From Candidatus Eiseniibacteriota bacterium (GTDB taxonomy: Bacteria; Eisenbacteria; RBG-16-71-46): a stretch of DNA of 49,005 nucleotides. The notes under the pieces are model-generated. The model was given only the letters and a program-made list of their open reading frames with translations. It did no database searches and was not told where the DNA came from. The stretch lies in assembly GCA_016223045.1 (NCBI GenBank), contig JACRPT010000078.1, positions 1 to 49,005 on the forward strand, given 5' to 3'. How positions within the stretch are numbered: position 1 is the first letter of the stretch; each line of letters starts with the position of its first letter. The position numbers and the translations under genes were made by a program. Shown here in pieces: positions 1 to 49,005 of this stretch.

Positions 1-386
1 AGGTCGCGGATCCGCTCCGCCCACGCGGTGAGCGCCAGCGCCAGCTGCCCGCGCGGCAACTCCGCGAGGCTGGCGCGGTGCTCGGGCGACTCGATCACGA
101 TCTCGTGCGCGCCGGTGCCCGAGGCCCAGTCGTACATGCGCTCGGCGTGGCGCTCGAGCGGGTCCTCGATGCGCAGCATGGGGCGCGCGTTCGGCACCAC
201 GCGCACCTTCCAGCCCGGCTGGTCCGGGGTTCTGGAGGGCCGGCCCCAGGCCACGATCTCGGGCGGCGTGAGGGACTCGTGCCCCGCGCAGAACGGGCAC
301 GGGTCGCCGGCGCTGCGGGTGTGCGGCGTGGCCGGGCTGAACACCACCCAGCGCCCGGTCGTGGGATCCCGGCGCAGCATGCTCAT
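1..386 (-). CDS. galT: Galactose-1-phosphate uridylyltransferase, N-terminal part (runs off left edge)
   Basis: The first 128 codons of a GalT-family nucleotidyltransferase are visible; the rest lies outside the window. GalT exchanges UMP between UDP-glucose and galactose-1-phosphate in the Leloir pathway in the cytoplasm. The N-terminus LRRDPTTGRWVVFSP is the typical GalT opening, and a CPFC pair at residues 30-33 matches the zinc-binding cysteines of the family. The ATG at 386 is chosen because GGAGAG lies about 5 nt upstream; an in-frame ATG two codons later is an alternative. It is separated by 238 bp from the copper genes upstream, so it probably belongs to the chromosomal background rather than to the metal island. 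Confidence 0.85.
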   Translation of the reverse strand, partial: MSMLRRDPTTGRWVVFSPATPHTRSAGDPCPFCAGHESLTPPEIVAWGRPSRTPDQPGWKVRVVPNARPMLRIEDPLERHAERMYDWASGTGAHEIVIESPEHRASLAELPRGQLALALTAWAERIRD

Positions 387-624
387 CGGCCCTCTCCTGC
401 AGGATGCTTCGCGATCGGGAGGCTGCGGGTCGAGTCCTGCTGGGGTGCCCGCCCGCTCCAGCTCGGAAGCGCACGCGCACGAGGCCCTCGCCCGGCGAAG
501 AACTGTGGAACTGTACATCAGCCCCCAGCGAGGCGAGGAGCCGGAGGCACAGCACCTGACGGAAGCGGTATTCCGCGGCCCCGGCGCCGAAGACTCTGGT
601 GAGGCCGCAGGAAGCGGCCCGCGG

Positions 625-978
625 CTACTCCACGACCAGGACCCCCGCGAGCATGTCCATGCCGCAGGCGTAGCGGAGCTTCCCGGGCTTGCCGGGCGTG
701 AAGCGGATCTCGACCGGCTTGTTCAGGGGAAGCGCCTGCCGGATCTGGTGGTCCTTGATCATCATCTCGGTGGCGCAGGTCTTCTCCACCCTGCGCGTCA
801 CGACCAGCACCACGGGCCTGCCGGCCTGCACCTTCACCGTGGCCGGCTCGAAACCCTTCCTGGTCACGCTGATCGCGATGCGCTGCTCCCCGGACTTCGC
901 GTCGCCCGCGGTGGCGCAGCCCACCGCGCCGCTGGCGAGGAGTGAGAGGATCGCGATCGTAAATGGGATCGTCTTCAT
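625..978 (-). CDS. Lipoprotein cupredoxin-like copper-binding protein
   Basis: A 117-residue exported protein. Residues 1-20 are a lipoprotein signal ending in GAVGC, so Cys21 would be lipidated. The rest is a single plastocyanin/cupredoxin-like beta-sandwich: the usual 'GFEPATVKVQAG' opening, Cys68 in TCATEMM, an 'FTPGKPG' turn and a C-terminal metal loop CGMDM at residues 105-109. Cupredoxins of this group bind or oxidise copper in the periplasm. The position normally occupied by His (CGMHM, as in the homologue at 13754-14128) is Asp here, so metal affinity may differ. It is the last gene of the copper operon, 52 bp after the HMBD protein. GGAGGG precedes the ATG. Fold confident; exact role unknown. 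Confidence 0.8.
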   Translation of the reverse strand: MKTIPFTIAILSLLASGAVGCATAGDAKSGEQRIAISVTRKGFEPATVKVQAGRPVVLVVTRRVEKTCATEMMIKDHQIRQALPLNKPVEIRFTPGKPGKLRYACGMDMLAGVLVVE

Positions 979-1030
979 GTGCCCTCCGGAAAACGTGGAA
1001 TGTGGATGCCCGCGCGGCCCCGGGCTGCGA

Positions 1031-1528
1031 TCAGTCCGCCTTCACCCGCTCGAGGTCCATCCCGCACTTCGGGCAGGTCCCGGGCTTGTCCGATGTCACC
1101 TCCGGGTGCATCGGGCAGCGGTAGAGCGCGGCCTGCGCCGCCGGCGCGGGCGCGGGCGGCGAAGCGGAGAGCCGGTCCGCCGCCAGCGCGCGCCACTCCG
1201 GCACCTCGACCAGGTGGGCGATGAACGCCTGCATGAAGTCGGGATCCGCGAGCAGCGCGTCCGCCAGCAGCGTGCGCCCGCGCTCGTCCGAGAGCAGGCG
1301 GGCGATGGACTGCTGGAGCTTCCGGTCGGAGCCGGACAGCTTCTCCTTGCTCTGCTGGCGCTGCGCGTGGTCGTGACCTCCCCCGCCGCCCATCGCGCAC
1401 TGGCTGTGCGCCGGGCGCGGGGTTGCAAGCAGCGCCGCGACGGCGAGGAACAGCAGGGCGGTCGCCCACGCCACCGGGACGGCGTTCCACCGCACCACGG
1501 CGCTCATGCTCATCGGATGCCGCTTCAC
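1031..1528 (-). CDS. Exported heavy-metal-binding-domain (HMBD) protein
   Basis: A 165-residue protein with an N-terminal signal or anchor (hydrophobic residues 19-36). A short His/Gly/Cys stretch follows (around 44-55, CAMGGGGGHDH), then a helical middle, then at residues 136-160 a complete heavy-metal-binding domain of the form YRCPMHP...PGTCPKCGMDLE. The same motif is found at the start of CusB-type adaptors and copper ATPases and is thought to bind Cu/Ag through its Cys, Met and His residues. The GTG at 1528 is chosen because GGAGAGGAG lies 7 nt upstream. It begins 18 nt after the end of the previous gene, in the same copper operon. Likely a periplasmic copper-binding accessory; substrate inferred from context. 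Confidence 0.8.
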   Translation of the reverse strand: MKRHPMSMSAVVRWNAVPVAWATALLFLAVAALLATPRPAHSQCAMGGGGGHDHAQRQQSKEKLSGSDRKLQQSIARLLSDERGRTLLADALLADPDFMQAFIAHLVEVPEWRALAADRLSASPPAPAPAAQAALYRCPMHPEVTSDKPGTCPKCGMDLERVKAD

Positions 1529-1546
1529 GTCGAATCTCCTCTCCGG

Positions 1547-2128
1547 TCACGCCCGGCGGGGCGTTCCCTGTTCCTGCCCGGCCGCCCGGGCGATGATGTA
1601 CGCGACGACGAACCGGACGATCTGCGTCTCGAGGAACGTCTCGAGACGTGCGAGGTCCGGCTTCTCCAGTCCCAGCTCGAGGCTCTCGTCCATCGTCTCC
1701 TCCGTCCGCCAGGGCACGATCGAGGTGACGACCGTCACGCGGACCGCCCTGGTGTCGCGGGCGAGCGAGAGGCCGACCGCGATGCGCGCGAAGACCGGGG
1801 ACACGTCGCACGGATAGAACGCGACGGATACCCGGTGCTCGCCGGGGACGATGCGGACGCGACGGGCGTTCGGGAACGCCTCCGCCAGGCGCTCCAGCCG
1901 CGGCGCCACCAGCTCGTAGGTCCAGCGGCGAGCCAGCATCAGGAACGTGCGCAACCGTTCTCCCGCCTCCGCGACACGACGGGCCCGCTCGATGTCCTCG
2001 GGCCGGACTTCGAAGCCGGCTCCGCTCGCTTCGGCCCCGCCCCACGAGACGCCCCATGCGGCTGCCGGCGCGCCGGCCTGCTCCCACGGCCGCCACCGGG
2101 CCGCCCGGTCCAGGGAACGCGATCTCAC
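1547..2128 (-). CDS. Hypothetical protein of the copper operon (193 aa)
   Basis: I do not recognise this family. The predicted 193-residue protein has no signal peptide or clear membrane segment and contains an arginine-rich helical middle, a 'RVRIVPGEHRVSVAFYP' beta-like stretch, and a C-terminal amphipathic helix. The start is set at the GTG at 2128, which overlaps the stop of the upstream gene by 4 bp (GTGA) and has GGAGGA about 7 nt upstream, so translation is probably coupled to that gene. An ATG at 2161 in the same frame is a less likely alternative. Its place between the exported 286-residue protein and the HMBD protein suggests a role in metal handling, but nothing in the sequence shows a metal site. 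Confidence 0.6.
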   Translation of the reverse strand: MRSRSLDRAARWRPWEQAGAPAAAWGVSWGGAEASGAGFEVRPEDIERARRVAEAGERLRTFLMLARRWTYELVAPRLERLAEAFPNARRVRIVPGEHRVSVAFYPCDVSPVFARIAVGLSLARDTRAVRVTVVTSIVPWRTEETMDESLELGLEKPDLARLETFLETQIVRFVVAYIIARAAGQEQGTPRRA

Positions 2129-2985
2129 GGCCGTTCCTCCGCGTCCGGGCGGAAGGTCCATGTCGCGACCCACTCGTAGCCCGGCGCCGTGAGCCGCAGG
2201 CGGATCCAGCGCGTGCCGCTCGACACCACGGGTTCGCCCGTGCCCGGATCGCGGCGGGCGAAGCGCACGCGATGTTCGGCCACCGTCAGGTTGCGCCCGC
2301 CGCCCGGGTCGTACTGGTCGGGGAACAGCAGCTGCGTCCCGCGCAGCCACGGCGGGCGGTAGTAGACCCGCCGCAGCTTGAGCCCGGTGGCCGCCAGCAC
2401 GGCGGGCCCCCGGATGACTTCCAGCGGCCGCCAGGTCCGGCCGCGGTCGTCCTCGAGCACCAGGTTCGTGCGTGGGTCCAGGCGCGCGATGCCCGCCGCC
2501 CCCGGGAAGTCGAAGACGCGCAGGTCCAGTCGGAACATCAGCGCCGTGTCCTGGTCCGCGCGGATCGCGGACATGCGGTGCTCGCACTCCTCGGCGCTCA
2601 GATGCCGGGCCAGGCGCTCACGCTCCAGCTCCGCGCTGGCGCAGGTGAGCGCGATGAACGTCGCGTGCGAGGCCGTCGCGAGCGCGGGCGTGCCGCCCCT
2701 GACCTGCACCCAGGGCGCGGTCCACGAGTCGTAGGCCCACTCGATGACGCCGGCCCCGCTGGTGTCCGGGAACGCCGCCGCCGCGGCCGGCACGACGCCG
2801 CTGGAATCGGGAATCGGGGGATCACCCGACCAGACCGGCGCCGGCGCCGCGGCGGCAGCCAGGATGACCAGCAGGGTCAGGACGGCGAGCGCACGGCCCG
2901 CAGGCCGCTCCTCGTCGGCCGCCGCCTTCCCCTGCTGGCTATGGGGCCCCCATGGATGCAGGAGCCCATTCGAACTCGAACTCAT
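2125..2985 (-). CDS. Hypothetical exported protein whose signal region comes from a 71-bp repeat
   Basis: A 286-residue protein of unrecognised family. The hydrophobic core of the signal peptide runs about residues 36-50 (VLTLLVILAAAAAP), with basic residues before it; the mature part is beta-rich with repeated Arg/Trp positions and no obvious metal motif. The ATG at 2985 follows GGAGGTGTG with ideal spacing. Residues about 16-39 are encoded by the 71-bp repeat at 2868-2938, which also occurs in non-coding DNA at 4116-4186, so part of the export signal appears to have been built from a repeat element. No start codon is visible just after the repeat that would keep a signal peptide. It overlaps the next gene by 4 bp and probably acts in the envelope with the copper proteins. 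Confidence 0.65.
   Translation of the reverse strand: MSSSSNGLLHPWGPHSQQGKAAADEERPAGRALAVLTLLVILAAAAAPAPVWSGDPPIPDSSGVVPAAAAAFPDTSGAGVIEWAYDSWTAPWVQVRGGTPALATASHATFIALTCASAELERERLARHLSAEECEHRMSAIRADQDTALMFRLDLRVFDFPGAAGIARLDPRTNLVLEDDRGRTWRPLEVIRGPAVLAATGLKLRRVYYRPPWLRGTQLLFPDQYDPGGGRNLTVAEHRVRFARRDPGTGEPVVSSGTRWIRLRLTAPGYEWVATWTFRPDAEERP
2868..2938. repeat. 71-bp dispersed hairpin repeat, copy A (inside a coding region)
   Basis: This stretch aligns without gaps to 4116-4186, differing at 8 of 71 positions by my count. Its ends are a perfect 9-bp inverted repeat, CCAGCAGGG and CCCTGCTGG. An internal CGGCC/GGCCG stem is closed by a 4-base loop (TGCG on the minus strand). It lies inside the N-terminal coding region of the exported protein at 2125-2985. 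Confidence 0.85.
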
Positions 2986-3059
2986 CTCACACCTCCTGCC
3001 GGGCGCCACCGCGCCCCTAGAACCGGCCTGCCGCGCGGTCGCACGCGCGACCCGGGCGC

Positions 3060-3560
3060 TCACGGCTCCGCCCGGTAGCCGAGCCGGGCGATGGCGTCGG
3101 TCATGGTTTCCCGGGCCACCTTGCCCGGTGTGAAGTCCACGCGGACCTCGCCGGTCTCGAGGTTCGTGCTCACGCGCTCCACGCCGGGGAGCTGGAGCAG
3201 CCCCTGCTCGATGGCCCGGGTGCACGACGTGCAGTGCATGCCGGGCACCTTCAGGACCGCCCGCTCACCGTCGGGTACGAACCCGGCGCGCCGCACCTCG
3301 ACGAACACGTTGGCCGCCGTGATGTCATCCGGCCGATGGCGCACCCGGAGGACGCCGGTCTGCGGGTTCGCGATCGCGCTCTCCACCCCCGGCAGGGCAC
3401 GCAGGTGCCTGGTCAATCTGCGCGCGCAGAAGGCGCAGTCGAGCCCGGCCACGTGCGCCTCGAGGGTCTCGCAGGAGTGCCGCGGGCCCTGGGACTGACC
3501 GTCCCGCGTCCCCGCAGCGGACGGACCCGGCCTCTCGTTCGACCGATCGGCGCGTTCCAT
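3060..3560 (-). CDS. Double heavy-metal-associated (HMA) domain copper chaperone
   Basis: A 166-residue cytoplasmic protein with two ferredoxin-like HMA domains. The first spans about residues 35-94 with a CXXC at 42-45 (DCAFC). The second spans about 101-166 with the classical GMHCTSC, CXXC at 110-113, and the usual 'LPGVERVSTNLETGEV' strand. Such domains carry Cu(I) to P1B ATPases and are often found as their N-terminal domains; here they stand alone. The ATG at 3560 shares one base with the stop of the upstream gene (TGATG) and has GGAGGG in front, so the two are probably translationally coupled. Likely a Cu(I) chaperone feeding CopA (14128-16470) or buffering cytoplasmic copper. The first 30 residues are low-complexity. 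Confidence 0.88.
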   Translation of the reverse strand: MERADRSNERPGPSAAGTRDGQSQGPRHSCETLEAHVAGLDCAFCARRLTRHLRALPGVESAIANPQTGVLRVRHRPDDITAANVFVEVRRAGFVPDGERAVLKVPGMHCTSCTRAIEQGLLQLPGVERVSTNLETGEVRVDFTPGKVARETMTDAIARLGYRAEP

Positions 3561-4099
3561 CACTCCCTCCTCGGTCCTCTTCGTGCGGAGCGCTTCATGC
3601 CGCCGCCCCGCGCGTCGTCCTCCTGCGCGTCGCCGGGAACCCGAACGCCGGGCCCCCCGGCCGCGCAGGCCGCCCGCAGCATCGCCTCCGGGGCCTGCCC
3701 CTGCTGCGCCGTCGGCTCCAGCACCTGCGGGACGCATGTCCGGTCGAAGCCGAGGTGCGGCGCCCCGGTCCGCACCGCCCGCACGGTGACGCGCAGGATG
3801 CACTCGTAAGGGATGATCTCGGTCCTCATCGGTGGGGCGGAGGTGCTGCGTTCCGTCTCGTTCACGGCGAGCGCCACCCACCCCGGCGTCACGCCGATGA
3901 CGTGGCACAGGTCGAGCACCGCGCCGTCCATGAGATGCAGCTCCACCACGGGCAGTCCCTCCGCCGCCCCGGGGCAGCGGTCGCGGACGAACGCCCGCAG
4001 CTGGCCGAGGAAGAACGCGGGCCCGAAGGGAACCTGTCGCACCAGCTCCGCCGGCAGGGCGGCCACGGCGGCTTCGTTTGCGTCGGCAACGCCGCTCAT
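3560..4099 (-). CDS. Hypothetical protein downstream of cusA (179 aa)
   Basis: Not recognised. The 179-residue product has no signal peptide. It has a helical N-terminal third, then alternating hydrophobic strands around 'VVELHLMDGAVLDLCHVIGVTPGWVALAV' (about residues 50-75), then 'RTEIIPYECILRVTV'. The last 40 residues are low-complexity, end in a basic tail, and overlap the ribosome-binding site of the next gene. The ATG at 4099 is chosen over an upstream extension because AGGAAGG lies about 6 nt before it and the 71-bp repeat lies just upstream. It is 130 bp downstream of cusA and coupled to the double-HMA gene, so a role in copper homeostasis is inferred from position only. Confidence 0.55.
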   Translation of the reverse strand: MSGVADANEAAVAALPAELVRQVPFGPAFFLGQLRAFVRDRCPGAAEGLPVVELHLMDGAVLDLCHVIGVTPGWVALAVNETERSTSAPPMRTEIIPYECILRVTVRAVRTGAPHLGFDRTCVPQVLEPTAQQGQAPEAMLRAACAAGGPGVRVPGDAQEDDARGGGMKRSARRGPRRE

Positions 4100-4115
4100 G
4101 GGAGCCTTCCTGTTA

Positions 4116-4186
4116 CCGGCAGGGTCGGGACGGCGAGCGCACGGCCCGAAGGCCGCCCCTTGTACGCCGCCGCCTTCCCCTGCCGG
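4116..4186. repeat. 71-bp dispersed hairpin repeat, copy B (intergenic)
   Basis: Second copy of the element at 2868-2938, in the 130-bp gap between cusA and the next gene of the operon. The terminal inverted repeat is CCGGCAGGG and CCCTGCCGG. Relative to copy A, one A-T pair has become G-C on both arms, a compensatory change that keeps the stem. The internal stem is CGGCC-TTCG-GGCCG on the transcribed (minus) strand, capped by a TTCG loop that is known to be stable in RNA. Confidence 0.85.
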
Positions 4187-4229
4187 CTTCGAATGGCCCG
4201 CTCGCGGGGGCTCGTCATCGCACCTGCAC

Positions 4230-7200
4230 TCATGCGATCTCCCGCACCGCGAGCCGACGCTCACGCTTCAGCTGCGCGTAGCGCCAATACGTGTAGACCA
4301 CCGGGATGATCTCGAGCGTCAGGAACGCCGAGGTGAAGAGCCCGCCCACCATCGGCGCCGCGACGCGCTTCATCACGTCCGCGCCGGCGCCCTGCGACCA
4401 CAGCAGCGGCACCAGGCCGATCATCATGGTGGCGACCGTCATGAGCTTCGGCCGCACGCGCTGCACCGAGCCCTCGAGCGTGGCCTCGACGATGTCGTCC
4501 AGGTCGCGGATGCGGCCCTCGCGCTTCCAGCGGTGGTAGGCGCTGTCGCAGTACACCACCATCACGACGCCGGTCTGCGCCGCCAGCCCCACCAGGGCGA
4601 TGATGCCCACCCACACCGCGGTGGACAGGTTGTAGTGGAGCAGGCCCATGAGCCAGACGCTGCCCACCAGGGCGAAGGGCACTGAAGCCAGCACGATCAG
4701 CGACTCGGTCAGGTTGCCGAAGTTCATGTAGAGGAGCAGCAGCACGATGAAGAGCGTGAGCGGCACCAGGAACTTCATGCGCTTCTGCATCTGCTCCATC
4801 AGTTCGTACTGGCCGGTCCACTTGAGGAAGTAGCCGGAGGGAAGTCGGACCTCCTTCGCCACCAGCTTCTTGGCGTCGTCCACGTAGCTGCCGATGTCGC
4901 GCTTCGCGGCATCCATGTCCACGTAGGTCCAGCCCACCAGCATCCCCGCCTCGTCGCGGATCATGGGCGGCCCGGTGACGATTCGGATGTCGGCGATCTG
5001 TCCCAGCGGCACGTGAGGCCCGCCGACCTCGGTCCAGCGCTCGGAACCCGACGGCGGCGCGGACCCGCCCGGTGGCAGCGAGTTGTCCGCGCCACCGCCA
5101 CCGCCCATGCCCGGGCCTGCGGACGCGCCGCCCATCGAGGAGCCGCCCATCGAGCCGCTCCCTGCGGACGGGCGCCGGGCGGAACCCATGCCGCCGCCCA
5201 TCGCCTGCGCGACCCAGCTGGCGCCCGCGTCCGACTCGCCGGCCGCGGCCAGGCGCAGCGGAGCCGTCACGGGGACCGCGCTCATGCCGCCCATGCCCTG
5301 ACCGCCGCCCGCGCCGGAATCGGTCGCCCGGACCGGCACCAGCACGTGCCGCAGTTGCTCCAGGTCCTCGCGCAGCTCGCGCGGGTAGCGCACGTTGATG
5401 GTGAACCGGTTCCGCCCCTCCACCGTCACCTGGATGGGCTGCCCGCCCACGGCGGCCTCGATGACGTCCTCGACGTCACCCAGGGTGATGCCGTAGCGCG
5501 CCAGCGCCGCGCGGTTCGGGACGATGTCCAGGTAGAACCCGCCGGTCGTGCGATCGGCGTAGACGCTGCGCGTGTTCGGGACCTTCGTGACGACGCGCTC
5601 GAGGTCCATGCCGATGCGCTCGATGGTGTCCAGGTTGGCACCGAAGACCTTGATCCCGATCGGCGTGCGGATCCCGGTCGAGAGCATGTCGATGCGCGTC
5701 TTGATGGGCATGGTCCAGGCGTTGGTCCACCCCGGCATCTGCAGCGTCTTGTTCAGCTCGTTCGTGAGCTCCTGCCAGGTGATCCGGTGGCGATCGGGCC
5801 AGAGCGGGCGGAACACCGGCTTGAGCCAGCCCGGCGCCCGCTTGGAATACCAGCGCGGCGTCTCCACCATGCGCCACTGCTCCCGCGGCTTGAGCTTGAC
5901 CACGGTCTCCACCATGGAGAGCGGCGCCGGGTCGGTGGGGGTCTCCGACCGGCCGGTCTTGCCGAACACCCGCTCGACCTCGGGCACGCTGGCGATGAGC
6001 CGGTCCTGCACCTGGAGGTAGCGCTTGGCCTCCTCGATCGAGATGTTGGGGAACGTGGTCGGCATGTAGAGCATGTCGCCCTCATTCAAGGGCGGCATGA
6101 ACTCGTTCCCGAGACGCATCGCCATGGGGACGGCCGACAGCACCGCCGCCAGGCCGATCGCGATCGTGGTCTTCGGGTTCTTGAGCGCCACCCAGGCGAA
6201 GGGCCGGTAGACGGAGATCATCACGCGCGAGACCGGGTGGTCCTTCTCGTGCTTGATCTTGCCGCGGATGAAGAGCGACATGAGCGCCGGCGCCAGCGTG
6301 ATGGAGACCAGCGCGGCGAAGCCCATGGCGAAGGTCTTGGTGAAAGCCAGCGGCTTGAACAGCCGCCCGGCCTGGCCGTTGAGCCCGAAGATCGGCAGGA
6401 ACGCCACGGTGATGATGAGGAGCGAGAAGAAGATCGGAGGACCCACCTCCTTCGCCGCCTCGATCAGCACCTTCTGATGGTCTGCACCGGGTGGCGCGGA
6501 CTCCAGGTGTTTGTGGGCGTTCTCCACCAGCACGATCGCCGCGTCCACCATGGCGCCGATCGCGATGGCGATGCCGCCCAGGCTCATGATGTTGGAGTTG
6601 ACGCCGAGGAAGTACATCGGCACGAACGCGAGCGCCACCGCCACCGGGAGCGCGAGCACCGGGACCAGCGTGCTGCGCACGTGCAGCAGGAAGATGAAGA
6701 TGATGAGGCTGACGACGATGCCTTCCTCGAGCAGCGTGTGCTTGAGCGTCTCGATCGCCCGCTCGATGAGCGTCGAGCGGTCGTAGACGATCTTGACCTC
6801 GACGCCCGGCGGGAACGAGGGCTTCAGCTCCGCCAGCTTCTTCTTCACGCGCTCGATCACATGCAGCGCGTTCTCGCCGTAGCGCATCACCACGGTCCCG
6901 CCCACCGCCTCGCCCTCGCCGTCCAGCTCGGAGACGCCGCGGCGGATATCGGGGCCGAAGCTGACCGTGCCCACCTCGGCGACCCGGATGGGCGTGCCGG
7001 TCCTGCGGTCCACGCCCAGCGCGATCTGGCGCATGTCGTCCAGGCTCTTCACGTATCCGCGGCCGCGCACGAAGTACTCGCGGCCCGACATCTCGATCAC
7101 CCGCCCGCCCACGTCGGCGTTGCTCCGGCGGATGGCGGCGGACACGTCGGCCAGCGAGAGCCCGTAGGCATGGAGCTTCGCCGGGTCCACCTGGACCTGG

Positions 7201-7760
7201 TACTGCTTCTGGTATCCGCCGACCGTGGCGATCTCGGCCACGCCGGGCACGCTCGCCAGCGCGTAGCGCAGGTTGAAGTCCTGGAAGGTGCGCAGCTCGG
7301 CCAGGTCGTGCCTGCCGGTCTTGTCCACCAGGGCGTACTGGAACACCCAGCCCACCGAGGTGGCGTCGGGGCCGATCACCGGGCTGACGCCCTGGGGCAG
7401 GCGTCCGCGGATGCTGTTCATGTACTCGAGCACGCGGCTGCGCGCCCAGTACAGGTCGGTGCCCTCCTCGAAGATGACGTAGATGAAGCTCATCCCGAAC
7501 ATGGACTGGCCGCGCACCGCCTGCACGCGAGGCGCGGCGAGCAGCGTGGCCACGATCGGGTAGGTGACCTGATCCTCGACCAGGTCCGGACTCCGCCCCA
7601 TCCACTCGGTCCAGATGATGACCTGCGGGTCGCTGAGGTCCGGGATGGCGTCCAGCGGCACGCTCCTGACCGCGATCAGGGCCCCGACCATCACGAAGGC
7701 CGTGAAGATGAAGACCAGGGCCCGGTGGGTCGCGCAGTATTCGATGACGCGGCCGATCAC
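4230..7760 (-). CDS. cusA: CusA-type copper/silver efflux RND transporter with Gly/Met-rich insertion
   Basis: An inner-membrane heavy-metal RND pump of 1176 residues (E. coli CusA is 1047). It should drive Cu(I)/Ag(I) from periplasm or cytoplasm through CusB and CusC using proton flow. Diagnostic features are the N-terminal 'SVPLDAIPDLSDPQV', the TM4 motif GAMVDAAIVLVEN, and IDMLSTGI near residue 690, which carries the Met matching the first Met of the CusA copper triad. A second matching Met is in GPPMIRDE. Between the periplasmic strand ending LVPV and 'VPLGQIADI' is an insertion of roughly 95 residues rich in Gly, Ser and Met (encoded around 5040-5330), absent from E. coli CusA. The ATG overlaps the end of cusB by 4 bp (ATGA). 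Assignment to copper/silver rests on the Met positions and the operon. Confidence 0.93.
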   Translation of the reverse strand: MIGRVIEYCATHRALVFIFTAFVMVGALIAVRSVPLDAIPDLSDPQVIIWTEWMGRSPDLVEDQVTYPIVATLLAAPRVQAVRGQSMFGMSFIYVIFEEGTDLYWARSRVLEYMNSIRGRLPQGVSPVIGPDATSVGWVFQYALVDKTGRHDLAELRTFQDFNLRYALASVPGVAEIATVGGYQKQYQVQVDPAKLHAYGLSLADVSAAIRRSNADVGGRVIEMSGREYFVRGRGYVKSLDDMRQIALGVDRRTGTPIRVAEVGTVSFGPDIRRGVSELDGEGEAVGGTVVMRYGENALHVIERVKKKLAELKPSFPPGVEVKIVYDRSTLIERAIETLKHTLLEEGIVVSLIIFIFLLHVRSTLVPVLALPVAVALAFVPMYFLGVNSNIMSLGGIAIAIGAMVDAAIVLVENAHKHLESAPPGADHQKVLIEAAKEVGPPIFFSLLIITVAFLPIFGLNGQAGRLFKPLAFTKTFAMGFAALVSITLAPALMSLFIRGKIKHEKDHPVSRVMISVYRPFAWVALKNPKTTIAIGLAAVLSAVPMAMRLGNEFMPPLNEGDMLYMPTTFPNISIEEAKRYLQVQDRLIASVPEVERVFGKTGRSETPTDPAPLSMVETVVKLKPREQWRMVETPRWYSKRAPGWLKPVFRPLWPDRHRITWQELTNELNKTLQMPGWTNAWTMPIKTRIDMLSTGIRTPIGIKVFGANLDTIERIGMDLERVVTKVPNTRSVYADRTTGGFYLDIVPNRAALARYGITLGDVEDVIEAAVGGQPIQVTVEGRNRFTINVRYPRELREDLEQLRHVLVPVRATDSGAGGGQGMGGMSAVPVTAPLRLAAAGESDAGASWVAQAMGGGMGSARRPSAGSGSMGGSSMGGASAGPGMGGGGGADNSLPPGGSAPPSGSERWTEVGGPHVPLGQIADIRIVTGPPMIRDEAGMLVGWTYVDMDAAKRDIGSYVDDAKKLVAKEVRLPSGYFLKWTGQYELMEQMQKRMKFLVPLTLFIVLLLLYMNFGNLTESLIVLASVPFALVGSVWLMGLLHYNLSTAVWVGIIALVGLAAQTGVVMVVYCDSAYHRWKREGRIRDLDDIVEATLEGSVQRVRPKLMTVATMMIGLVPLLWSQGAGADVMKRVAAPMVGGLFTSAFLTLEIIPVVYTYWRYAQLKRERRLAVREIA

Positions 7761-9163
7761 GGCGTCCCTCCGGGTTCGTGACTCATCCCCGCCATGCCGG
7801 GCTGCGAGCCCTTGCCGGACATCGAGGCCTTGAGCCGGCTCTCGGAGTCGATGAGGAAGGACGCGCTCGCCACGACCGTGTCGCCCGCGGCGAGGCCCCT
7901 GAGGATCTGCACCCGCTCGCCGTCCTGCTCTCCGGTCTCCACCATGCGCGGGTCGAAGTGTCCGCCCGCATGCGCGATGAACACGTAGTCGTGCTGCCCG
8001 GCGCGGATGACGGCCTCCTGCGGCACGGTGAGCTCGAGCCTGGCGTGCGACGCGACCTGCACGCGGCCGTACATCCCGGGCTTGAGGATTCCGCCCGGGT
8101 TGTCGAACGCGAGCCGCACCTTGAGGGTGCGCGTCTGGTTCGAGACGGTCGGGTAGATGAACTGCACCGCGCCTTCGAACGGACGCGCCGGCATCGCATC
8201 CGCCACGAAGCGGACGCGGTCGCCCGCCTTCACGCGGCCCATGTCCATCTCGTACAGGTCGGCGAGCACCCAGACGCGGGACAGGTCCGCCAGGGAGAAG
8301 AGCGGCGTGTCCGCACCGACGTACTGCCCTTCGACCACGCCGCGCTCGAGCACCGTGCCGTCGACCGGCGAGCGCAGCACCAGGCGCGTCGTCGGCGTCC
8401 GCTCCCGCTGGAGCCGCCGCACCTCCTCGTCGGGAACGCCGAGCAGGCGCAGGCGCACCTCGGTGTCCCGGGTGCCCGGCCCGCTGGCGCCAAGGGAGTC
8501 ACCTGCGCCCTGCTCGATCAGGAATTCGCGTTCGCTCTGGTAGAGCTCGGGGCTGTAGATGGCGAGCAGCGGCTGGCCGGCCGATACCGGCTCCCCCGTG
8601 CGATTGACGTGGAGCTGCTGGATCCAGCCCGAGACGCGGATCTGCACGCGCTTGAGGCGCGACTCGTCGGGCACCACGAATCCCACGAGCTCGAGCTGGC
8701 TGCCGAGCGGCCTGCGCTCGACGCGCGCGGTGCGCACGCCGATGAGCTGGATGCGTTCCGGCGTGATCATCACCGGGACCAGACCCGGGACGTCGCTCTT
8801 CCCGGCAGGCATCGCGTGCCCCCCCTGCTCCTCCCCCACCACCACCTTCTCCAGCGTCATGCCGCAGATCGGACAATCCCCCGGTTTCTCCGAGGTGTAG
8901 TTCGGGTGCATCGGGCAGCGGTACAGCACCTGCTTCGCGGCCCGGGTCGCGCTCACCGGGCGCTTCGAGTAGACGTAGGCTCCGATGCTCACCGTGGCGA
9001 GCACCATGAGCCCGGCGAACAGCGCCCAGCGCAGGATGTTCATGAAGTGGGCCCCGGGCGGCGGCTGGTGGACCGAGGATGCGGGTCCGCCAGCGGGCGA
9101 GGCCCCGGTTCCGGGTTCAGGGGCTGATCCGGCCGGGACATTCGGCCGTTCGAGGTCGTTCAT
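7757..9163 (-). CDS. cusB: CusB-type efflux periplasmic adaptor with heavy-metal-binding domain
   Basis: A 468-residue membrane-fusion protein linking the CusA pump to the CusC channel. After a Pro/Gly-rich N-terminus there is one membrane anchor (about residues 43-66). A heavy-metal-binding domain at residues 81-106 follows (YRCPMHP...CPICGMTLEK), then the barrel-sandwich, helical hairpin and beta-barrel domains typical of HlyD/CusB adaptors (for example 'RVSGWIQQLHVNRTGEPVSAG' and 'PVDGTVLERGVVEGQYV'). The Met/Cys sites of CusB capture periplasmic Cu(I) and hand it to CusA; the HMBD probably adds to this. The last residues MAGMSHEP also carry Met/His. It overlaps cusC and cusA by 4 bp each, indicating one tightly coupled transcript. 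Confidence 0.92.
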   Translation of the reverse strand: MNDLERPNVPAGSAPEPGTGASPAGGPASSVHQPPPGAHFMNILRWALFAGLMVLATVSIGAYVYSKRPVSATRAAKQVLYRCPMHPNYTSEKPGDCPICGMTLEKVVVGEEQGGHAMPAGKSDVPGLVPVMITPERIQLIGVRTARVERRPLGSQLELVGFVVPDESRLKRVQIRVSGWIQQLHVNRTGEPVSAGQPLLAIYSPELYQSEREFLIEQGAGDSLGASGPGTRDTEVRLRLLGVPDEEVRRLQRERTPTTRLVLRSPVDGTVLERGVVEGQYVGADTPLFSLADLSRVWVLADLYEMDMGRVKAGDRVRFVADAMPARPFEGAVQFIYPTVSNQTRTLKVRLAFDNPGGILKPGMYGRVQVASHARLELTVPQEAVIRAGQHDYVFIAHAGGHFDPRMVETGEQDGERVQILRGLAAGDTVVASASFLIDSESRLKASMSGKGSQPGMAGMSHEPGGTP

Positions 9164-10455
9164 CGTTCACTCCTCTTGATCTCGGGCAGGTGCACGCCCA
9201 GCAGGTCGCCGCGCGTGGTGATGGAGAGCAGCCGGGCCTCGGTTCCGGCGAGATCCTGGCGCGCCCGCGTGAGCGCGATCTGCTCGTTGTAGAGCGTGTG
9301 CGTCGCTTCGAAGACGCGCCATAGGTCGGTCGTGCCCGCGCTGTACGCGCTCCACGAGGCCTCGACCGCCCGCTGCTGCGTGACCACGACCGTGTCGGCC
9401 AGCAGGCCCACCGTTCGGTGGGACGCCGCGGCGGACGCGAGGCCGGCCCTGAGCTGCTCCAGCAGGTCCAGCTCGGCGGCGCGCCGCTCCGACTCCGTCG
9501 CGCGCGCCATCGCGTCCATCTCCGCTCCTTCGGACAGCTCGCGCTGCGGAGCGAAGATCGGCAGCATGAGACCGACGGTGGCATTGAACATGTTGTCCTG
9601 CGCGATCCCGCCTTCGAGCCTGCCGCGCCTGGCATACGACGCGGTCAGCGCCAGGTCCGGCAGCGCCATGCGCCGCGCCGCGCGCGCGGCGAAGCGGTAG
9701 CGCGAATCCTGCGCGTCCAGCTCGCGCAGGCGCGGGTGTGAGGAGCCCACGGCCTCGTTCCACGCGGGGGATTCCCACATCGTGGAGGTCCCTGGAGGCG
9801 GTGTGAGCTCCTCGCCGCCCGCGCCCGGCGGCACCCCGCGCAGCGCGTCCAGCCGCGCGCGGGCGGAGCGCTCCTCGGCGCGGAAGGCCGCGAGGTCGGC
9901 GAGGGTGCGGGCGCGTTCGGCTTCGGCCCGCAGGGCGTCCTCGAGGCGTCCGTTGCCCGACTCGTAGCGGGCCCGCGCCGATCCCACGAGCCGGTCCATC
10001 ACGGCGGTGTGCGCTTCCGCCTGACGGGCGAGGTCGCCGGCGTAGAACGCGTCGGCGTAGGCCTGCCAGGCCAGCGCGAAGAACTCGTAGTGCGTCAGCT
10101 CCGACGCCGCCGACTCGGCCCTGAGGGCCTCGCCCGCCGAGCGTCGCGACAGGCGGTTCGCTCCGAACACCGGCACGCGCTGCGAGACCCCGATCATCTT
10201 CATGGTCATCGGGTCCATGTCGAAGCGGCCGCTGGTGGGCACGTTCAGGGCCCCCAGCTCGAGCATGGGCGATTGCCACGCGCCGGCCGGGGCCACGCGC
10301 CGGCGCGCCGCCTCGACCATCGAGCGACGGGCGGCCAGCGTCGGGTTGGCGGCCGCGACCTCGCGAAGCACACCTTCGAGGTCGAGTGCGGAGGCCGCCC
10401 CGGCGCCCCACAGCGCAAGGGACGCGGTGAGACAGACCGTACGGACGAAAGTCAT
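9160..10455 (-). CDS. cusC: TolC-family outer-membrane channel (CusC role)
   Basis: A 431-residue outer-membrane efflux protein. A signal peptide ends near residue 23 (ASA-LDLEG). The rest has the two long helical repeats of the TolC/OEP family, with 'LREVAAANPTLAARRSMVEAARRR' at the start of the first and 'VGLMLPIFAPQRELSEGAEMDA' introducing the second. It forms the exit duct of the CusCBA copper pump. No lipobox is seen, unlike E. coli CusC, so it may not be lipidated. It starts the 4-bp-overlapping cusCBA run, with AGGAGCGAGG about 6 nt before the ATG. A 162-bp leader with two strong hairpins separates it from the small Cys-rich gene upstream. Confidence 0.9.
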   Translation of the reverse strand: MTFVRTVCLTASLALWGAGAASALDLEGVLREVAAANPTLAARRSMVEAARRRVAPAGAWQSPMLELGALNVPTSGRFDMDPMTMKMIGVSQRVPVFGANRLSRRSAGEALRAESAASELTHYEFFALAWQAYADAFYAGDLARQAEAHTAVMDRLVGSARARYESGNGRLEDALRAEAERARTLADLAAFRAEERSARARLDALRGVPPGAGGEELTPPPGTSTMWESPAWNEAVGSSHPRLRELDAQDSRYRFAARAARRMALPDLALTASYARRGRLEGGIAQDNMFNATVGLMLPIFAPQRELSEGAEMDAMARATESERRAAELDLLEQLRAGLASAAASHRTVGLLADTVVVTQQRAVEASWSAYSAGTTDLWRVFEATHTLYNEQIALTRARQDLAGTEARLLSITTRGDLLGVHLPEIKRSER

Positions 10456-10560
10456 GAACCTCGCTCCTCTCGCCGGTCCGCGGCTTCAGCGCGGGCGGCT
10501 GGATTCTTCCCGGCGCGCGCCGCGTGTCAGCCGCGGGGGCGGGGGCCGGATGGGATCATC

Positions 10561-10605
10561 CGTGCGCGCGCTGCGCGCGCACGCCCCGGGCGTGGATCGC
10601 CCGGG
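10561..10605 (-). other. Two GC-rich hairpins in the cusC leader
   Basis: Two perfect inverted repeats lie between the small Cys-rich gene and cusC. One is CCCGGGCG/CGCCCGGG (10585-10592 with 10598-10605, loop 5). The other is CGTGCGCGCG/CGCGCGCACG (10561-10570 with 10574-10583, loop 3). They begin 12 nt after the stop of the upstream gene in the transcribed direction. No T-tract follows, so classic intrinsic termination is unlikely; mRNA stabilisation, processing or partial attenuation are possible. Confidence 0.6.
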
Positions 10606-10617
10606 TACGATGTCCGA

Positions 10618-11025
10618 TCAGGAGAGAGGAGGCCACTCGCCGACCACCAGGGTCGTGAGCACGGGAGTCCCTTCGGCGTGCGCGACCCGGACGACGGGGA
10701 CGGCCGGCAGGACGACGGCCTGCTCGGGGCTCCCCGGCGCGGGCGGCTTGACCTCGCAGCACGAATGTCCGCGGTCGGGGCAGGAGTGGTCGCCCTCCTG
10801 AGTCCCGGATGCAGCGGCACGAGCGTCCACACCGACCGCACCACCTTCGTGGCAGGAAGACGCGCCGGCATCCGCCGCCGCCGCGGGGGCGGTGCGGGCC
10901 GGCAGCACGCATGCCATGGAAGTGTTGCCGGCCAGCGCACCCACGATGCACGGGTCGCTTCCGATCAGGAGCGACGCCAGCGCCGCGAGGACGATCGTCA
11001 GCCGGTTCGGTTGGTGCACGCGCAT
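10618..11025 (-). CDS. Small secreted Cys-rich protein heading the cusCBA operon
   Basis: A 135-residue protein with a signal peptide (hydrophobic residues about 10-20) and a low-complexity Ala-rich mature region. Cysteines sit in DPC, MAC, SSCHEGG and a dense cluster HSCPDRGHSCCEVKPPAP, followed by a hydrophobic Val/Pro-rich tail. Start at 11025 because AGGA lies 8 nt upstream; an ATG at 11034 is also possible. I cannot assign a named family with confidence, but small proteins with a His/Cys cluster ending in CC and then a Pro-rich segment are often found at the head of metal RND operons. The gene at 23350-23745 is the same type in front of the second pump here. A periplasmic metal-binding or sensing role is inferred. 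Confidence 0.65.
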   Translation of the reverse strand: MRVHQPNRLTIVLAALASLLIGSDPCIVGALAGNTSMACVLPARTAPAAAADAGASSCHEGGAVGVDARAAASGTQEGDHSCPDRGHSCCEVKPPAPGSPEQAVVLPAVPVVRVAHAEGTPVLTTLVVGEWPPLS

Positions 11026-11034
11026 CGGGTTCAT

Positions 11035-11526
11035 CCTGCGTGATGAGTTTCGGCCGAAGCCAGCCCCCGCATGTCCGGTGCAAGTCAAACCTCGCGGCCC
11101 GTTCGGCCCGGCCATCCTGCCACACCTCTTCGGGATCCCGAAATGCGCCTGAAGTCGCACGTCCCAAGGCGCGGCCCCGGGCGCTGCGCCCGGCCGCGAG
11201 CGGCACCGACCCGCGGCCGCGGTCGGTGTCCTGTCGTTCGGGCCGGGACCTGACTTCTACCGGACGTCCAGGTCTCCACAGTGCGGGGCGAGTGGCGTGG
11301 CCGCGAATCGGGACGGGCGTTCTCGATCTCCGGTCCGAAGGTAGCAGGCGCGTCGTGCAGACTTTCCTCCCCGCGGCGGAGCCGGCCGCGTTACGATAGC
11401 GGTGGCCGGTGGACCGCGCACAGCCCCGTCGCGCGGAGCCGGTGAGCATGGAGCGGGTCGGATCCCTGCAGGCGGTGCGCCCCGCAGCACGCACCCCTTG
11501 ACGCCAGGCAGGAGAAGGAGACTCCG
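11035..11526. promoter_or_regulatory. Divergent control region of the copper island
   Basis: The 492 bp between the leftward cus operon and the rightward three-gene cassette contain no credible gene. Two perfect palindromes share half-sites: TTCGGCCGAA at 11049-11058 and TTCGGGATCCCGAA at 11129-11142. A TTGACT (-35-like, minus strand) lies at 11083-11088, between them, but I see no convincing -10. Farther right is a hairpin at 11204-11228 (arms CACCGACC/GGTCGGTG around a GCGGCCGC core) preceded by a second GC-rich inverted repeat at about 11170-11198. The remaining stretch to 11526 holds only the AGGAG-type ribosome-binding site of the plus-strand gene. Confidence 0.5.
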
Positions 11527-12369
11527 GTGAGACGAGCCTTCGTCTGCACCGGTCTGGCCATCGCTCTGTCGCTCGCGATGCCGGGCCGGGCCCTCGCATA
11601 CAACTGGTACTACGATCTCGCGAAAGCGCACTACACGCTGACCGGCCGCACGCAGTCGTGCGTGGTCTGCCACGCGCGCTCGGCGAGCGAGCGCCTCAAT
11701 CCCTATGGCGCGGCCTTCCTCGCGGCCGGCGCGGGCGCCCGGTCCATCGCGGCCATCGCCGGAGTGGACTCCGACGGCGACGGGTTCACCAACGACGTCG
11801 AGCTGCGCACCGGGCACTTCCCGGGCGAGGCCGCCGACTTCCCCGACCCGGCCCAGGTGCGGGCGCTGAAGGCCCGGAAGCCCGTCCTCCGCGATCCCTA
11901 CCTCGAGATCTACGAGACGCTCCAGTGCCCCTGCTGCGACAAGCTGGTGATGAACTGCAAGTGCGACATGGTGCCCGAGATCCAGCGCATCGTGCGCCAC
12001 GGCCTGGAGGCGGGAGAGAGCGCGAAGACCATCAAGGAAAGGCTGGTGGCGAAGTACGGTCGCGAGGTCCTGCCGCTGGGGGAACGCAGCGAGACGCTGC
12101 CGCCGGAACGGTTCACCGAGCCGCGGATCGCCAGCGCCTACCGCATCGCGGCAGCCATCCCCGCCGCGCTCGACCGGTACCCGTGCTTCTGCGCCTGCTA
12201 CCAGACCAGCGGGCACGTGAGCCTGCTCGACTGCTACAAGAACGCGCACGGAGCGCGCTGCACCGTCTGCCTGGACGAGGCGGAAGTCATCCGGCAGATG
12301 ACGGAAGCGAAGAAACCCGAGAAGGAGATCCGGGCCGCGCTGTTGTCGCGATTCGGCGCGCGCCACTGA
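11527..12369 (+). CDS. Exported multidomain Cys protein: CXXCH + EF-hand-like + CcmH-like + PCYCF-like
   Basis: A 280-residue protein with a signal peptide (cleavage after ALA24). In order it shows CVVCH at 45-49, a c-type haem attachment motif. Next is an EF-hand-like calcium loop DSDGDGFTNDVE at 81-92. Then comes a segment at about 130-182 that resembles the CcmH domain (cysteines 134, 136, 137, 144, 146; then 'GESAKTIKERLVAKYGREVL'). Last is a C-terminal domain resembling the PCYCF family with PCFCAC at 219-224, Cys236 and CTVC at 245-248. The C-terminal part ends with a CcmH-like 'KPEKEIRAALLSRFG'. The GTG start has AGGAGAAGGAG upstream. A periplasmic redox or metal role is likely, for instance copper-thiol chemistry, but the combination is one I do not recognise as a named protein. 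Confidence 0.75.
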   Translation: MRRAFVCTGLAIALSLAMPGRALAYNWYYDLAKAHYTLTGRTQSCVVCHARSASERLNPYGAAFLAAGAGARSIAAIAGVDSDGDGFTNDVELRTGHFPGEAADFPDPAQVRALKARKPVLRDPYLEIYETLQCPCCDKLVMNCKCDMVPEIQRIVRHGLEAGESAKTIKERLVAKYGREVLPLGERSETLPPERFTEPRIASAYRIAAAIPAALDRYPCFCACYQTSGHVSLLDCYKNAHGARCTVCLDEAEVIRQMTEAKKPEKEIRAALLSRFGARH

Positions 12370-12419
12370 TGCCCGCACCGACCGCGATGCCGACCATGAC
12401 CTCGACCCAGGAGACCACC

Positions 12420-12998
12420 ATGCATCTGAAGCCGCTCGCCGCCGCCGTCCTGATCCTCGTCGTGCTGACCGGCTGCTCGAAGGACTCGCGCTCGCCCGCC
12501 GACGCCCTGAAACCGTCCGCGCCGCCCGTCGCCGTCAGCCCGGCCGACGGGGAGGCCGGCGTGCGGCTCGACGCCGGCGTGACGCTCGCCTTCGCGAAGG
12601 CCGCGGACCGGGCCGTGGTGGAGCGCGGCTTCCACCTCATCAGCGAGCCCGACATGGCCGATTCGCTCTGCCCCGACACCGCGATGGTCCACGGTTCCAT
12701 GGACTCGCTGATGATGAGCCCGGGGATGATGACCCACATGGACCAGTGGCACCACACGCCCGGCTCGTTCTCGTGGAACGGGACCTCCACCCAGGCCGTC
12801 TTCACGCCGCAGTCGTGGATGGATCCGCAGACCCGCTACATGGTCCACATGGGCGAGGAGATGGTGCAGATGATGGAAAGCCAGATGGGCGGCATGGGCT
12901 CGATGGGAGGACACGGCAGCGGCGCCATGAGCGGCCACATGATGCTGCACTTCACCACCATGGACACCACGGGCGGGCACGACGAGCACCACAAGTAG
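12420..12998 (+). CDS. Met/His-rich lipoprotein with Ig-like domain
   Basis: A 192-residue lipoprotein: signal residues 1-18, lipobox LTGC with Cys19. Residues about 36-75 (VAVSPADGEAGVRLDAGVTLAF) resemble a bacterial Ig-like (SbsA/Big_5-type) domain. The rest is strikingly rich in Met and His: MMSPGMMTHMDQWHH near the middle and a tail of MGGMGSMGGHG, GHMMLHF and HDEHHK, in line with Cu(I)/Cu(II) binding in the periplasm. The ATG at 12420 has CAGGAG 7 nt before it. An upstream ATG overlapping the previous stop (12369) would add 17 residues before the signal and is less likely. Second gene of the plus-strand cassette, 50 bp after the multidomain Cys protein. Function inferred from composition: copper sponge or chaperone. 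Confidence 0.75.
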   Translation: MHLKPLAAAVLILVVLTGCSKDSRSPADALKPSAPPVAVSPADGEAGVRLDAGVTLAFAKAADRAVVERGFHLISEPDMADSLCPDTAMVHGSMDSLMMSPGMMTHMDQWHHTPGSFSWNGTSTQAVFTPQSWMDPQTRYMVHMGEEMVQMMESQMGGMGSMGGHGSGAMSGHMMLHFTTMDTTGGHDEHHK

Positions 12999-13007
12999 GG
13001 CGGCGCG

Positions 13008-13634
13008 TTGACCACCCGCAGCAGGACCCGCGCCGGCGCGATCCCGCAGCGCGCGATGAGAGCGCTGGTCCTGCTGCCGGTCGGCCTGCTGGGCGCGGCG
13101 TGCGCGCCGATGGGCATGCCGATGATGCACGGTCCCGGCGGAGGGTCTGCCTCCCGGGCTTCGGGCCCCATCCTCAGAGAGGTCGTGGCCGGCGGGACCA
13201 GGGCGGTCGTGACCGTCCCCCCGCTCGAGGCCGGCCGGGAGGACACCCTGACCTTGAGCCTCTCGGACGCGGACCGTGCGCGGCCGTTCACCGGGGCGGA
13301 GGTGCGGCTCCGCGTGCGCGGCGCCGGCCGTCGCGATGCTCCCGCCGAGACCCCGGCTCGCGAGACCGGGCCCCCGGGTACCTACTCGGCGTCCTTCATG
13401 GCCGCGGCACCGGGGCGCGTCGAGATCGGGTTCCGCGTCGTCGTTCCCGGTGGCCGCGGGCCCGGATCGGTGCTCGAGGTGGACGCGGGCGTGGTCGTCG
13501 TCGCCCCGGCATCCGGGGCGGCTGCAGGCCATCACGGCGCTCGCCACATGGCGTCCCGCGTCGCGATCGGTGGCGCGCTGATGGCCGCGATGATGCTCGC
13601 CATGCTCGTCGCGCGCGGGGGCATGCGCTACTGA
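13008..13634 (+). CDS. Exported YtkA/FixH-like beta-sandwich protein with C-terminal membrane helix
   Basis: A 208-residue protein from a TTG start (AGGG about 7 nt upstream). An in-frame ATG at 13056 would give 192 residues and a cleaner lipoprotein-like signal (LGAAC) but has no ribosome-binding site. After a short Met-rich stretch (APMGMPMMHG), residues about 70-165 look like the YtkA/FixH-type immunoglobulin-like fold: 'DTLTLSLSDADRARPFTGAEVRLRV' and 'PGTYSASFMAAAPGRVEIGFRV'. A C-terminal helix of about 20 residues (GGALMAAMMLAMLV) probably anchors it. A similar domain is fused to the adaptor at 20386-21846. It begins 9 bp after the Met/His lipoprotein and ends the cassette. Role in copper delivery is inferred. 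Confidence 0.65.
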   Translation: MTTRSRTRAGAIPQRAMRALVLLPVGLLGAACAPMGMPMMHGPGGGSASRASGPILREVVAGGTRAVVTVPPLEAGREDTLTLSLSDADRARPFTGAEVRLRVRGAGRRDAPAETPARETGPPGTYSASFMAAAPGRVEIGFRVVVPGGRGPGSVLEVDAGVVVVAPASGAAAGHHGARHMASRVAIGGALMAAMMLAMLVARGGMRY

Positions 13635-13640
13635 CTACCG

Positions 13641-13724
13641 CGCAGAGAATGCCACGCCTCAAAGTGGGTGCTGGCCGCCATTGGCGCGGGTCTGCCAGCG
13701 TCGCGCCGTTGCATTCTCTCTGCG
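13641..13724. terminator. Nested hairpin element between convergent copper genes
   Basis: The 119-bp gap between convergent genes contains a nested structure. The outer arms are CGCAGAGAATGC (13641-13652) and GCATTCTCTCTGCG (13711-13724), pairing with one 2-nt bulge. The inner arms are GCTGGC/GCCAGC (13670-13675 with 13694-13699), and a CGCC-ATT-GGCG hairpin sits inside those. It is positioned to act as a bidirectional terminator, though no T-tract is present on either strand; a structured RNA or mobile-element remnant is also possible. Confidence 0.45.
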
Positions 13725-13753
13725 GCGCTCAACAGGCGGGTCGCGCCCGCCCC

Positions 13754-14127
13754 TCACTTCACCACGATGCTCCCGCGCAGCATGTGCATGCCGCAGGTGA
13801 ACTCGTAGGTGCCGGGCCTCGCGGGCGTGAACGTGACCGCGGTCTCGACGTGCGCGGGGAGCTGCTGCGCGATCCCCCACTCGGGCAGCAGCACGGTGTC
13901 CGAGCAGCCCGCGGTCTCCTCGCGCAGGAACAGGAGTCGCACGGGGCGCCCGGCCTCGACCTCGATGGTCGCCGGATCGTAGCCGCCCCGGACGCGCACG
14001 CGCACCTCCTGCGCGCCACCCGTCTCCGCGGCCGCGGCCACCGCACGCGGTCGCGCGAAGAAGTAGAGGTTCACCGCGGCGATGAGCGCGATGCCGGCCA
14101 CCGTCACGATCGGCGCCACCGCGTCCA

Positions 14128-14128
<1 letters not shown>
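13754..14128 (-). CDS. Membrane-anchored cupredoxin-like protein
   Basis: A 124-residue protein with an N-terminal membrane helix (residues about 6-25, IVTVAGIALIAAVNLYFF) and a cupredoxin-like domain from residue 40. 'GGYDPATIEVEAGRPVRLLF' is followed by Cys75 in AGCSDTVLL and the C-terminal loop CGMHM at 112-116, giving the Cys/Cys/Met/His ligands expected for copper. The ATG shares a base with the stop of copA (TGATG), so it is co-translated with the ATPase. Small cupredoxins of this kind commonly follow copper P-type ATPases. It probably binds or passes periplasmic copper, or supports the ATPase. Compare the lipoprotein homologue at 625-978, where the loop His is replaced by Asp. Confidence 0.8.
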
Positions 14129-16470
<2,342 letters not shown>

Positions 16471-16615
16471 GGTTCGATCCGATGGGTTGGCGACCCCCGC
16501 GCGCCCCTGGACTCGCGCCGGGGCCGCCACGACATCCCGACCCTACATGCCTTCGCTTGATTCGGCCACGGCGAAGTGGAACGGTGGGTCGAAAGCCGTG
16601 AGAACCGCCTGGTGT

Positions 16616-16646
16616 CTCCCGGGTCGCCGGTCCGTTCCCCCGGGAG
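16616..16646 (-). terminator. Hairpin downstream of the lipoprotein gene
   Basis: A perfect 8-bp inverted repeat, CTCCCGGG (16616-16623) with CCCGGGAG (16639-16646) and a 15-nt loop, lies 50 nt after the lipoprotein stop and 146 nt before copA. No T-tract follows, so it may partly separate the RND operon from copA/cupredoxin, or act in RNA processing. The rest of 16471-16695 shows nothing I can assign. Confidence 0.35.
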
Positions 16647-16695
16647 CCAGGGACGCCTCACGATGGCTGCTCGGCTGTCGCCGGTCGAATCGCGC

Positions 16696-17202
16696 CTACG
16701 TCGCGCCCGTGACAGACCTGAGAGTCTTGAGGATGCCCTCCAGTCTCGCGTACTCCGTCTGGGTGCCGCTCAGGTTCCCGGCGTCACCTAGCTCGTCGAG
16801 TTTGCCGGCCGAGGCCGTGACCTGCTCCACCACCCCCTTGAGCTTCGCGGCCGCCGCCGGGTTCGAAGCGCCCGCCTGATCCGCCAGCGCGACGACCAGG
16901 TCCCGGATCCCGAAGGCGAGGTGGTGGACGTCCTTGAGCTGGCCGTTCTCGATGGCCGCTGAGAGCCTGGCCTGCTCCCCGGCGATCTGCGTCCAGATCT
17001 CCGGCACCGATCCGGCCGGTGTCACCGGGGCTCCGCCCTCCTCACGCGCCGCCGCCTCACCGCCCGGCGCGGCGGCCTCGGGTGCGGCCTGCTGCGCCGC
17101 CGGCGGTGTCTCGGACTCGGTCTTCTTCTGCGCGCAGCCGATCGCCGCGAGCGCAGCGATCGCCAGCGCAGCCAGCATCCACCAACGTGCCTGAGTCTTC
17201 AT
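16696..17202 (-). CDS. Hypothetical helical lipoprotein
   Basis: A 168-residue lipoprotein: signal residues 1-22, lipobox AIGC with Cys23. An Ala/Glu/Pro-rich linker runs to about residue 70, followed by a helical region of about 100 residues (PEIWTQIAGEQARLSAAIENG; VHHLAFGIRDLVVALADQAG). The pattern is that of a helical bundle and includes a His-His pair, but no CXXCH. The ATG at 17202 has AAGGAGG 7 nt upstream. It lies between the second RND pump and copA, so an envelope role in metal handling is plausible. Family not recognised. Confidence 0.7.
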   Translation of the reverse strand: MKTQARWWMLAALAIAALAAIGCAQKKTESETPPAAQQAAPEAAAPGGEAAAREEGGAPVTPAGSVPEIWTQIAGEQARLSAAIENGQLKDVHHLAFGIRDLVVALADQAGASNPAAAAKLKGVVEQVTASAGKLDELGDAGNLSGTQTEYARLEGILKTLRSVTGAT

Positions 17203-17259
17203 CGGGACCCTCCTTCGAACTTCGTGTGGGATACGACCACGGTCCCAGCCCAACATGGC

Positions 17260-17424
17260 CTAGGACTCCTGCGTCTGGGAAGCCAGGTACTTCTCGGCGG
17301 ATTTGCGGCCGAAGCGGAAGAACACCGCCGGCGTGACGATCGTGTCGAGGAGCGTCGAGCTGACCAGCCCCCCGAGGCTCACGGTCGCGACCGGGTAGAG
17401 GATCTCCTTGCCCGGCTCACCTTT
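17260..17424 (-). pseudogene. C-terminal tail of the CzcA-like pump, cut off by an in-frame TAG
   Basis: Reading straight on from the TAG at 17425-17427 in the same frame gives 54 more residues before a TAG at 17260-17262. The sequence (PGKEILYPVATVSLGGL, then SSTLLDTIVTPAVFFRFG) is the conserved last transmembrane helix and tail of HME-RND pumps. With it the protein would be 1037 codons plus the recoded position, close to the usual family length; without it the final helix is lost. A single C-to-A change in a TCG serine codon would explain the TAG. Confidence 0.85.
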
Positions 17425-20373
17425 CTAGAGGACGAGCGGGATGAGCGCCAGGCCGGCGGTCAGTGCCGTCATCAGCACCGGCACCAGACGCTCGAGCGAG
17501 CCGCGCACGACCATGTGGATGTCGAACGCCTCCCCCTCCTCCTTCATGAGGTGCAGATAGTGGGAGATCATCATGATCGTGTTCCGCGAGGCGATGCCGG
17601 TCAGGGTGATGAAGCCGACCAGCGAGGCGACCGAGAAGGTGCCGCCGGTCAGGAAGATCGCCACGACGCTGCCGATCAGGGCCAGCGGGATGTTGAGGAG
17701 GATCTGGAGGACGATCGGCACCGAGCGGAAGTGGGCGTAGAGCACGAGGAACATCGCGGCCAGTGAGAACAGGCTGAGGATGCCGATCAACCGGGTGGCG
17801 GACTGCTGGCTCTCGAACTGGCCACCGTAGGTGATGAAGTAGCCGGTCGGCAGCTTCACCCGGACGTCCACGCGCCGCCGAATGTCCTCCACCACCCGCC
17901 CCAGATCGCGCCCGCTGACGTTGGCCAGCACCACGATGCGACGCTGGACGTTCTCGTGCTGGATGACGTTGGGTCCTCGCGACTCCTCGACCGCCGCCAC
18001 CAGCGACAGCGGCACCCTGGCCCCGGACGGCGTGTCGATGAGAGTGCCGCGAATGACTTCGAGGTTGTTGCGCGACGCCTCGTCGAAACGGACCAGCAGG
18101 TCGAACGTCCGCTGTCCCTCGAGCACCTGCGAGACGACCCGCCCATTGAGGGCCGTCTCCAGCGTCTTCGTGAGATCCCCGACGTTGAGGCCGTAGCGGG
18201 CCAGTGCCGCGCGATCGCCGTCGATGCGAATCTGCGGCACCAGCACCTGCTTCTCGGTCTGGAGGTCGACAACGCCCGGGACCGCGGCCATGGCGGACTG
18301 AATCTCCGCCGCCTTCGCCCGCAGCAGGTCGAGGTCGTTGCCGAAGAGCTTGACCGCGATCTGCGCCCGAACACCCGAGAGCAGGTGGTCCAGCCGGTGT
18401 GAGATCGGCTGGCCAATGTTGATGAACACGCCGGGGATCTGGCCGAGCCTGGTCCGGATGTCGCCGAGGATCTCCTCGCGACTCCGCCTCGAGTGCCGGA
18501 AGTCGACATCGATCTCAGAGTAGTGCACACCCTCGGCGTGCTCATCCAGCTCGGCACGTCCGGTTCGGCGACCGGTCGAGATGACCTCGGGGACGCTCAG
18601 CAGGAGCTGCTCTCCGATCGTTCCGAGGCGATTCGACTCGCTCAGCGACGTACCGGGAGCGGCGAGGAGATTGATGGTGGCCGTGCCTTCATTGAAAGGC
18701 GGCAGGAACTCCCGGCCCATCAGCGGGACCAGGACCGCCGCCCCGAGGACCAGCGCGACCGCCCCGCCGATGACGATCTTCGGGTGCGGCAGCGTGAAGT
18801 TGAGCAGCTTCCGATCCCAGTGCTTCAGGTGGCGGACGACGAAGGAGTCCTTCTCCTGGGCCATGATCTTCGCCCTGGGGAGGAGATAGAGGCAGAGCGC
18901 CGGCGAGACGGTCAGCGACACCACGAACGAGGCCAGGATGGACACGATGTAGGCGACGCCCAGTGGTGCGAACAGCCGCCCTTCGATGCCACTCAGGGCG
19001 AAGAGGGGGATGAACACCAGAACCACCAGGATGGTTGCGTAGACGATCGAGTTACGGACTTCCGAGGACGCGCGGTACACCACCTCGAGGGCCGGCCTGG
19101 GTTCCGGAGCATGCCGATTCTCCCGCAGGCGTCGAAAGACGTTCTCGACGTTGACGATCGCATCGTCCACCAGCTCCCCGATGGCGATCGCCAGACCGCC
19201 GAGCGTCATGGTGTTGATCGAGATATGGAAGAGATTGAAAACGACGGCGGCCGTCACGAACGACAGCGGAATGGCGGTCAGAGTGATGGCCGTGGTGCGA
19301 AAGTTGAGCAGAAACAGGAAGAGCACGATCAGCACCAGGATGGCGCCATCCCGCAGGGCCTCTTCCACGTTGCCGATCGCCGCCTCGATGAAGCTGGCCT
19401 GCTTGAACAGTGGGCGCATGCGCACGTCTTTGGGGAGCGAGGGCTGAAGCTCCCGGAGCGCGGCCTCGATGCGCCGGGTCAGATCGATCGTGCTGGCGCC
19501 GGGCTGCTTCTGGATGGAGAGGATCACGGCCGGCTTGCCATCCACGCTGCCATCGCCACGTTTGACGCGCGTGCCGATGCCGGCGCTGCTCATCTGCTTC
19601 AGGAGCACCGGCACGCCGTTGTGGGTCGCGACCACCGTGCTGAGCAACTGATTGGCGCTTCGGAGGCGGCCGAGATTGCGGATCAGATACTCCTGCGACT
19701 GGGCCTCGAGGTAGCCGCCGGTGCTGTTCTCGTTGCTCTCCCCCACCGCCCGTTCGACGTCCTTCAGCGAGAGCCCGAGCGCGGCCAGGCGCCGCGGACT
19801 GACGAGCACCTGGTACTGCTTGACGCCGCCCCCGATGGGAACAACCTGCGAGACGCCGGGAATCGTCAGCAGCCGCTGGCGCACGACCCAGTCGGCGAGG
19901 GTGCGGATCTCCATCGGCGAAGTCTCACCGGTGGGGCTTTCCATTCCCAGCAGCATGATCTCGCCCATGATCGAGGAGACCGGGCCCATGACGGGCAAGA
20001 CATCCTTCGGCAGGCGCTCGGTCGCCAACTGAAGTTTCTCGCTCACGAGCTGGCGATCGCGGTAGATATCGGTGCCCCATGCGAACTCGACGTACACGAC
20101 CGAGAGGCCGATGCCGGAAGTCGAGCGCACTCGCTCGACGCCGGGGGCGCCGTTCAATGTGGTCTCGATGGGGAGACTGACGAGCGTCTCGACTTCTTCC
20201 GGCGCCAGTCCAGGAGCTTCGGTCAGGATCGTGACGGTCGGGCGGTTGAGATCGGGGAAGACATCCACCGGCAGCTTGAGGATGACGCCGGCACCATAGA
20301 TGAGCAGCAGCAGCGCTGCGGCCACGACGAACAGCCGGTTTCGGAGCGCGAAGTGGATGATTCGATCAAACAT
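17425..20373 (-). CDS. CzcA/CusA-family heavy-metal efflux RND transporter (amber-interrupted near C-terminus)
   Basis: A 982-residue inner-membrane RND pump of the heavy-metal efflux group. It has the opening 'LPVDVFPDLNRPTVTILTE', TM4 motif IGELVDDAIVNVENVFRR, and the usual two large periplasmic loops with 'GMESPTGE' and 'IPGVFINIGQPISHRLDH'. The TM4 sequence differs from CusA (GAMVDAAIVLVEN), so substrate may not be copper; Zn/Co/Ni or an unassigned HME type are possible. The frame ends at a TAG in 'LIPLVL*KGEPGKE', where homologues continue, so it is either a recent nonsense mutation, a readthrough site or a sequence error. TAG ends other intact genes here (36485-36487, 41146-41148), so general recoding is unlikely. 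It follows the adaptor by 12 bp. Confidence 0.85.
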   Translation of the reverse strand: MFDRIIHFALRNRLFVVAAALLLLIYGAGVILKLPVDVFPDLNRPTVTILTEAPGLAPEEVETLVSLPIETTLNGAPGVERVRSTSGIGLSVVYVEFAWGTDIYRDRQLVSEKLQLATERLPKDVLPVMGPVSSIMGEIMLLGMESPTGETSPMEIRTLADWVVRQRLLTIPGVSQVVPIGGGVKQYQVLVSPRRLAALGLSLKDVERAVGESNENSTGGYLEAQSQEYLIRNLGRLRSANQLLSTVVATHNGVPVLLKQMSSAGIGTRVKRGDGSVDGKPAVILSIQKQPGASTIDLTRRIEAALRELQPSLPKDVRMRPLFKQASFIEAAIGNVEEALRDGAILVLIVLFLFLLNFRTTAITLTAIPLSFVTAAVVFNLFHISINTMTLGGLAIAIGELVDDAIVNVENVFRRLRENRHAPEPRPALEVVYRASSEVRNSIVYATILVVLVFIPLFALSGIEGRLFAPLGVAYIVSILASFVVSLTVSPALCLYLLPRAKIMAQEKDSFVVRHLKHWDRKLLNFTLPHPKIVIGGAVALVLGAAVLVPLMGREFLPPFNEGTATINLLAAPGTSLSESNRLGTIGEQLLLSVPEVISTGRRTGRAELDEHAEGVHYSEIDVDFRHSRRSREEILGDIRTRLGQIPGVFINIGQPISHRLDHLLSGVRAQIAVKLFGNDLDLLRAKAAEIQSAMAAVPGVVDLQTEKQVLVPQIRIDGDRAALARYGLNVGDLTKTLETALNGRVVSQVLEGQRTFDLLVRFDEASRNNLEVIRGTLIDTPSGARVPLSLVAAVEESRGPNVIQHENVQRRIVVLANVSGRDLGRVVEDIRRRVDVRVKLPTGYFITYGGQFESQQSATRLIGILSLFSLAAMFLVLYAHFRSVPIVLQILLNIPLALIGSVVAIFLTGGTFSVASLVGFITLTGIASRNTIMMISHYLHLMKEEGEAFDIHMVVRGSLERLVPVLMTALTAGLALIPLVL

Positions 20374-20385
20374 GGTCGCGCTCCA

Positions 20386-21846
20386 TCACTGGCCGAGACC
20401 GACGACCGGAGCCGTCAGCAGCGGATAGCCGCCCGCGACGACCACGCGATCGCCCGGATTGAGTTCGCCGGTCACCGCCACGCGCGCGCCCAGGCTCGTG
20501 CCCAGCGTCACTTCCCGGGCGATGAAACGCTCCGGGGCCGTGTGGACGAAGACGAGCTGGCGCCCGTCCTTTTCGAACACGGCGCTGCGGGAGACGACGA
20601 GCGCCGATTCCACGCCGCCCTGTTCGATGCCCACGTCGACGAGCGCCCCGATCTTGAGTCGGCCACCGATGTTCGGAACTTCGAACCATGCTTCGATGGC
20701 TCCCAGCACCTCGCCCTGCGTGACGCCGAGGGCCACGCGCCGGCCGGTCAGTGCGAGATCGGGCATGCCGGGGGAGGTGATGACGGCCCGGGTGGACTGC
20801 TGCACACCGGGAACGTCCGCTTCGTAGACATCGGCGTGCACCCAGACGACCGTGGGATCGAGGAGCGTCATGAGCTTCTGCCCGGCCTCGACCAGCTGTC
20901 CGTTGACGACGAACACGCCCGTGATGACCCCGGTCAAGGGCACTCGCAGGCTGAGGTCGTCGACCACCGTGAGCCGTGCCACGGCCTCGCCTCTGGTCAC
21001 GCTCAGACCGATCACCGGCACGCGTCCATCGGCGAAGAAGATGCGTCCCGCCTGGGGCGCCACGATCTCGACCTCCCCGCCGCCGCGCGGAGCGACCCGG
21101 CCCAGTACGCCCAGCCGCTTCTGCACCGGCTGGCGCTTGAGGGGCTCGGTGCGGACTCCGAGCAGGAACTGGGATGCCTTCGAGATGAAGACCTGCGCTC
21201 CGGGGCCGACGGGCGTGCCGGATGAGGCGGGGGCTTCGTCATGTCCCGCATGCGCCTGCGCGATGGCAGGTGCGAGAAGCACCCCCAGTATGAGGGCCGC
21301 TCCCGCTGCAGACACGTGACGCCGTGCCATGACGAACAACCCGACGGAGAGCACGAGCGCACCACCCAGCAGCCAGATCCAGCGGAACCCGCGAGGCGCC
21401 GAGGCGCCGGTCTCGAAACGCTCGGTACTTACCTGCAGACCAGAGAGGGCGAATCGCCCCTCTCCGATTGCGCCGGCAATCGTCATCAAGACCGTGAATG
21501 AGCCGGTATCTGCTGGAGCCTGAAACGGCACCATGAAGATACCCGCCCGGTTGGTCGCTGTGGCAGAACCGGTCCAGAGTTCCCGAGCATTGGAACGAAG
21601 TCCCAGTGAGATGGCGACGTTTGTGATCGGAGCGTTCGTTTGGAAATCACTGAGATAGAGATCCAGCGTGTCCTTCAGGCCCGGGCGTAGCTGCTTGCTC
21701 TTGAGGACTACTTCGTAGCGATCCGAATGCACGGTGAGTACCTGTTGGCTCGATATCGCAGCACCTCCTTCCCCGGGCGCGTCCTTCGCGACGGCCGCTC
21801 CGCCAGTCGCCAGCAGCAGGAGCGTCAGCAAGACCAGGTGTCTCAT
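20386..21846 (-). CDS. RND periplasmic adaptor with N-terminal YtkA/FixH-like domain and membrane helices
   Basis: A 486-residue protein. Residues 1-20 are a signal. Residues about 36-141 form a YtkA/FixH-like beta-sandwich (DTLDLYLSDFQTNAPITNV; 'AGIFMVPFQAPADTGSFTV'). Two hydrophobic helices lie at about 157-174 and 178-198, followed by HAGHDEA. From about 210 on it is a CusB/HlyD-type adaptor ('EIVAPQAGRIFFADG', 'TGVITGVFVVNGQLVEAGQKL', 'VTGELNPGDRVVVAGGYPLL'). It joins the second RND pump to its TolC channel. Adaptors usually lack the front domain; here it resembles the stand-alone protein at 13008-13634, suggesting a copper- or metal-delivery module fused to the pump. It overlaps the TolC gene by 4 bp. 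Confidence 0.85.
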   Translation of the reverse strand: MRHLVLLTLLLLATGGAAVAKDAPGEGGAAISSQQVLTVHSDRYEVVLKSKQLRPGLKDTLDLYLSDFQTNAPITNVAISLGLRSNARELWTGSATATNRAGIFMVPFQAPADTGSFTVLMTIAGAIGEGRFALSGLQVSTERFETGASAPRGFRWIWLLGGALVLSVGLFVMARRHVSAAGAALILGVLLAPAIAQAHAGHDEAPASSGTPVGPGAQVFISKASQFLLGVRTEPLKRQPVQKRLGVLGRVAPRGGGEVEIVAPQAGRIFFADGRVPVIGLSVTRGEAVARLTVVDDLSLRVPLTGVITGVFVVNGQLVEAGQKLMTLLDPTVVWVHADVYEADVPGVQQSTRAVITSPGMPDLALTGRRVALGVTQGEVLGAIEAWFEVPNIGGRLKIGALVDVGIEQGGVESALVVSRSAVFEKDGRQLVFVHTAPERFIAREVTLGTSLGARVAVTGELNPGDRVVVAGGYPLLTAPVVGLGQ

Positions 21847-23246
21847 CGCGCGCCCCCCGCGTTGAGGCGGGTCAGGTCGAGACCGACCGTGGCCTCCAGT
21901 GCGCCGCGCGCTTCCCAGTAGGCGTCGGCCGCTTCAAGCTGCCCGATCATCGTGTCCACGAGGCGCCCCTTCTGCGTGAGGTAGGAGTCCAGCGAGATGC
22001 GTCCGTCGGCATAGGCATCGCGAACCAGCGACAGGTCCTCCCGAACGCGCCCCGATCGTCCCAGATAGAGCCGGTAGAGGCCGGCCGCGTCCTCGAACCG
22101 CCGCACCGCGCCGATGACTTCAAGTCGAGCTCTCGAACGGAAGCGGTCGTAGTCCGCCTGACTCCGCGTGACCTCGGCCGCAGCGCGTGCGCGGCCGGCC
22201 TGATTCTTCTGGAAGAGAGGAAGCGGCACGCTGACCCGCACCCGCCACAGGCGATCGGTGTCCCGGGCACCCGTGATGCTGCGCACGATCACCGGATCGC
22301 CGGAGAAATCATCGCCCGCGAAGGCCTGACGTTCGATCGCCAGCCCGGCCCCGACGGTGAGGTTCGGCCGGGCCTCGCGCTCGGCCAGATGGAGTTCCGC
22401 GCGGCGCTCGTCGATCTGGCGGCGCAGCACCTCGCTCTCACCGCGAACGCGGAGGGCCAACGCGATCACGGAGTCCTCCGGCATCTGGAGAGAGTCCGCG
22501 CGCAGCTCGCCACCCAGCCGTGTCGATTCTGGAAGCTCGAGCCCGATGGCCAGTCCGAGGGCGACGAGCGCCTGTCGCCGGTCACTGCGGGTCCGTCTGC
22601 TCTGCGCCTCCAGGCGGAGCACGTCGAGTTCGGTCAGACGCCCGGTCACCGGGGTGATGAGTCCCTCGCGCACGCGCGCCTGTGTCGAGAGGAGGACCCG
22701 ACGGTCCAGGCCGATCAGCTCACCGAGCGTCTCGAGTCGGTCCTGCAGGAAGAGCGCTCGCTCGAACTGCGCGCGAACATTCGACTCGACCTGTTGCAGC
22801 GTGGTACTCAGCTCGGCCGCACTCTTCCGGGAGCGGGCCGTCGCCACGGACTGGCGGGCACCCCGCTTGCCCCAGAGCTCGAGCTCCTGGGCAACACCCA
22901 CTTCGAGGGAACCGTCGGTTCCCGAACCCAGCGATTGCCCGCCGCGCGAGGACTGGAACTCGATCTCCGGGTTGAACCCGGGGAGCCGCGCGAACAGCGA
23001 GTCGGCACGCACGACGGCGAGATTGGCTCGCGCCACGTTCAAGTCCGGGTGGACCTGCCTTGCCAGCTCGAGTGCCGCCGGCAGCGTGAACGGGTCGGGG
23101 ATCACCGGCTCTGAGGCGCTGTTCGCGGTCCACGCGGCAGCCGCCACGAACTGCGAGAGCGGCACGGCAGCTCCGGCGTGCGCACTCGTCCACAGGAGAG
23201 CGATGCCTGCGGTCACGGTAAGGCGACGCGTCGGCCCTGAAGCCAT
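21843..23246 (-). CDS. TolC-family outer-membrane efflux channel (second RND set)
   Basis: A 467-residue OEP-family protein with a signal peptide (about residues 1-27, LLWTSAHAGA) and two helical repeats ('LPAALELARQVHPDLNVARAN', 'VSVPLPLFQKNQAGRARAA'). It is the exit channel for the second pump. The ATG at 23246 is preferred because GGTGGAG lies 5 nt upstream and the signal peptide then begins properly; the frame is open further upstream but that extension looks non-coding. It overlaps the adaptor by 4 bp and follows the small Cys-rich gene by 103 bp. Codon third positions are less GC-rich here than in the housekeeping genes at 26-35 kb. Confidence 0.87.
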   Translation of the reverse strand: MASGPTRRLTVTAGIALLWTSAHAGAAVPLSQFVAAAAWTANSASEPVIPDPFTLPAALELARQVHPDLNVARANLAVVRADSLFARLPGFNPEIEFQSSRGGQSLGSGTDGSLEVGVAQELELWGKRGARQSVATARSRKSAAELSTTLQQVESNVRAQFERALFLQDRLETLGELIGLDRRVLLSTQARVREGLITPVTGRLTELDVLRLEAQSRRTRSDRRQALVALGLAIGLELPESTRLGGELRADSLQMPEDSVIALALRVRGESEVLRRQIDERRAELHLAEREARPNLTVGAGLAIERQAFAGDDFSGDPVIVRSITGARDTDRLWRVRVSVPLPLFQKNQAGRARAAAEVTRSQADYDRFRSRARLEVIGAVRRFEDAAGLYRLYLGRSGRVREDLSLVRDAYADGRISLDSYLTQKGRLVDTMIGQLEAADAYWEARGALEATVGLDLTRLNAGGAR

Positions 23247-23349
23247 TCCATCTCCACCTTTCCGTCGGGCTGAGACCACGCCCGACCTGCATTCCCGGAC
23301 GCCACGAAAGCAGGCGCACTTCATCCAACTTCAGGAAAAGAACGGGAAG

Positions 23350-23745
23350 CTAGGCGGAGAGAGGCGGACTACGGGGAGACTGAGGAGCGGATGAGGGATC
23401 GGGTGGAGAACCCGATCGCGGGTCAGGCGCGAGACCGGCAGAGACGCCGCACGCGCTACGGGCGACCAGCGCCGCCGGGACGACCGCGAGGACCGAGGAA
23501 TCCGAGGCAGAGCCCGGGAGTGAGACCGCGGCGGGTGTCGTGGCCGCCGGAAGCTGGATCCAGACGCAGCAGCAAGGTCCGGTCGGCGACGCCGGGTCTG
23601 GCGACGCCGGGGAGTCATGGCCGTCGCCGGCGTCATGGTGGTCGGTCTGCAGCGCGTCCGGCGTCGCCTGCAACGGCGTGAACGCACAATACGCCTGCTC
23701 GAGCGGCAGCAGCACCGCAACCAGCAGGGTCAGCACCACGCGCAT
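23350..23745 (-). CDS. Small secreted CC-motif protein heading the second RND operon
   Basis: A 131-residue protein with a signal peptide (RVVLTLLVAVLLPLEQAYC). A short His/Asp-rich stretch (TDHHDAGDGHD) follows, then GPCCCVWIQLP and a Ser/Pro/Ala-rich tail. It has the same plan as the protein at 10618-11025: signal, His/acidic stretch, adjacent cysteines followed by Val and Pro, low-complexity tail. Each stands directly in front of a TolC gene. The ATG at 23745 has AGAGGAG 8 nt upstream. A metal-binding or pump-assembly role is inferred from placement; I cannot name the family. Confidence 0.6.
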   Translation of the reverse strand: MRVVLTLLVAVLLPLEQAYCAFTPLQATPDALQTDHHDAGDGHDSPASPDPASPTGPCCCVWIQLPAATTPAAVSLPGSASDSSVLAVVPAALVARSACGVSAGLAPDPRSGSPPDPSSAPQSPRSPPLSA

Positions 23746-23763
23746 CCCGAGCACTCCTCTCAT

Positions 23764-24194
23764 CCGACGGTCGGCTCCGCACTTCGATGCCCGGCAGGGT
23801 GCCGTCGAGGCCGACCGCCCGTCAAGCGGGTTATCGGCTTCTGATGTTCTTCCATCATCCCGGGACCGAAAACTCACAGGGGCTTGACGCAGGAGCGGGG
23901 CCGCACGGTACACGGGCGACGCAAGACGATCGCCGAACCGGTGCACGGGCGGACCAGGCAGGCGCGCCGCTTCTGCCGGTCCCCGCGACGCCGAGTCGAG
24001 CGGTGCGGCAGGAGTGGGTGCACTGACCTGCAACGCGCTCTACCGACTCAGGCTCCCGCAGGCCCGGGCACTCGCATGAGAACCGGAGACGGCGACCCTG
24101 ACATGCCGTTGATGGCCCGCCGCGTTCTGCACCGGCAACACCACTCGCCGCCACGCCAGCGGGGCCCCCGGCCCATCCGTTATCACCACTCCCG
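23764..24194. other. Intergenic region upstream of the second RND operon
   Basis: About 430 bp without a credible gene, between the small CC-motif protein and the TPR/zinc-ribbon gene, both leftward. It should contain the promoter of the second RND operon. TTGAC-like hexamers occur at about 23819-23824 (minus) and 23884-23889 (plus), but neither has a convincing -10 at the right spacing. No strong palindrome was found. It marks the right edge of the metal island. Confidence 0.4.
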
Positions 24195-25499
24195 TCATGT
24201 CGGCGTCGGATTGCCTGCTCGGACAGGCTCCCGGCCCGGTTCCGCCGTCTCGTCGTCTTCCACCCGGTCCACGCCGAGCGTCCCGCTCCCACAGCGCGCG
24301 CACGGCACGCGGTAGCGGCGCAGGTCTTCGCGTTCCATCAGCGCGCGCACCGCCGCCAGCGCCGCGCCCGGCTCTGCCTCCTGCACCGCGCGCGCCGCGC
24401 GCGCGATCGCCTCCGCGAGCGGCGCGGCCGCCGGGCATCCCAGGAACGGCTCGCGTTCCAGCCCTGCCAGCAGGTCCACCGCGATCGCCGCGCCCGTCGC
24501 GGCCGCCGCGGCGCGCAGGCCCAGTGTCGCATACCCGGCCAGCCTGAGCGCGCGGTCCCAGAACGTGTCGAACTCGAAGTGCGCTTCGGCCGCCCGCAGC
24601 ACGCGCTCGTCGGGACCGCCCGGCAGGTCGCGCCGCGCGCGCTCGACCAGCAGGATCCACAGCAGCCGGCCCACGGTGAAGTCGCTCCACCAGGACGACT
24701 GCGGGCCGGCCGCTTGGCGCGCCCGCTCGATCGCCGCAGCGTCGGGCAGCCCGGGCGTCGCGGCCACCGCCTCGAGCACCATCAGCGCCGCGCGGTCCCA
24801 GCGCGCCTCACGGGTGTCGCCGGCGCGCGCCAGGTCGGTGCGCGCGCCGTCGAAGTCGCCGCGCCGCGCGCGCAGCACGCCGCGCGCGAGCCGCACCAGC
24901 GGCTCGTCCGGCCCAACCTGCGCTCGGGCGCCCCGCTCGAGCGCCCGGTCGTAGGCGGCCTCCGCCCCCGCGAGGTCGCCAAGGCGCTCGGCCGCGATGC
25001 CCAGCGCGCGCCACACGCGCGTGCGGTCAGGGCCGGGCTCCGATCCGACCTCCCGTGCCAGCGCCTCGAGCTGCGCGCGCGCCCGCGCGAACGCGCCGGT
25101 CGCCAGCGACTCGAGCGCGGCACGCAATCCGGGGGGCTCGGCGGCGGCGCCGGGGTGCCCGCGCGGATCGTGAGCCCCGGCACCCGCAGGACGCTGCTCG
25201 GGGTCCGGCTCGGGCGGATCGAGGTCGGTGAGGAAGCGCGGGCGGTCGGGCAGGATCGCGTCGAGCGGCGCTGGAACACCATCCCACGCCGCCAGCACCG
25301 CGGCCAGATTCTGGAGCGCGCCGAACAGCTCCTCCGAGCGCAGTTCGCCGGCGGTGAGCGGAGCGCCGCAGTCCGGGCACGGCGCGCCGTCCGCCGCGGC
25401 CGGGGCGAGCGCGTGCGGGGCCTGGCAGGCCTCGCACAACGCGTCGAGCCCGCCGTCGCGCGGGCCGATCCACGCGCCCGCGTCACACCGACGTGCCAC
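24195..25499 (-). CDS. Hypothetical zinc-ribbon and TPR-like repeat protein
   Basis: A 434-residue soluble protein. The N-terminus has a zinc-ribbon pattern, CEAC at 22-25 and CPDC at 41-44. From about residue 125 to 300 are Ala/Arg-rich helical repeats of TPR type ('ALGIAAERLGDLAGAEAAYDRALERGA' and following). A second Cys pair, CARCGSGTLG, lies near the C-terminus. The GTG at 25499 is the only reasonable start, with no strong ribosome-binding site. Composition is extremely Ala/Arg-rich, as is common in this genome. It stands alone between the metal island and the core operon. Zinc ribbon plus TPR suggests protein-protein interaction, but no specific function can be given. Confidence 0.6.
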   Translation of the reverse strand: MARRCDAGAWIGPRDGGLDALCEACQAPHALAPAAADGAPCPDCGAPLTAGELRSEELFGALQNLAAVLAAWDGVPAPLDAILPDRPRFLTDLDPPEPDPEQRPAGAGAHDPRGHPGAAAEPPGLRAALESLATGAFARARAQLEALAREVGSEPGPDRTRVWRALGIAAERLGDLAGAEAAYDRALERGARAQVGPDEPLVRLARGVLRARRGDFDGARTDLARAGDTREARWDRAALMVLEAVAATPGLPDAAAIERARQAAGPQSSWWSDFTVGRLLWILLVERARRDLPGGPDERVLRAAEAHFEFDTFWDRALRLAGYATLGLRAAAAATGAAIAVDLLAGLEREPFLGCPAAAPLAEAIARAARAVQEAEPGAALAAVRALMEREDLRRYRVPCARCGSGTLGVDRVEDDETAEPGREPVRAGNPTPT

Positions 25500-25577
25500 C
25501 GTGGCATGCGGGGACTATACAGGGGGAGCGCGCCGCACGCCCGGCGTTGCGCCCGCGCCGGCGGAGAGGCGGCGGCT

Positions 25578-25823
25578 TCAGCGGCCGAAGTAGAAGCCCA
25601 GCACCCCGCCGCTCGCCGCGAAGAGCGCGGCCAGCGCCGCGATGATCAGGCCGGCGGTGGTCAGCGTCCGGCGCCGCCGGCGGGGCCGGCGCGGCCGCGC
25701 CGGCGCGGTCCACTCGAAGCGGTGGCCTTCGCGGCAGGTGAGCACGACCACGCCGCGCTTCGCGGGCGCAGGCATCCGGCTGCGGCACACCGGGCACTCG
25801 ACGAAGCCGGCTGTGGTGGTCAT
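25578..25823 (-). CDS. Small zinc-ribbon membrane protein
   Basis: An 81-residue protein with a short zinc-ribbon-like motif (CPVC at 10-13, then C30 and H34). An Arg/Pro-rich stretch (residues 41-52) and a single C-terminal membrane helix (about 56-77) follow. The ATG at 25823 is chosen because GGAGG lies 8 nt upstream; the ATG two codons earlier would be too close to it. It ends 78 bp before the upstream start of the TPR/zinc-ribbon gene. The basic stretch before the helix predicts a cytoplasmic ribbon. Function unknown. Confidence 0.55.
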   Translation of the reverse strand: MTTTAGFVECPVCRSRMPAPAKRGVVVLTCREGHRFEWTAPARPRRPRRRRRTLTTAGLIIAALAALFAASGGVLGFYFGR

Positions 25824-26165
25824 GCGCATGTCCTCCGGCCGGTGGCGCGCGGGGAGCGCCGGGCCCACCGACCAGCAGAGGGCAGGTTGCAAGTCCCGCG
25901 CCCGCGCCCGGGTGCGCCGCGGCGGCGGCGCGAAGGGACTGCGCGCGGCCCGCCTGGGGGCGGCCGCCGCGGCGGGCGGCGGGCGCGAGCCGGCCGCGGG
26001 GCCGAAGAAGTGTCGGCGCCGCCTTACAGCGCGGGGACCGCCCGCGCGCCGCGCGCGGGTGCCCGGAGGACCCCGCTCCCCGCACTCGCCTCGGGCGCGT
26101 GCCCGGCCGCGGGCGGACCGCATCCGCAGAAGCAAGTCAGGGACGACGTACGCCGGGGCGGCGGG
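25824..26165. other. GC-extreme intergenic region
   Basis: Some 340 bp between lptD and the small zinc-ribbon gene with no convincing gene. Short open frames crossing it have Arg/Ala/Pro-only composition expected from GC-rich non-coding DNA. Long runs of G and C make many possible hairpins, none standing out as a T-tract terminator. The end of the lptD operon and the promoter of the small gene must lie here. Confidence 0.4.
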
Positions 26166-29100
26166 TCACTGGATCCCGCCCAGGCTGCCGACCCGCGTGC
26201 CGCGCTCGAGATAGATCTCACGCTGGTCCTTCACACCGAGGCGGAAGTAGTACTCGGCCTCGCCCCCCGCGATGAAGGTGCGGGTGAAGGTGGCCTGCCA
26301 GCAGTGCAGGTCGCGCGACAGCGCGAAGCGCTGCGTGCCGACCTGGTTGAGCGTGAGGTCGTAGGAGGCCGAGTACTCGATCCCCCACGCGGGGCTGAGC
26401 TGGTAGCGCCCCACCAGGTTCGCGGTCTGCGCGCTCGACCAGCTCGGTGCGCTCGAGTAGCCGCCCGAGTAGGAGTAGGCCATGCCCAGCGACCAGTTCT
26501 CCTGGAAGCCGCGGTCGGCCTGCACCGTCTGCTCCACCGGGAGGTCGGGCGAGGCGGCGCGCCGCCCGCCGCCGCTGGCGAGGTTGACGCCCACGTTGTA
26601 GCCCAGCGAACGCACCGGGCGCCGGGAGTAGACGTCGGTGCTCCAGCTCAGGTTCGCGTTCAGCACGCCGGGCGGCTGCAGGAACAGCGACGAGCTGATC
26701 GGCGAGAGCCCGTGCGCCTGGCGTGCCTCCCGGTACAGGAAGTTGTAGCTGCCGCCCATCGCCCACGCGAGCAGGTTGTCGAGGCGCTGGGTCTTGCCGC
26801 CGCGGTTCAGCTTCACCTGGAAGCGCTGGTCGAGCCCGAAGCTCATGAACGCGCTCTTGAACCCCGAGACGCCGATGGTGCCGAAGCTGTTGAAGCGGCT
26901 GCGGCGGATGCCGAGCGAGTCCACGTAGGTGAGGTTCCTGAGCTCCGGGCTGTACGAGAGCGAGACGCGCGGCGACACGATGTGGCGCAGGCCCTCGATC
27001 CCGAACACGCGCGGGCGGAACGAGCCGTAGAACGTGCTGCTCATCCCGAGCGCCGAGGACCACGAGCCGGCCGGGACCACGCGATGCCCGAGCTCGTCGA
27101 AGTCGAACACCGCGAGGTTGGCGTTGACGCTCGGCTGGAAGTTGATCCAGCCGAACAGCCGCCGCGAGTCGGAGAGCGCGGTCGCCGTGGCGAGCCCGCG
27201 CCGCGTGGTCATGCGCTGCCCGATCACGGTGGTCGAGTCGAGCACGCTGTCGCGCGTGAAGCGGCTGAAGCCGGCCACGTAGCCGCGCCGCTCGTCCTGC
27301 GAGAGGAAGCGGCTGCTCAGGCTGAAGTACATCGAGCGCAGCGGCTTCTCGAGCGGCGTGCCCTTGATCAGGCCGAGGCTGCCGATGGCGCGGGTCGGGA
27401 ACGCCACCGAGAGGTTGGGCGTGGACTGCGTGAGGCTGGCGAGCGACGCCGTGGTGCCGACCGGGTAGCGGAACGCGCCCGTGCCCTCCAGGCTCTGGTC
27501 GGCGTCGAGGTCCTGGCGGCGGTCCATCACGGCGTTGATCGAGGCCCAGTCGGCGTTGTGCGAGACCGCCACGCTCGAGGTGAGGAAGCGGTTGAGGCGC
27601 TGCGCCAGCGGGCGCCCGAACAGGTTGCTGGCGTTGTAGTCCTTGCTCGAGACGAACGAGGCGCGCGCCACCAGGCGCGTGCGCGGCGACACCTCCTGCG
27701 CGTGGTCGGCGCTGAAGTCCCAGTCCTCGCGCCGCGCGTTGGGATTCTCGTTCCGCGCGAACGAACCGCGGAACGAGCCGTCGAGCACGTACTGCAGCTT
27801 GTACTGGCCCTCGCCGCGCAGCACCCACGAGGGCTCGGCCTGGTAGTAGTCGCCGGCCCCCGTGAAATCCATGTAGTCGTTCGGCGCCCAGTAGTAGCCG
27901 GCGTTGCGCAGGAACTGCCCGGCCCGGTTGTTGAGGCCGAACTCGAACTGCGGGAACAGGAACCCCGAGTGGCGGCCGGGCTTGATGGGAAACACCCAGA
28001 ACGGCAGCGCGAGCAACGGCACGTTCCTGACGTAGAACACCACCGGCTTCGCCACCAGCTTGTCCTTGAGATAGATCTTCATCCAGTGCGCGGAGAAGCG
28101 GTAGTGCGGCTCGGCCAGGTCGCAGGTGCTGTAGGCGCCGCTCATCACGTCGAGCTGGTTGTCGCCCACCTTGCGGATCTGCGCGCCGTGGTAGAGGCCC
28201 TTCTCATAGGCGGTCTCCGCCTTGTAGATGGTGCCGACGCGGCTCTCCATGTCGTAGGTCATGAGCCCGCCGGTGACCTTGTCGCCGCGGTCCTTGAGCA
28301 CCGGGCTGCCCTCCGCGACCAGCGTCTGCCGGTCCACGTCGTAGCGCACGCGGCGTGCATTGAGCTCGAGGTCGGCGTAGGTGAGGTGCGCGTCGCGGTC
28401 GAGCACGATGAGACTCCTCGGCACCTGGAACTCGATGCGCCGGGCGTCGTAGTCCACGATCTCGCGCTTGGCCGCTGTGGTGTCGCCGACCGCCACGGCC
28501 AGGTGATACTCGCCCTGCGCCGAGCCCTCGACGCGCGCGCGGTCGATCTTGCGGTCCTGGAAGAACACGGTGATGGTGTCCCCGGTCGCCAGATTGCTCT
28601 CCGGGGTCTTCCCGGCGCGCGGGACCGCCTGGTACTCGTTGCGCGCCTTCCCCAGCGCCACCAGGCTGTCGATCTCGTCGTGCGTGAAGTACACGTCCGC
28701 GCGGTCCCCGGAGAGGCGGCTCTTCTCGCCCAGCGTGGCGGGCCGCGAGCCCACGTAGTCCATGACCGCGCCCCCACGCACCACGACGCGCCGGACCACG
28801 CGCTTCTCGGTCCAGATCTCGAGCGAGTCCCCGGAGACGCTGGTCTGGTCGTCCCACGCCCGCGGGCTCCCGGTGAGCCAGCCGCGCTGCGCGCGGTCGT
28901 CGAACAGCGCGTGGTCGGCGCGTGCCTGGAGCGTGTCGCGCTCCACCCGCACCGAGTCGATGGCCTCGGCGAGGCGGGTCTCGGTGTCCACCCGCAGGCG
29001 CACGGCGCGGAGCGTGGTGGTGCGCCCGTCGTCGTCCCGGGTGCGCATCACGGGGTCGCCGGTCGCCACTGCGACGCGCGTCGTGCGGTCGTAGTCCACG

Positions 29101-29660
29101 GCCCGCGCGTCGAGCTCGGTCTTGTTCTCCTCGTCCACGCCATGGACGCCGCCGCGCGCCTGCACCAGCGAGGAGTCGCGGTAGTAGAGCGCGCGGTCCG
29201 AGGTGAGCCGGAGCCTGCGGTCCCGTCCCTCCACCGGCCCGGCCAGGTCGGCGCGGCCCGTGCGGCGGTCGTAGGTGGCGGACGGCGCGCGCAGCGTGGT
29301 CTCGCGGTCGCGCACCACGACGTTCCCCTGGAGCTGGAGCAGGTCGGCGTTCTCGGAGTAGGACGCGTGGTCGCAGGTCATGGTGGTGGTGGTGTCCACC
29401 ATCTTCACGTGCCCGTCCAGGTAGAGCATGCCGAGCGCCTTGAGGTAGCGTCCGGCTTCGGCGGTGAGCACGGTGCGGGCGCGGGTGATGCGCACGTTCC
29501 CGTTGAGCTGGACCACGTCACCCTCGGGCCCGTGGCTGCCGGTGACGTTGTCGGCCTGGATGTTGAGCGGTGGGTCGCCCGGCGCCGCCGCCGCGGGCGC
29601 GGCCGCGAGCGCCGCGAGCAGCGCGGCCAGCGCGGCCAGCGCGGACCCCGACCGCGTCAC
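26166..29660 (-). CDS. lptD: LPS-assembly outer-membrane protein LptD, with extended LptA-like N-terminus
   Basis: A 1164-residue outer-membrane protein. After a signal peptide (about residues 1-24) come two stretches of LptA/OstA-type beta-jellyroll repeats. One is about 30-230 (LNGNVRITRARTVLTAEAG; 'LQGNVVVRDRETTLRAPSATY'). The other is about 240-470 ('RRVVVRGGAVMDYVG'; LTYADLELNARRVRYDVDR). The LptD barrel follows from about 480 (FVPFYVRN-like 'KPVVFYVRNVPLLALPFWVFPIKPGRHSGFL'-type entry, quoted only in part: LALPFWVFPIKPGRHSG) to a C-terminal strand. It inserts LPS in the outer leaflet. Proteobacterial LptD is about 780 residues; the doubled N-terminal part explains the length and resembles the Bacteroidota type. 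The GTG at 29660 overlaps folC by 4 bp with GGGGAG upstream. Confidence 0.87.
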   Translation of the reverse strand: MTRSGSALAALAALLAALAAAPAAAAPGDPPLNIQADNVTGSHGPEGDVVQLNGNVRITRARTVLTAEAGRYLKALGMLYLDGHVKMVDTTTTMTCDHASYSENADLLQLQGNVVVRDRETTLRAPSATYDRRTGRADLAGPVEGRDRRLRLTSDRALYYRDSSLVQARGGVHGVDEENKTELDARAVDYDRTTRVAVATGDPVMRTRDDDGRTTTLRAVRLRVDTETRLAEAIDSVRVERDTLQARADHALFDDRAQRGWLTGSPRAWDDQTSVSGDSLEIWTEKRVVRRVVVRGGAVMDYVGSRPATLGEKSRLSGDRADVYFTHDEIDSLVALGKARNEYQAVPRAGKTPESNLATGDTITVFFQDRKIDRARVEGSAQGEYHLAVAVGDTTAAKREIVDYDARRIEFQVPRSLIVLDRDAHLTYADLELNARRVRYDVDRQTLVAEGSPVLKDRGDKVTGGLMTYDMESRVGTIYKAETAYEKGLYHGAQIRKVGDNQLDVMSGAYSTCDLAEPHYRFSAHWMKIYLKDKLVAKPVVFYVRNVPLLALPFWVFPIKPGRHSGFLFPQFEFGLNNRAGQFLRNAGYYWAPNDYMDFTGAGDYYQAEPSWVLRGEGQYKLQYVLDGSFRGSFARNENPNARREDWDFSADHAQEVSPRTRLVARASFVSSKDYNASNLFGRPLAQRLNRFLTSSVAVSHNADWASINAVMDRRQDLDADQSLEGTGAFRYPVGTTASLASLTQSTPNLSVAFPTRAIGSLGLIKGTPLEKPLRSMYFSLSSRFLSQDERRGYVAGFSRFTRDSVLDSTTVIGQRMTTRRGLATATALSDSRRLFGWINFQPSVNANLAVFDFDELGHRVVPAGSWSSALGMSSTFYGSFRPRVFGIEGLRHIVSPRVSLSYSPELRNLTYVDSLGIRRSRFNSFGTIGVSGFKSAFMSFGLDQRFQVKLNRGGKTQRLDNLLAWAMGGSYNFLYREARQAHGLSPISSSLFLQPPGVLNANLSWSTDVYSRRPVRSLGYNVGVNLASGGGRRAASPDLPVEQTVQADRGFQENWSLGMAYSYSGGYSSAPSWSSAQTANLVGRYQLSPAWGIEYSASYDLTLNQVGTQRFALSRDLHCWQATFTRTFIAGGEAEYYFRLGVKDQREIYLERGTRVGSLGGIQ

Positions 29661-30955
29661 AGCCACTCCCCGGGCGCGCCCCCCCACGCCTCCATCGCCT
29701 CGCCCACCGCGAACAGCGAGCCCGCCAGCAGCACCTGGCCGCCGCCGCCGGCGAGCGCGGCCTCGAGCGCACGCCGCACGTCGGGTGCGGCCTCGGGCGC
29801 CAGTCCCGCCGTGCTCGCGCACCGGGCCAGGTCCTCCGCCGGCATCGCGCGCTCGTTGCGGCTGCGCGTGACCAGCAGCCGCGCGGCCGGGACGAACTCC
29901 TTGACGACGCGCGCGATCGCCAGCGCGTCCTTGTCGCGCGACAGCGCGAGCACCACCGCCGCCGGCGGCTCGAACCCCAGGTCCTCGCGCCACGCGCGGG
30001 CGAGCGCGCGGAAGCCGTCCGCGTTGTGCGCGCCGTCCCACCACAGCCGCGGCTCGGCCGGGCAGGGCTCGAGCCGCCCCGGCCAGCGCGCCTCGGCGAA
30101 GCCCTCGCGCACCGCGTCGGCGGGGATCTCGACGCCGCTCTCCGCCAGCGCCGAGAGCGCGGCCAGCGCGGTGCGCGCGTTCTCGAGCTGGTGGCGCCCG
30201 CGGAACCCGGTCTCGAGCTCGAGCGTCCCCCACGGCTCGGCCGCGGCCGCGAAGCGCAGGCCGCCGGGCCCCGCCGTTTGCAGCACGACCGCCGCGCGCT
30301 CGGTGGCGAGCACCAGCGGGGCATCGCATCCCGCGGCGGCCTTCTCGATCACGCGCGCCGCGGCCGGCTCCTCGATCGCGCTCACCAGCGGGACCTCGGG
30401 CTTCACGATCCCCGCCTTCTCGGCGGCGACCTGCTCGAGCGTGTCGCCCAGCAGCTCCGTGTGGTCGAGCCCGACCGAGGTGATCACGGTGAGCGTGGGC
30501 TCGAGCACGGTCGTGCAGTCGAGCCGCCCGCCCAGCCCCACCTCGACCACGCCCCACTCCACGCCGCGCGCCGCGAAGTCGTCGAAGGCGAGCGCGGTGC
30601 ACACTTCGAAGAAGGTGCGGCCCTGCCCGTCCTTCATCTTCTGGATGAGCGCGAGCCGGCGCGCCAGGCGCACCTCGTCGGCCCACTCGCCGTCCACCCG
30701 GATGCGCTCGCGGAAGTCCACCAGGTGCGGCGAGGTGAAGAGCCCGGTGCAGACGTTGGCGGCGCGCAGCACGCGCTCGATGAGCGCGCACACCGAGCCC
30801 TTGCCGTTGGTGCCCGCGACGTGCACCGAGGCCCACTCGCTCTGCGGGTCGCCGAGCGAGGCGAGCAGCGCGCGCGTGCCGTCGAGGCCGAGCTTGTCGC
30901 GCCGGCGCTCCAGGCCGTACAGCGCTTCGATCGACTCCTGGAAGGTGGTTTTCAC
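29657..30955 (-). CDS. folC: Folylpolyglutamate synthase / dihydrofolate synthase
   Basis: A 432-residue Mur-ligase-family enzyme. It adds glutamate to dihydropteroate and folates in the cytoplasm. The P-loop AGTNGKGSV is at about 47-55, followed by 'GLFTSPHLVDFRERI', the typical FolC substrate loop. The central domain has 'VEVGLGGRLDCTTVL' and 'TSVGLDHTELLGDTLEQVA', and the C-terminal ligase domain has 'LWWDGAHNADGFRALA'. Length is normal. The GTG start overlaps the accD stop by 4 bp (GTGA), and its own stop overlaps lptD the same way. It is directly downstream of accD, the same order as in many bacteria (accD-folC). Confidence 0.92.
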   Translation of the reverse strand: MKTTFQESIEALYGLERRRDKLGLDGTRALLASLGDPQSEWASVHVAGTNGKGSVCALIERVLRAANVCTGLFTSPHLVDFRERIRVDGEWADEVRLARRLALIQKMKDGQGRTFFEVCTALAFDDFAARGVEWGVVEVGLGGRLDCTTVLEPTLTVITSVGLDHTELLGDTLEQVAAEKAGIVKPEVPLVSAIEEPAAARVIEKAAAGCDAPLVLATERAAVVLQTAGPGGLRFAAAAEPWGTLELETGFRGRHQLENARTALAALSALAESGVEIPADAVREGFAEARWPGRLEPCPAEPRLWWDGAHNADGFRALARAWREDLGFEPPAAVVLALSRDKDALAIARVVKEFVPAARLLVTRSRNERAMPAEDLARCASTAGLAPEAAPDVRRALEAALAGGGGQVLLAGSLFAVGEAMEAWGGAPGEWL

Positions 30956-31911
30956 CGCGTGGTCGTCGGGTCCGGTCCGGTTCGTCCGTCCACCGCGGGG
31001 AGCTCGGGGTTCGGGGTGTGCGGGGAGACTCCGCCCCGCGGCGCGAAGCCGCGGGTCGAGCGCCAGAAGAACTCGAGCAGGCGCGCGGCCTCGTCGCGCA
31101 TCTGCTTGCGGTGGACGATGCGGTCCACGAAGCCCTTCTCGAGCACGAACTCGGCGCGCTGGAAGCCCTCGGGCAGGTCCTCGCCGATGGTCTGGCGGAT
31201 GACGCGCGCGCCGGCGAAGCCCACCAGCGCCTTCGGCTCGGCGAGGATGACGTCGCCGAGCGAGGCGTAGGAGGCGAGCACGCCCGCCGTCGAGGGGTCG
31301 GTGAGGATCGAGAGGAAGGGCAGCCGCTCGTCCTGCAGCCGCGCCAGCAGCGCCGCGGTCTTCGCCATCTGCATGAGCGAGAGGATCCCCTCCTGCATGC
31401 GCGCCCCGCCGGTGGCCGAGACGATGATGAGCGCGCGGCGCTCGGCGAGCGCGACCTCGATCGAGCGCGCCACCTTCTCGCCCACCACCGAGCCCATGCT
31501 CCCGCCCATGAAGAAGAAGTCCATGAGCGTGAGGCTCACCGGTTTCCCGCCCACCGTCGCCACCCCGGTGAGGGCGGCGTCCTTCATGCCGGTCTCGCGC
31601 TGGGCGTGCCGGAGCCGGTCGGGGTACTTCATCTTGGCGTCGCGGAACTGCAGGGGGTCGCCCGCTTCGAGGTCGGCGAAGCGCTCCGCGAACGAACCCG
31701 GGTCCGCCAGGAACCCCAGGTAGGTGCGCGCCGGCACGCGGAAGTGATGGCTGCAGTGCGGGCAGGTCCACAGGTTCTCCTCCAGCACGGTCTGGAAGAG
31801 CGCCTCGCCGCAGCCGTCGCACTTGGTCCACAGGCCTTCGGGGACCTCGGAGCGCGGGGCCGGCTTCGCCCGGGGCTTGATGGCGGTGCGCTCGCGCTTG
31901 AGCCAGGACAT
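30952..31911 (-). CDS. accD: Acetyl-CoA carboxylase carboxyltransferase subunit beta
   Basis: A 319-residue beta subunit of the carboxyltransferase that makes malonyl-CoA for fatty-acid synthesis. The N-terminal zinc finger has Cys31, Cys34, Cys50 and Cys53 (CDGC...CPHC). The crotonase-like fold follows with 'FFFMGGSMGSVVGEKVARSIE', 'SATGGARMQEGILSLMQMAKT' and 'LTDPSTAGVLASYASLGDV', all typical of AccD. Start at ATG 31911; AGGA lies about 9 nt upstream, and there is a single base between it and the stop of tsaB-rimI. The C-terminal 20 residues are a Pro/Arg-rich tail. Part of the porX-like to lptD operon. Confidence 0.94.
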   Translation of the reverse strand: MSWLKRERTAIKPRAKPAPRSEVPEGLWTKCDGCGEALFQTVLEENLWTCPHCSHHFRVPARTYLGFLADPGSFAERFADLEAGDPLQFRDAKMKYPDRLRHAQRETGMKDAALTGVATVGGKPVSLTLMDFFFMGGSMGSVVGEKVARSIEVALAERRALIIVSATGGARMQEGILSLMQMAKTAALLARLQDERLPFLSILTDPSTAGVLASYASLGDVILAEPKALVGFAGARVIRQTIGEDLPEGFQRAEFVLEKGFVDRIVHRKQMRDEAARLLEFFWRSTRGFAPRGGVSPHTPNPELPAVDGRTGPDPTTTR

Positions 31912-31912
31912 G

Positions 31913-33190
31913 TCAGTGGGATCCTGCGGTTTGGCCCGCGGGGCCGGCGGCACGCGGGGTCGCCTCGGCGGCGGAGCCCGTCCACTCCATGATCAGTGCG
32001 TCTTCGCCCGTGTCACGATAATACCCGCGGCGCAACCCCGCCAGCCGGAATCCGAAGGCGCGGTAGAGCGCCTGGGCCGCGAAGTTCGAGACCCGCACCT
32101 CGAGCGTGACCTGCGCGGCCTCGAGCGCGCGGGCCCGCGCCAGCAGGTCCTCGAGCAGGGCGCGGGCCACGCCGCGGCGGCGCGCCTCCGGGACCACCGC
32201 GAGGTTGCCGAGGTGCCCGGTGCCCGCGCCCAGCCAGGCCACCAGGTAGCCCGTGCGCTGCCCGCCGCGCTCGGCGACCCGCGTCCACGCCATGGCCTGC
32301 GCCAGCTCGCCGCGGAAGAACGACTCCGGCCACGGGTCGCTGAACACGCGCCGCTCGGTTTCCGCCGCCCACGGGATGTCGGCCAGCGCGAAGTCGCGGA
32401 GCACGATCTCCTCCGCCGCGCTCGCGCGGTGCCGCACGCGCTCCTCGGCCTGCGCCGAGCGCACGTAGAGCGGGCGCGGCGCCGCGTGCGGCGCCGGCAG
32501 CCCGCCCGCGGGACCGCGGAGGGAGAGCGCCGCCTCGGCGAGGTCGAGCGCCGAGAGCCCGGCGAAGCGGAACGCCGGCGACGTGCTGCCGCGCCACGCG
32601 GCCTCCAGCGCCTCCTGCTCGCGCGCGGCGCCCGGCCCCACGAAGCGCAGCCCCGGGCTGCCGGGACCGCGCCCGAGCGCGGCGAGCGCCCCGGCGGTCG
32701 CCGCCAGCACCTCGGCCACCGTGCCGACGCGCGGCGCCGCAACCAGGCACACGGCGCCGCGCGCGTCGGCGCGGAAGAACCCGGCGTAGAGGTCGCGCCG
32801 CCCGGCGGGCACGAGCGGCACCACCAGTGCGCGCTTGGCCCGCGCGGCGTGCGCGAGCGCGGCGAGCGAGGAGGCGCCGGCGAGCCGCGCGCCCGCCGCG
32901 AGCGCGAAGGCCTCCGCGCTCGCGAGCCCCACCCGCACGCCGGTGAACGAGCCGGGGCCGAGATCGGCCGCCACCCAGGCCAGCGCACGCGGCGCCACGC
33001 CCGCGCGCGCGAGCGCTTCCATCGCCAGCGGCGCCAGCCGGCGCGTGTGGCCGTGCCCCACCTCCTCGGCCAGCTGCTGGAGGGGCTCGCCCGCCGCGCC
33101 CGCCACCAGCACCTCGACGTGCGCGGTGGCGCTCTCGATCGCGAGCCCGGGACCGGCGGGATGCACCGGGCCCTCCGGCGCCGCGCTCAC
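31913..33190 (-). CDS. TsaB-RimI fusion: tRNA t6A-synthesis subunit fused to ribosomal protein acetyltransferase
   Basis: A 425-residue fusion. Residues about 10-250 are TsaB, the partner of TsaD in N6-threonylcarbamoyladenosine formation on tRNA, with 'LGPGSFTGVRVGLASAEAFA' and 'GASSLAALAHA'. Residues about 265-410 are a GNAT acetyltransferase of the RimI type ('IVLRDFALADIPWAAETER', 'NLAVVPEARRRGVARALLEDLL', ALYRAFGFR, 'ALIMEW'), which acetylates the N-terminus of ribosomal protein S18. The genes are often adjacent; here they are one polypeptide. The GTG overlaps tsaE by 4 bp. The last 20 residues are a low-complexity tail. Confidence 0.9.
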   Translation of the reverse strand: MSAAPEGPVHPAGPGLAIESATAHVEVLVAGAAGEPLQQLAEEVGHGHTRRLAPLAMEALARAGVAPRALAWVAADLGPGSFTGVRVGLASAEAFALAAGARLAGASSLAALAHAARAKRALVVPLVPAGRRDLYAGFFRADARGAVCLVAAPRVGTVAEVLAATAGALAALGRGPGSPGLRFVGPGAAREQEALEAAWRGSTSPAFRFAGLSALDLAEAALSLRGPAGGLPAPHAAPRPLYVRSAQAEERVRHRASAAEEIVLRDFALADIPWAAETERRVFSDPWPESFFRGELAQAMAWTRVAERGGQRTGYLVAWLGAGTGHLGNLAVVPEARRRGVARALLEDLLARARALEAAQVTLEVRVSNFAAQALYRAFGFRLAGLRRGYYRDTGEDALIMEWTGSAAEATPRAAGPAGQTAGSH

Positions 33191-33708
33191 GGCGTCCCCG
33201 CCGCGCGGCGCCACGCCTCGAGCAGCTCGAGCCCGCGGCCCGGCGATGCGGAGGCCGTGAGCACGCGCGCGCGCTCGCCCGCGATGTCGAAGCGGAGCGC
33301 GAGCGACCCGCGCCGCAGCCACCCCGGGAGCTTCTCGCCCCACTCCACCGCCAGCGCCCCGCGCTCGATCTCCTCCTCGAGGCCGAGGGCGTCCGTGTCC
33401 ATCGGCTCGACGCGGTAGAGGTCGAGGTGGACGAGCAGCAGCTCGCGCCCGCGGTACTCGTTCACCAGGGTGAACGACGGGCTGCGCACCCGCGCCTTCG
33501 CCGCGAGCCCGCGCGCGAGCCCGGCGACGAAGCGGGTCTTGCCCGAGCCGAGCGGGCCGGTCAGCAGCAGCACGTCGCCACAGGCGAGCGCCGGGGCCAG
33601 CGCCTCGCCGAGCGCTTCGGTCTCCTCGACCGAGGCGGTGCGGCGCGGCGGCGCGGCGGCGGGCGGGGCTTCCGGCGCCGGCGGATCGGGTCCGGGATCT
33701 CCGCTCAC
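33187..33708 (-). CDS. tsaE: tRNA t6A-synthesis ATPase TsaE
   Basis: A 173-residue P-loop ATPase required with TsaB and TsaD for t6A tRNA modification. The Walker A motif GPLGSGKT is at 51-58. 'VRSPSFTLVNEY' and 'LLLVHLDLYRVEPMD' are conserved TsaE segments, and 'AVEWGEKLPGWL' completes the fold. The first 20 residues are Pro/Ala-rich and probably disordered. The GTG at 33708 overlaps the end of the PglZ response regulator gene by 4 bp, and its stop overlaps tsaB-rimI, placing the two t6A subunits together. Confidence 0.92.
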   Translation of the reverse strand: MSGDPGPDPPAPEAPPAAAPPRRTASVEETEALGEALAPALACGDVLLLTGPLGSGKTRFVAGLARGLAAKARVRSPSFTLVNEYRGRELLLVHLDLYRVEPMDTDALGLEEEIERGALAVEWGEKLPGWLRRGSLALRFDIAGERARVLTASASPGRGLELLEAWRRAAGTP

Positions 33709-35276
33709 GGCGTGCGCGGCGTCAGGGTGACGAGCGGCAGGATCATCTCCTCGACCGAGATCCCGCCGTGCTGGAGCGAGCCCTTGTACTGGCGCTCGAA
33801 CTCGTGGAAGCGCGTCGGGTACACGAAATAGAAGTCCTCGCGCGCCAGGATGTAGTTCTTGTTCACGCCCTCGTCCGGGAGCATGTAGTCCATCGGGCGG
33901 CGCACGATCACCGCCTGCTTGGCATCGCAGTTCAGGTTCACGCCGAACTTGTAGCGCAGGCTCGTCGAGGTGTCGCGGTTGCCGTAGACCAGCGCCGCGC
34001 GCCGCCCCAGCACGGCGCCATGGTCGGTGGTGAGCACCACCGTGCAGTCCTGGGTGGCGAGCGCGCGAAAGATGTCGTAGAGCGGGCTGTGCACGAACCA
34101 CGCCTTCATCACCGAGCGGAACGCCGCCTCGTCGGGCGCCAGCTCTTGGAGGATCTCGCTCTCGGAGCGGCCGTGCGCCAGGATGTCGAGGAAGTTGAAC
34201 ACCAGGCTGACCAGCGACAGTCCGGCGAATGAGTTGATCTGGCGGCGCGTCGCGATCGCCTCGTCCTGATCGTAGATCTTGATGTACTTCGTGCCCTTCC
34301 CCGGCACCGCCTTGAGCCGCTCGAGCTGCAGGTCCAGGAACTGGCGCTCGAAGCGGTTCCGCGTGCGCTCGTCCTGGGTGGTCTCCTGCCACAGGTCCGG
34401 GTGGCGCTGCTTGAGCTGCGCGGGCAGCAGTCCGGAGAAGATGGCGTTGCGCGAGTACGGCGTGGCGGTGGGCAGGATCGAGCAGTAGTACTCGCGCCGG
34501 ATCTCGAACAGCTCCTCGAGCAGCGGCTCCAGCGTGAACCACTGGTCGAGCCGCATGCAGTCGATGATGACGAACACGACGCGCCGGCCCGCCTTGAGCG
34601 GCGGCACCACCGCCTGCTCGACCACGTCGGTCGAGAGCCGCGGCCGCCCGGCGTCGCCGCGCACCCAGTGCGGGTAGCCCTCTTCGACGAAGCGCCCGAA
34701 CTCGATGTTGAGCCCGCGCCGGAAGTCGGCGTGCGCCTGCTTCAGCCCGTCCTCGGGCGCATCGTCGAAGCGCACGTCCCAGCGCGCCACGTCCACCGCC
34801 AGGTCCACCCAACCCTGCCAGTCGAGCCGCCTCAGGTCGAGCATCTGCCAGTGCTGCATCCCGACCACGTAGTCGCGGGCGCGCTGCGAGTCCTGGAGTT
34901 TCTGCGCGTCGAACACGCGCTTGCACGCCAGGAACACCTGCGAGGGATTGACCGGCTTGATGAGGTAGTCGGTGATGTGCTTGCCGATGGCCTCGTCCAT
35001 GAGCGATTCCTCCTCGCTCTTGGTGACCAGGATGACCGGCACGCCCAGGTCGCGCGCCTTGATCTCGCCGAGCGTGGCGAGCCCGCCCAGGCCCGGCATC
35101 ATCTCGTCGAGCAGCACGACGTCGTAGCCGCCGCGCGCCAGCTCGGCGAGCGCGTCCTCGCCGTTGGGGACCGCGGTCACGGCGAAGCCCTTCTGCTCGA
35201 GGAACTTGATGTGCGGCCGCAGCAGGTCGATCTCGTCGTCGGCCCAGAGGATTCTTCGTCTGGTCTCTTCGGACAT
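33705..35276 (-). CDS. porX: PorX-like response regulator with PglZ (alkaline-phosphatase superfamily) output domain
   Basis: A 523-residue two-component regulator. The receiver domain (about 6-120) has Asp13, Asp14, phosphoacceptor Asp57 in LLDEMMPG, Thr85 and Lys107. The rest is a PglZ-type alkaline-phosphatase-like domain with 'VFVIIDCMRLDQW' near residue 240 and 'VVLTTDHGAVLG' near 430, the expected metal-site loops, and 'DYMLPDEGVNKNYILARED' towards the end. This architecture and sequence are those of PorX, which in Bacteroidota controls the type IX secretion system together with PorY and a sigma factor. A histidine kinase of the right kind is at 37549-38853. No T9SS structural genes are in the window. 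First gene of the tsaE-tsaB/rimI-accD-folC-lptD run. Confidence 0.88.
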   Translation of the reverse strand: MSEETRRRILWADDEIDLLRPHIKFLEQKGFAVTAVPNGEDALAELARGGYDVVLLDEMMPGLGGLATLGEIKARDLGVPVILVTKSEEESLMDEAIGKHITDYLIKPVNPSQVFLACKRVFDAQKLQDSQRARDYVVGMQHWQMLDLRRLDWQGWVDLAVDVARWDVRFDDAPEDGLKQAHADFRRGLNIEFGRFVEEGYPHWVRGDAGRPRLSTDVVEQAVVPPLKAGRRVVFVIIDCMRLDQWFTLEPLLEELFEIRREYYCSILPTATPYSRNAIFSGLLPAQLKQRHPDLWQETTQDERTRNRFERQFLDLQLERLKAVPGKGTKYIKIYDQDEAIATRRQINSFAGLSLVSLVFNFLDILAHGRSESEILQELAPDEAAFRSVMKAWFVHSPLYDIFRALATQDCTVVLTTDHGAVLGRRAALVYGNRDTSTSLRYKFGVNLNCDAKQAVIVRRPMDYMLPDEGVNKNYILAREDFYFVYPTRFHEFERQYKGSLQHGGISVEEMILPLVTLTPRTP

Positions 35277-35422
35277 GGCTCGCGGGGGTGGTGGATGGCC
35301 GGGGCGCGTCCCTTCCTACACCGCAGGGAGGCCTCCGGATGCGGGAAGCCGACGCATCATAGCGCCCGCTCCGGGAGCCCGCCAACGCCGGGCCGGCGGC
35401 GGCGGGCGGCCGGCCGCGGCCG

Positions 35423-35451
35423 TTGACCCGCGCCGCGCCGCGACCTAAGGT
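35423..35451 (+). promoter_or_regulatory. Sigma-70-type promoter for the isoaspartyl peptidase gene
   Basis: TTGACC (35423-35428), 17-bp spacer and TAAGGT (35446-35451), with the start codon about 50 nt downstream and a good AAGGAAGGA ribosome-binding site. It lies in the 224-bp divergent gap between the PorX-like gene and the plus-strand peptidase gene. Confidence 0.65.
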
Positions 35452-35500
35452 CGGGCCCGATCTGGCGGCCTTTCCTCCCCTCGCTCAAGGAAGGACTCCC

Positions 35501-36487
35501 ATGCGACCGGCGCCCCGTTCTCTCCTCCTGTCCGCCGCGCTGCTGGCCTTCGCGGCCGGCGTCCCGGAAGCCCGCACCGCCGACACGCTGGCGACCCTCG
35601 CCGGCGGTCGGAGCGCCGGCCCGCTCGCACTGACCCACGGCGGCGTTGGCTCGGGCCCCGAGCTGGCGGACGGCCCGCGCGCCGCGGCCGACACCGCGCT
35701 CAAGGTGCTGCTGGCCGGGGGCTCGAGCCTCGACGCTGCCACGGCGGGCACCGTGCACCTCGAGAACGACCCGCGCTTCAACGCCGGCACCGGCGCCAAC
35801 ATCCGGCTCGACGGGAAGACCATCCAGATGGACGCCGCGGTGATGACGGGCGCAGGCCGCTTCGCCGCCGTGGGCGTGATCGAGCGCGTCAGGAACCCGG
35901 TGCTGGTGGCGCGCGCGGTGATGGACTCGACGCCCCACCTGTTCCTGGCGGGCGAGGGAGCCACGCGCTTCGCGCACCGCATCGGATTCGCGGACGTGGT
36001 TCCGACCTGCCCCGAGGCCGAGGCCAAGTACCGCGCGCGCATGAAGCGGCTGGGCGAGCTCTACGCGCGCACCGACACCACGATCTACGACTGGCGCCGC
36101 TACTGGAACTTCCCGAACCCGATGCCGGCGGACGTGCTCGACTGGGGGAAGCACGGCGACACCGTGGGCACGGTGGCGCGCGACGCGTCGGGCCGCTTCG
36201 CCGCCACGCTCTCGACCGGCGGCACCTCGGTCACGCTCTACGGGCGGGTCGGCGACGTGCCGGTCTACGGCTGCGGGCTCTACGCCGGCCCGGCGGGGGC
36301 GGTGGCCTGCACCGGCGAGGGCGAGGAGATCATCAAGCGCTTCATGGCCCACGCCGTCTACGAGAAGCTCGCGCACGGCGTGTCCGCCCGCCGCGCGGTC
36401 GAGGAGGCGGTGCGCGCCTTCCCGGAGAGGTTCGACCTCGGCCTGATCGCCGTGGGCCGCGAGGGCTGGGGCGTGGCGGGGAGGTAG
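35501..36487 (+). CDS. Exported isoaspartyl peptidase / L-asparaginase (Ntn-hydrolase)
   Basis: A 328-residue protein with a signal peptide (residues about 1-28) and a complete type III asparaginase/isoaspartyl peptidase fold. 'LTHGGVGSG' opens it, 'NDPRFNAGTGANIRLDG' and 'MDAAVM' follow, and the autocleavage site is HGD-T221-VGTVARD, where Thr221 would become the N-terminal nucleophile. 'STGGTSVTLYGRVGDVPVYG' and 'ACTGEGEEIIK' complete the active site. Such enzymes remove beta-aspartyl residues or degrade asparagine; export points to peptide or nutrient use in the periplasm or outside. AAGGAAGGA lies upstream of the ATG. It ends with TAG, 16 nt before a terminator-like hairpin. Confidence 0.88.
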   Translation: MRPAPRSLLLSAALLAFAAGVPEARTADTLATLAGGRSAGPLALTHGGVGSGPELADGPRAAADTALKVLLAGGSSLDAATAGTVHLENDPRFNAGTGANIRLDGKTIQMDAAVMTGAGRFAAVGVIERVRNPVLVARAVMDSTPHLFLAGEGATRFAHRIGFADVVPTCPEAEAKYRARMKRLGELYARTDTTIYDWRRYWNFPNPMPADVLDWGKHGDTVGTVARDASGRFAATLSTGGTSVTLYGRVGDVPVYGCGLYAGPAGAVACTGEGEEIIKRFMAHAVYEKLAHGVSARRAVEEAVRAFPERFDLGLIAVGREGWGVAGR

Positions 36488-36502
36488 GGAGCCGCCTCCG
36501 GA

Positions 36503-36528
36503 GCCGCGCGGACCCGGCCCCGCGCGGC
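36503..36528 (+). terminator. Hairpin after the isoaspartyl peptidase gene
   Basis: A perfect 9-bp inverted repeat, GCCGCGCGG (36503-36511) with CCGCGCGGC (36520-36528), begins 16 nt after the TAG stop. No T-tract follows, so termination efficiency is uncertain. Confidence 0.4.
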
Positions 36529-36596
36529 CGGAGCCGCGCCGCAACCCGGGGGGTTCCACCTGCGTAGCACGGTCACCAACCGCGGAGGGAACGACC

Positions 36597-37439
36597 ATGC
36601 TTCGCCTGTCCTGCGCCCTGCTGCTCTCGCTCGCCGTCGCGGGTCCCGCCGCCGCCGACACGTGGGAGAAGACCTTCGCCACCGCCGGCACGCCCGACCT
36701 GCGGCTGGTGGCCGACGACGCCTCGGTGCACGTCGCCACCTGGGACCGCGCCGCCATCGGCGTGCGCGTCACCACCGTGGGCTGGCAGATCGGCCCGCGC
36801 GGCGTCCACATCGCCGCCGTGCCGAGCGGCGACCGGCTCGACCTCGAGGTGCGCGAGCCGCACTTCCGACTCGACTTCGGCTGGACGCGACGCTCGGTGC
36901 TCGTCGAGGTCCGGCTCCCGGCGAAGGCGGACCTCGACGTGCGCACCGGCGATGGCAACATCACGGTCGCGCCGCTCGCCGGGAACATCCGGCTCCACAC
37001 CGGCGACGGCGACATGGACGCCGACCGGCTCTCCGGCACGCTCGAGCTCACGACCGGCGACGGGCACGTGCGCGCGCGCGGGCTGGACGGCGCGCTGCGC
37101 GCGCACGCGGGCGACGGCCCGATGGAGATCGAGGGCCGCTTCGAGGGGCTCGAGGTCGGCACGGGTGACGGCAGCGTCGTCGTCACCGCGAGCGAGGGCT
37201 CGCGTCTCGCCGCCGCGTGGGAGATGGAGAGCGGGGACGGCCGCCTGGTGCTGCGGATCCCGCGCACGCTCAAGGCCGACCTCGACATCCACACCGGGGA
37301 CGGCCGCATCGACGTCGAGCTGCCGCTCGAGGTCGCCGGGACGTTCGGCCGCTCGACGGTGCGCGGCCGCCTGAACGGCGGCGGTCCGCCGCTCCGCATG
37401 CGCAGCGGCGACGGCGCGATCCGCATCGAGCCGATCTGA
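36597..37439 (+). CDS. Exported DUF4097-like beta-repeat protein
   Basis: A 280-residue protein with a signal peptide (residues 1-21, AAA-DTWEK) and a run of short beta-helix-like repeats, each marked by TGDG or SGDG (TGDGNI, TGDGDM, TGDGHV, AGDGPM, TGDGSV, SGDGRL, TGDGRI, SGDGAI). This is the pattern of DUF4097/adhesin-like proteins, in which each turn adds one strand. Eight such motifs at about 16-25-residue spacing suggest a small right-handed beta-helix. GGAGGG precedes the ATG. Such proteins are found in the envelope of many bacteria with no proven function. It is convergent with the histidine kinase gene. Confidence 0.75.
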   Translation: MLRLSCALLLSLAVAGPAAADTWEKTFATAGTPDLRLVADDASVHVATWDRAAIGVRVTTVGWQIGPRGVHIAAVPSGDRLDLEVREPHFRLDFGWTRRSVLVEVRLPAKADLDVRTGDGNITVAPLAGNIRLHTGDGDMDADRLSGTLELTTGDGHVRARGLDGALRAHAGDGPMEIEGRFEGLEVGTGDGSVVVTASEGSRLAAAWEMESGDGRLVLRIPRTLKADLDIHTGDGRIDVELPLEVAGTFGRSTVRGRLNGGGPPLRMRSGDGAIRIEPI

Positions 37440-37548
37440 CGGCGGCGGGGCCGCTCGTGGCACCGCCGGGTCGTCGTGCGCCCACTGCGAGACGTCCGCA
37501 AGGGGACGGCGCAGCGGGGCCGCAGGGGACGGCCGGCGCAGGGCGAGG

Positions 37549-40226
<2,678 letters not shown>

Positions 40227-40275
40227 CGGTCCGAAGGGCGCGCGCCGCGGGCGTCGCGCCCCTACCGCACGCCGC

Positions 40276-40617
40276 TCAGCGCCCGCCCGCCGAGTCCGCG
40301 CCCGCGCGCGCGCGCTCCGCCAGTTCGCGGGCGTGGGAATAGGCGGCGCGCGCGTCCTCGTCGCGGCCCAGCCGGGTGAGCGCCATGCCCAGCCCGAAGT
40401 AGGCGGCCGGGTCGTCCTGCTTCACCACCGCGGCGGCGGCGTAGCGCTTGGCCGCGGTGCCGTAGTCGCGCGCGCGGTAGGCCGTGTTGCCGGCCTCGAT
40501 CAGGGCCTGCGAGCGCGCCTGGAGCGCGGTTGTCTGGTCGCGGGGAGCGCGACCCGAGCAGCCCGCGACCAGCGCGAGGGCGAGAGCGAGCGGGATGAGC
40601 TGGCGTGCCTTCAGCAC
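40276..40617 (-). CDS. Small TPR lipoprotein
   Basis: A 113-residue lipoprotein: signal residues 1-19, lipobox VAGC with Cys20. It is followed by two TPR-like repeats ('AGNTAYRARDYGTAAKRYAAAAVVKQDDPAAYFGLGMALTRLG' and 'DARAAYSHARELAERARAG', quoted in pieces: GNTAYRARDYGTAAKRY, AYFGLGMALTRLGR). The GTG at 40617 has GGAGGGACG in front. TPR lipoproteins usually act as assembly or interaction factors in the envelope; a specific partner is not evident. It lies 64 bp downstream of rpsP. Confidence 0.7.
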   Translation of the reverse strand: MLKARQLIPLALALALVAGCSGRAPRDQTTALQARSQALIEAGNTAYRARDYGTAAKRYAAAAVVKQDDPAAYFGLGMALTRLGRDEDARAAYSHARELAERARAGADSAGGR

Positions 40618-40681
40618 CGTCCCTCCGGCGCGGCGAAGCCCCGGCCCGCGGAACCGGGACCGGGGCCCCCGGGGTCCTGGA

Positions 40682-41086
40682 TCAGGCCTTGGCCGCGGCC
40701 TTCGCGCCGGCCTTCGACTTGACGGCCTTGCGCGCCGCCTTCGCCTTGACCTTGCGGGCACTGGCCTTGCGCGGCACGGCATGCTTGCGCGGCGCCTTCG
40801 CCGCGGCCGGCCCGGCCTTCTTCGTGGACGGCGATGGACGCGACAGCGTCATGCCCAGCGAGCGCAGCAGCGAGGCCGCCTGCTCGGAGGGCTGAGCACC
40901 TTTCTTCAGCCACTCCTCGACCCGGTCCTTGTGCACCACCAGCTCGAACGGCTGGGCGATCGGGTTGTAGTGACCCAGGATCTCGAGGAACCGCCCGTCG
41001 CGCTGCCGCCGCGAATCCGCTGCCACCATCCGGTAGAAGGGCCGCTTCTTCGCGCCGGCCCGCATGAGGCGAATGACCACTGGCAT
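40682..41086 (-). CDS. rpsP: 30S ribosomal protein S16 with basic C-terminal extension
   Basis: Residues 1-80 are a normal S16 (MPVVIRLMRAGAKKRPFYRM, LEILGHYNP, VEEWLKKGAQPSE), which helps 30S assembly. The remaining 54 residues are an Ala/Lys/Arg-rich tail (KAPRKHAVPRKASARKVKAK and similar), much longer than in E. coli (82 residues in all) and probably disordered and RNA-binding. It starts 59 bp after ffh, matching the common ffh-rpsP arrangement; rimM and trmD do not follow here. Confidence 0.92.
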   Translation of the reverse strand: MPVVIRLMRAGAKKRPFYRMVAADSRRQRDGRFLEILGHYNPIAQPFELVVHKDRVEEWLKKGAQPSEQAASLLRSLGMTLSRPSPSTKKAGPAAAKAPRKHAVPRKASARKVKAKAARKAVKSKAGAKAAAKA

Positions 41087-41145
41087 TCTCTGGACCTCCT
41101 CGGTTTCATTTGCCGGGACCCGCGTGGGGCGGGCCCGCCGCCGCT

Positions 41146-42474
41146 CTAGCGCATCCGCCCGCGCAGCCCTGCCAGCCCGCGCGGACCGTGGCGCAGGCGC
41201 TTCATCAGCGTCTTCGCCTGATCGAAGTCCTTCAGCAGCCGGTTGACCTCGCTCACCGAGGTGCCGCTGCCCGCCGCGATGCGGCGGCGCCGGCTCCCGT
41301 CGATCAGGCGGGGCAGGCGTCGTTCCTTCTTCGTCATGCTGAGCAGGATGGCCTCGTACTTCCGGAACCTCTCCGCGTCGGGCTTCGCCTGCTCGAGCGC
41401 CCCCTTCGGCACGCCGGGGAGCATCTTCACCAGGTCCTCGAGCGGACCCATCTTCTTCATCTGCCGCAGCTGGTCGAGGAAGTCCTCGAGCGTGAACTCC
41501 GCGCGGCGCATCTTCACCGCCAGACGCACCGCCTCTTCATCGTCCACCGCCGCGCGGGCTCGCTCGACCAGCCCGATCACGTCGCCCATGCCGAGGATGC
41601 GGCCCGCGAGCCGCTCCGGGTCGAACGCTTCGAGCCCGTCCAGCTTCTCACCCACGCCGAGGAACAGGATGGGTCGGCCCGTCACCTGCCTCAGCGAGAG
41701 CGCGGCGCCGCCGCGCGCGTCGCCATCCATCTTGGTCAGCACCAGGCCGTCCACGCCGACGCGTTCGGCGAAGGTCTGGCCGATGCGGAGCGCTTCCTGC
41801 CCCGTCATCCCGTCCACCACCAGCAGCACCTGATGGGCGCGCACCGCGCGCTTGACCTGGTCGAGCTCGGCCATCATCGGCTCGTCCACCTGGAGCCGCC
41901 CGGCGGTGTCGAGCACCAGGAAGTCGAACCCGCGCCGGCGCGCCTCTTCACGCGCCTGTTCCGCGATCGCGACCGGCGGCGTGCCGTCGGCCGCACGCCA
42001 GAAGCCCGCGGCCGCCTGGTGGGCGAGCCGCTCCAGCTGGGCGATGGCAGCCGGACGGTAGACGTCCACGCTCGCGAGCAGCGCGCGCTTCTCCCGCGCC
42101 TTCAACCACACCGCGAGCTTGCCGGCAAAGGTGGTCTTGCCCGAGCCCTGGAGCCCCGCGAGCAGCACCACCGTCGGGAGGTGCGGCGAGCCGGCCAGCG
42201 TCACCGGCGCCCTGCCCAGCAGGCTCACGAGCTCGTCCCGGACCACCGCGACCACCTGCTGTCCGGGCGTGAGGCTCTTGAGAACCTCTTCGCCGACGGC
42301 GCGGGCCTCGACGCGGGCCACGAAGTCGCGGGCCACGCCCAGATTCACGTCGGCCTCGAGGAGCGCCCGCCGCACTTCCCGCAAGCTATCCCGGACGTTG
42401 TCCGGGGTGAGCCGGCCCTGACCGGTCAGATTGCGGACGATGCCTTGGAGTCGGTCGGCGAGCGCTTCGAACAC
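41146..42474 (-). CDS. ffh: Signal recognition particle protein Ffh
   Basis: A 442-residue SRP54-type GTPase. The N domain is helical (residues 1-85). The G domain has GLQGSGKTT (G1), 'DTAGRLQVDEPMM' (G3) and TKMDGDARGG (G4). The M domain (from about 320) contains the SRP-RNA-binding helix 'RRRRIAAGSGTSVSEVNRLL'. It targets nascent membrane proteins with 4.5S RNA and FtsY. The GTG at 42474 has GGAAAGG upstream. The stop is TAG. A short leader with an extended -10 promoter precedes it. Confidence 0.95.
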   Translation of the reverse strand: MFEALADRLQGIVRNLTGQGRLTPDNVRDSLREVRRALLEADVNLGVARDFVARVEARAVGEEVLKSLTPGQQVVAVVRDELVSLLGRAPVTLAGSPHLPTVVLLAGLQGSGKTTFAGKLAVWLKAREKRALLASVDVYRPAAIAQLERLAHQAAAGFWRAADGTPPVAIAEQAREEARRRGFDFLVLDTAGRLQVDEPMMAELDQVKRAVRAHQVLLVVDGMTGQEALRIGQTFAERVGVDGLVLTKMDGDARGGAALSLRQVTGRPILFLGVGEKLDGLEAFDPERLAGRILGMGDVIGLVERARAAVDDEEAVRLAVKMRRAEFTLEDFLDQLRQMKKMGPLEDLVKMLPGVPKGALEQAKPDAERFRKYEAILLSMTKKERRLPRLIDGSRRRRIAAGSGTSVSEVNRLLKDFDQAKTLMKRLRHGPRGLAGLRGRMR

Positions 42475-42501
42475 GGGGCCTTTCCGTCGGCAAAGGCAGG
42501 C

Positions 42502-42510
42502 ACCTTAGCA
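42502..42510 (-). promoter_or_regulatory. Extended -10 promoter element of ffh
   Basis: On the minus strand TGC-TAAGGT, an extended -10 (TGn) followed by a -10 equal to the one at 35446-35451. It lies about 28 nt upstream of the GTG of ffh, giving a short 5' UTR. No convincing -35 is seen, as is usual with extended -10 promoters. Confidence 0.5.
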
Positions 42511-42618
42511 CAAGCGGCAGGATGAGAAAAAGGTGGACGTTCGGGGGCATTCCCGGGCTGGCCGGCACTGACTGAGCGGGAGCCCGCGTGACGGTGCTTC
42601 TCCCACCGCACTGCTTCT

Positions 42619-43740
42619 TCAGTGGCGATGCCGGTGGTGAAGATCGTGCACGTGCGGATGCGCGTGCACCAGCGGTTCGTGCCGGTGCAGGTGGGCGTGC
42701 GGGCGGGGGACTCCCGCTGCCGGGACTGGCGCATGTTCGTGCTCGTGGTGCTCGTCGTGCGTGTGTTCGTGCGCATGCTCGAGGGCCTCGTGCTCATGCA
42801 CATGCTCGTGCCGATCGGTCGCGAGAAGCAGCGCGCCGGCCGTCATCGAAGCAAGCGCGAGCAGGCCCCATCCACCCAGAGACTCGCGCAGGACGACCCA
42901 GGAGAGGATCGCGGCGAAGCCCGGAGCGAGCGCGAACAGCATGCCCGTCTGCAAGACGCCGAGCTGCCGAAGGCCACGCACGAAGAGCGCGATCGAGAGC
43001 CCGAACGATACCGCCCCCACACCCACGGCTGCGATCAGGCTGAGGACATTCCAGTGCCCGAATCCCCCGAATGCGGCGGCGAGCAGGAGGCTCGTGAGTC
43101 CTCCGGCAAGTCCCTTGATCGCGACGATCTGCCGGGCGTCGCGCACGCTCACGCGCTGGGTGAGGTTGTTGTCGAGGCCCCAGAGGGCGCATGCGGCGAT
43201 CACCAGTGTGATCCCCGCCAGACGCGTCGGGCCGGGCGTGATCGGCTCGCCCGGGACAGCGAGCATCACCGAGCCGAGGATCACGACGGCCGCCCCGAGC
43301 CAGCCACGGCGCCCGAGGCGTTCACCGGAGAGAAGTGCGCCGAGGCCGATGGTGAACACGGCTTCGAAGTTAAGGAGCAGTCCCGCCGCGTGCCCGCTCA
43401 CCTGGCGGAGACCGGCGAAGAGAAGCAGCGGCGCAGCGACACCGCCAGAGAGGACTGCGCCCGCAAGCCAGAACCACTCGGTTCCGCGGATGGCATGGCT
43501 CTCCGCGCGGCGCGATGACCGCCGCGAGAACAGAGCCAGCAGCGCGCAGAGTGCCCCAGCGGACAGGTAGAGCGCGCCGGAAAGCGCGAGCGGAGTGATG
43601 CCCCGCAGCAACAGCTTGCTTGCCGGCACGCTCGCCGCGAACGCGAGAGCGGCGGCGAGGACCTCGAGCTGGCCCGTGCGGATGCTCCGGCTCCTGAGGC
43701 GCTCGGGTGAGTTCAGTCCCATGCTCTGATTCCAGTACAT
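42619..43740 (-). CDS. EamA/DMT-family transporter with His-rich tail
   Basis: A 373-residue membrane protein of the drug/metabolite transporter superfamily. Two EamA repeats of about five helices each occur (first half 'VLAAALAFAASVPASKLLLRG'; second half 'GITLVIAACALWGLDNNLTQR' and 'FALAPGFAAILSWVVLRESLGG', quoted in part). The last 55 residues are a cytoplasmic tail with about 20 histidines (HEHVHEHE, HDEHHEHEH, HAHLHRHEPLVHAH), as in metal-exporting or metal-buffering permeases. It may move Zn/Ni/Co or metabolites with metal control. The ATG at 43740 has AGGGG about 8 nt upstream. GC content looks lower than in the neighbouring genes. Confidence 0.8.
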   Translation of the reverse strand: MYWNQSMGLNSPERLRSRSIRTGQLEVLAAALAFAASVPASKLLLRGITPLALSGALYLSAGALCALLALFSRRSSRRAESHAIRGTEWFWLAGAVLSGGVAAPLLLFAGLRQVSGHAAGLLLNFEAVFTIGLGALLSGERLGRRGWLGAAVVILGSVMLAVPGEPITPGPTRLAGITLVIAACALWGLDNNLTQRVSVRDARQIVAIKGLAGGLTSLLLAAAFGGFGHWNVLSLIAAVGVGAVSFGLSIALFVRGLRQLGVLQTGMLFALAPGFAAILSWVVLRESLGGWGLLALASMTAGALLLATDRHEHVHEHEALEHAHEHTHDEHHEHEHAPVPAAGVPRPHAHLHRHEPLVHAHPHVHDLHHRHRH

Positions 43741-43843
43741 CCGGCGGCCCCTGGCCAGGTCCTCGTCCCTGAGTCCTTCCCGGGCGACTGCCGCGTGCGT
43801 GCCGCACCAGGCCCCGGCGCGTGACTGTTCCCGGTCGTCCGCC

Positions 43844-44365
43844 TCACGCCCCTCCCGCCTTCGCCTGCACGCTGTCCGCGGCTGCGTTCACGGCCTTGCG
43901 GAAGCCGATCGGGTCCTTGACGCCGCGGAAGGACTCGGCGGTGCCGCCGGTGCCGACCACGCGCACGTCGCCGTAGCCGAACATGCGCCCGAGCACGCCC
44001 TGGTCGATCTCCATGGACTCGACCTTGGTGACGTTGAGGTCGAGGGTGCGGCTCCGGAGCCAGCCCATCTTCGCCACCACGCGCCGGTCGGTGACGGCGA
44101 ACTCGTGGGTGGTGATGAGGAAGCGGACCACGAGCAACGGGACCACGAGCGCCAGCGCCAGCACCGCGACCAGCGTCGCGGCCACAGCGGGCGCGCGCGC
44201 GAACAGGTCGCCGATCTGGTGTGGCGCGAAGACGAGCGGCAGCACCAGAGCGAGCAGGGCCACCAGCGAGAGTGCGAGCGCGCCGGGGCAGCACGGCAGC
44301 CAGTGGAGCCGGGTGCGGAACGCCACCGGCTCGCCTTCCGAAAGCACCTTCTCGAGCTGGCCCAT
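43844..44365 (-). CDS. PH-like (DUF304/YdbT-type) membrane protein
   Basis: A 173-residue protein with two membrane helices (about 29-48 and 59-81) and a C-terminal bacterial PH-like domain ('ITTHEFAVTDRRVVAKMG', 'LDLNVTKVESMEIDQGVLGRMFGYGDV', quoted in part). 'VTDRRV' and 'GRMFGYGDVRV' are the hallmark of the DUF304 family, small membrane proteins often in stress or envelope operons. The ATG at 44365 has GGAGGAT about 5 nt upstream. It lies 83 bp after the GT39-like gene. Function unknown. Confidence 0.8.
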   Translation of the reverse strand: MGQLEKVLSEGEPVAFRTRLHWLPCCPGALALSLVALLALVLPLVFAPHQIGDLFARAPAVAATLVAVLALALVVPLLVVRFLITTHEFAVTDRRVVAKMGWLRSRTLDLNVTKVESMEIDQGVLGRMFGYGDVRVVGTGGTAESFRGVKDPIGFRKAVNAAADSVQAKAGGA

Positions 44366-44448
44366 CGGATCCTCCCCGGTCGTGGTCCTGCGCGCCGCCC
44401 CATCCTACGCGGCCGGGCGGCGCAGGCGAAGCGCGGATTCGCGCCCGG

Positions 44449-46071
44449 TCAGCCGGGACCGGGCCGCACGAACACGCGCACCGCGAGCGGCCGCCCGGCC
44501 GCGCGCTCGATCTCGGGCGTGACCTCGCGGGTCGAACGCTCGAGCCAGCCGAGCATGGTCGAGTCGGGCCAGCCGCCGTAGAGCTCGCGCTTCGCATCCA
44601 CGATGAAGACGCGCAGCGAGGCGTCGGCGGCGACCGCCGCGCGCTGCGCCGCGCTCCACGGCGCGTAGGGCGTGCCCCAGTAGCGGCCGGCCTTGAAGAG
44701 GTAGTAGCCGAAGGCCGGCGCTTCCGGCGCGATGAACGAGGGCCGAGACGGGTCGGCGTCTCGGAGGATGGGTGCGATGGCGGCGGCGATCGCACGGTAG
44801 CCCACGTCGTGATAGCGGAGCGGCAGGCGCTGCGCGGTGCGATACAGCCCGATGCCGGCCGCCCCGATCAGCAGGGCGATGGCGACGCGGCGGGCGGCCG
44901 GCGGCCGCGCGGAGACGATCGCCGCGACCGCGAGCCAGCCCGACCAGACCGCCAGCCACAGGGGCAGCGGCAGCGACTCGCCGGCGATCGCGCGAGCGAG
45001 CGGCGGGAAGCTGGCCAGCGCGAACAGCCCGACGCCGGGCCCCCAGGGTCTTCGCCCGCTCGCGAGCGCGTGCGCGCCGAACACCGCGAGGGCGCCCCAG
45101 CCCGGCACCAGCAGGTTCGCGTAGACCGCGGACTTCACGCGGAAGAGCGAGAGCGGGACGATGCACAGCGCCCACACCAGCAGTGCACGCGGGACCGGCT
45201 CGCGGGCCCGGCGCACCGCCTCTTCCAAGCCCAGCGCCACCAGCGGGAGCAGCGCGACGAAGGCGTGCAGGAGCGAGGCCCAGTAGAACGCGGGCGGCTG
45301 GATCCACGACCCGGCGTACCCGCCGCCGCCGAGGCGCCGGGCGAAGGAGAAGCCCCAGTACACGTCCCACCAGTGCGGCAGGTCCGGCGCGCGGAACAGG
45401 GCGACCGCGGCGAGCTGGAGGCCGCCCACCAGCGCCGCGGTCGCGGCCAGCATGGCGGCGGCGCGCAGGCGCTCGCCGCGCCACGGCCAGAGCATCGCCA
45501 GCGCCGGCAGCGCGAAGGCGAGCGCGAACCACAGTTTGCACAGGAACGCAGCGCCGAGCAGGGCGCCGGCGGCCGCCGCACGCGCCCGGGTCACGCGCTC
45601 GCGCGCCAGCGCGACCATCGCCAGGCACCCGAGCGCGGTGAGCGGGATCTCGGTGGCCGCGCTGCGCGCCGCGTCGGCGAGGCGCGGCAGCGTCATCAGC
45701 AGCGCCGCGGTGGCCATGCCCCACCACCCTCCGAGCGCGCGCGCGACCAGCGCGGCCAGCGCCAGCGCCACCATGCCCGCCGCCAGCACGGTGGGCCAGC
45801 GGAGCGCGGGTTCGGTGGGGCCGAGGAGCCTGACCGAGCCCGCGAGCAACGCCGGGTAGAGCGGCGGCTTGTCCCCCGGCGGACCGAGCGGCCAGAGCGA
45901 AGGGCTCGCCAGCTGGTGCGGGTCCGCCAGGATGTTCCGCGCCATCGTGCCGTAGTAGCCCTCGTCCCCGGCCACCAGGTCGTTGGCCGCGAGCGGCGAC
46001 CAGCGCACCCACAGCGCCAGCCCCGCGGCGACCACGAGCCAGGTGGCGAGCCCCGCGCGGCGCTCCTTCAC
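44449..46071 (-). CDS. GT39-type (ArnT/PMT-like) membrane glycosyltransferase
   Basis: A 540-residue polytopic protein. The first helix is at about 8-24, followed by the loop 'NDLVAGDEGYYGTMARN', in which the acidic pair DE is the catalytic motif of GT39/ArnT-like transferases. About ten further helices follow ('WPTVLAAGMVALALAALVA', 'LGLEEAVRR...VPRALLVWALCIVPLSLF'). A periplasmic C-terminal domain from about 440 has 'PSFIAPEAPAFGYYLFKAG'. It probably transfers a sugar from a polyprenyl-phosphate to a lipid or glycan in the periplasm. The GTG overlaps the rpe stop by 4 bp. Confidence 0.78.
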   Translation of the reverse strand: MKERRAGLATWLVVAAGLALWVRWSPLAANDLVAGDEGYYGTMARNILADPHQLASPSLWPLGPPGDKPPLYPALLAGSVRLLGPTEPALRWPTVLAAGMVALALAALVARALGGWWGMATAALLMTLPRLADAARSAATEIPLTALGCLAMVALARERVTRARAAAAGALLGAAFLCKLWFALAFALPALAMLWPWRGERLRAAAMLAATAALVGGLQLAAVALFRAPDLPHWWDVYWGFSFARRLGGGGYAGSWIQPPAFYWASLLHAFVALLPLVALGLEEAVRRAREPVPRALLVWALCIVPLSLFRVKSAVYANLLVPGWGALAVFGAHALASGRRPWGPGVGLFALASFPPLARAIAGESLPLPLWLAVWSGWLAVAAIVSARPPAARRVAIALLIGAAGIGLYRTAQRLPLRYHDVGYRAIAAAIAPILRDADPSRPSFIAPEAPAFGYYLFKAGRYWGTPYAPWSAAQRAAVAADASLRVFIVDAKRELYGGWPDSTMLGWLERSTREVTPEIERAAGRPLAVRVFVRPGPG

Positions 46072-46751
46072 CGGATCGCCTGCCGCAGCTCCTCGAGCGC
46101 CCGCTGCGGGTCGCGCTGGCGGTAGATGGCGTGGCCGGCGACGAACACCCCGGCGCCGGCGGCGCGGCAGCGGCGCGCGGTGTCGGGCGCGATACCGCCG
46201 TCCACCTCGATCAGGTAGCGGGCGCCGTGGCTCTCGCGCCACGCGCGCGCCGCGCGCACCTTCTCGAGCATGTCCTCCATGAACGCCTGCCCGCCGAAGC
46301 CGGGCTCCACGGTCATCACCAGCAGCAGGTCCACGCCGGCGAGCCAGCGCCCGGCGGCGGCGAGCGGCGTGCCCGGCTTGAGCGCCAGTCCCACGCGCGC
46401 GCCGGTCGCGCGCACGGCGGCGAGCACGCCGCCCGGATCCGCGCAGGCCTCGAGGTGCACGGTGATCTGGTCCGCGCCGGCGGCGCGGAAGCCCGCGAGC
46501 AGCGTCTCCGGGCGCTCGACCATCAGGTGCACGTCGAGGAACGCGGTCGTCAGCCTGCGCGCGGCCGCGACGAGGAGCGGACCGAAGGTCAGGTTCGGCA
46601 CGAAGTGGTTGTCCATGACGTCGCAGTGGACCCAGTCGCGCGCCGGGTCCGCCAGCGCCAGTGATTCGGCGAGGCGGGCGAAGTCGGCCGAGAGGATGGA
46701 GGGCGCCGCGATCGGCGGCGCCAGCGGCGAAGCGGCGGCGTGCGTGCTCAT
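46068..46751 (-). CDS. rpe: Ribulose-phosphate 3-epimerase
   Basis: A 227-residue TIM-barrel enzyme of the pentose phosphate pathway, interconverting ribulose-5-phosphate and xylulose-5-phosphate. Motifs: 'APSILSADFARL' (residues 16-27), the metal site HCDVMDNHFVPNLTFGP (from 42), 'LDVHLMVERPE', 'VMTVEPGFGGQAFM', and 'IEVDGGIAPDT'. These are all typical. The ATG overlaps the end of the PASTA gene by 4 bp (ATGA). Confidence 0.95.
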   Translation of the reverse strand: MSTHAAASPLAPPIAAPSILSADFARLAESLALADPARDWVHCDVMDNHFVPNLTFGPLLVAAARRLTTAFLDVHLMVERPETLLAGFRAAGADQITVHLEACADPGGVLAAVRATGARVGLALKPGTPLAAAGRWLAGVDLLLVMTVEPGFGGQAFMEDMLEKVRAARAWRESHGARYLIEVDGGIAPDTARRCRAAGAGVFVAGHAIYRQRDPQRALEELRQAIR

Positions 46752-47506
46752 GAGGAGCGTCCCGTGCCCTGCAGGGTGATGGTGGCGCCGCGCTCGATGC
46801 GCGAGCCGGCGGGCGGATTCTGGAAGATGACCATGCCGCGCGAGCCCGCGCCCTCGGGGCTCAGCACGCGGAAGCCGAACGCCTCGAGCTGGCGCCGCGC
46901 CGAGAGCAGGTCGCGGCCCAGCAGGTCGGGCATCACGGCGCTCTCGCCGGCCGACCCGGTCGACACCAGCAGGTTCACCGCCGCTTCGCGCGGCAGCACG
47001 CTCTCGGCCGGCGGGTCGGTGGCGGCCACCAGCCCCTCGCCCACGTCCTCGGAGGGTGCGCGCGTGATCCCGCCCACGCCGAGCCCGGCGCGCTCGACCA
47101 GCACGCGCGCCCCGCGCAGCGTGGCACCGAACAGCTCGGGCACCGAGCTGAACTCCTCGCCCAGGCTCACCACCACCAGCACGCGCCGCTTCCCGCGCAC
47201 CGGGGTCTGCGGCGGCGGATCCTGCATCACGATGAAGCCGCGCGGCACCGCCGGGTCGAAGCGCTCGCCGGCGCGCGAGAGCTGGAGCCCGTTGGCCCGC
47301 AGCGCCTGCTCGGCCTGCTCGACCGTGAGGTTCGTGAGGTCGGGCACCCGCACCTCGCCGCCCACGTGGATGAGGCGCGGCATGAACAGGTTGTTGAACA
47401 GCACGAGCCCGGTGGCGAACGCGGCCGCCGCCAGCGCCAGCAGCGTGACGCCGGTCCGCAGCCCGGGCCGCGGGACGGGTCCGGGCGCCGCGCCGGGCCC
47501 GCTCAT
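46748..47506 (-). CDS. Membrane-anchored triple PASTA domain protein
   Basis: A 252-residue protein with one N-terminal membrane helix (about 19-41) and three PASTA domains (about 52-115, 121-184, 191-247). 'VPDLTNLTVEQAEQALRANGL', 'VPELFGATLRGARVLVERAGL' and 'MPDLLGRDLLSARRQLEAFGF' mark their starts. PASTA domains bind peptidoglycan fragments or beta-lactams. Here there is no kinase or transpeptidase domain, so it is a separate PASTA protein, probably a cell-wall-linked regulator or part of a complex. Its ATG overlaps rsmB by 4 bp and its stop overlaps rpe. Confidence 0.88.
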   Translation of the reverse strand: MSGPGAAPGPVPRPGLRTGVTLLALAAAAFATGLVLFNNLFMPRLIHVGGEVRVPDLTNLTVEQAEQALRANGLQLSRAGERFDPAVPRGFIVMQDPPPQTPVRGKRRVLVVVSLGEEFSSVPELFGATLRGARVLVERAGLGVGGITRAPSEDVGEGLVAATDPPAESVLPREAAVNLLVSTGSAGESAVMPDLLGRDLLSARRQLEAFGFRVLSPEGAGSRGMVIFQNPPAGSRIERGATITLQGTGRSS

Positions 47507-48969
47507 GTCTTGCGGAAGCGCGCGGCGAAGGCGCCGTCGCAGCCGTGGACGTGCGGCAGCACGCGCATGAACCCGTCCTCGTCCACCACCTCGTCGGGCA
47601 GCAGGCCGTGCGCGGTCTCCAGCACGAACGCCGGGGTCTGCCGCAGGAAACGCTCGACCAGCTGCGTGGTCTCCTCGGGCTCGAACGAGCACACGCTGTA
47701 GACCAGCACGCCGCCCGGGCGCGCGCGCCGCCCGCCGGCCTGCAGCAGCTCGAGCTGGATCGGCGGCATCTCCCCGAGCATCTCGGGGCCCTTGCGCCAG
47801 CGCGCGTCGGCGCGGCGCCCGAGCACGCCGAGCCCCGAGCACGGCGCGTCCACCAGCACGCGGTCGAAGGGCATCGGGAAGTCGTAGTTGCGGCCATCGC
47901 CGCACACCACGTGCACGGCATGGGTGCCCAGCCGCTCGACCGTGGCCTCGAGCGCGGCGACGCGCGCCCCGGCGCGCTCCATCGCCCACACCTCGCCCTC
48001 GTCGCCCATCAGCTCGGCGAGGTGCGTGCACTTGCCGCCGGGCGCGGCGCACAGGTCGAGCAGCCGCTCGTGCGGCTGCGGCGCCACCAGGCGCGAAACC
48101 AGCGCCTCGCTCTCGTCCTGCACGGTGCACAACCCCTGCTTGAACGCGGCGAGCGCGCCGGGCGCCTGCGTGCCCTCGACCCACACCAGGTCGGGCGCGA
48201 GCCGGGCGGGGCTGGCGGTCACCTGGTCGGCGGCGAGGCGCTCGATCAGCTGCTCGCGCGTGCCGCGCAGCACGTTCACGCGCAGCCCCACGGGCACCGC
48301 GCGGTTGTCGGCCATCAGCAGCGCGCGCGTGGCCTCGGGGCCGAAGCGCTGGAGCCAGCGCTCGACGATCCACGCGGGGTGCGAGCCCCACACCGCCAGC
48401 GACTCGACGTCGTCGCCCTCGGGCACGCGGACCGCGTCCTTCTCCTCGACCAGCCGCCGCAGCACGCTGTTGACCAGTCCGGCGGTGCCGGGATGCCCGT
48501 ACTTGTGCGCGAGCTTCACCGACTCGTCCACCGCCGCGTGCGCGGGAACGCGGTCGAGGAACAGGATCTGGTAGGCGCCCATCCGCAGGATGTTCTTGAT
48601 CCACGGCTGGACCTGCCCGAGCCCGATGTGGACCAGCGGATCGAGCACCCAGTCGAGCCGCCCGCGCCAGCGCAGCGTGCCCTTGACCAGCTCGTGCATC
48701 AGCCCCTGGTCGCGCCCGTCCGGTCCGCCGCGCGCGTGCGCGCCGTCCAGCAGCCGGTCGCTGAACGCGCTGCGCGTGTCGGCGGCGTGCAGGATGCGCA
48801 GCGCCGCCTCGCGCGGATTGTCGGGAAGCGGCGGCAGCTCGCGCTCGAACGGCGGCCGGCCCGCGGCGCCCGGGCGCGCGGGCTTGCGTCCCGCGGCCGG
48901 CGGCCCGCCAGGTCCGCGGCGCGGGCCGCGGCGGGGCGCGTCGCCGTAGATCGGGCGCGAGCGGTTCAC
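47503..48969 (-). CDS. rsmB: 16S rRNA m5C967 methyltransferase RsmB
   Basis: A 488-residue protein with a low-complexity N-terminus (residues 1-45, Pro/Gly/Arg-rich) and an N-terminal NusB-like helical domain ('LMHELVKGTLRWRGRLDWVLD'). The SAM-dependent methyltransferase has 'LDLCAAPGGKCTHLAELMGDEG', PCSGLG and YSVCSFEPEE, the last two containing the catalytic cysteines. It methylates C967 in helix 31 of 16S rRNA. The start is a GTG at 48969 near the window end; the frame stays open to base 49005, so a longer N-terminus outside the window is possible. First visible gene of the rsmB-PASTA-rpe-GT39 run. Confidence 0.92.
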   Translation of the reverse strand: MNRSRPIYGDAPRRGPRRGPGGPPAAGRKPARPGAAGRPPFERELPPLPDNPREAALRILHAADTRSAFSDRLLDGAHARGGPDGRDQGLMHELVKGTLRWRGRLDWVLDPLVHIGLGQVQPWIKNILRMGAYQILFLDRVPAHAAVDESVKLAHKYGHPGTAGLVNSVLRRLVEEKDAVRVPEGDDVESLAVWGSHPAWIVERWLQRFGPEATRALLMADNRAVPVGLRVNVLRGTREQLIERLAADQVTASPARLAPDLVWVEGTQAPGALAAFKQGLCTVQDESEALVSRLVAPQPHERLLDLCAAPGGKCTHLAELMGDEGEVWAMERAGARVAALEATVERLGTHAVHVVCGDGRNYDFPMPFDRVLVDAPCSGLGVLGRRADARWRKGPEMLGEMPPIQLELLQAGGRRARPGGVLVYSVCSFEPEETTQLVERFLRQTPAFVLETAHGLLPDEVVDEDGFMRVLPHVHGCDGAFAARFRKT

Positions 48970-49005
48970 CGCCGCCGCCTGCCCGCCGGGGCCGCGCCGC
49001 CGCGG

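Follow-up and report, generated by a model that had tools for sequence, protein, structure and literature searches.

A conserved hairpin element at gene junctions of copper-resistance loci in one bacterial family, a candidate cis-acting mRNA structure

Background

The copper operon of a Candidatus Eiseniibacteriota bacterium contains the same 71-nt palindromic sequence twice, which raises the question of what this repeat is: a structure kept in the mRNA, a mobile DNA element, a relic of coding sequence, or a site recognized on DNA. An earlier note on this locus had observed that both terminal arms changed together between the two copies, and took this covariation as an argument for selection on folding, as in REP-like or small structured RNA elements. 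Taken from one pair of copies, a lone compensatory change has little weight before relatives are compared. Here we analyze the repeat in the window (the whole stretch of 49,005 nt, contig JACRPT010000078.1), in its own genome and in related genomes.

Results

The repeat and its operon

Copy A (2868-2938) and copy B (4116-4186), both assigned to the minus strand and delineated by alignment, folding and a covariance model, are identical at 63 of 71 positions, and their realignment reproduced the gapless match with eight differences described previously. The similarity is far above chance (BLAST against the whole genome, E 2e-20). The 9-bp terminal inverted repeats are CCAGCAGGG/CCCTGCTGG in one copy and CCGGCAGGG/CCCTGCCGG in the other, and element positions 3 and 69 are indeed altered together between A and B. 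The inner CGGCC/GGCCG stem was likewise confirmed; in the minus-strand reading its cap is TTCG in copy B (cUUCGg on the sense strand) and TGCG in copy A.

The operon is transcribed from the minus strand; neither this direction nor the open frames around both copies figured in the earlier note. In reading order it comprises the gene of a CusB-type membrane-fusion protein with a heavy-metal-binding domain (7757-9163, assigned by family search), then cusA, which codes for a CusA/CzcA heavy-metal efflux RND transporter (4230-7760, TIGR00914), gene C (3560-4099, 179 aa, with a homologue in genome G016), the gene of a protein with two heavy-metal-associated (HMA) domains (3062-3560), ORF A directly downstream of the latter (2125-2985, 286 aa), and genes of HMBD and cupredoxin proteins, all on the minus strand. 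ORF A, whose ATG at 2985 is preceded by an AGGAGGT site, has a signal-peptide-like N-terminus partly encoded by copy A, which occupies codons 16-39. Between cusA and gene C, copy B is enclosed by a putative 45-aa open frame, ORF B (4096-4233, minus strand); the ATG of this frame overlaps the cusA stop codon (ATGA), and its TGA overlaps the start codon (ATG) of gene C. Neither ORF A nor gene C has a match to any Pfam or NCBIfam family. These two genes and the homologue of gene H (12444-12998; see below), which has merely a weak Ig-like match in Pfam, are all found in the copper cluster although they belong to no clear families.

Both copies begin 47 nt past the first base of an ATG and in the same frame, and the stretches between ATG and repeat are weakly alike (19/44, P 0.012), so that A and B may derive from one duplicated leader segment. 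The 3' arm codes for LAVLTLLV-type residues, and seven of the eight differences between A and B are amino-acid changes, which indicates that the protein sequence is not the thing conserved.

Folding of the two copies

Each copy folds, as a nested hairpin, better than all 200 of its dinucleotide shuffles, with z-scores on the minus strand of -4.49 (A) and -4.40 (B), and on the plus strand of -3.38 (A) and -4.39 (B). Folds of this strength are no great rarity in the contig, which has 72% G+C: of 12,234 sampled 71-nt windows, 66 equal or exceed copy A in fold stability on the minus strand. The strongest plus-strand fold of the contig is found at 14781-14855 (-55.6 kcal/mol per 71 nt; -53.8 on the minus strand), and perfect inverted repeats with arms of 9-11 bp and spacers of 30-60 nt occur over positions 1-49005 at about twice the frequency of dinucleotide-shuffled sequence (9-bp arms, 67 vs 38; 11-bp arms, 8 vs 3.4).

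We simulated random sets of eight type-matched substitutions, and 19-38% of them produced one or more double-sided compensatory pairs; hence the lone A/B pair is insufficient as evidence of selection. The observed joint fold energy of A and B was reached in 0.3-4.4% of simulations. The A/B covariation, i.e. the single pair 3/69, is thus suggestive of selection on folding and not decisive. A test of pairs kept between A and B was left out because it is circular, the structure having been derived from both copies.

Further copies and homologous elements in relatives

Neither BLAST nor the covariance model revealed a third copy in the source genome (3.88 Mb, 97.6% complete), the window has no Rfam match at the gathering threshold, and the element was not found in viral contigs. 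A covariance model built from A and B (R1) was run on 20 other genomes of the order and gave a sole match, in genome G004 (G004:C8:50184-50254), which is full length (71 nt), ungapped, and has an E-value of 8e-5. It is located 60 nt upstream of an ATG of the only ORF A homologue that the search of the order found; the search of 385 relatives likewise found an ORF A homologue in G004 only. The three-member model, run on these 385 relatives, added one member in genome G006 (G006:C8:4947-5018), in which no ORF A homologue was found by the same search. G004 and G006 are two related species in another genus of the same family. Their elements follow directly after the same His/Met-rich gene, here gene H, and both are in copper loci; in genome G008 gene H is present and is not followed by a member. 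The place that ORF A occupies in G004 is taken in G006 by a long frame (L041, 1-1335, minus strand) that contains a DPCCGTG methylase-like motif, perhaps a restriction-modification gene in place of ORF A.

The arms of the G004 and G006 elements are identical at 19/21 and 21/22 positions; their apices (28 and 29 nt) are dissimilar, and the spacers on either side can scarcely be aligned. In total we thus have four members in three genomes, all of them in copper loci and in the orientation of the operon, with a gene order near the element that differs between genomes.

The four-member model gave no further convincing match over the genomes of the order. Weak model matches in G001 and G007 (E 0.03-0.16) fall inside long ORFs and seem due to chance. 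Matches of 14-31 nt elsewhere in the source genome and in G019 were also considered, and the two inspected (L003, L031) have no hairpin arms. With the four-member model, the sole pattern match in the genome collection, from Bifidobacterium (L032), reaches no more than 11.8 bits, and we regard it as chance. In the window, the best non-self match of this model (16.7 bits, E 0.16) is a plus-strand hairpin at 13018-13077 with 11-bp perfect arms (GCAGCAGGACC/GGTCCTGCTGC), which covers the start codon of the gene that follows the gene H homologue, the position at which G004 and G006 bear the element; it is possibly a diverged member, or chance.

REP/REPIN elements are numerous and extragenic. The repeat described here is similar to them as a short G+C-rich palindrome, and the earlier note had named REP-like elements as one possible parallel, proposing a whole-genome BLASTN search and naming a lack of further copies as grounds for dropping the idea. 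The search returned no further copies, and the dispersed-repeat reading fails: the genome holds two copies, both in one operon, with A inside ORF A and B inside a short open frame, and each of the two relatives has one.

Structure versus code across the four members

Of the stem cells in the four-member alignment, 95.8% are paired, compared with 28-51% when the partners are slid. The alignment columns 3/70 and 17/55 are altered on both sides, and the pair 5/68 changes from C-G to U-G, which pairs in sense RNA only. The shuffle control for this covariation is modest (23/500), which is to be expected of four sequences. The sense strand folds more stably than the antisense strand in all four members (-47.2/-42.2, -50.4/-45.7, -42.4/-40.7 and -41.4/-34.1), and the loops of A and B (UGCG and UUCG) are of the UNCG type in the sense orientation only. 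The common architecture is built from a pair of stacked basal stems with an internal loop, bulged U's that are conserved and an apex that varies.

The differences show no third-position bias, being distributed over the three codon positions as 7:6:7 between A and G004 and 3:4:1 between A and B. In G006 there is a stop in the A/B frame and the apex is longer by one base, therefore no single frame reads both arms in all members. From this we conclude that the arms are conserved for their structure, and that a coding role in ORF A, perhaps also in ORF B, is secondary. The comparison with relatives thereby lends selection on folding the support that the A/B pair could not give alone, and of the two readings offered earlier that of a small structured RNA element survives.

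Discussion

Origin and possible function of the element

The reading we favour, about evenly balanced between right and wrong in our judgement, is that the element is a cis-acting mRNA hairpin of copper-resistance operons in one bacterial family, placed at gene junctions. These junctions are cusA/gene C (copy B), the HMA gene/ORF A (copy A), gene H/ORF A (G004) and the region after gene H (G006). The reading draws on the homology and pairing of the four members, their position, their diverged flanks, their linkage to copper genes and their stronger sense fold; the combination of a conserved stable hairpin, a gene junction and the sense orientation is that of intercistronic hairpins. Such an element would be transcribed, would fold in the cell and would affect expression, with or without dependence on copper. 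When ribosome traffic is low the hairpin might slow exonucleases and limit the expression of the cistron downstream, or alternatively protect the upstream mRNA, and so help to set the ratio of the pump (cusBA) to accessory proteins. Ribosomes starting from an overlapping or nearby ATG (ORF B, ORF A) would melt it and thereby couple downstream expression to translation. A and B probably go back to a single leader segment that was duplicated locally, and ORF A may later have adopted the 3' arm as signal-peptide codons.

Several features speak against an mRNA hairpin. In the source genome ORF A, and perhaps ORF B, reads through it, so that ribosomes may usually hold it open; both arms are G+C-rich and the 3' arm can be read as signal-peptide codons; there are four members in three genomes, with the modest shuffle control given above. 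The copies have no terminator-like site (hairpin and U run), and co-transcription with the copper genes in G004 and G006 is putative.

The main rival is a mobile element: a palindrome of low copy number, akin to MITEs, REPs or RPEs, whose inverted ends are conserved and whose middle varies, and which would have inserted at copper-gene junctions, where in-frame copies were tolerated. We find it doubtful, while giving it appreciable weight. The similarity of A and B stops at the palindrome ends, the arms are conserved and the middle is variable, the copies sit at different genes, and both copies of the source genome are in open frames. There is also a precedent in the Rickettsia palindromic elements (RPEs), which are likewise palindromes in frame within protein genes; RPEs, however, are about 150 bp long and are found many per genome in unrelated genes (PMC10969869), whereas the present element has 71 bp, two copies per genome and copper loci as its only location. 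Mobility fits poorly with two copies in 3.9 Mb and one per relative, all of them in copper loci, and the shared place of the G004 and G006 elements behind gene H is consistent with descent. The ends show no evident target duplication, with flanks too diverged to define empty sites, and plasmid and phage records contain no full-length match apart from weak G+C-rich ones.

Alternatively, the repeat could be the signal-peptide end of a duplicated ORF A, with copy B and the G004 and G006 copies as remnants of decayed gene starts and the hairpin as a by-product. The equal distance of A and B from an ATG in the same frame, the weak upstream likeness and the LAVLTLLV-type residues of the 3' arm agree with this origin, but the predominance of amino-acid changes, the absent third-position bias and the frame broken in G006 by the stop and the longer apex do not, and conservation of the 5' arm and the covarying pairs would be left unexplained; we therefore regard it as quite improbable. 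A folded or palindromic DNA site for a site-specific recombinase or DNA-binding protein, to which two paired boxes around an internal loop, conserved unpaired T's, a variable apex and the changing gene order would be suited, is very improbable, since the element lacks AAC...GTT, the end motifs by which integron attC sites are defined, and its U-G pairing and UNCG loops favour sense RNA.

Comparison with known systems

If the element is an mRNA hairpin, its general kind is familiar. Intercistronic mRNA hairpins, e.g. that of the puf operon of Rhodobacter, confer segment-specific mRNA stability. With hairpins of the puf type the element shares a stable hairpin at the junction of genes in a polycistronic operon, the absence of a U run, and the sense orientation; it differs from them in that homologous sequence recurs at several copper-locus junctions and is, in one genome, coding too. 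A probable regulatory hairpin would then double as coding sequence in one genome and not in its relatives.

The nearest studied copper systems are the CutF and CruR upstream frames. In the cutFOG operon of Rhodobacter capsulatus, a small CutF frame lies ahead of an mRNA stem-loop, which restricts how far the following gene is translated (PMC9973294), and cruR of Bordetella pertussis is a copper-responsive upstream frame (PMC9426467). What is alike is the layout only, a copper operon with a small frame and a stem-loop. The putative ORF B differs from CutF and CruR in having no cysteine and no DUF2946 match (no Pfam match even at E 1), and without the cysteine motif and the protein family it is not a member of this group. 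Moreover, its hairpin is inside the frame, unlike that of cutFOG, and the AGGAAG site of gene C is outside the stem. A more far-reaching version of our reading, in which a previously undescribed copper-operon RNA element acts post-transcriptionally, the ribosomes of a coupled small frame cross its hairpin, the whole is a cysteine-free analogue of CutF/CruR in a small phylum, and one copy now serves as signal-peptide code, seems to us improbable. Judged from the genomes compared, the hairpin motif itself appears narrow, undescribed and of a known general kind, and has a real chance of being a new control element of copper operons. In that case the small set of post-transcriptional controls known for copper homeostasis would gain a family-restricted RNA structure.

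Follow-up and report, generated by a model that had tools for sequence, protein, structure and literature searches.

The question raised by this locus is whether a TAG that falls 54 codons short of the usual end of a metal efflux pump gene silences the pump, is read through by the ribosome, or is missing from most cells and merely shown by the assembly. The window, by which is meant the whole 49,005-nucleotide stretch of DNA that was analysed, belongs to a draft genome referred to below as G000. Nonsense mutation, local readthrough and sequence error had been the three options of a preliminary description; on the evidence of the relatives, the tRNAs, the release factor and a scan that covered 21% of the genome, the likeliest of them is a recent nonsense mutation, and this is probably what befell an ordinary CusA/CzcA-type pump gene here.

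The pump gene and its interrupted end

As an open reading frame, the pump opens with an ATG at 20373 on the minus strand and runs for 982 amino acids to the TAG at 17425–17427, beyond which the same frame stays open for 54 further codons, up to a second TAG at 17260–17262. The preliminary description had read the locus in the same way and had seen the last transmembrane (TM) helix in the 54 residues, and both the coordinates and a match of the tail to positions 1002–1045 of the family model TIGR00914 bear this out. The features of the locus are as follows.

17428–20373, minus strand: body of the CusA/CzcA-type RND permease gene, 982 codons, TM1 to TM11 (TIGR00914 and PF00873)
17425–17427, minus strand: in-frame TAG, codon 983 of the pump gene (read in the sequence)
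17263–17424, minus strand: 54-codon tail, TM12 and C-terminus in intact relatives (TIGR00914, identity to G001, hydropathy)
17260–17262, minus strand: TAG at the usual end of the pump gene (same place as the stop of G001)
20386–21846, minus strand: periplasmic adaptor of the HlyD/CusB type, first partner of the pump (PF16576, 49 bits over the cut-off)
21843–23324, minus strand: outer-membrane efflux protein of the TolC/CzcC type (PF02321, 112.1 bits)
16696–17202, minus strand: small lipoprotein-like gene downstream of the pump (start picked by eye behind GAAGGAGG)

Against TIGR00914 (CusA/CzcA) the body scores 805.4 bits over model positions 1–996 of 1051, above the curated cut-off of 701.45 bits, and against PF00873 of Pfam it scores 859.5 bits. 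By these scores it is assigned to the CusA/CzcA RND permeases, with metal transport as the predicted function. The match of the tail alone (E 5.1e-5) begins directly after that of the body, and a search of the gene through the stop covers positions 1–1042 with 840.5 bits and "1 TAG" inside. Hydropathy of an intact relative places TM11 at about 962–985 and TM12 at about 990–1018; the stop is codon 983, and the predicted product therefore ends where TM11 ends, so that by this prediction the pump as terminated does not reach twelve helices. The C-terminal part of the intact relative aligns with the zinc pump ZneA (4k0e), up to ZneA residue 1021. The gene thus resembles the CusA/CzcA heavy-metal permeases (TIGR00914; solved relatives are ZneA 4k0e and CusA 3k07) in its body, in its match through the stop and in its adjoining adaptor and outer-membrane genes, but differs from them in that the frame is stopped after TM11 and 54 residues with TM12 are cut off.

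The adaptor and outer-membrane genes lie upstream of the pump and the small gene downstream. The adaptor gene falls under the NCBIfam cut-offs, and the longer reading frame of the small gene (16696–17256) has no match in Pfam or NCBIfam. Positions 16696–23753, the small gene included, form one aligned block with a contig of G001, at 74.8% identical DNA. The tetranucleotide CTAG is depleted in the window and loci L171–L210 of G000, with 154 occurrences in 806,528 bases vs 901 expected from trinucleotides, and the in-frame TAG of the pump sits in one of the six CTAGs of the window.

The stop in related pumps

G001, the nearest relative read, is of the same family and another genus according to the labels of the tool used. 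Its pump is 87% identical, has no stop, carries GCG (Ala) at the site and ends at the same second stop. Residues identical to G001 number 47 of 54 in the tail and 857 of 982 in the body, so the tail is no chance open frame, and its description as real coding homology was correct. The wider comparison drew on the best 80 of 183 relatives, with loci from named public genomes. One of these, L112, was omitted because its frame breaks at codon 257, and the alignment holds 79 homologue loci and G001 (80 rows) together with the window copy. The column of the stop has 49 Ala, 12 Ser, 7 Gly, 5 Arg and 7 gaps; a residue can thus be read in 73 of the 80 rows, as the preliminary description had suggested doing, and none of the 73 is a stop. 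The stop is present in the consensus of G000 and absent from all relatives readable at the site. In 71 of the 80 rows the protein extends for 44 residues or more from the site, so that the homologues go on where the window copy stops and the idea of a lost end stands; of the other nine, seven run into a contig end, and in two (L101 and L103) the frame is already lost upstream. With a stop in one genome and a homologous tail beyond it, the gene is classed, on its sequence, as probably nonsense-inactivated.

A change from TCG to TAG had been proposed as the origin of the codon, and TCG is indeed one step from TAG and occurs in the column, where it is the only such codon, in one of the 73 homologues; G001, however, has GCG, two changes away. 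A step from TCG is therefore no more than a possibility.

Homologous pumps with lost frames were seen in three public draft genomes (L101, L103 and L112), and in L101 an internal stretch of the gene is repeated. The exact stop site had no match in viral contigs. Plasmids carry distant pumps: 171 records have a match, and among the matches listed the first is at 67.8% identity.

Selection on the tail and age of the stop

The tail has evolved at much the same pace as the body: against G001, dN and dS are 0.081 and 0.803 for the body and 0.086 and 0.752 for the tail, and the differences at the first, second and third codon positions number 99, 63 and 392 in the body and 5, 4 and 21 in the tail. 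The pump gene aligns to G001 without gaps and divergence rises past the second TAG: each 30-base bin differs at 12–22 positions over the five bins of 17100–17249, vs 3–7 over the five of 17280–17429. Since the tail evolves like the body, the stop must be young, false or leaky. On this substitution pattern, the pump gene is judged to have been under normal constraint until recently, and its tail to have been evolving as a coding sequence through almost the whole period since G001 split off.

Amino-acid changes were assigned to branches with seven outgroups, using the columns that had five or more outgroup residues and a 70% majority. Fifteen changes fell to the window copy and 19 to G001, with 14 more columns in which neither matches the outgroups. 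The changes on the window branch are somewhat more radical (mean BLOSUM62 0.33 vs 1.58 for G001), and both proteins keep the conserved residue in all 193 columns with conservation of 97% or more. There is thus no excess of changes that would mark relaxed selection after the stop, but a young stop would leave no such trace.

Reading of UAG in this genome

Amber codons are known to be recoded through pyrrolysine or through suppressor tRNAs such as allo-tRNAs. The pump is like those systems in having an in-frame UAG, and unlike them in that the G000 assembly holds no PylS over the cut-off (best match 14.8 bits vs a cut-off of 178.15) and no tRNA found to have a CTA anticodon. The search for an amber suppressor, which the preliminary description had called for, gave 42 tRNA matches, 41 of them named by ARAGORN; neither these 41, nor the remaining tRNA-like match (CAT), nor a tRNA-Sec (anticodon TCA) of this incomplete assembly has a CTA anticodon. 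A pattern search for CTA-anticodon tRNAs hit five places, all within tRNAs already named with other anticodons. Some expected tRNAs are missing from the assembly (there is no tRNA-Ile GAT among those named), and a suppressor tRNA could therefore be missed as well. The tRNA-like match lies at C113:13820–13879 of G000, on the minus strand (L157); it is 60 bases long, scores 33.2 bits, has no D arm, carries CAT in its anticodon loop and is not called by ARAGORN.

RF1 is present in G000 (508.9 bits), and a second GGQ-bearing release factor on another contig is taken as RF2. A scan with a codon-usage model, covering 806,528 bases (21% of the genome) and 606 genes, found gene ends at 386 TGA, 181 TAG and 16 TAA codons, with 23 genes open. 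With 181 of the 606 model genes ending in TAG, and RF1 present, general recoding of TAG is ruled out. That recoding is not general here had been claimed before, and the relatives, the tRNAs, RF1 and the scan all agree with it. A cis-acting RNA signal at the stop was likewise sought and not found: folding of the RNA downstream of it is unremarkable (fold z 0.39), and Rfam gives no match at E up to 1 for positions 17000–17700.

Other lesions in this genome and its relatives

The scan listed 15 stops in G000 and 9 in G001. A strict scan of the same bases (806,528 in G000) gave 4 and 0 frame switches, the four of G000 being frameshift candidates. Stops and frame switches alike were judged by eye as true interruptions or neighbouring genes. 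Together with a previous pass that covered 446,947 of the bases of G000, this left four genes of G000 that are continuous apart from one in-frame TAG, the pump and three others. The method is insensitive: the case in L190 came up in the previous pass and falls below the thresholds of the full scan. Among matches to RND pumps listed over 20 genomes of the family, six rows had an internal stop, of which three were natural gene ends and three internal TAGs (G000, G015 and G019). The cases besides the pump are these.

L171:17042 (G000:C62): in-frame TAG in a Kelch/galactose-oxidase-like protein, with Pfam matches on both sides of the stop
L190:11902 (G000:C88): in-frame TAG in a secreted-looking protein without a Pfam match
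L209:7468 (G000:C146), minus strand: in-frame TAG in a methyltransferase-like protein
L179:11259 (minus strand), L184:1620, L187:7596 and L204:4419 (positions on the strand read): frameshift candidates of G000, by eye
G015:C203 (L158) and G019:C286 (L162): in-frame TAGs in RND pumps of related genomes
G001:C8 (L212:8062), minus strand: in-frame TAG in a small protein

In the methyltransferase-like protein of L209, the half after the stop matches positions 90–159 of Methyltransf_23 just under the cut-off, and a relative matches 20–159. Three relatives at 61–67% identity and one weak one have no stop, and at the site GAG stands in the one readable of the three close relatives. The frameshift candidate in L187 has a short tandem duplication at the break. 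Single TAGs and frameshift candidates elsewhere in the sampled 21% mean that broken genes are not rare in this genome. The 460,000 bases scanned in G001 contained a single likely in-frame TAG and yielded no candidate for a frameshift, so G000 may carry more lesions than G001.

All four of the single stops in G000 are TAG, and a crude Fisher comparison (4 vs 177 for TAG, 0 vs 386 for TGA) gives p 0.01. As a sign of recoding this enrichment was rejected, since the p value ignores that TAG is the commonest product of one-step nonsense mutation. In the pump gene of the intact relative, 171 of the 227 one-step opportunities lead to TAG (39 lead to TAA and 17 to TGA). Over the sampled genes the share of TAG is about 70% (69–71%), at which the chance that four of four in-frame stops are TAG is 0.24.

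Competing explanations

A recent nonsense mutation fits the absence of the stop in 73 of 73 homologues, a dN/dS of the tail like that of the body, the gap-free alignment, the presence of RF1 and the lack of a CTA tRNA; against it stand the lack of visible relaxed selection (15 vs 19 changes) and the nearest codon, which is two changes from TAG. RF1 would then terminate at 17425–17427, and the 982-residue product, without TM12 and the cytoplasmic end, would probably be misfolded or inactive. The three-gene efflux system would be silent in this strain, a loss that other RND permeases of the genome may soften. A nonsense allele accounts for the data at no extra cost and a consensus error does so nearly as well, making it the main rival. 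That the assembly shows an erroneous or minor-allele stop that most cells lack is unlikely on balance, though the window comes from a draft assembly of 164 contigs, the rest of the pump gene appears intact, and frames are lost in 2 of the 79 aligned public-draft loci and in the omitted one. Starting from the codon of G001, an error would have to affect two adjacent bases, if the true codon is indeed that one, and the bins adjoining the site (5 and 5 differences to G001 per 30 bases) are no worse than others.

Local or occasional readthrough, in which some of the ribosomes would get past the UAG to make the complete pump, is very unlikely. The equal constraint on tail and body would suit such leakage. 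So would the four genes of the sampled 21% that are continuous apart from one TAG, and the single in-frame TAGs seen in three other members of the family (G001, G015 and G019). In E. coli reporters, readthrough is reported to be measurable at some random premature stops (16 of 117), but more at TGA than at TAG (PMC11126739). No suppressor tRNA, PylS over the cut-off, special fold or Rfam match was found, the stop is kept in none of the 73 homologues, and TAG would be expected at 69–71% of one-step nonsense mutations anyway. Readthrough is unsupported: it would depend either on a factor for which the searches gave no sign or on leakiness of the stop without any help. A broader version builds on the same TAGs, four in the sampled 21% of G000 and single cases in three related genomes: the lineage would tolerate or use occasional UAG readthrough without a dedicated suppressor tRNA, and the TAGs would persist by lowering rather than abolishing expression. 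This is more doubtful still. The least probable reading is a working short pump, in which the 982-residue product functions despite lacking TM12, or a separate peptide supplies that helix. The body alone is over the family cut-off and the partner genes are present; yet none of the 71 judgeable homologue rows ends near the site, and the tail contains no ATG. The earliest codon there that resembles a start, a GTG, is tail codon 15 and falls inside TM12, with no ribosome-binding site at the usual distance by eye.

An ordinary recent nonsense mutation, or else a sequence error, is what the evidence favours over a new reading of the genetic code. Genes with one nonsense lesion do occur in genomes, and the case as it stands matters little beyond the fact that annotation would shorten or discard the pump gene. 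Were readthrough shown, production of the final helix of a membrane pump would be conditional, and the few TAG-bearing genes would be a ready test set. Belinky et al. 2021, surveying bacterial genes, report in-frame stops to be widespread and mostly short-lived, in genes with dN/dS below 1 (PMC7918605). Like those cases, the pump gene has one in-frame stop and otherwise shows purifying selection, but the survey required a stop shared by two or more species and this one was found in one genome only. Judged by title, no paper on a premature stop in a CzcA/RND pump was found.

In-frame TGA codons

Two further loci of G000 have an in-frame TGA at a Cys-like position. In L196 (contig C29), at 15457 on the minus strand, it stands in CG-TGA-H before a cytochrome c554-like domain, and in L202 (contig C46), at 3601 on the plus strand, in PW-TGA-HTC within a thioredoxin-like stretch. 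Given the tRNA-Sec at C139:21081–21174 of the same genome, both look like candidate selenoproteins.
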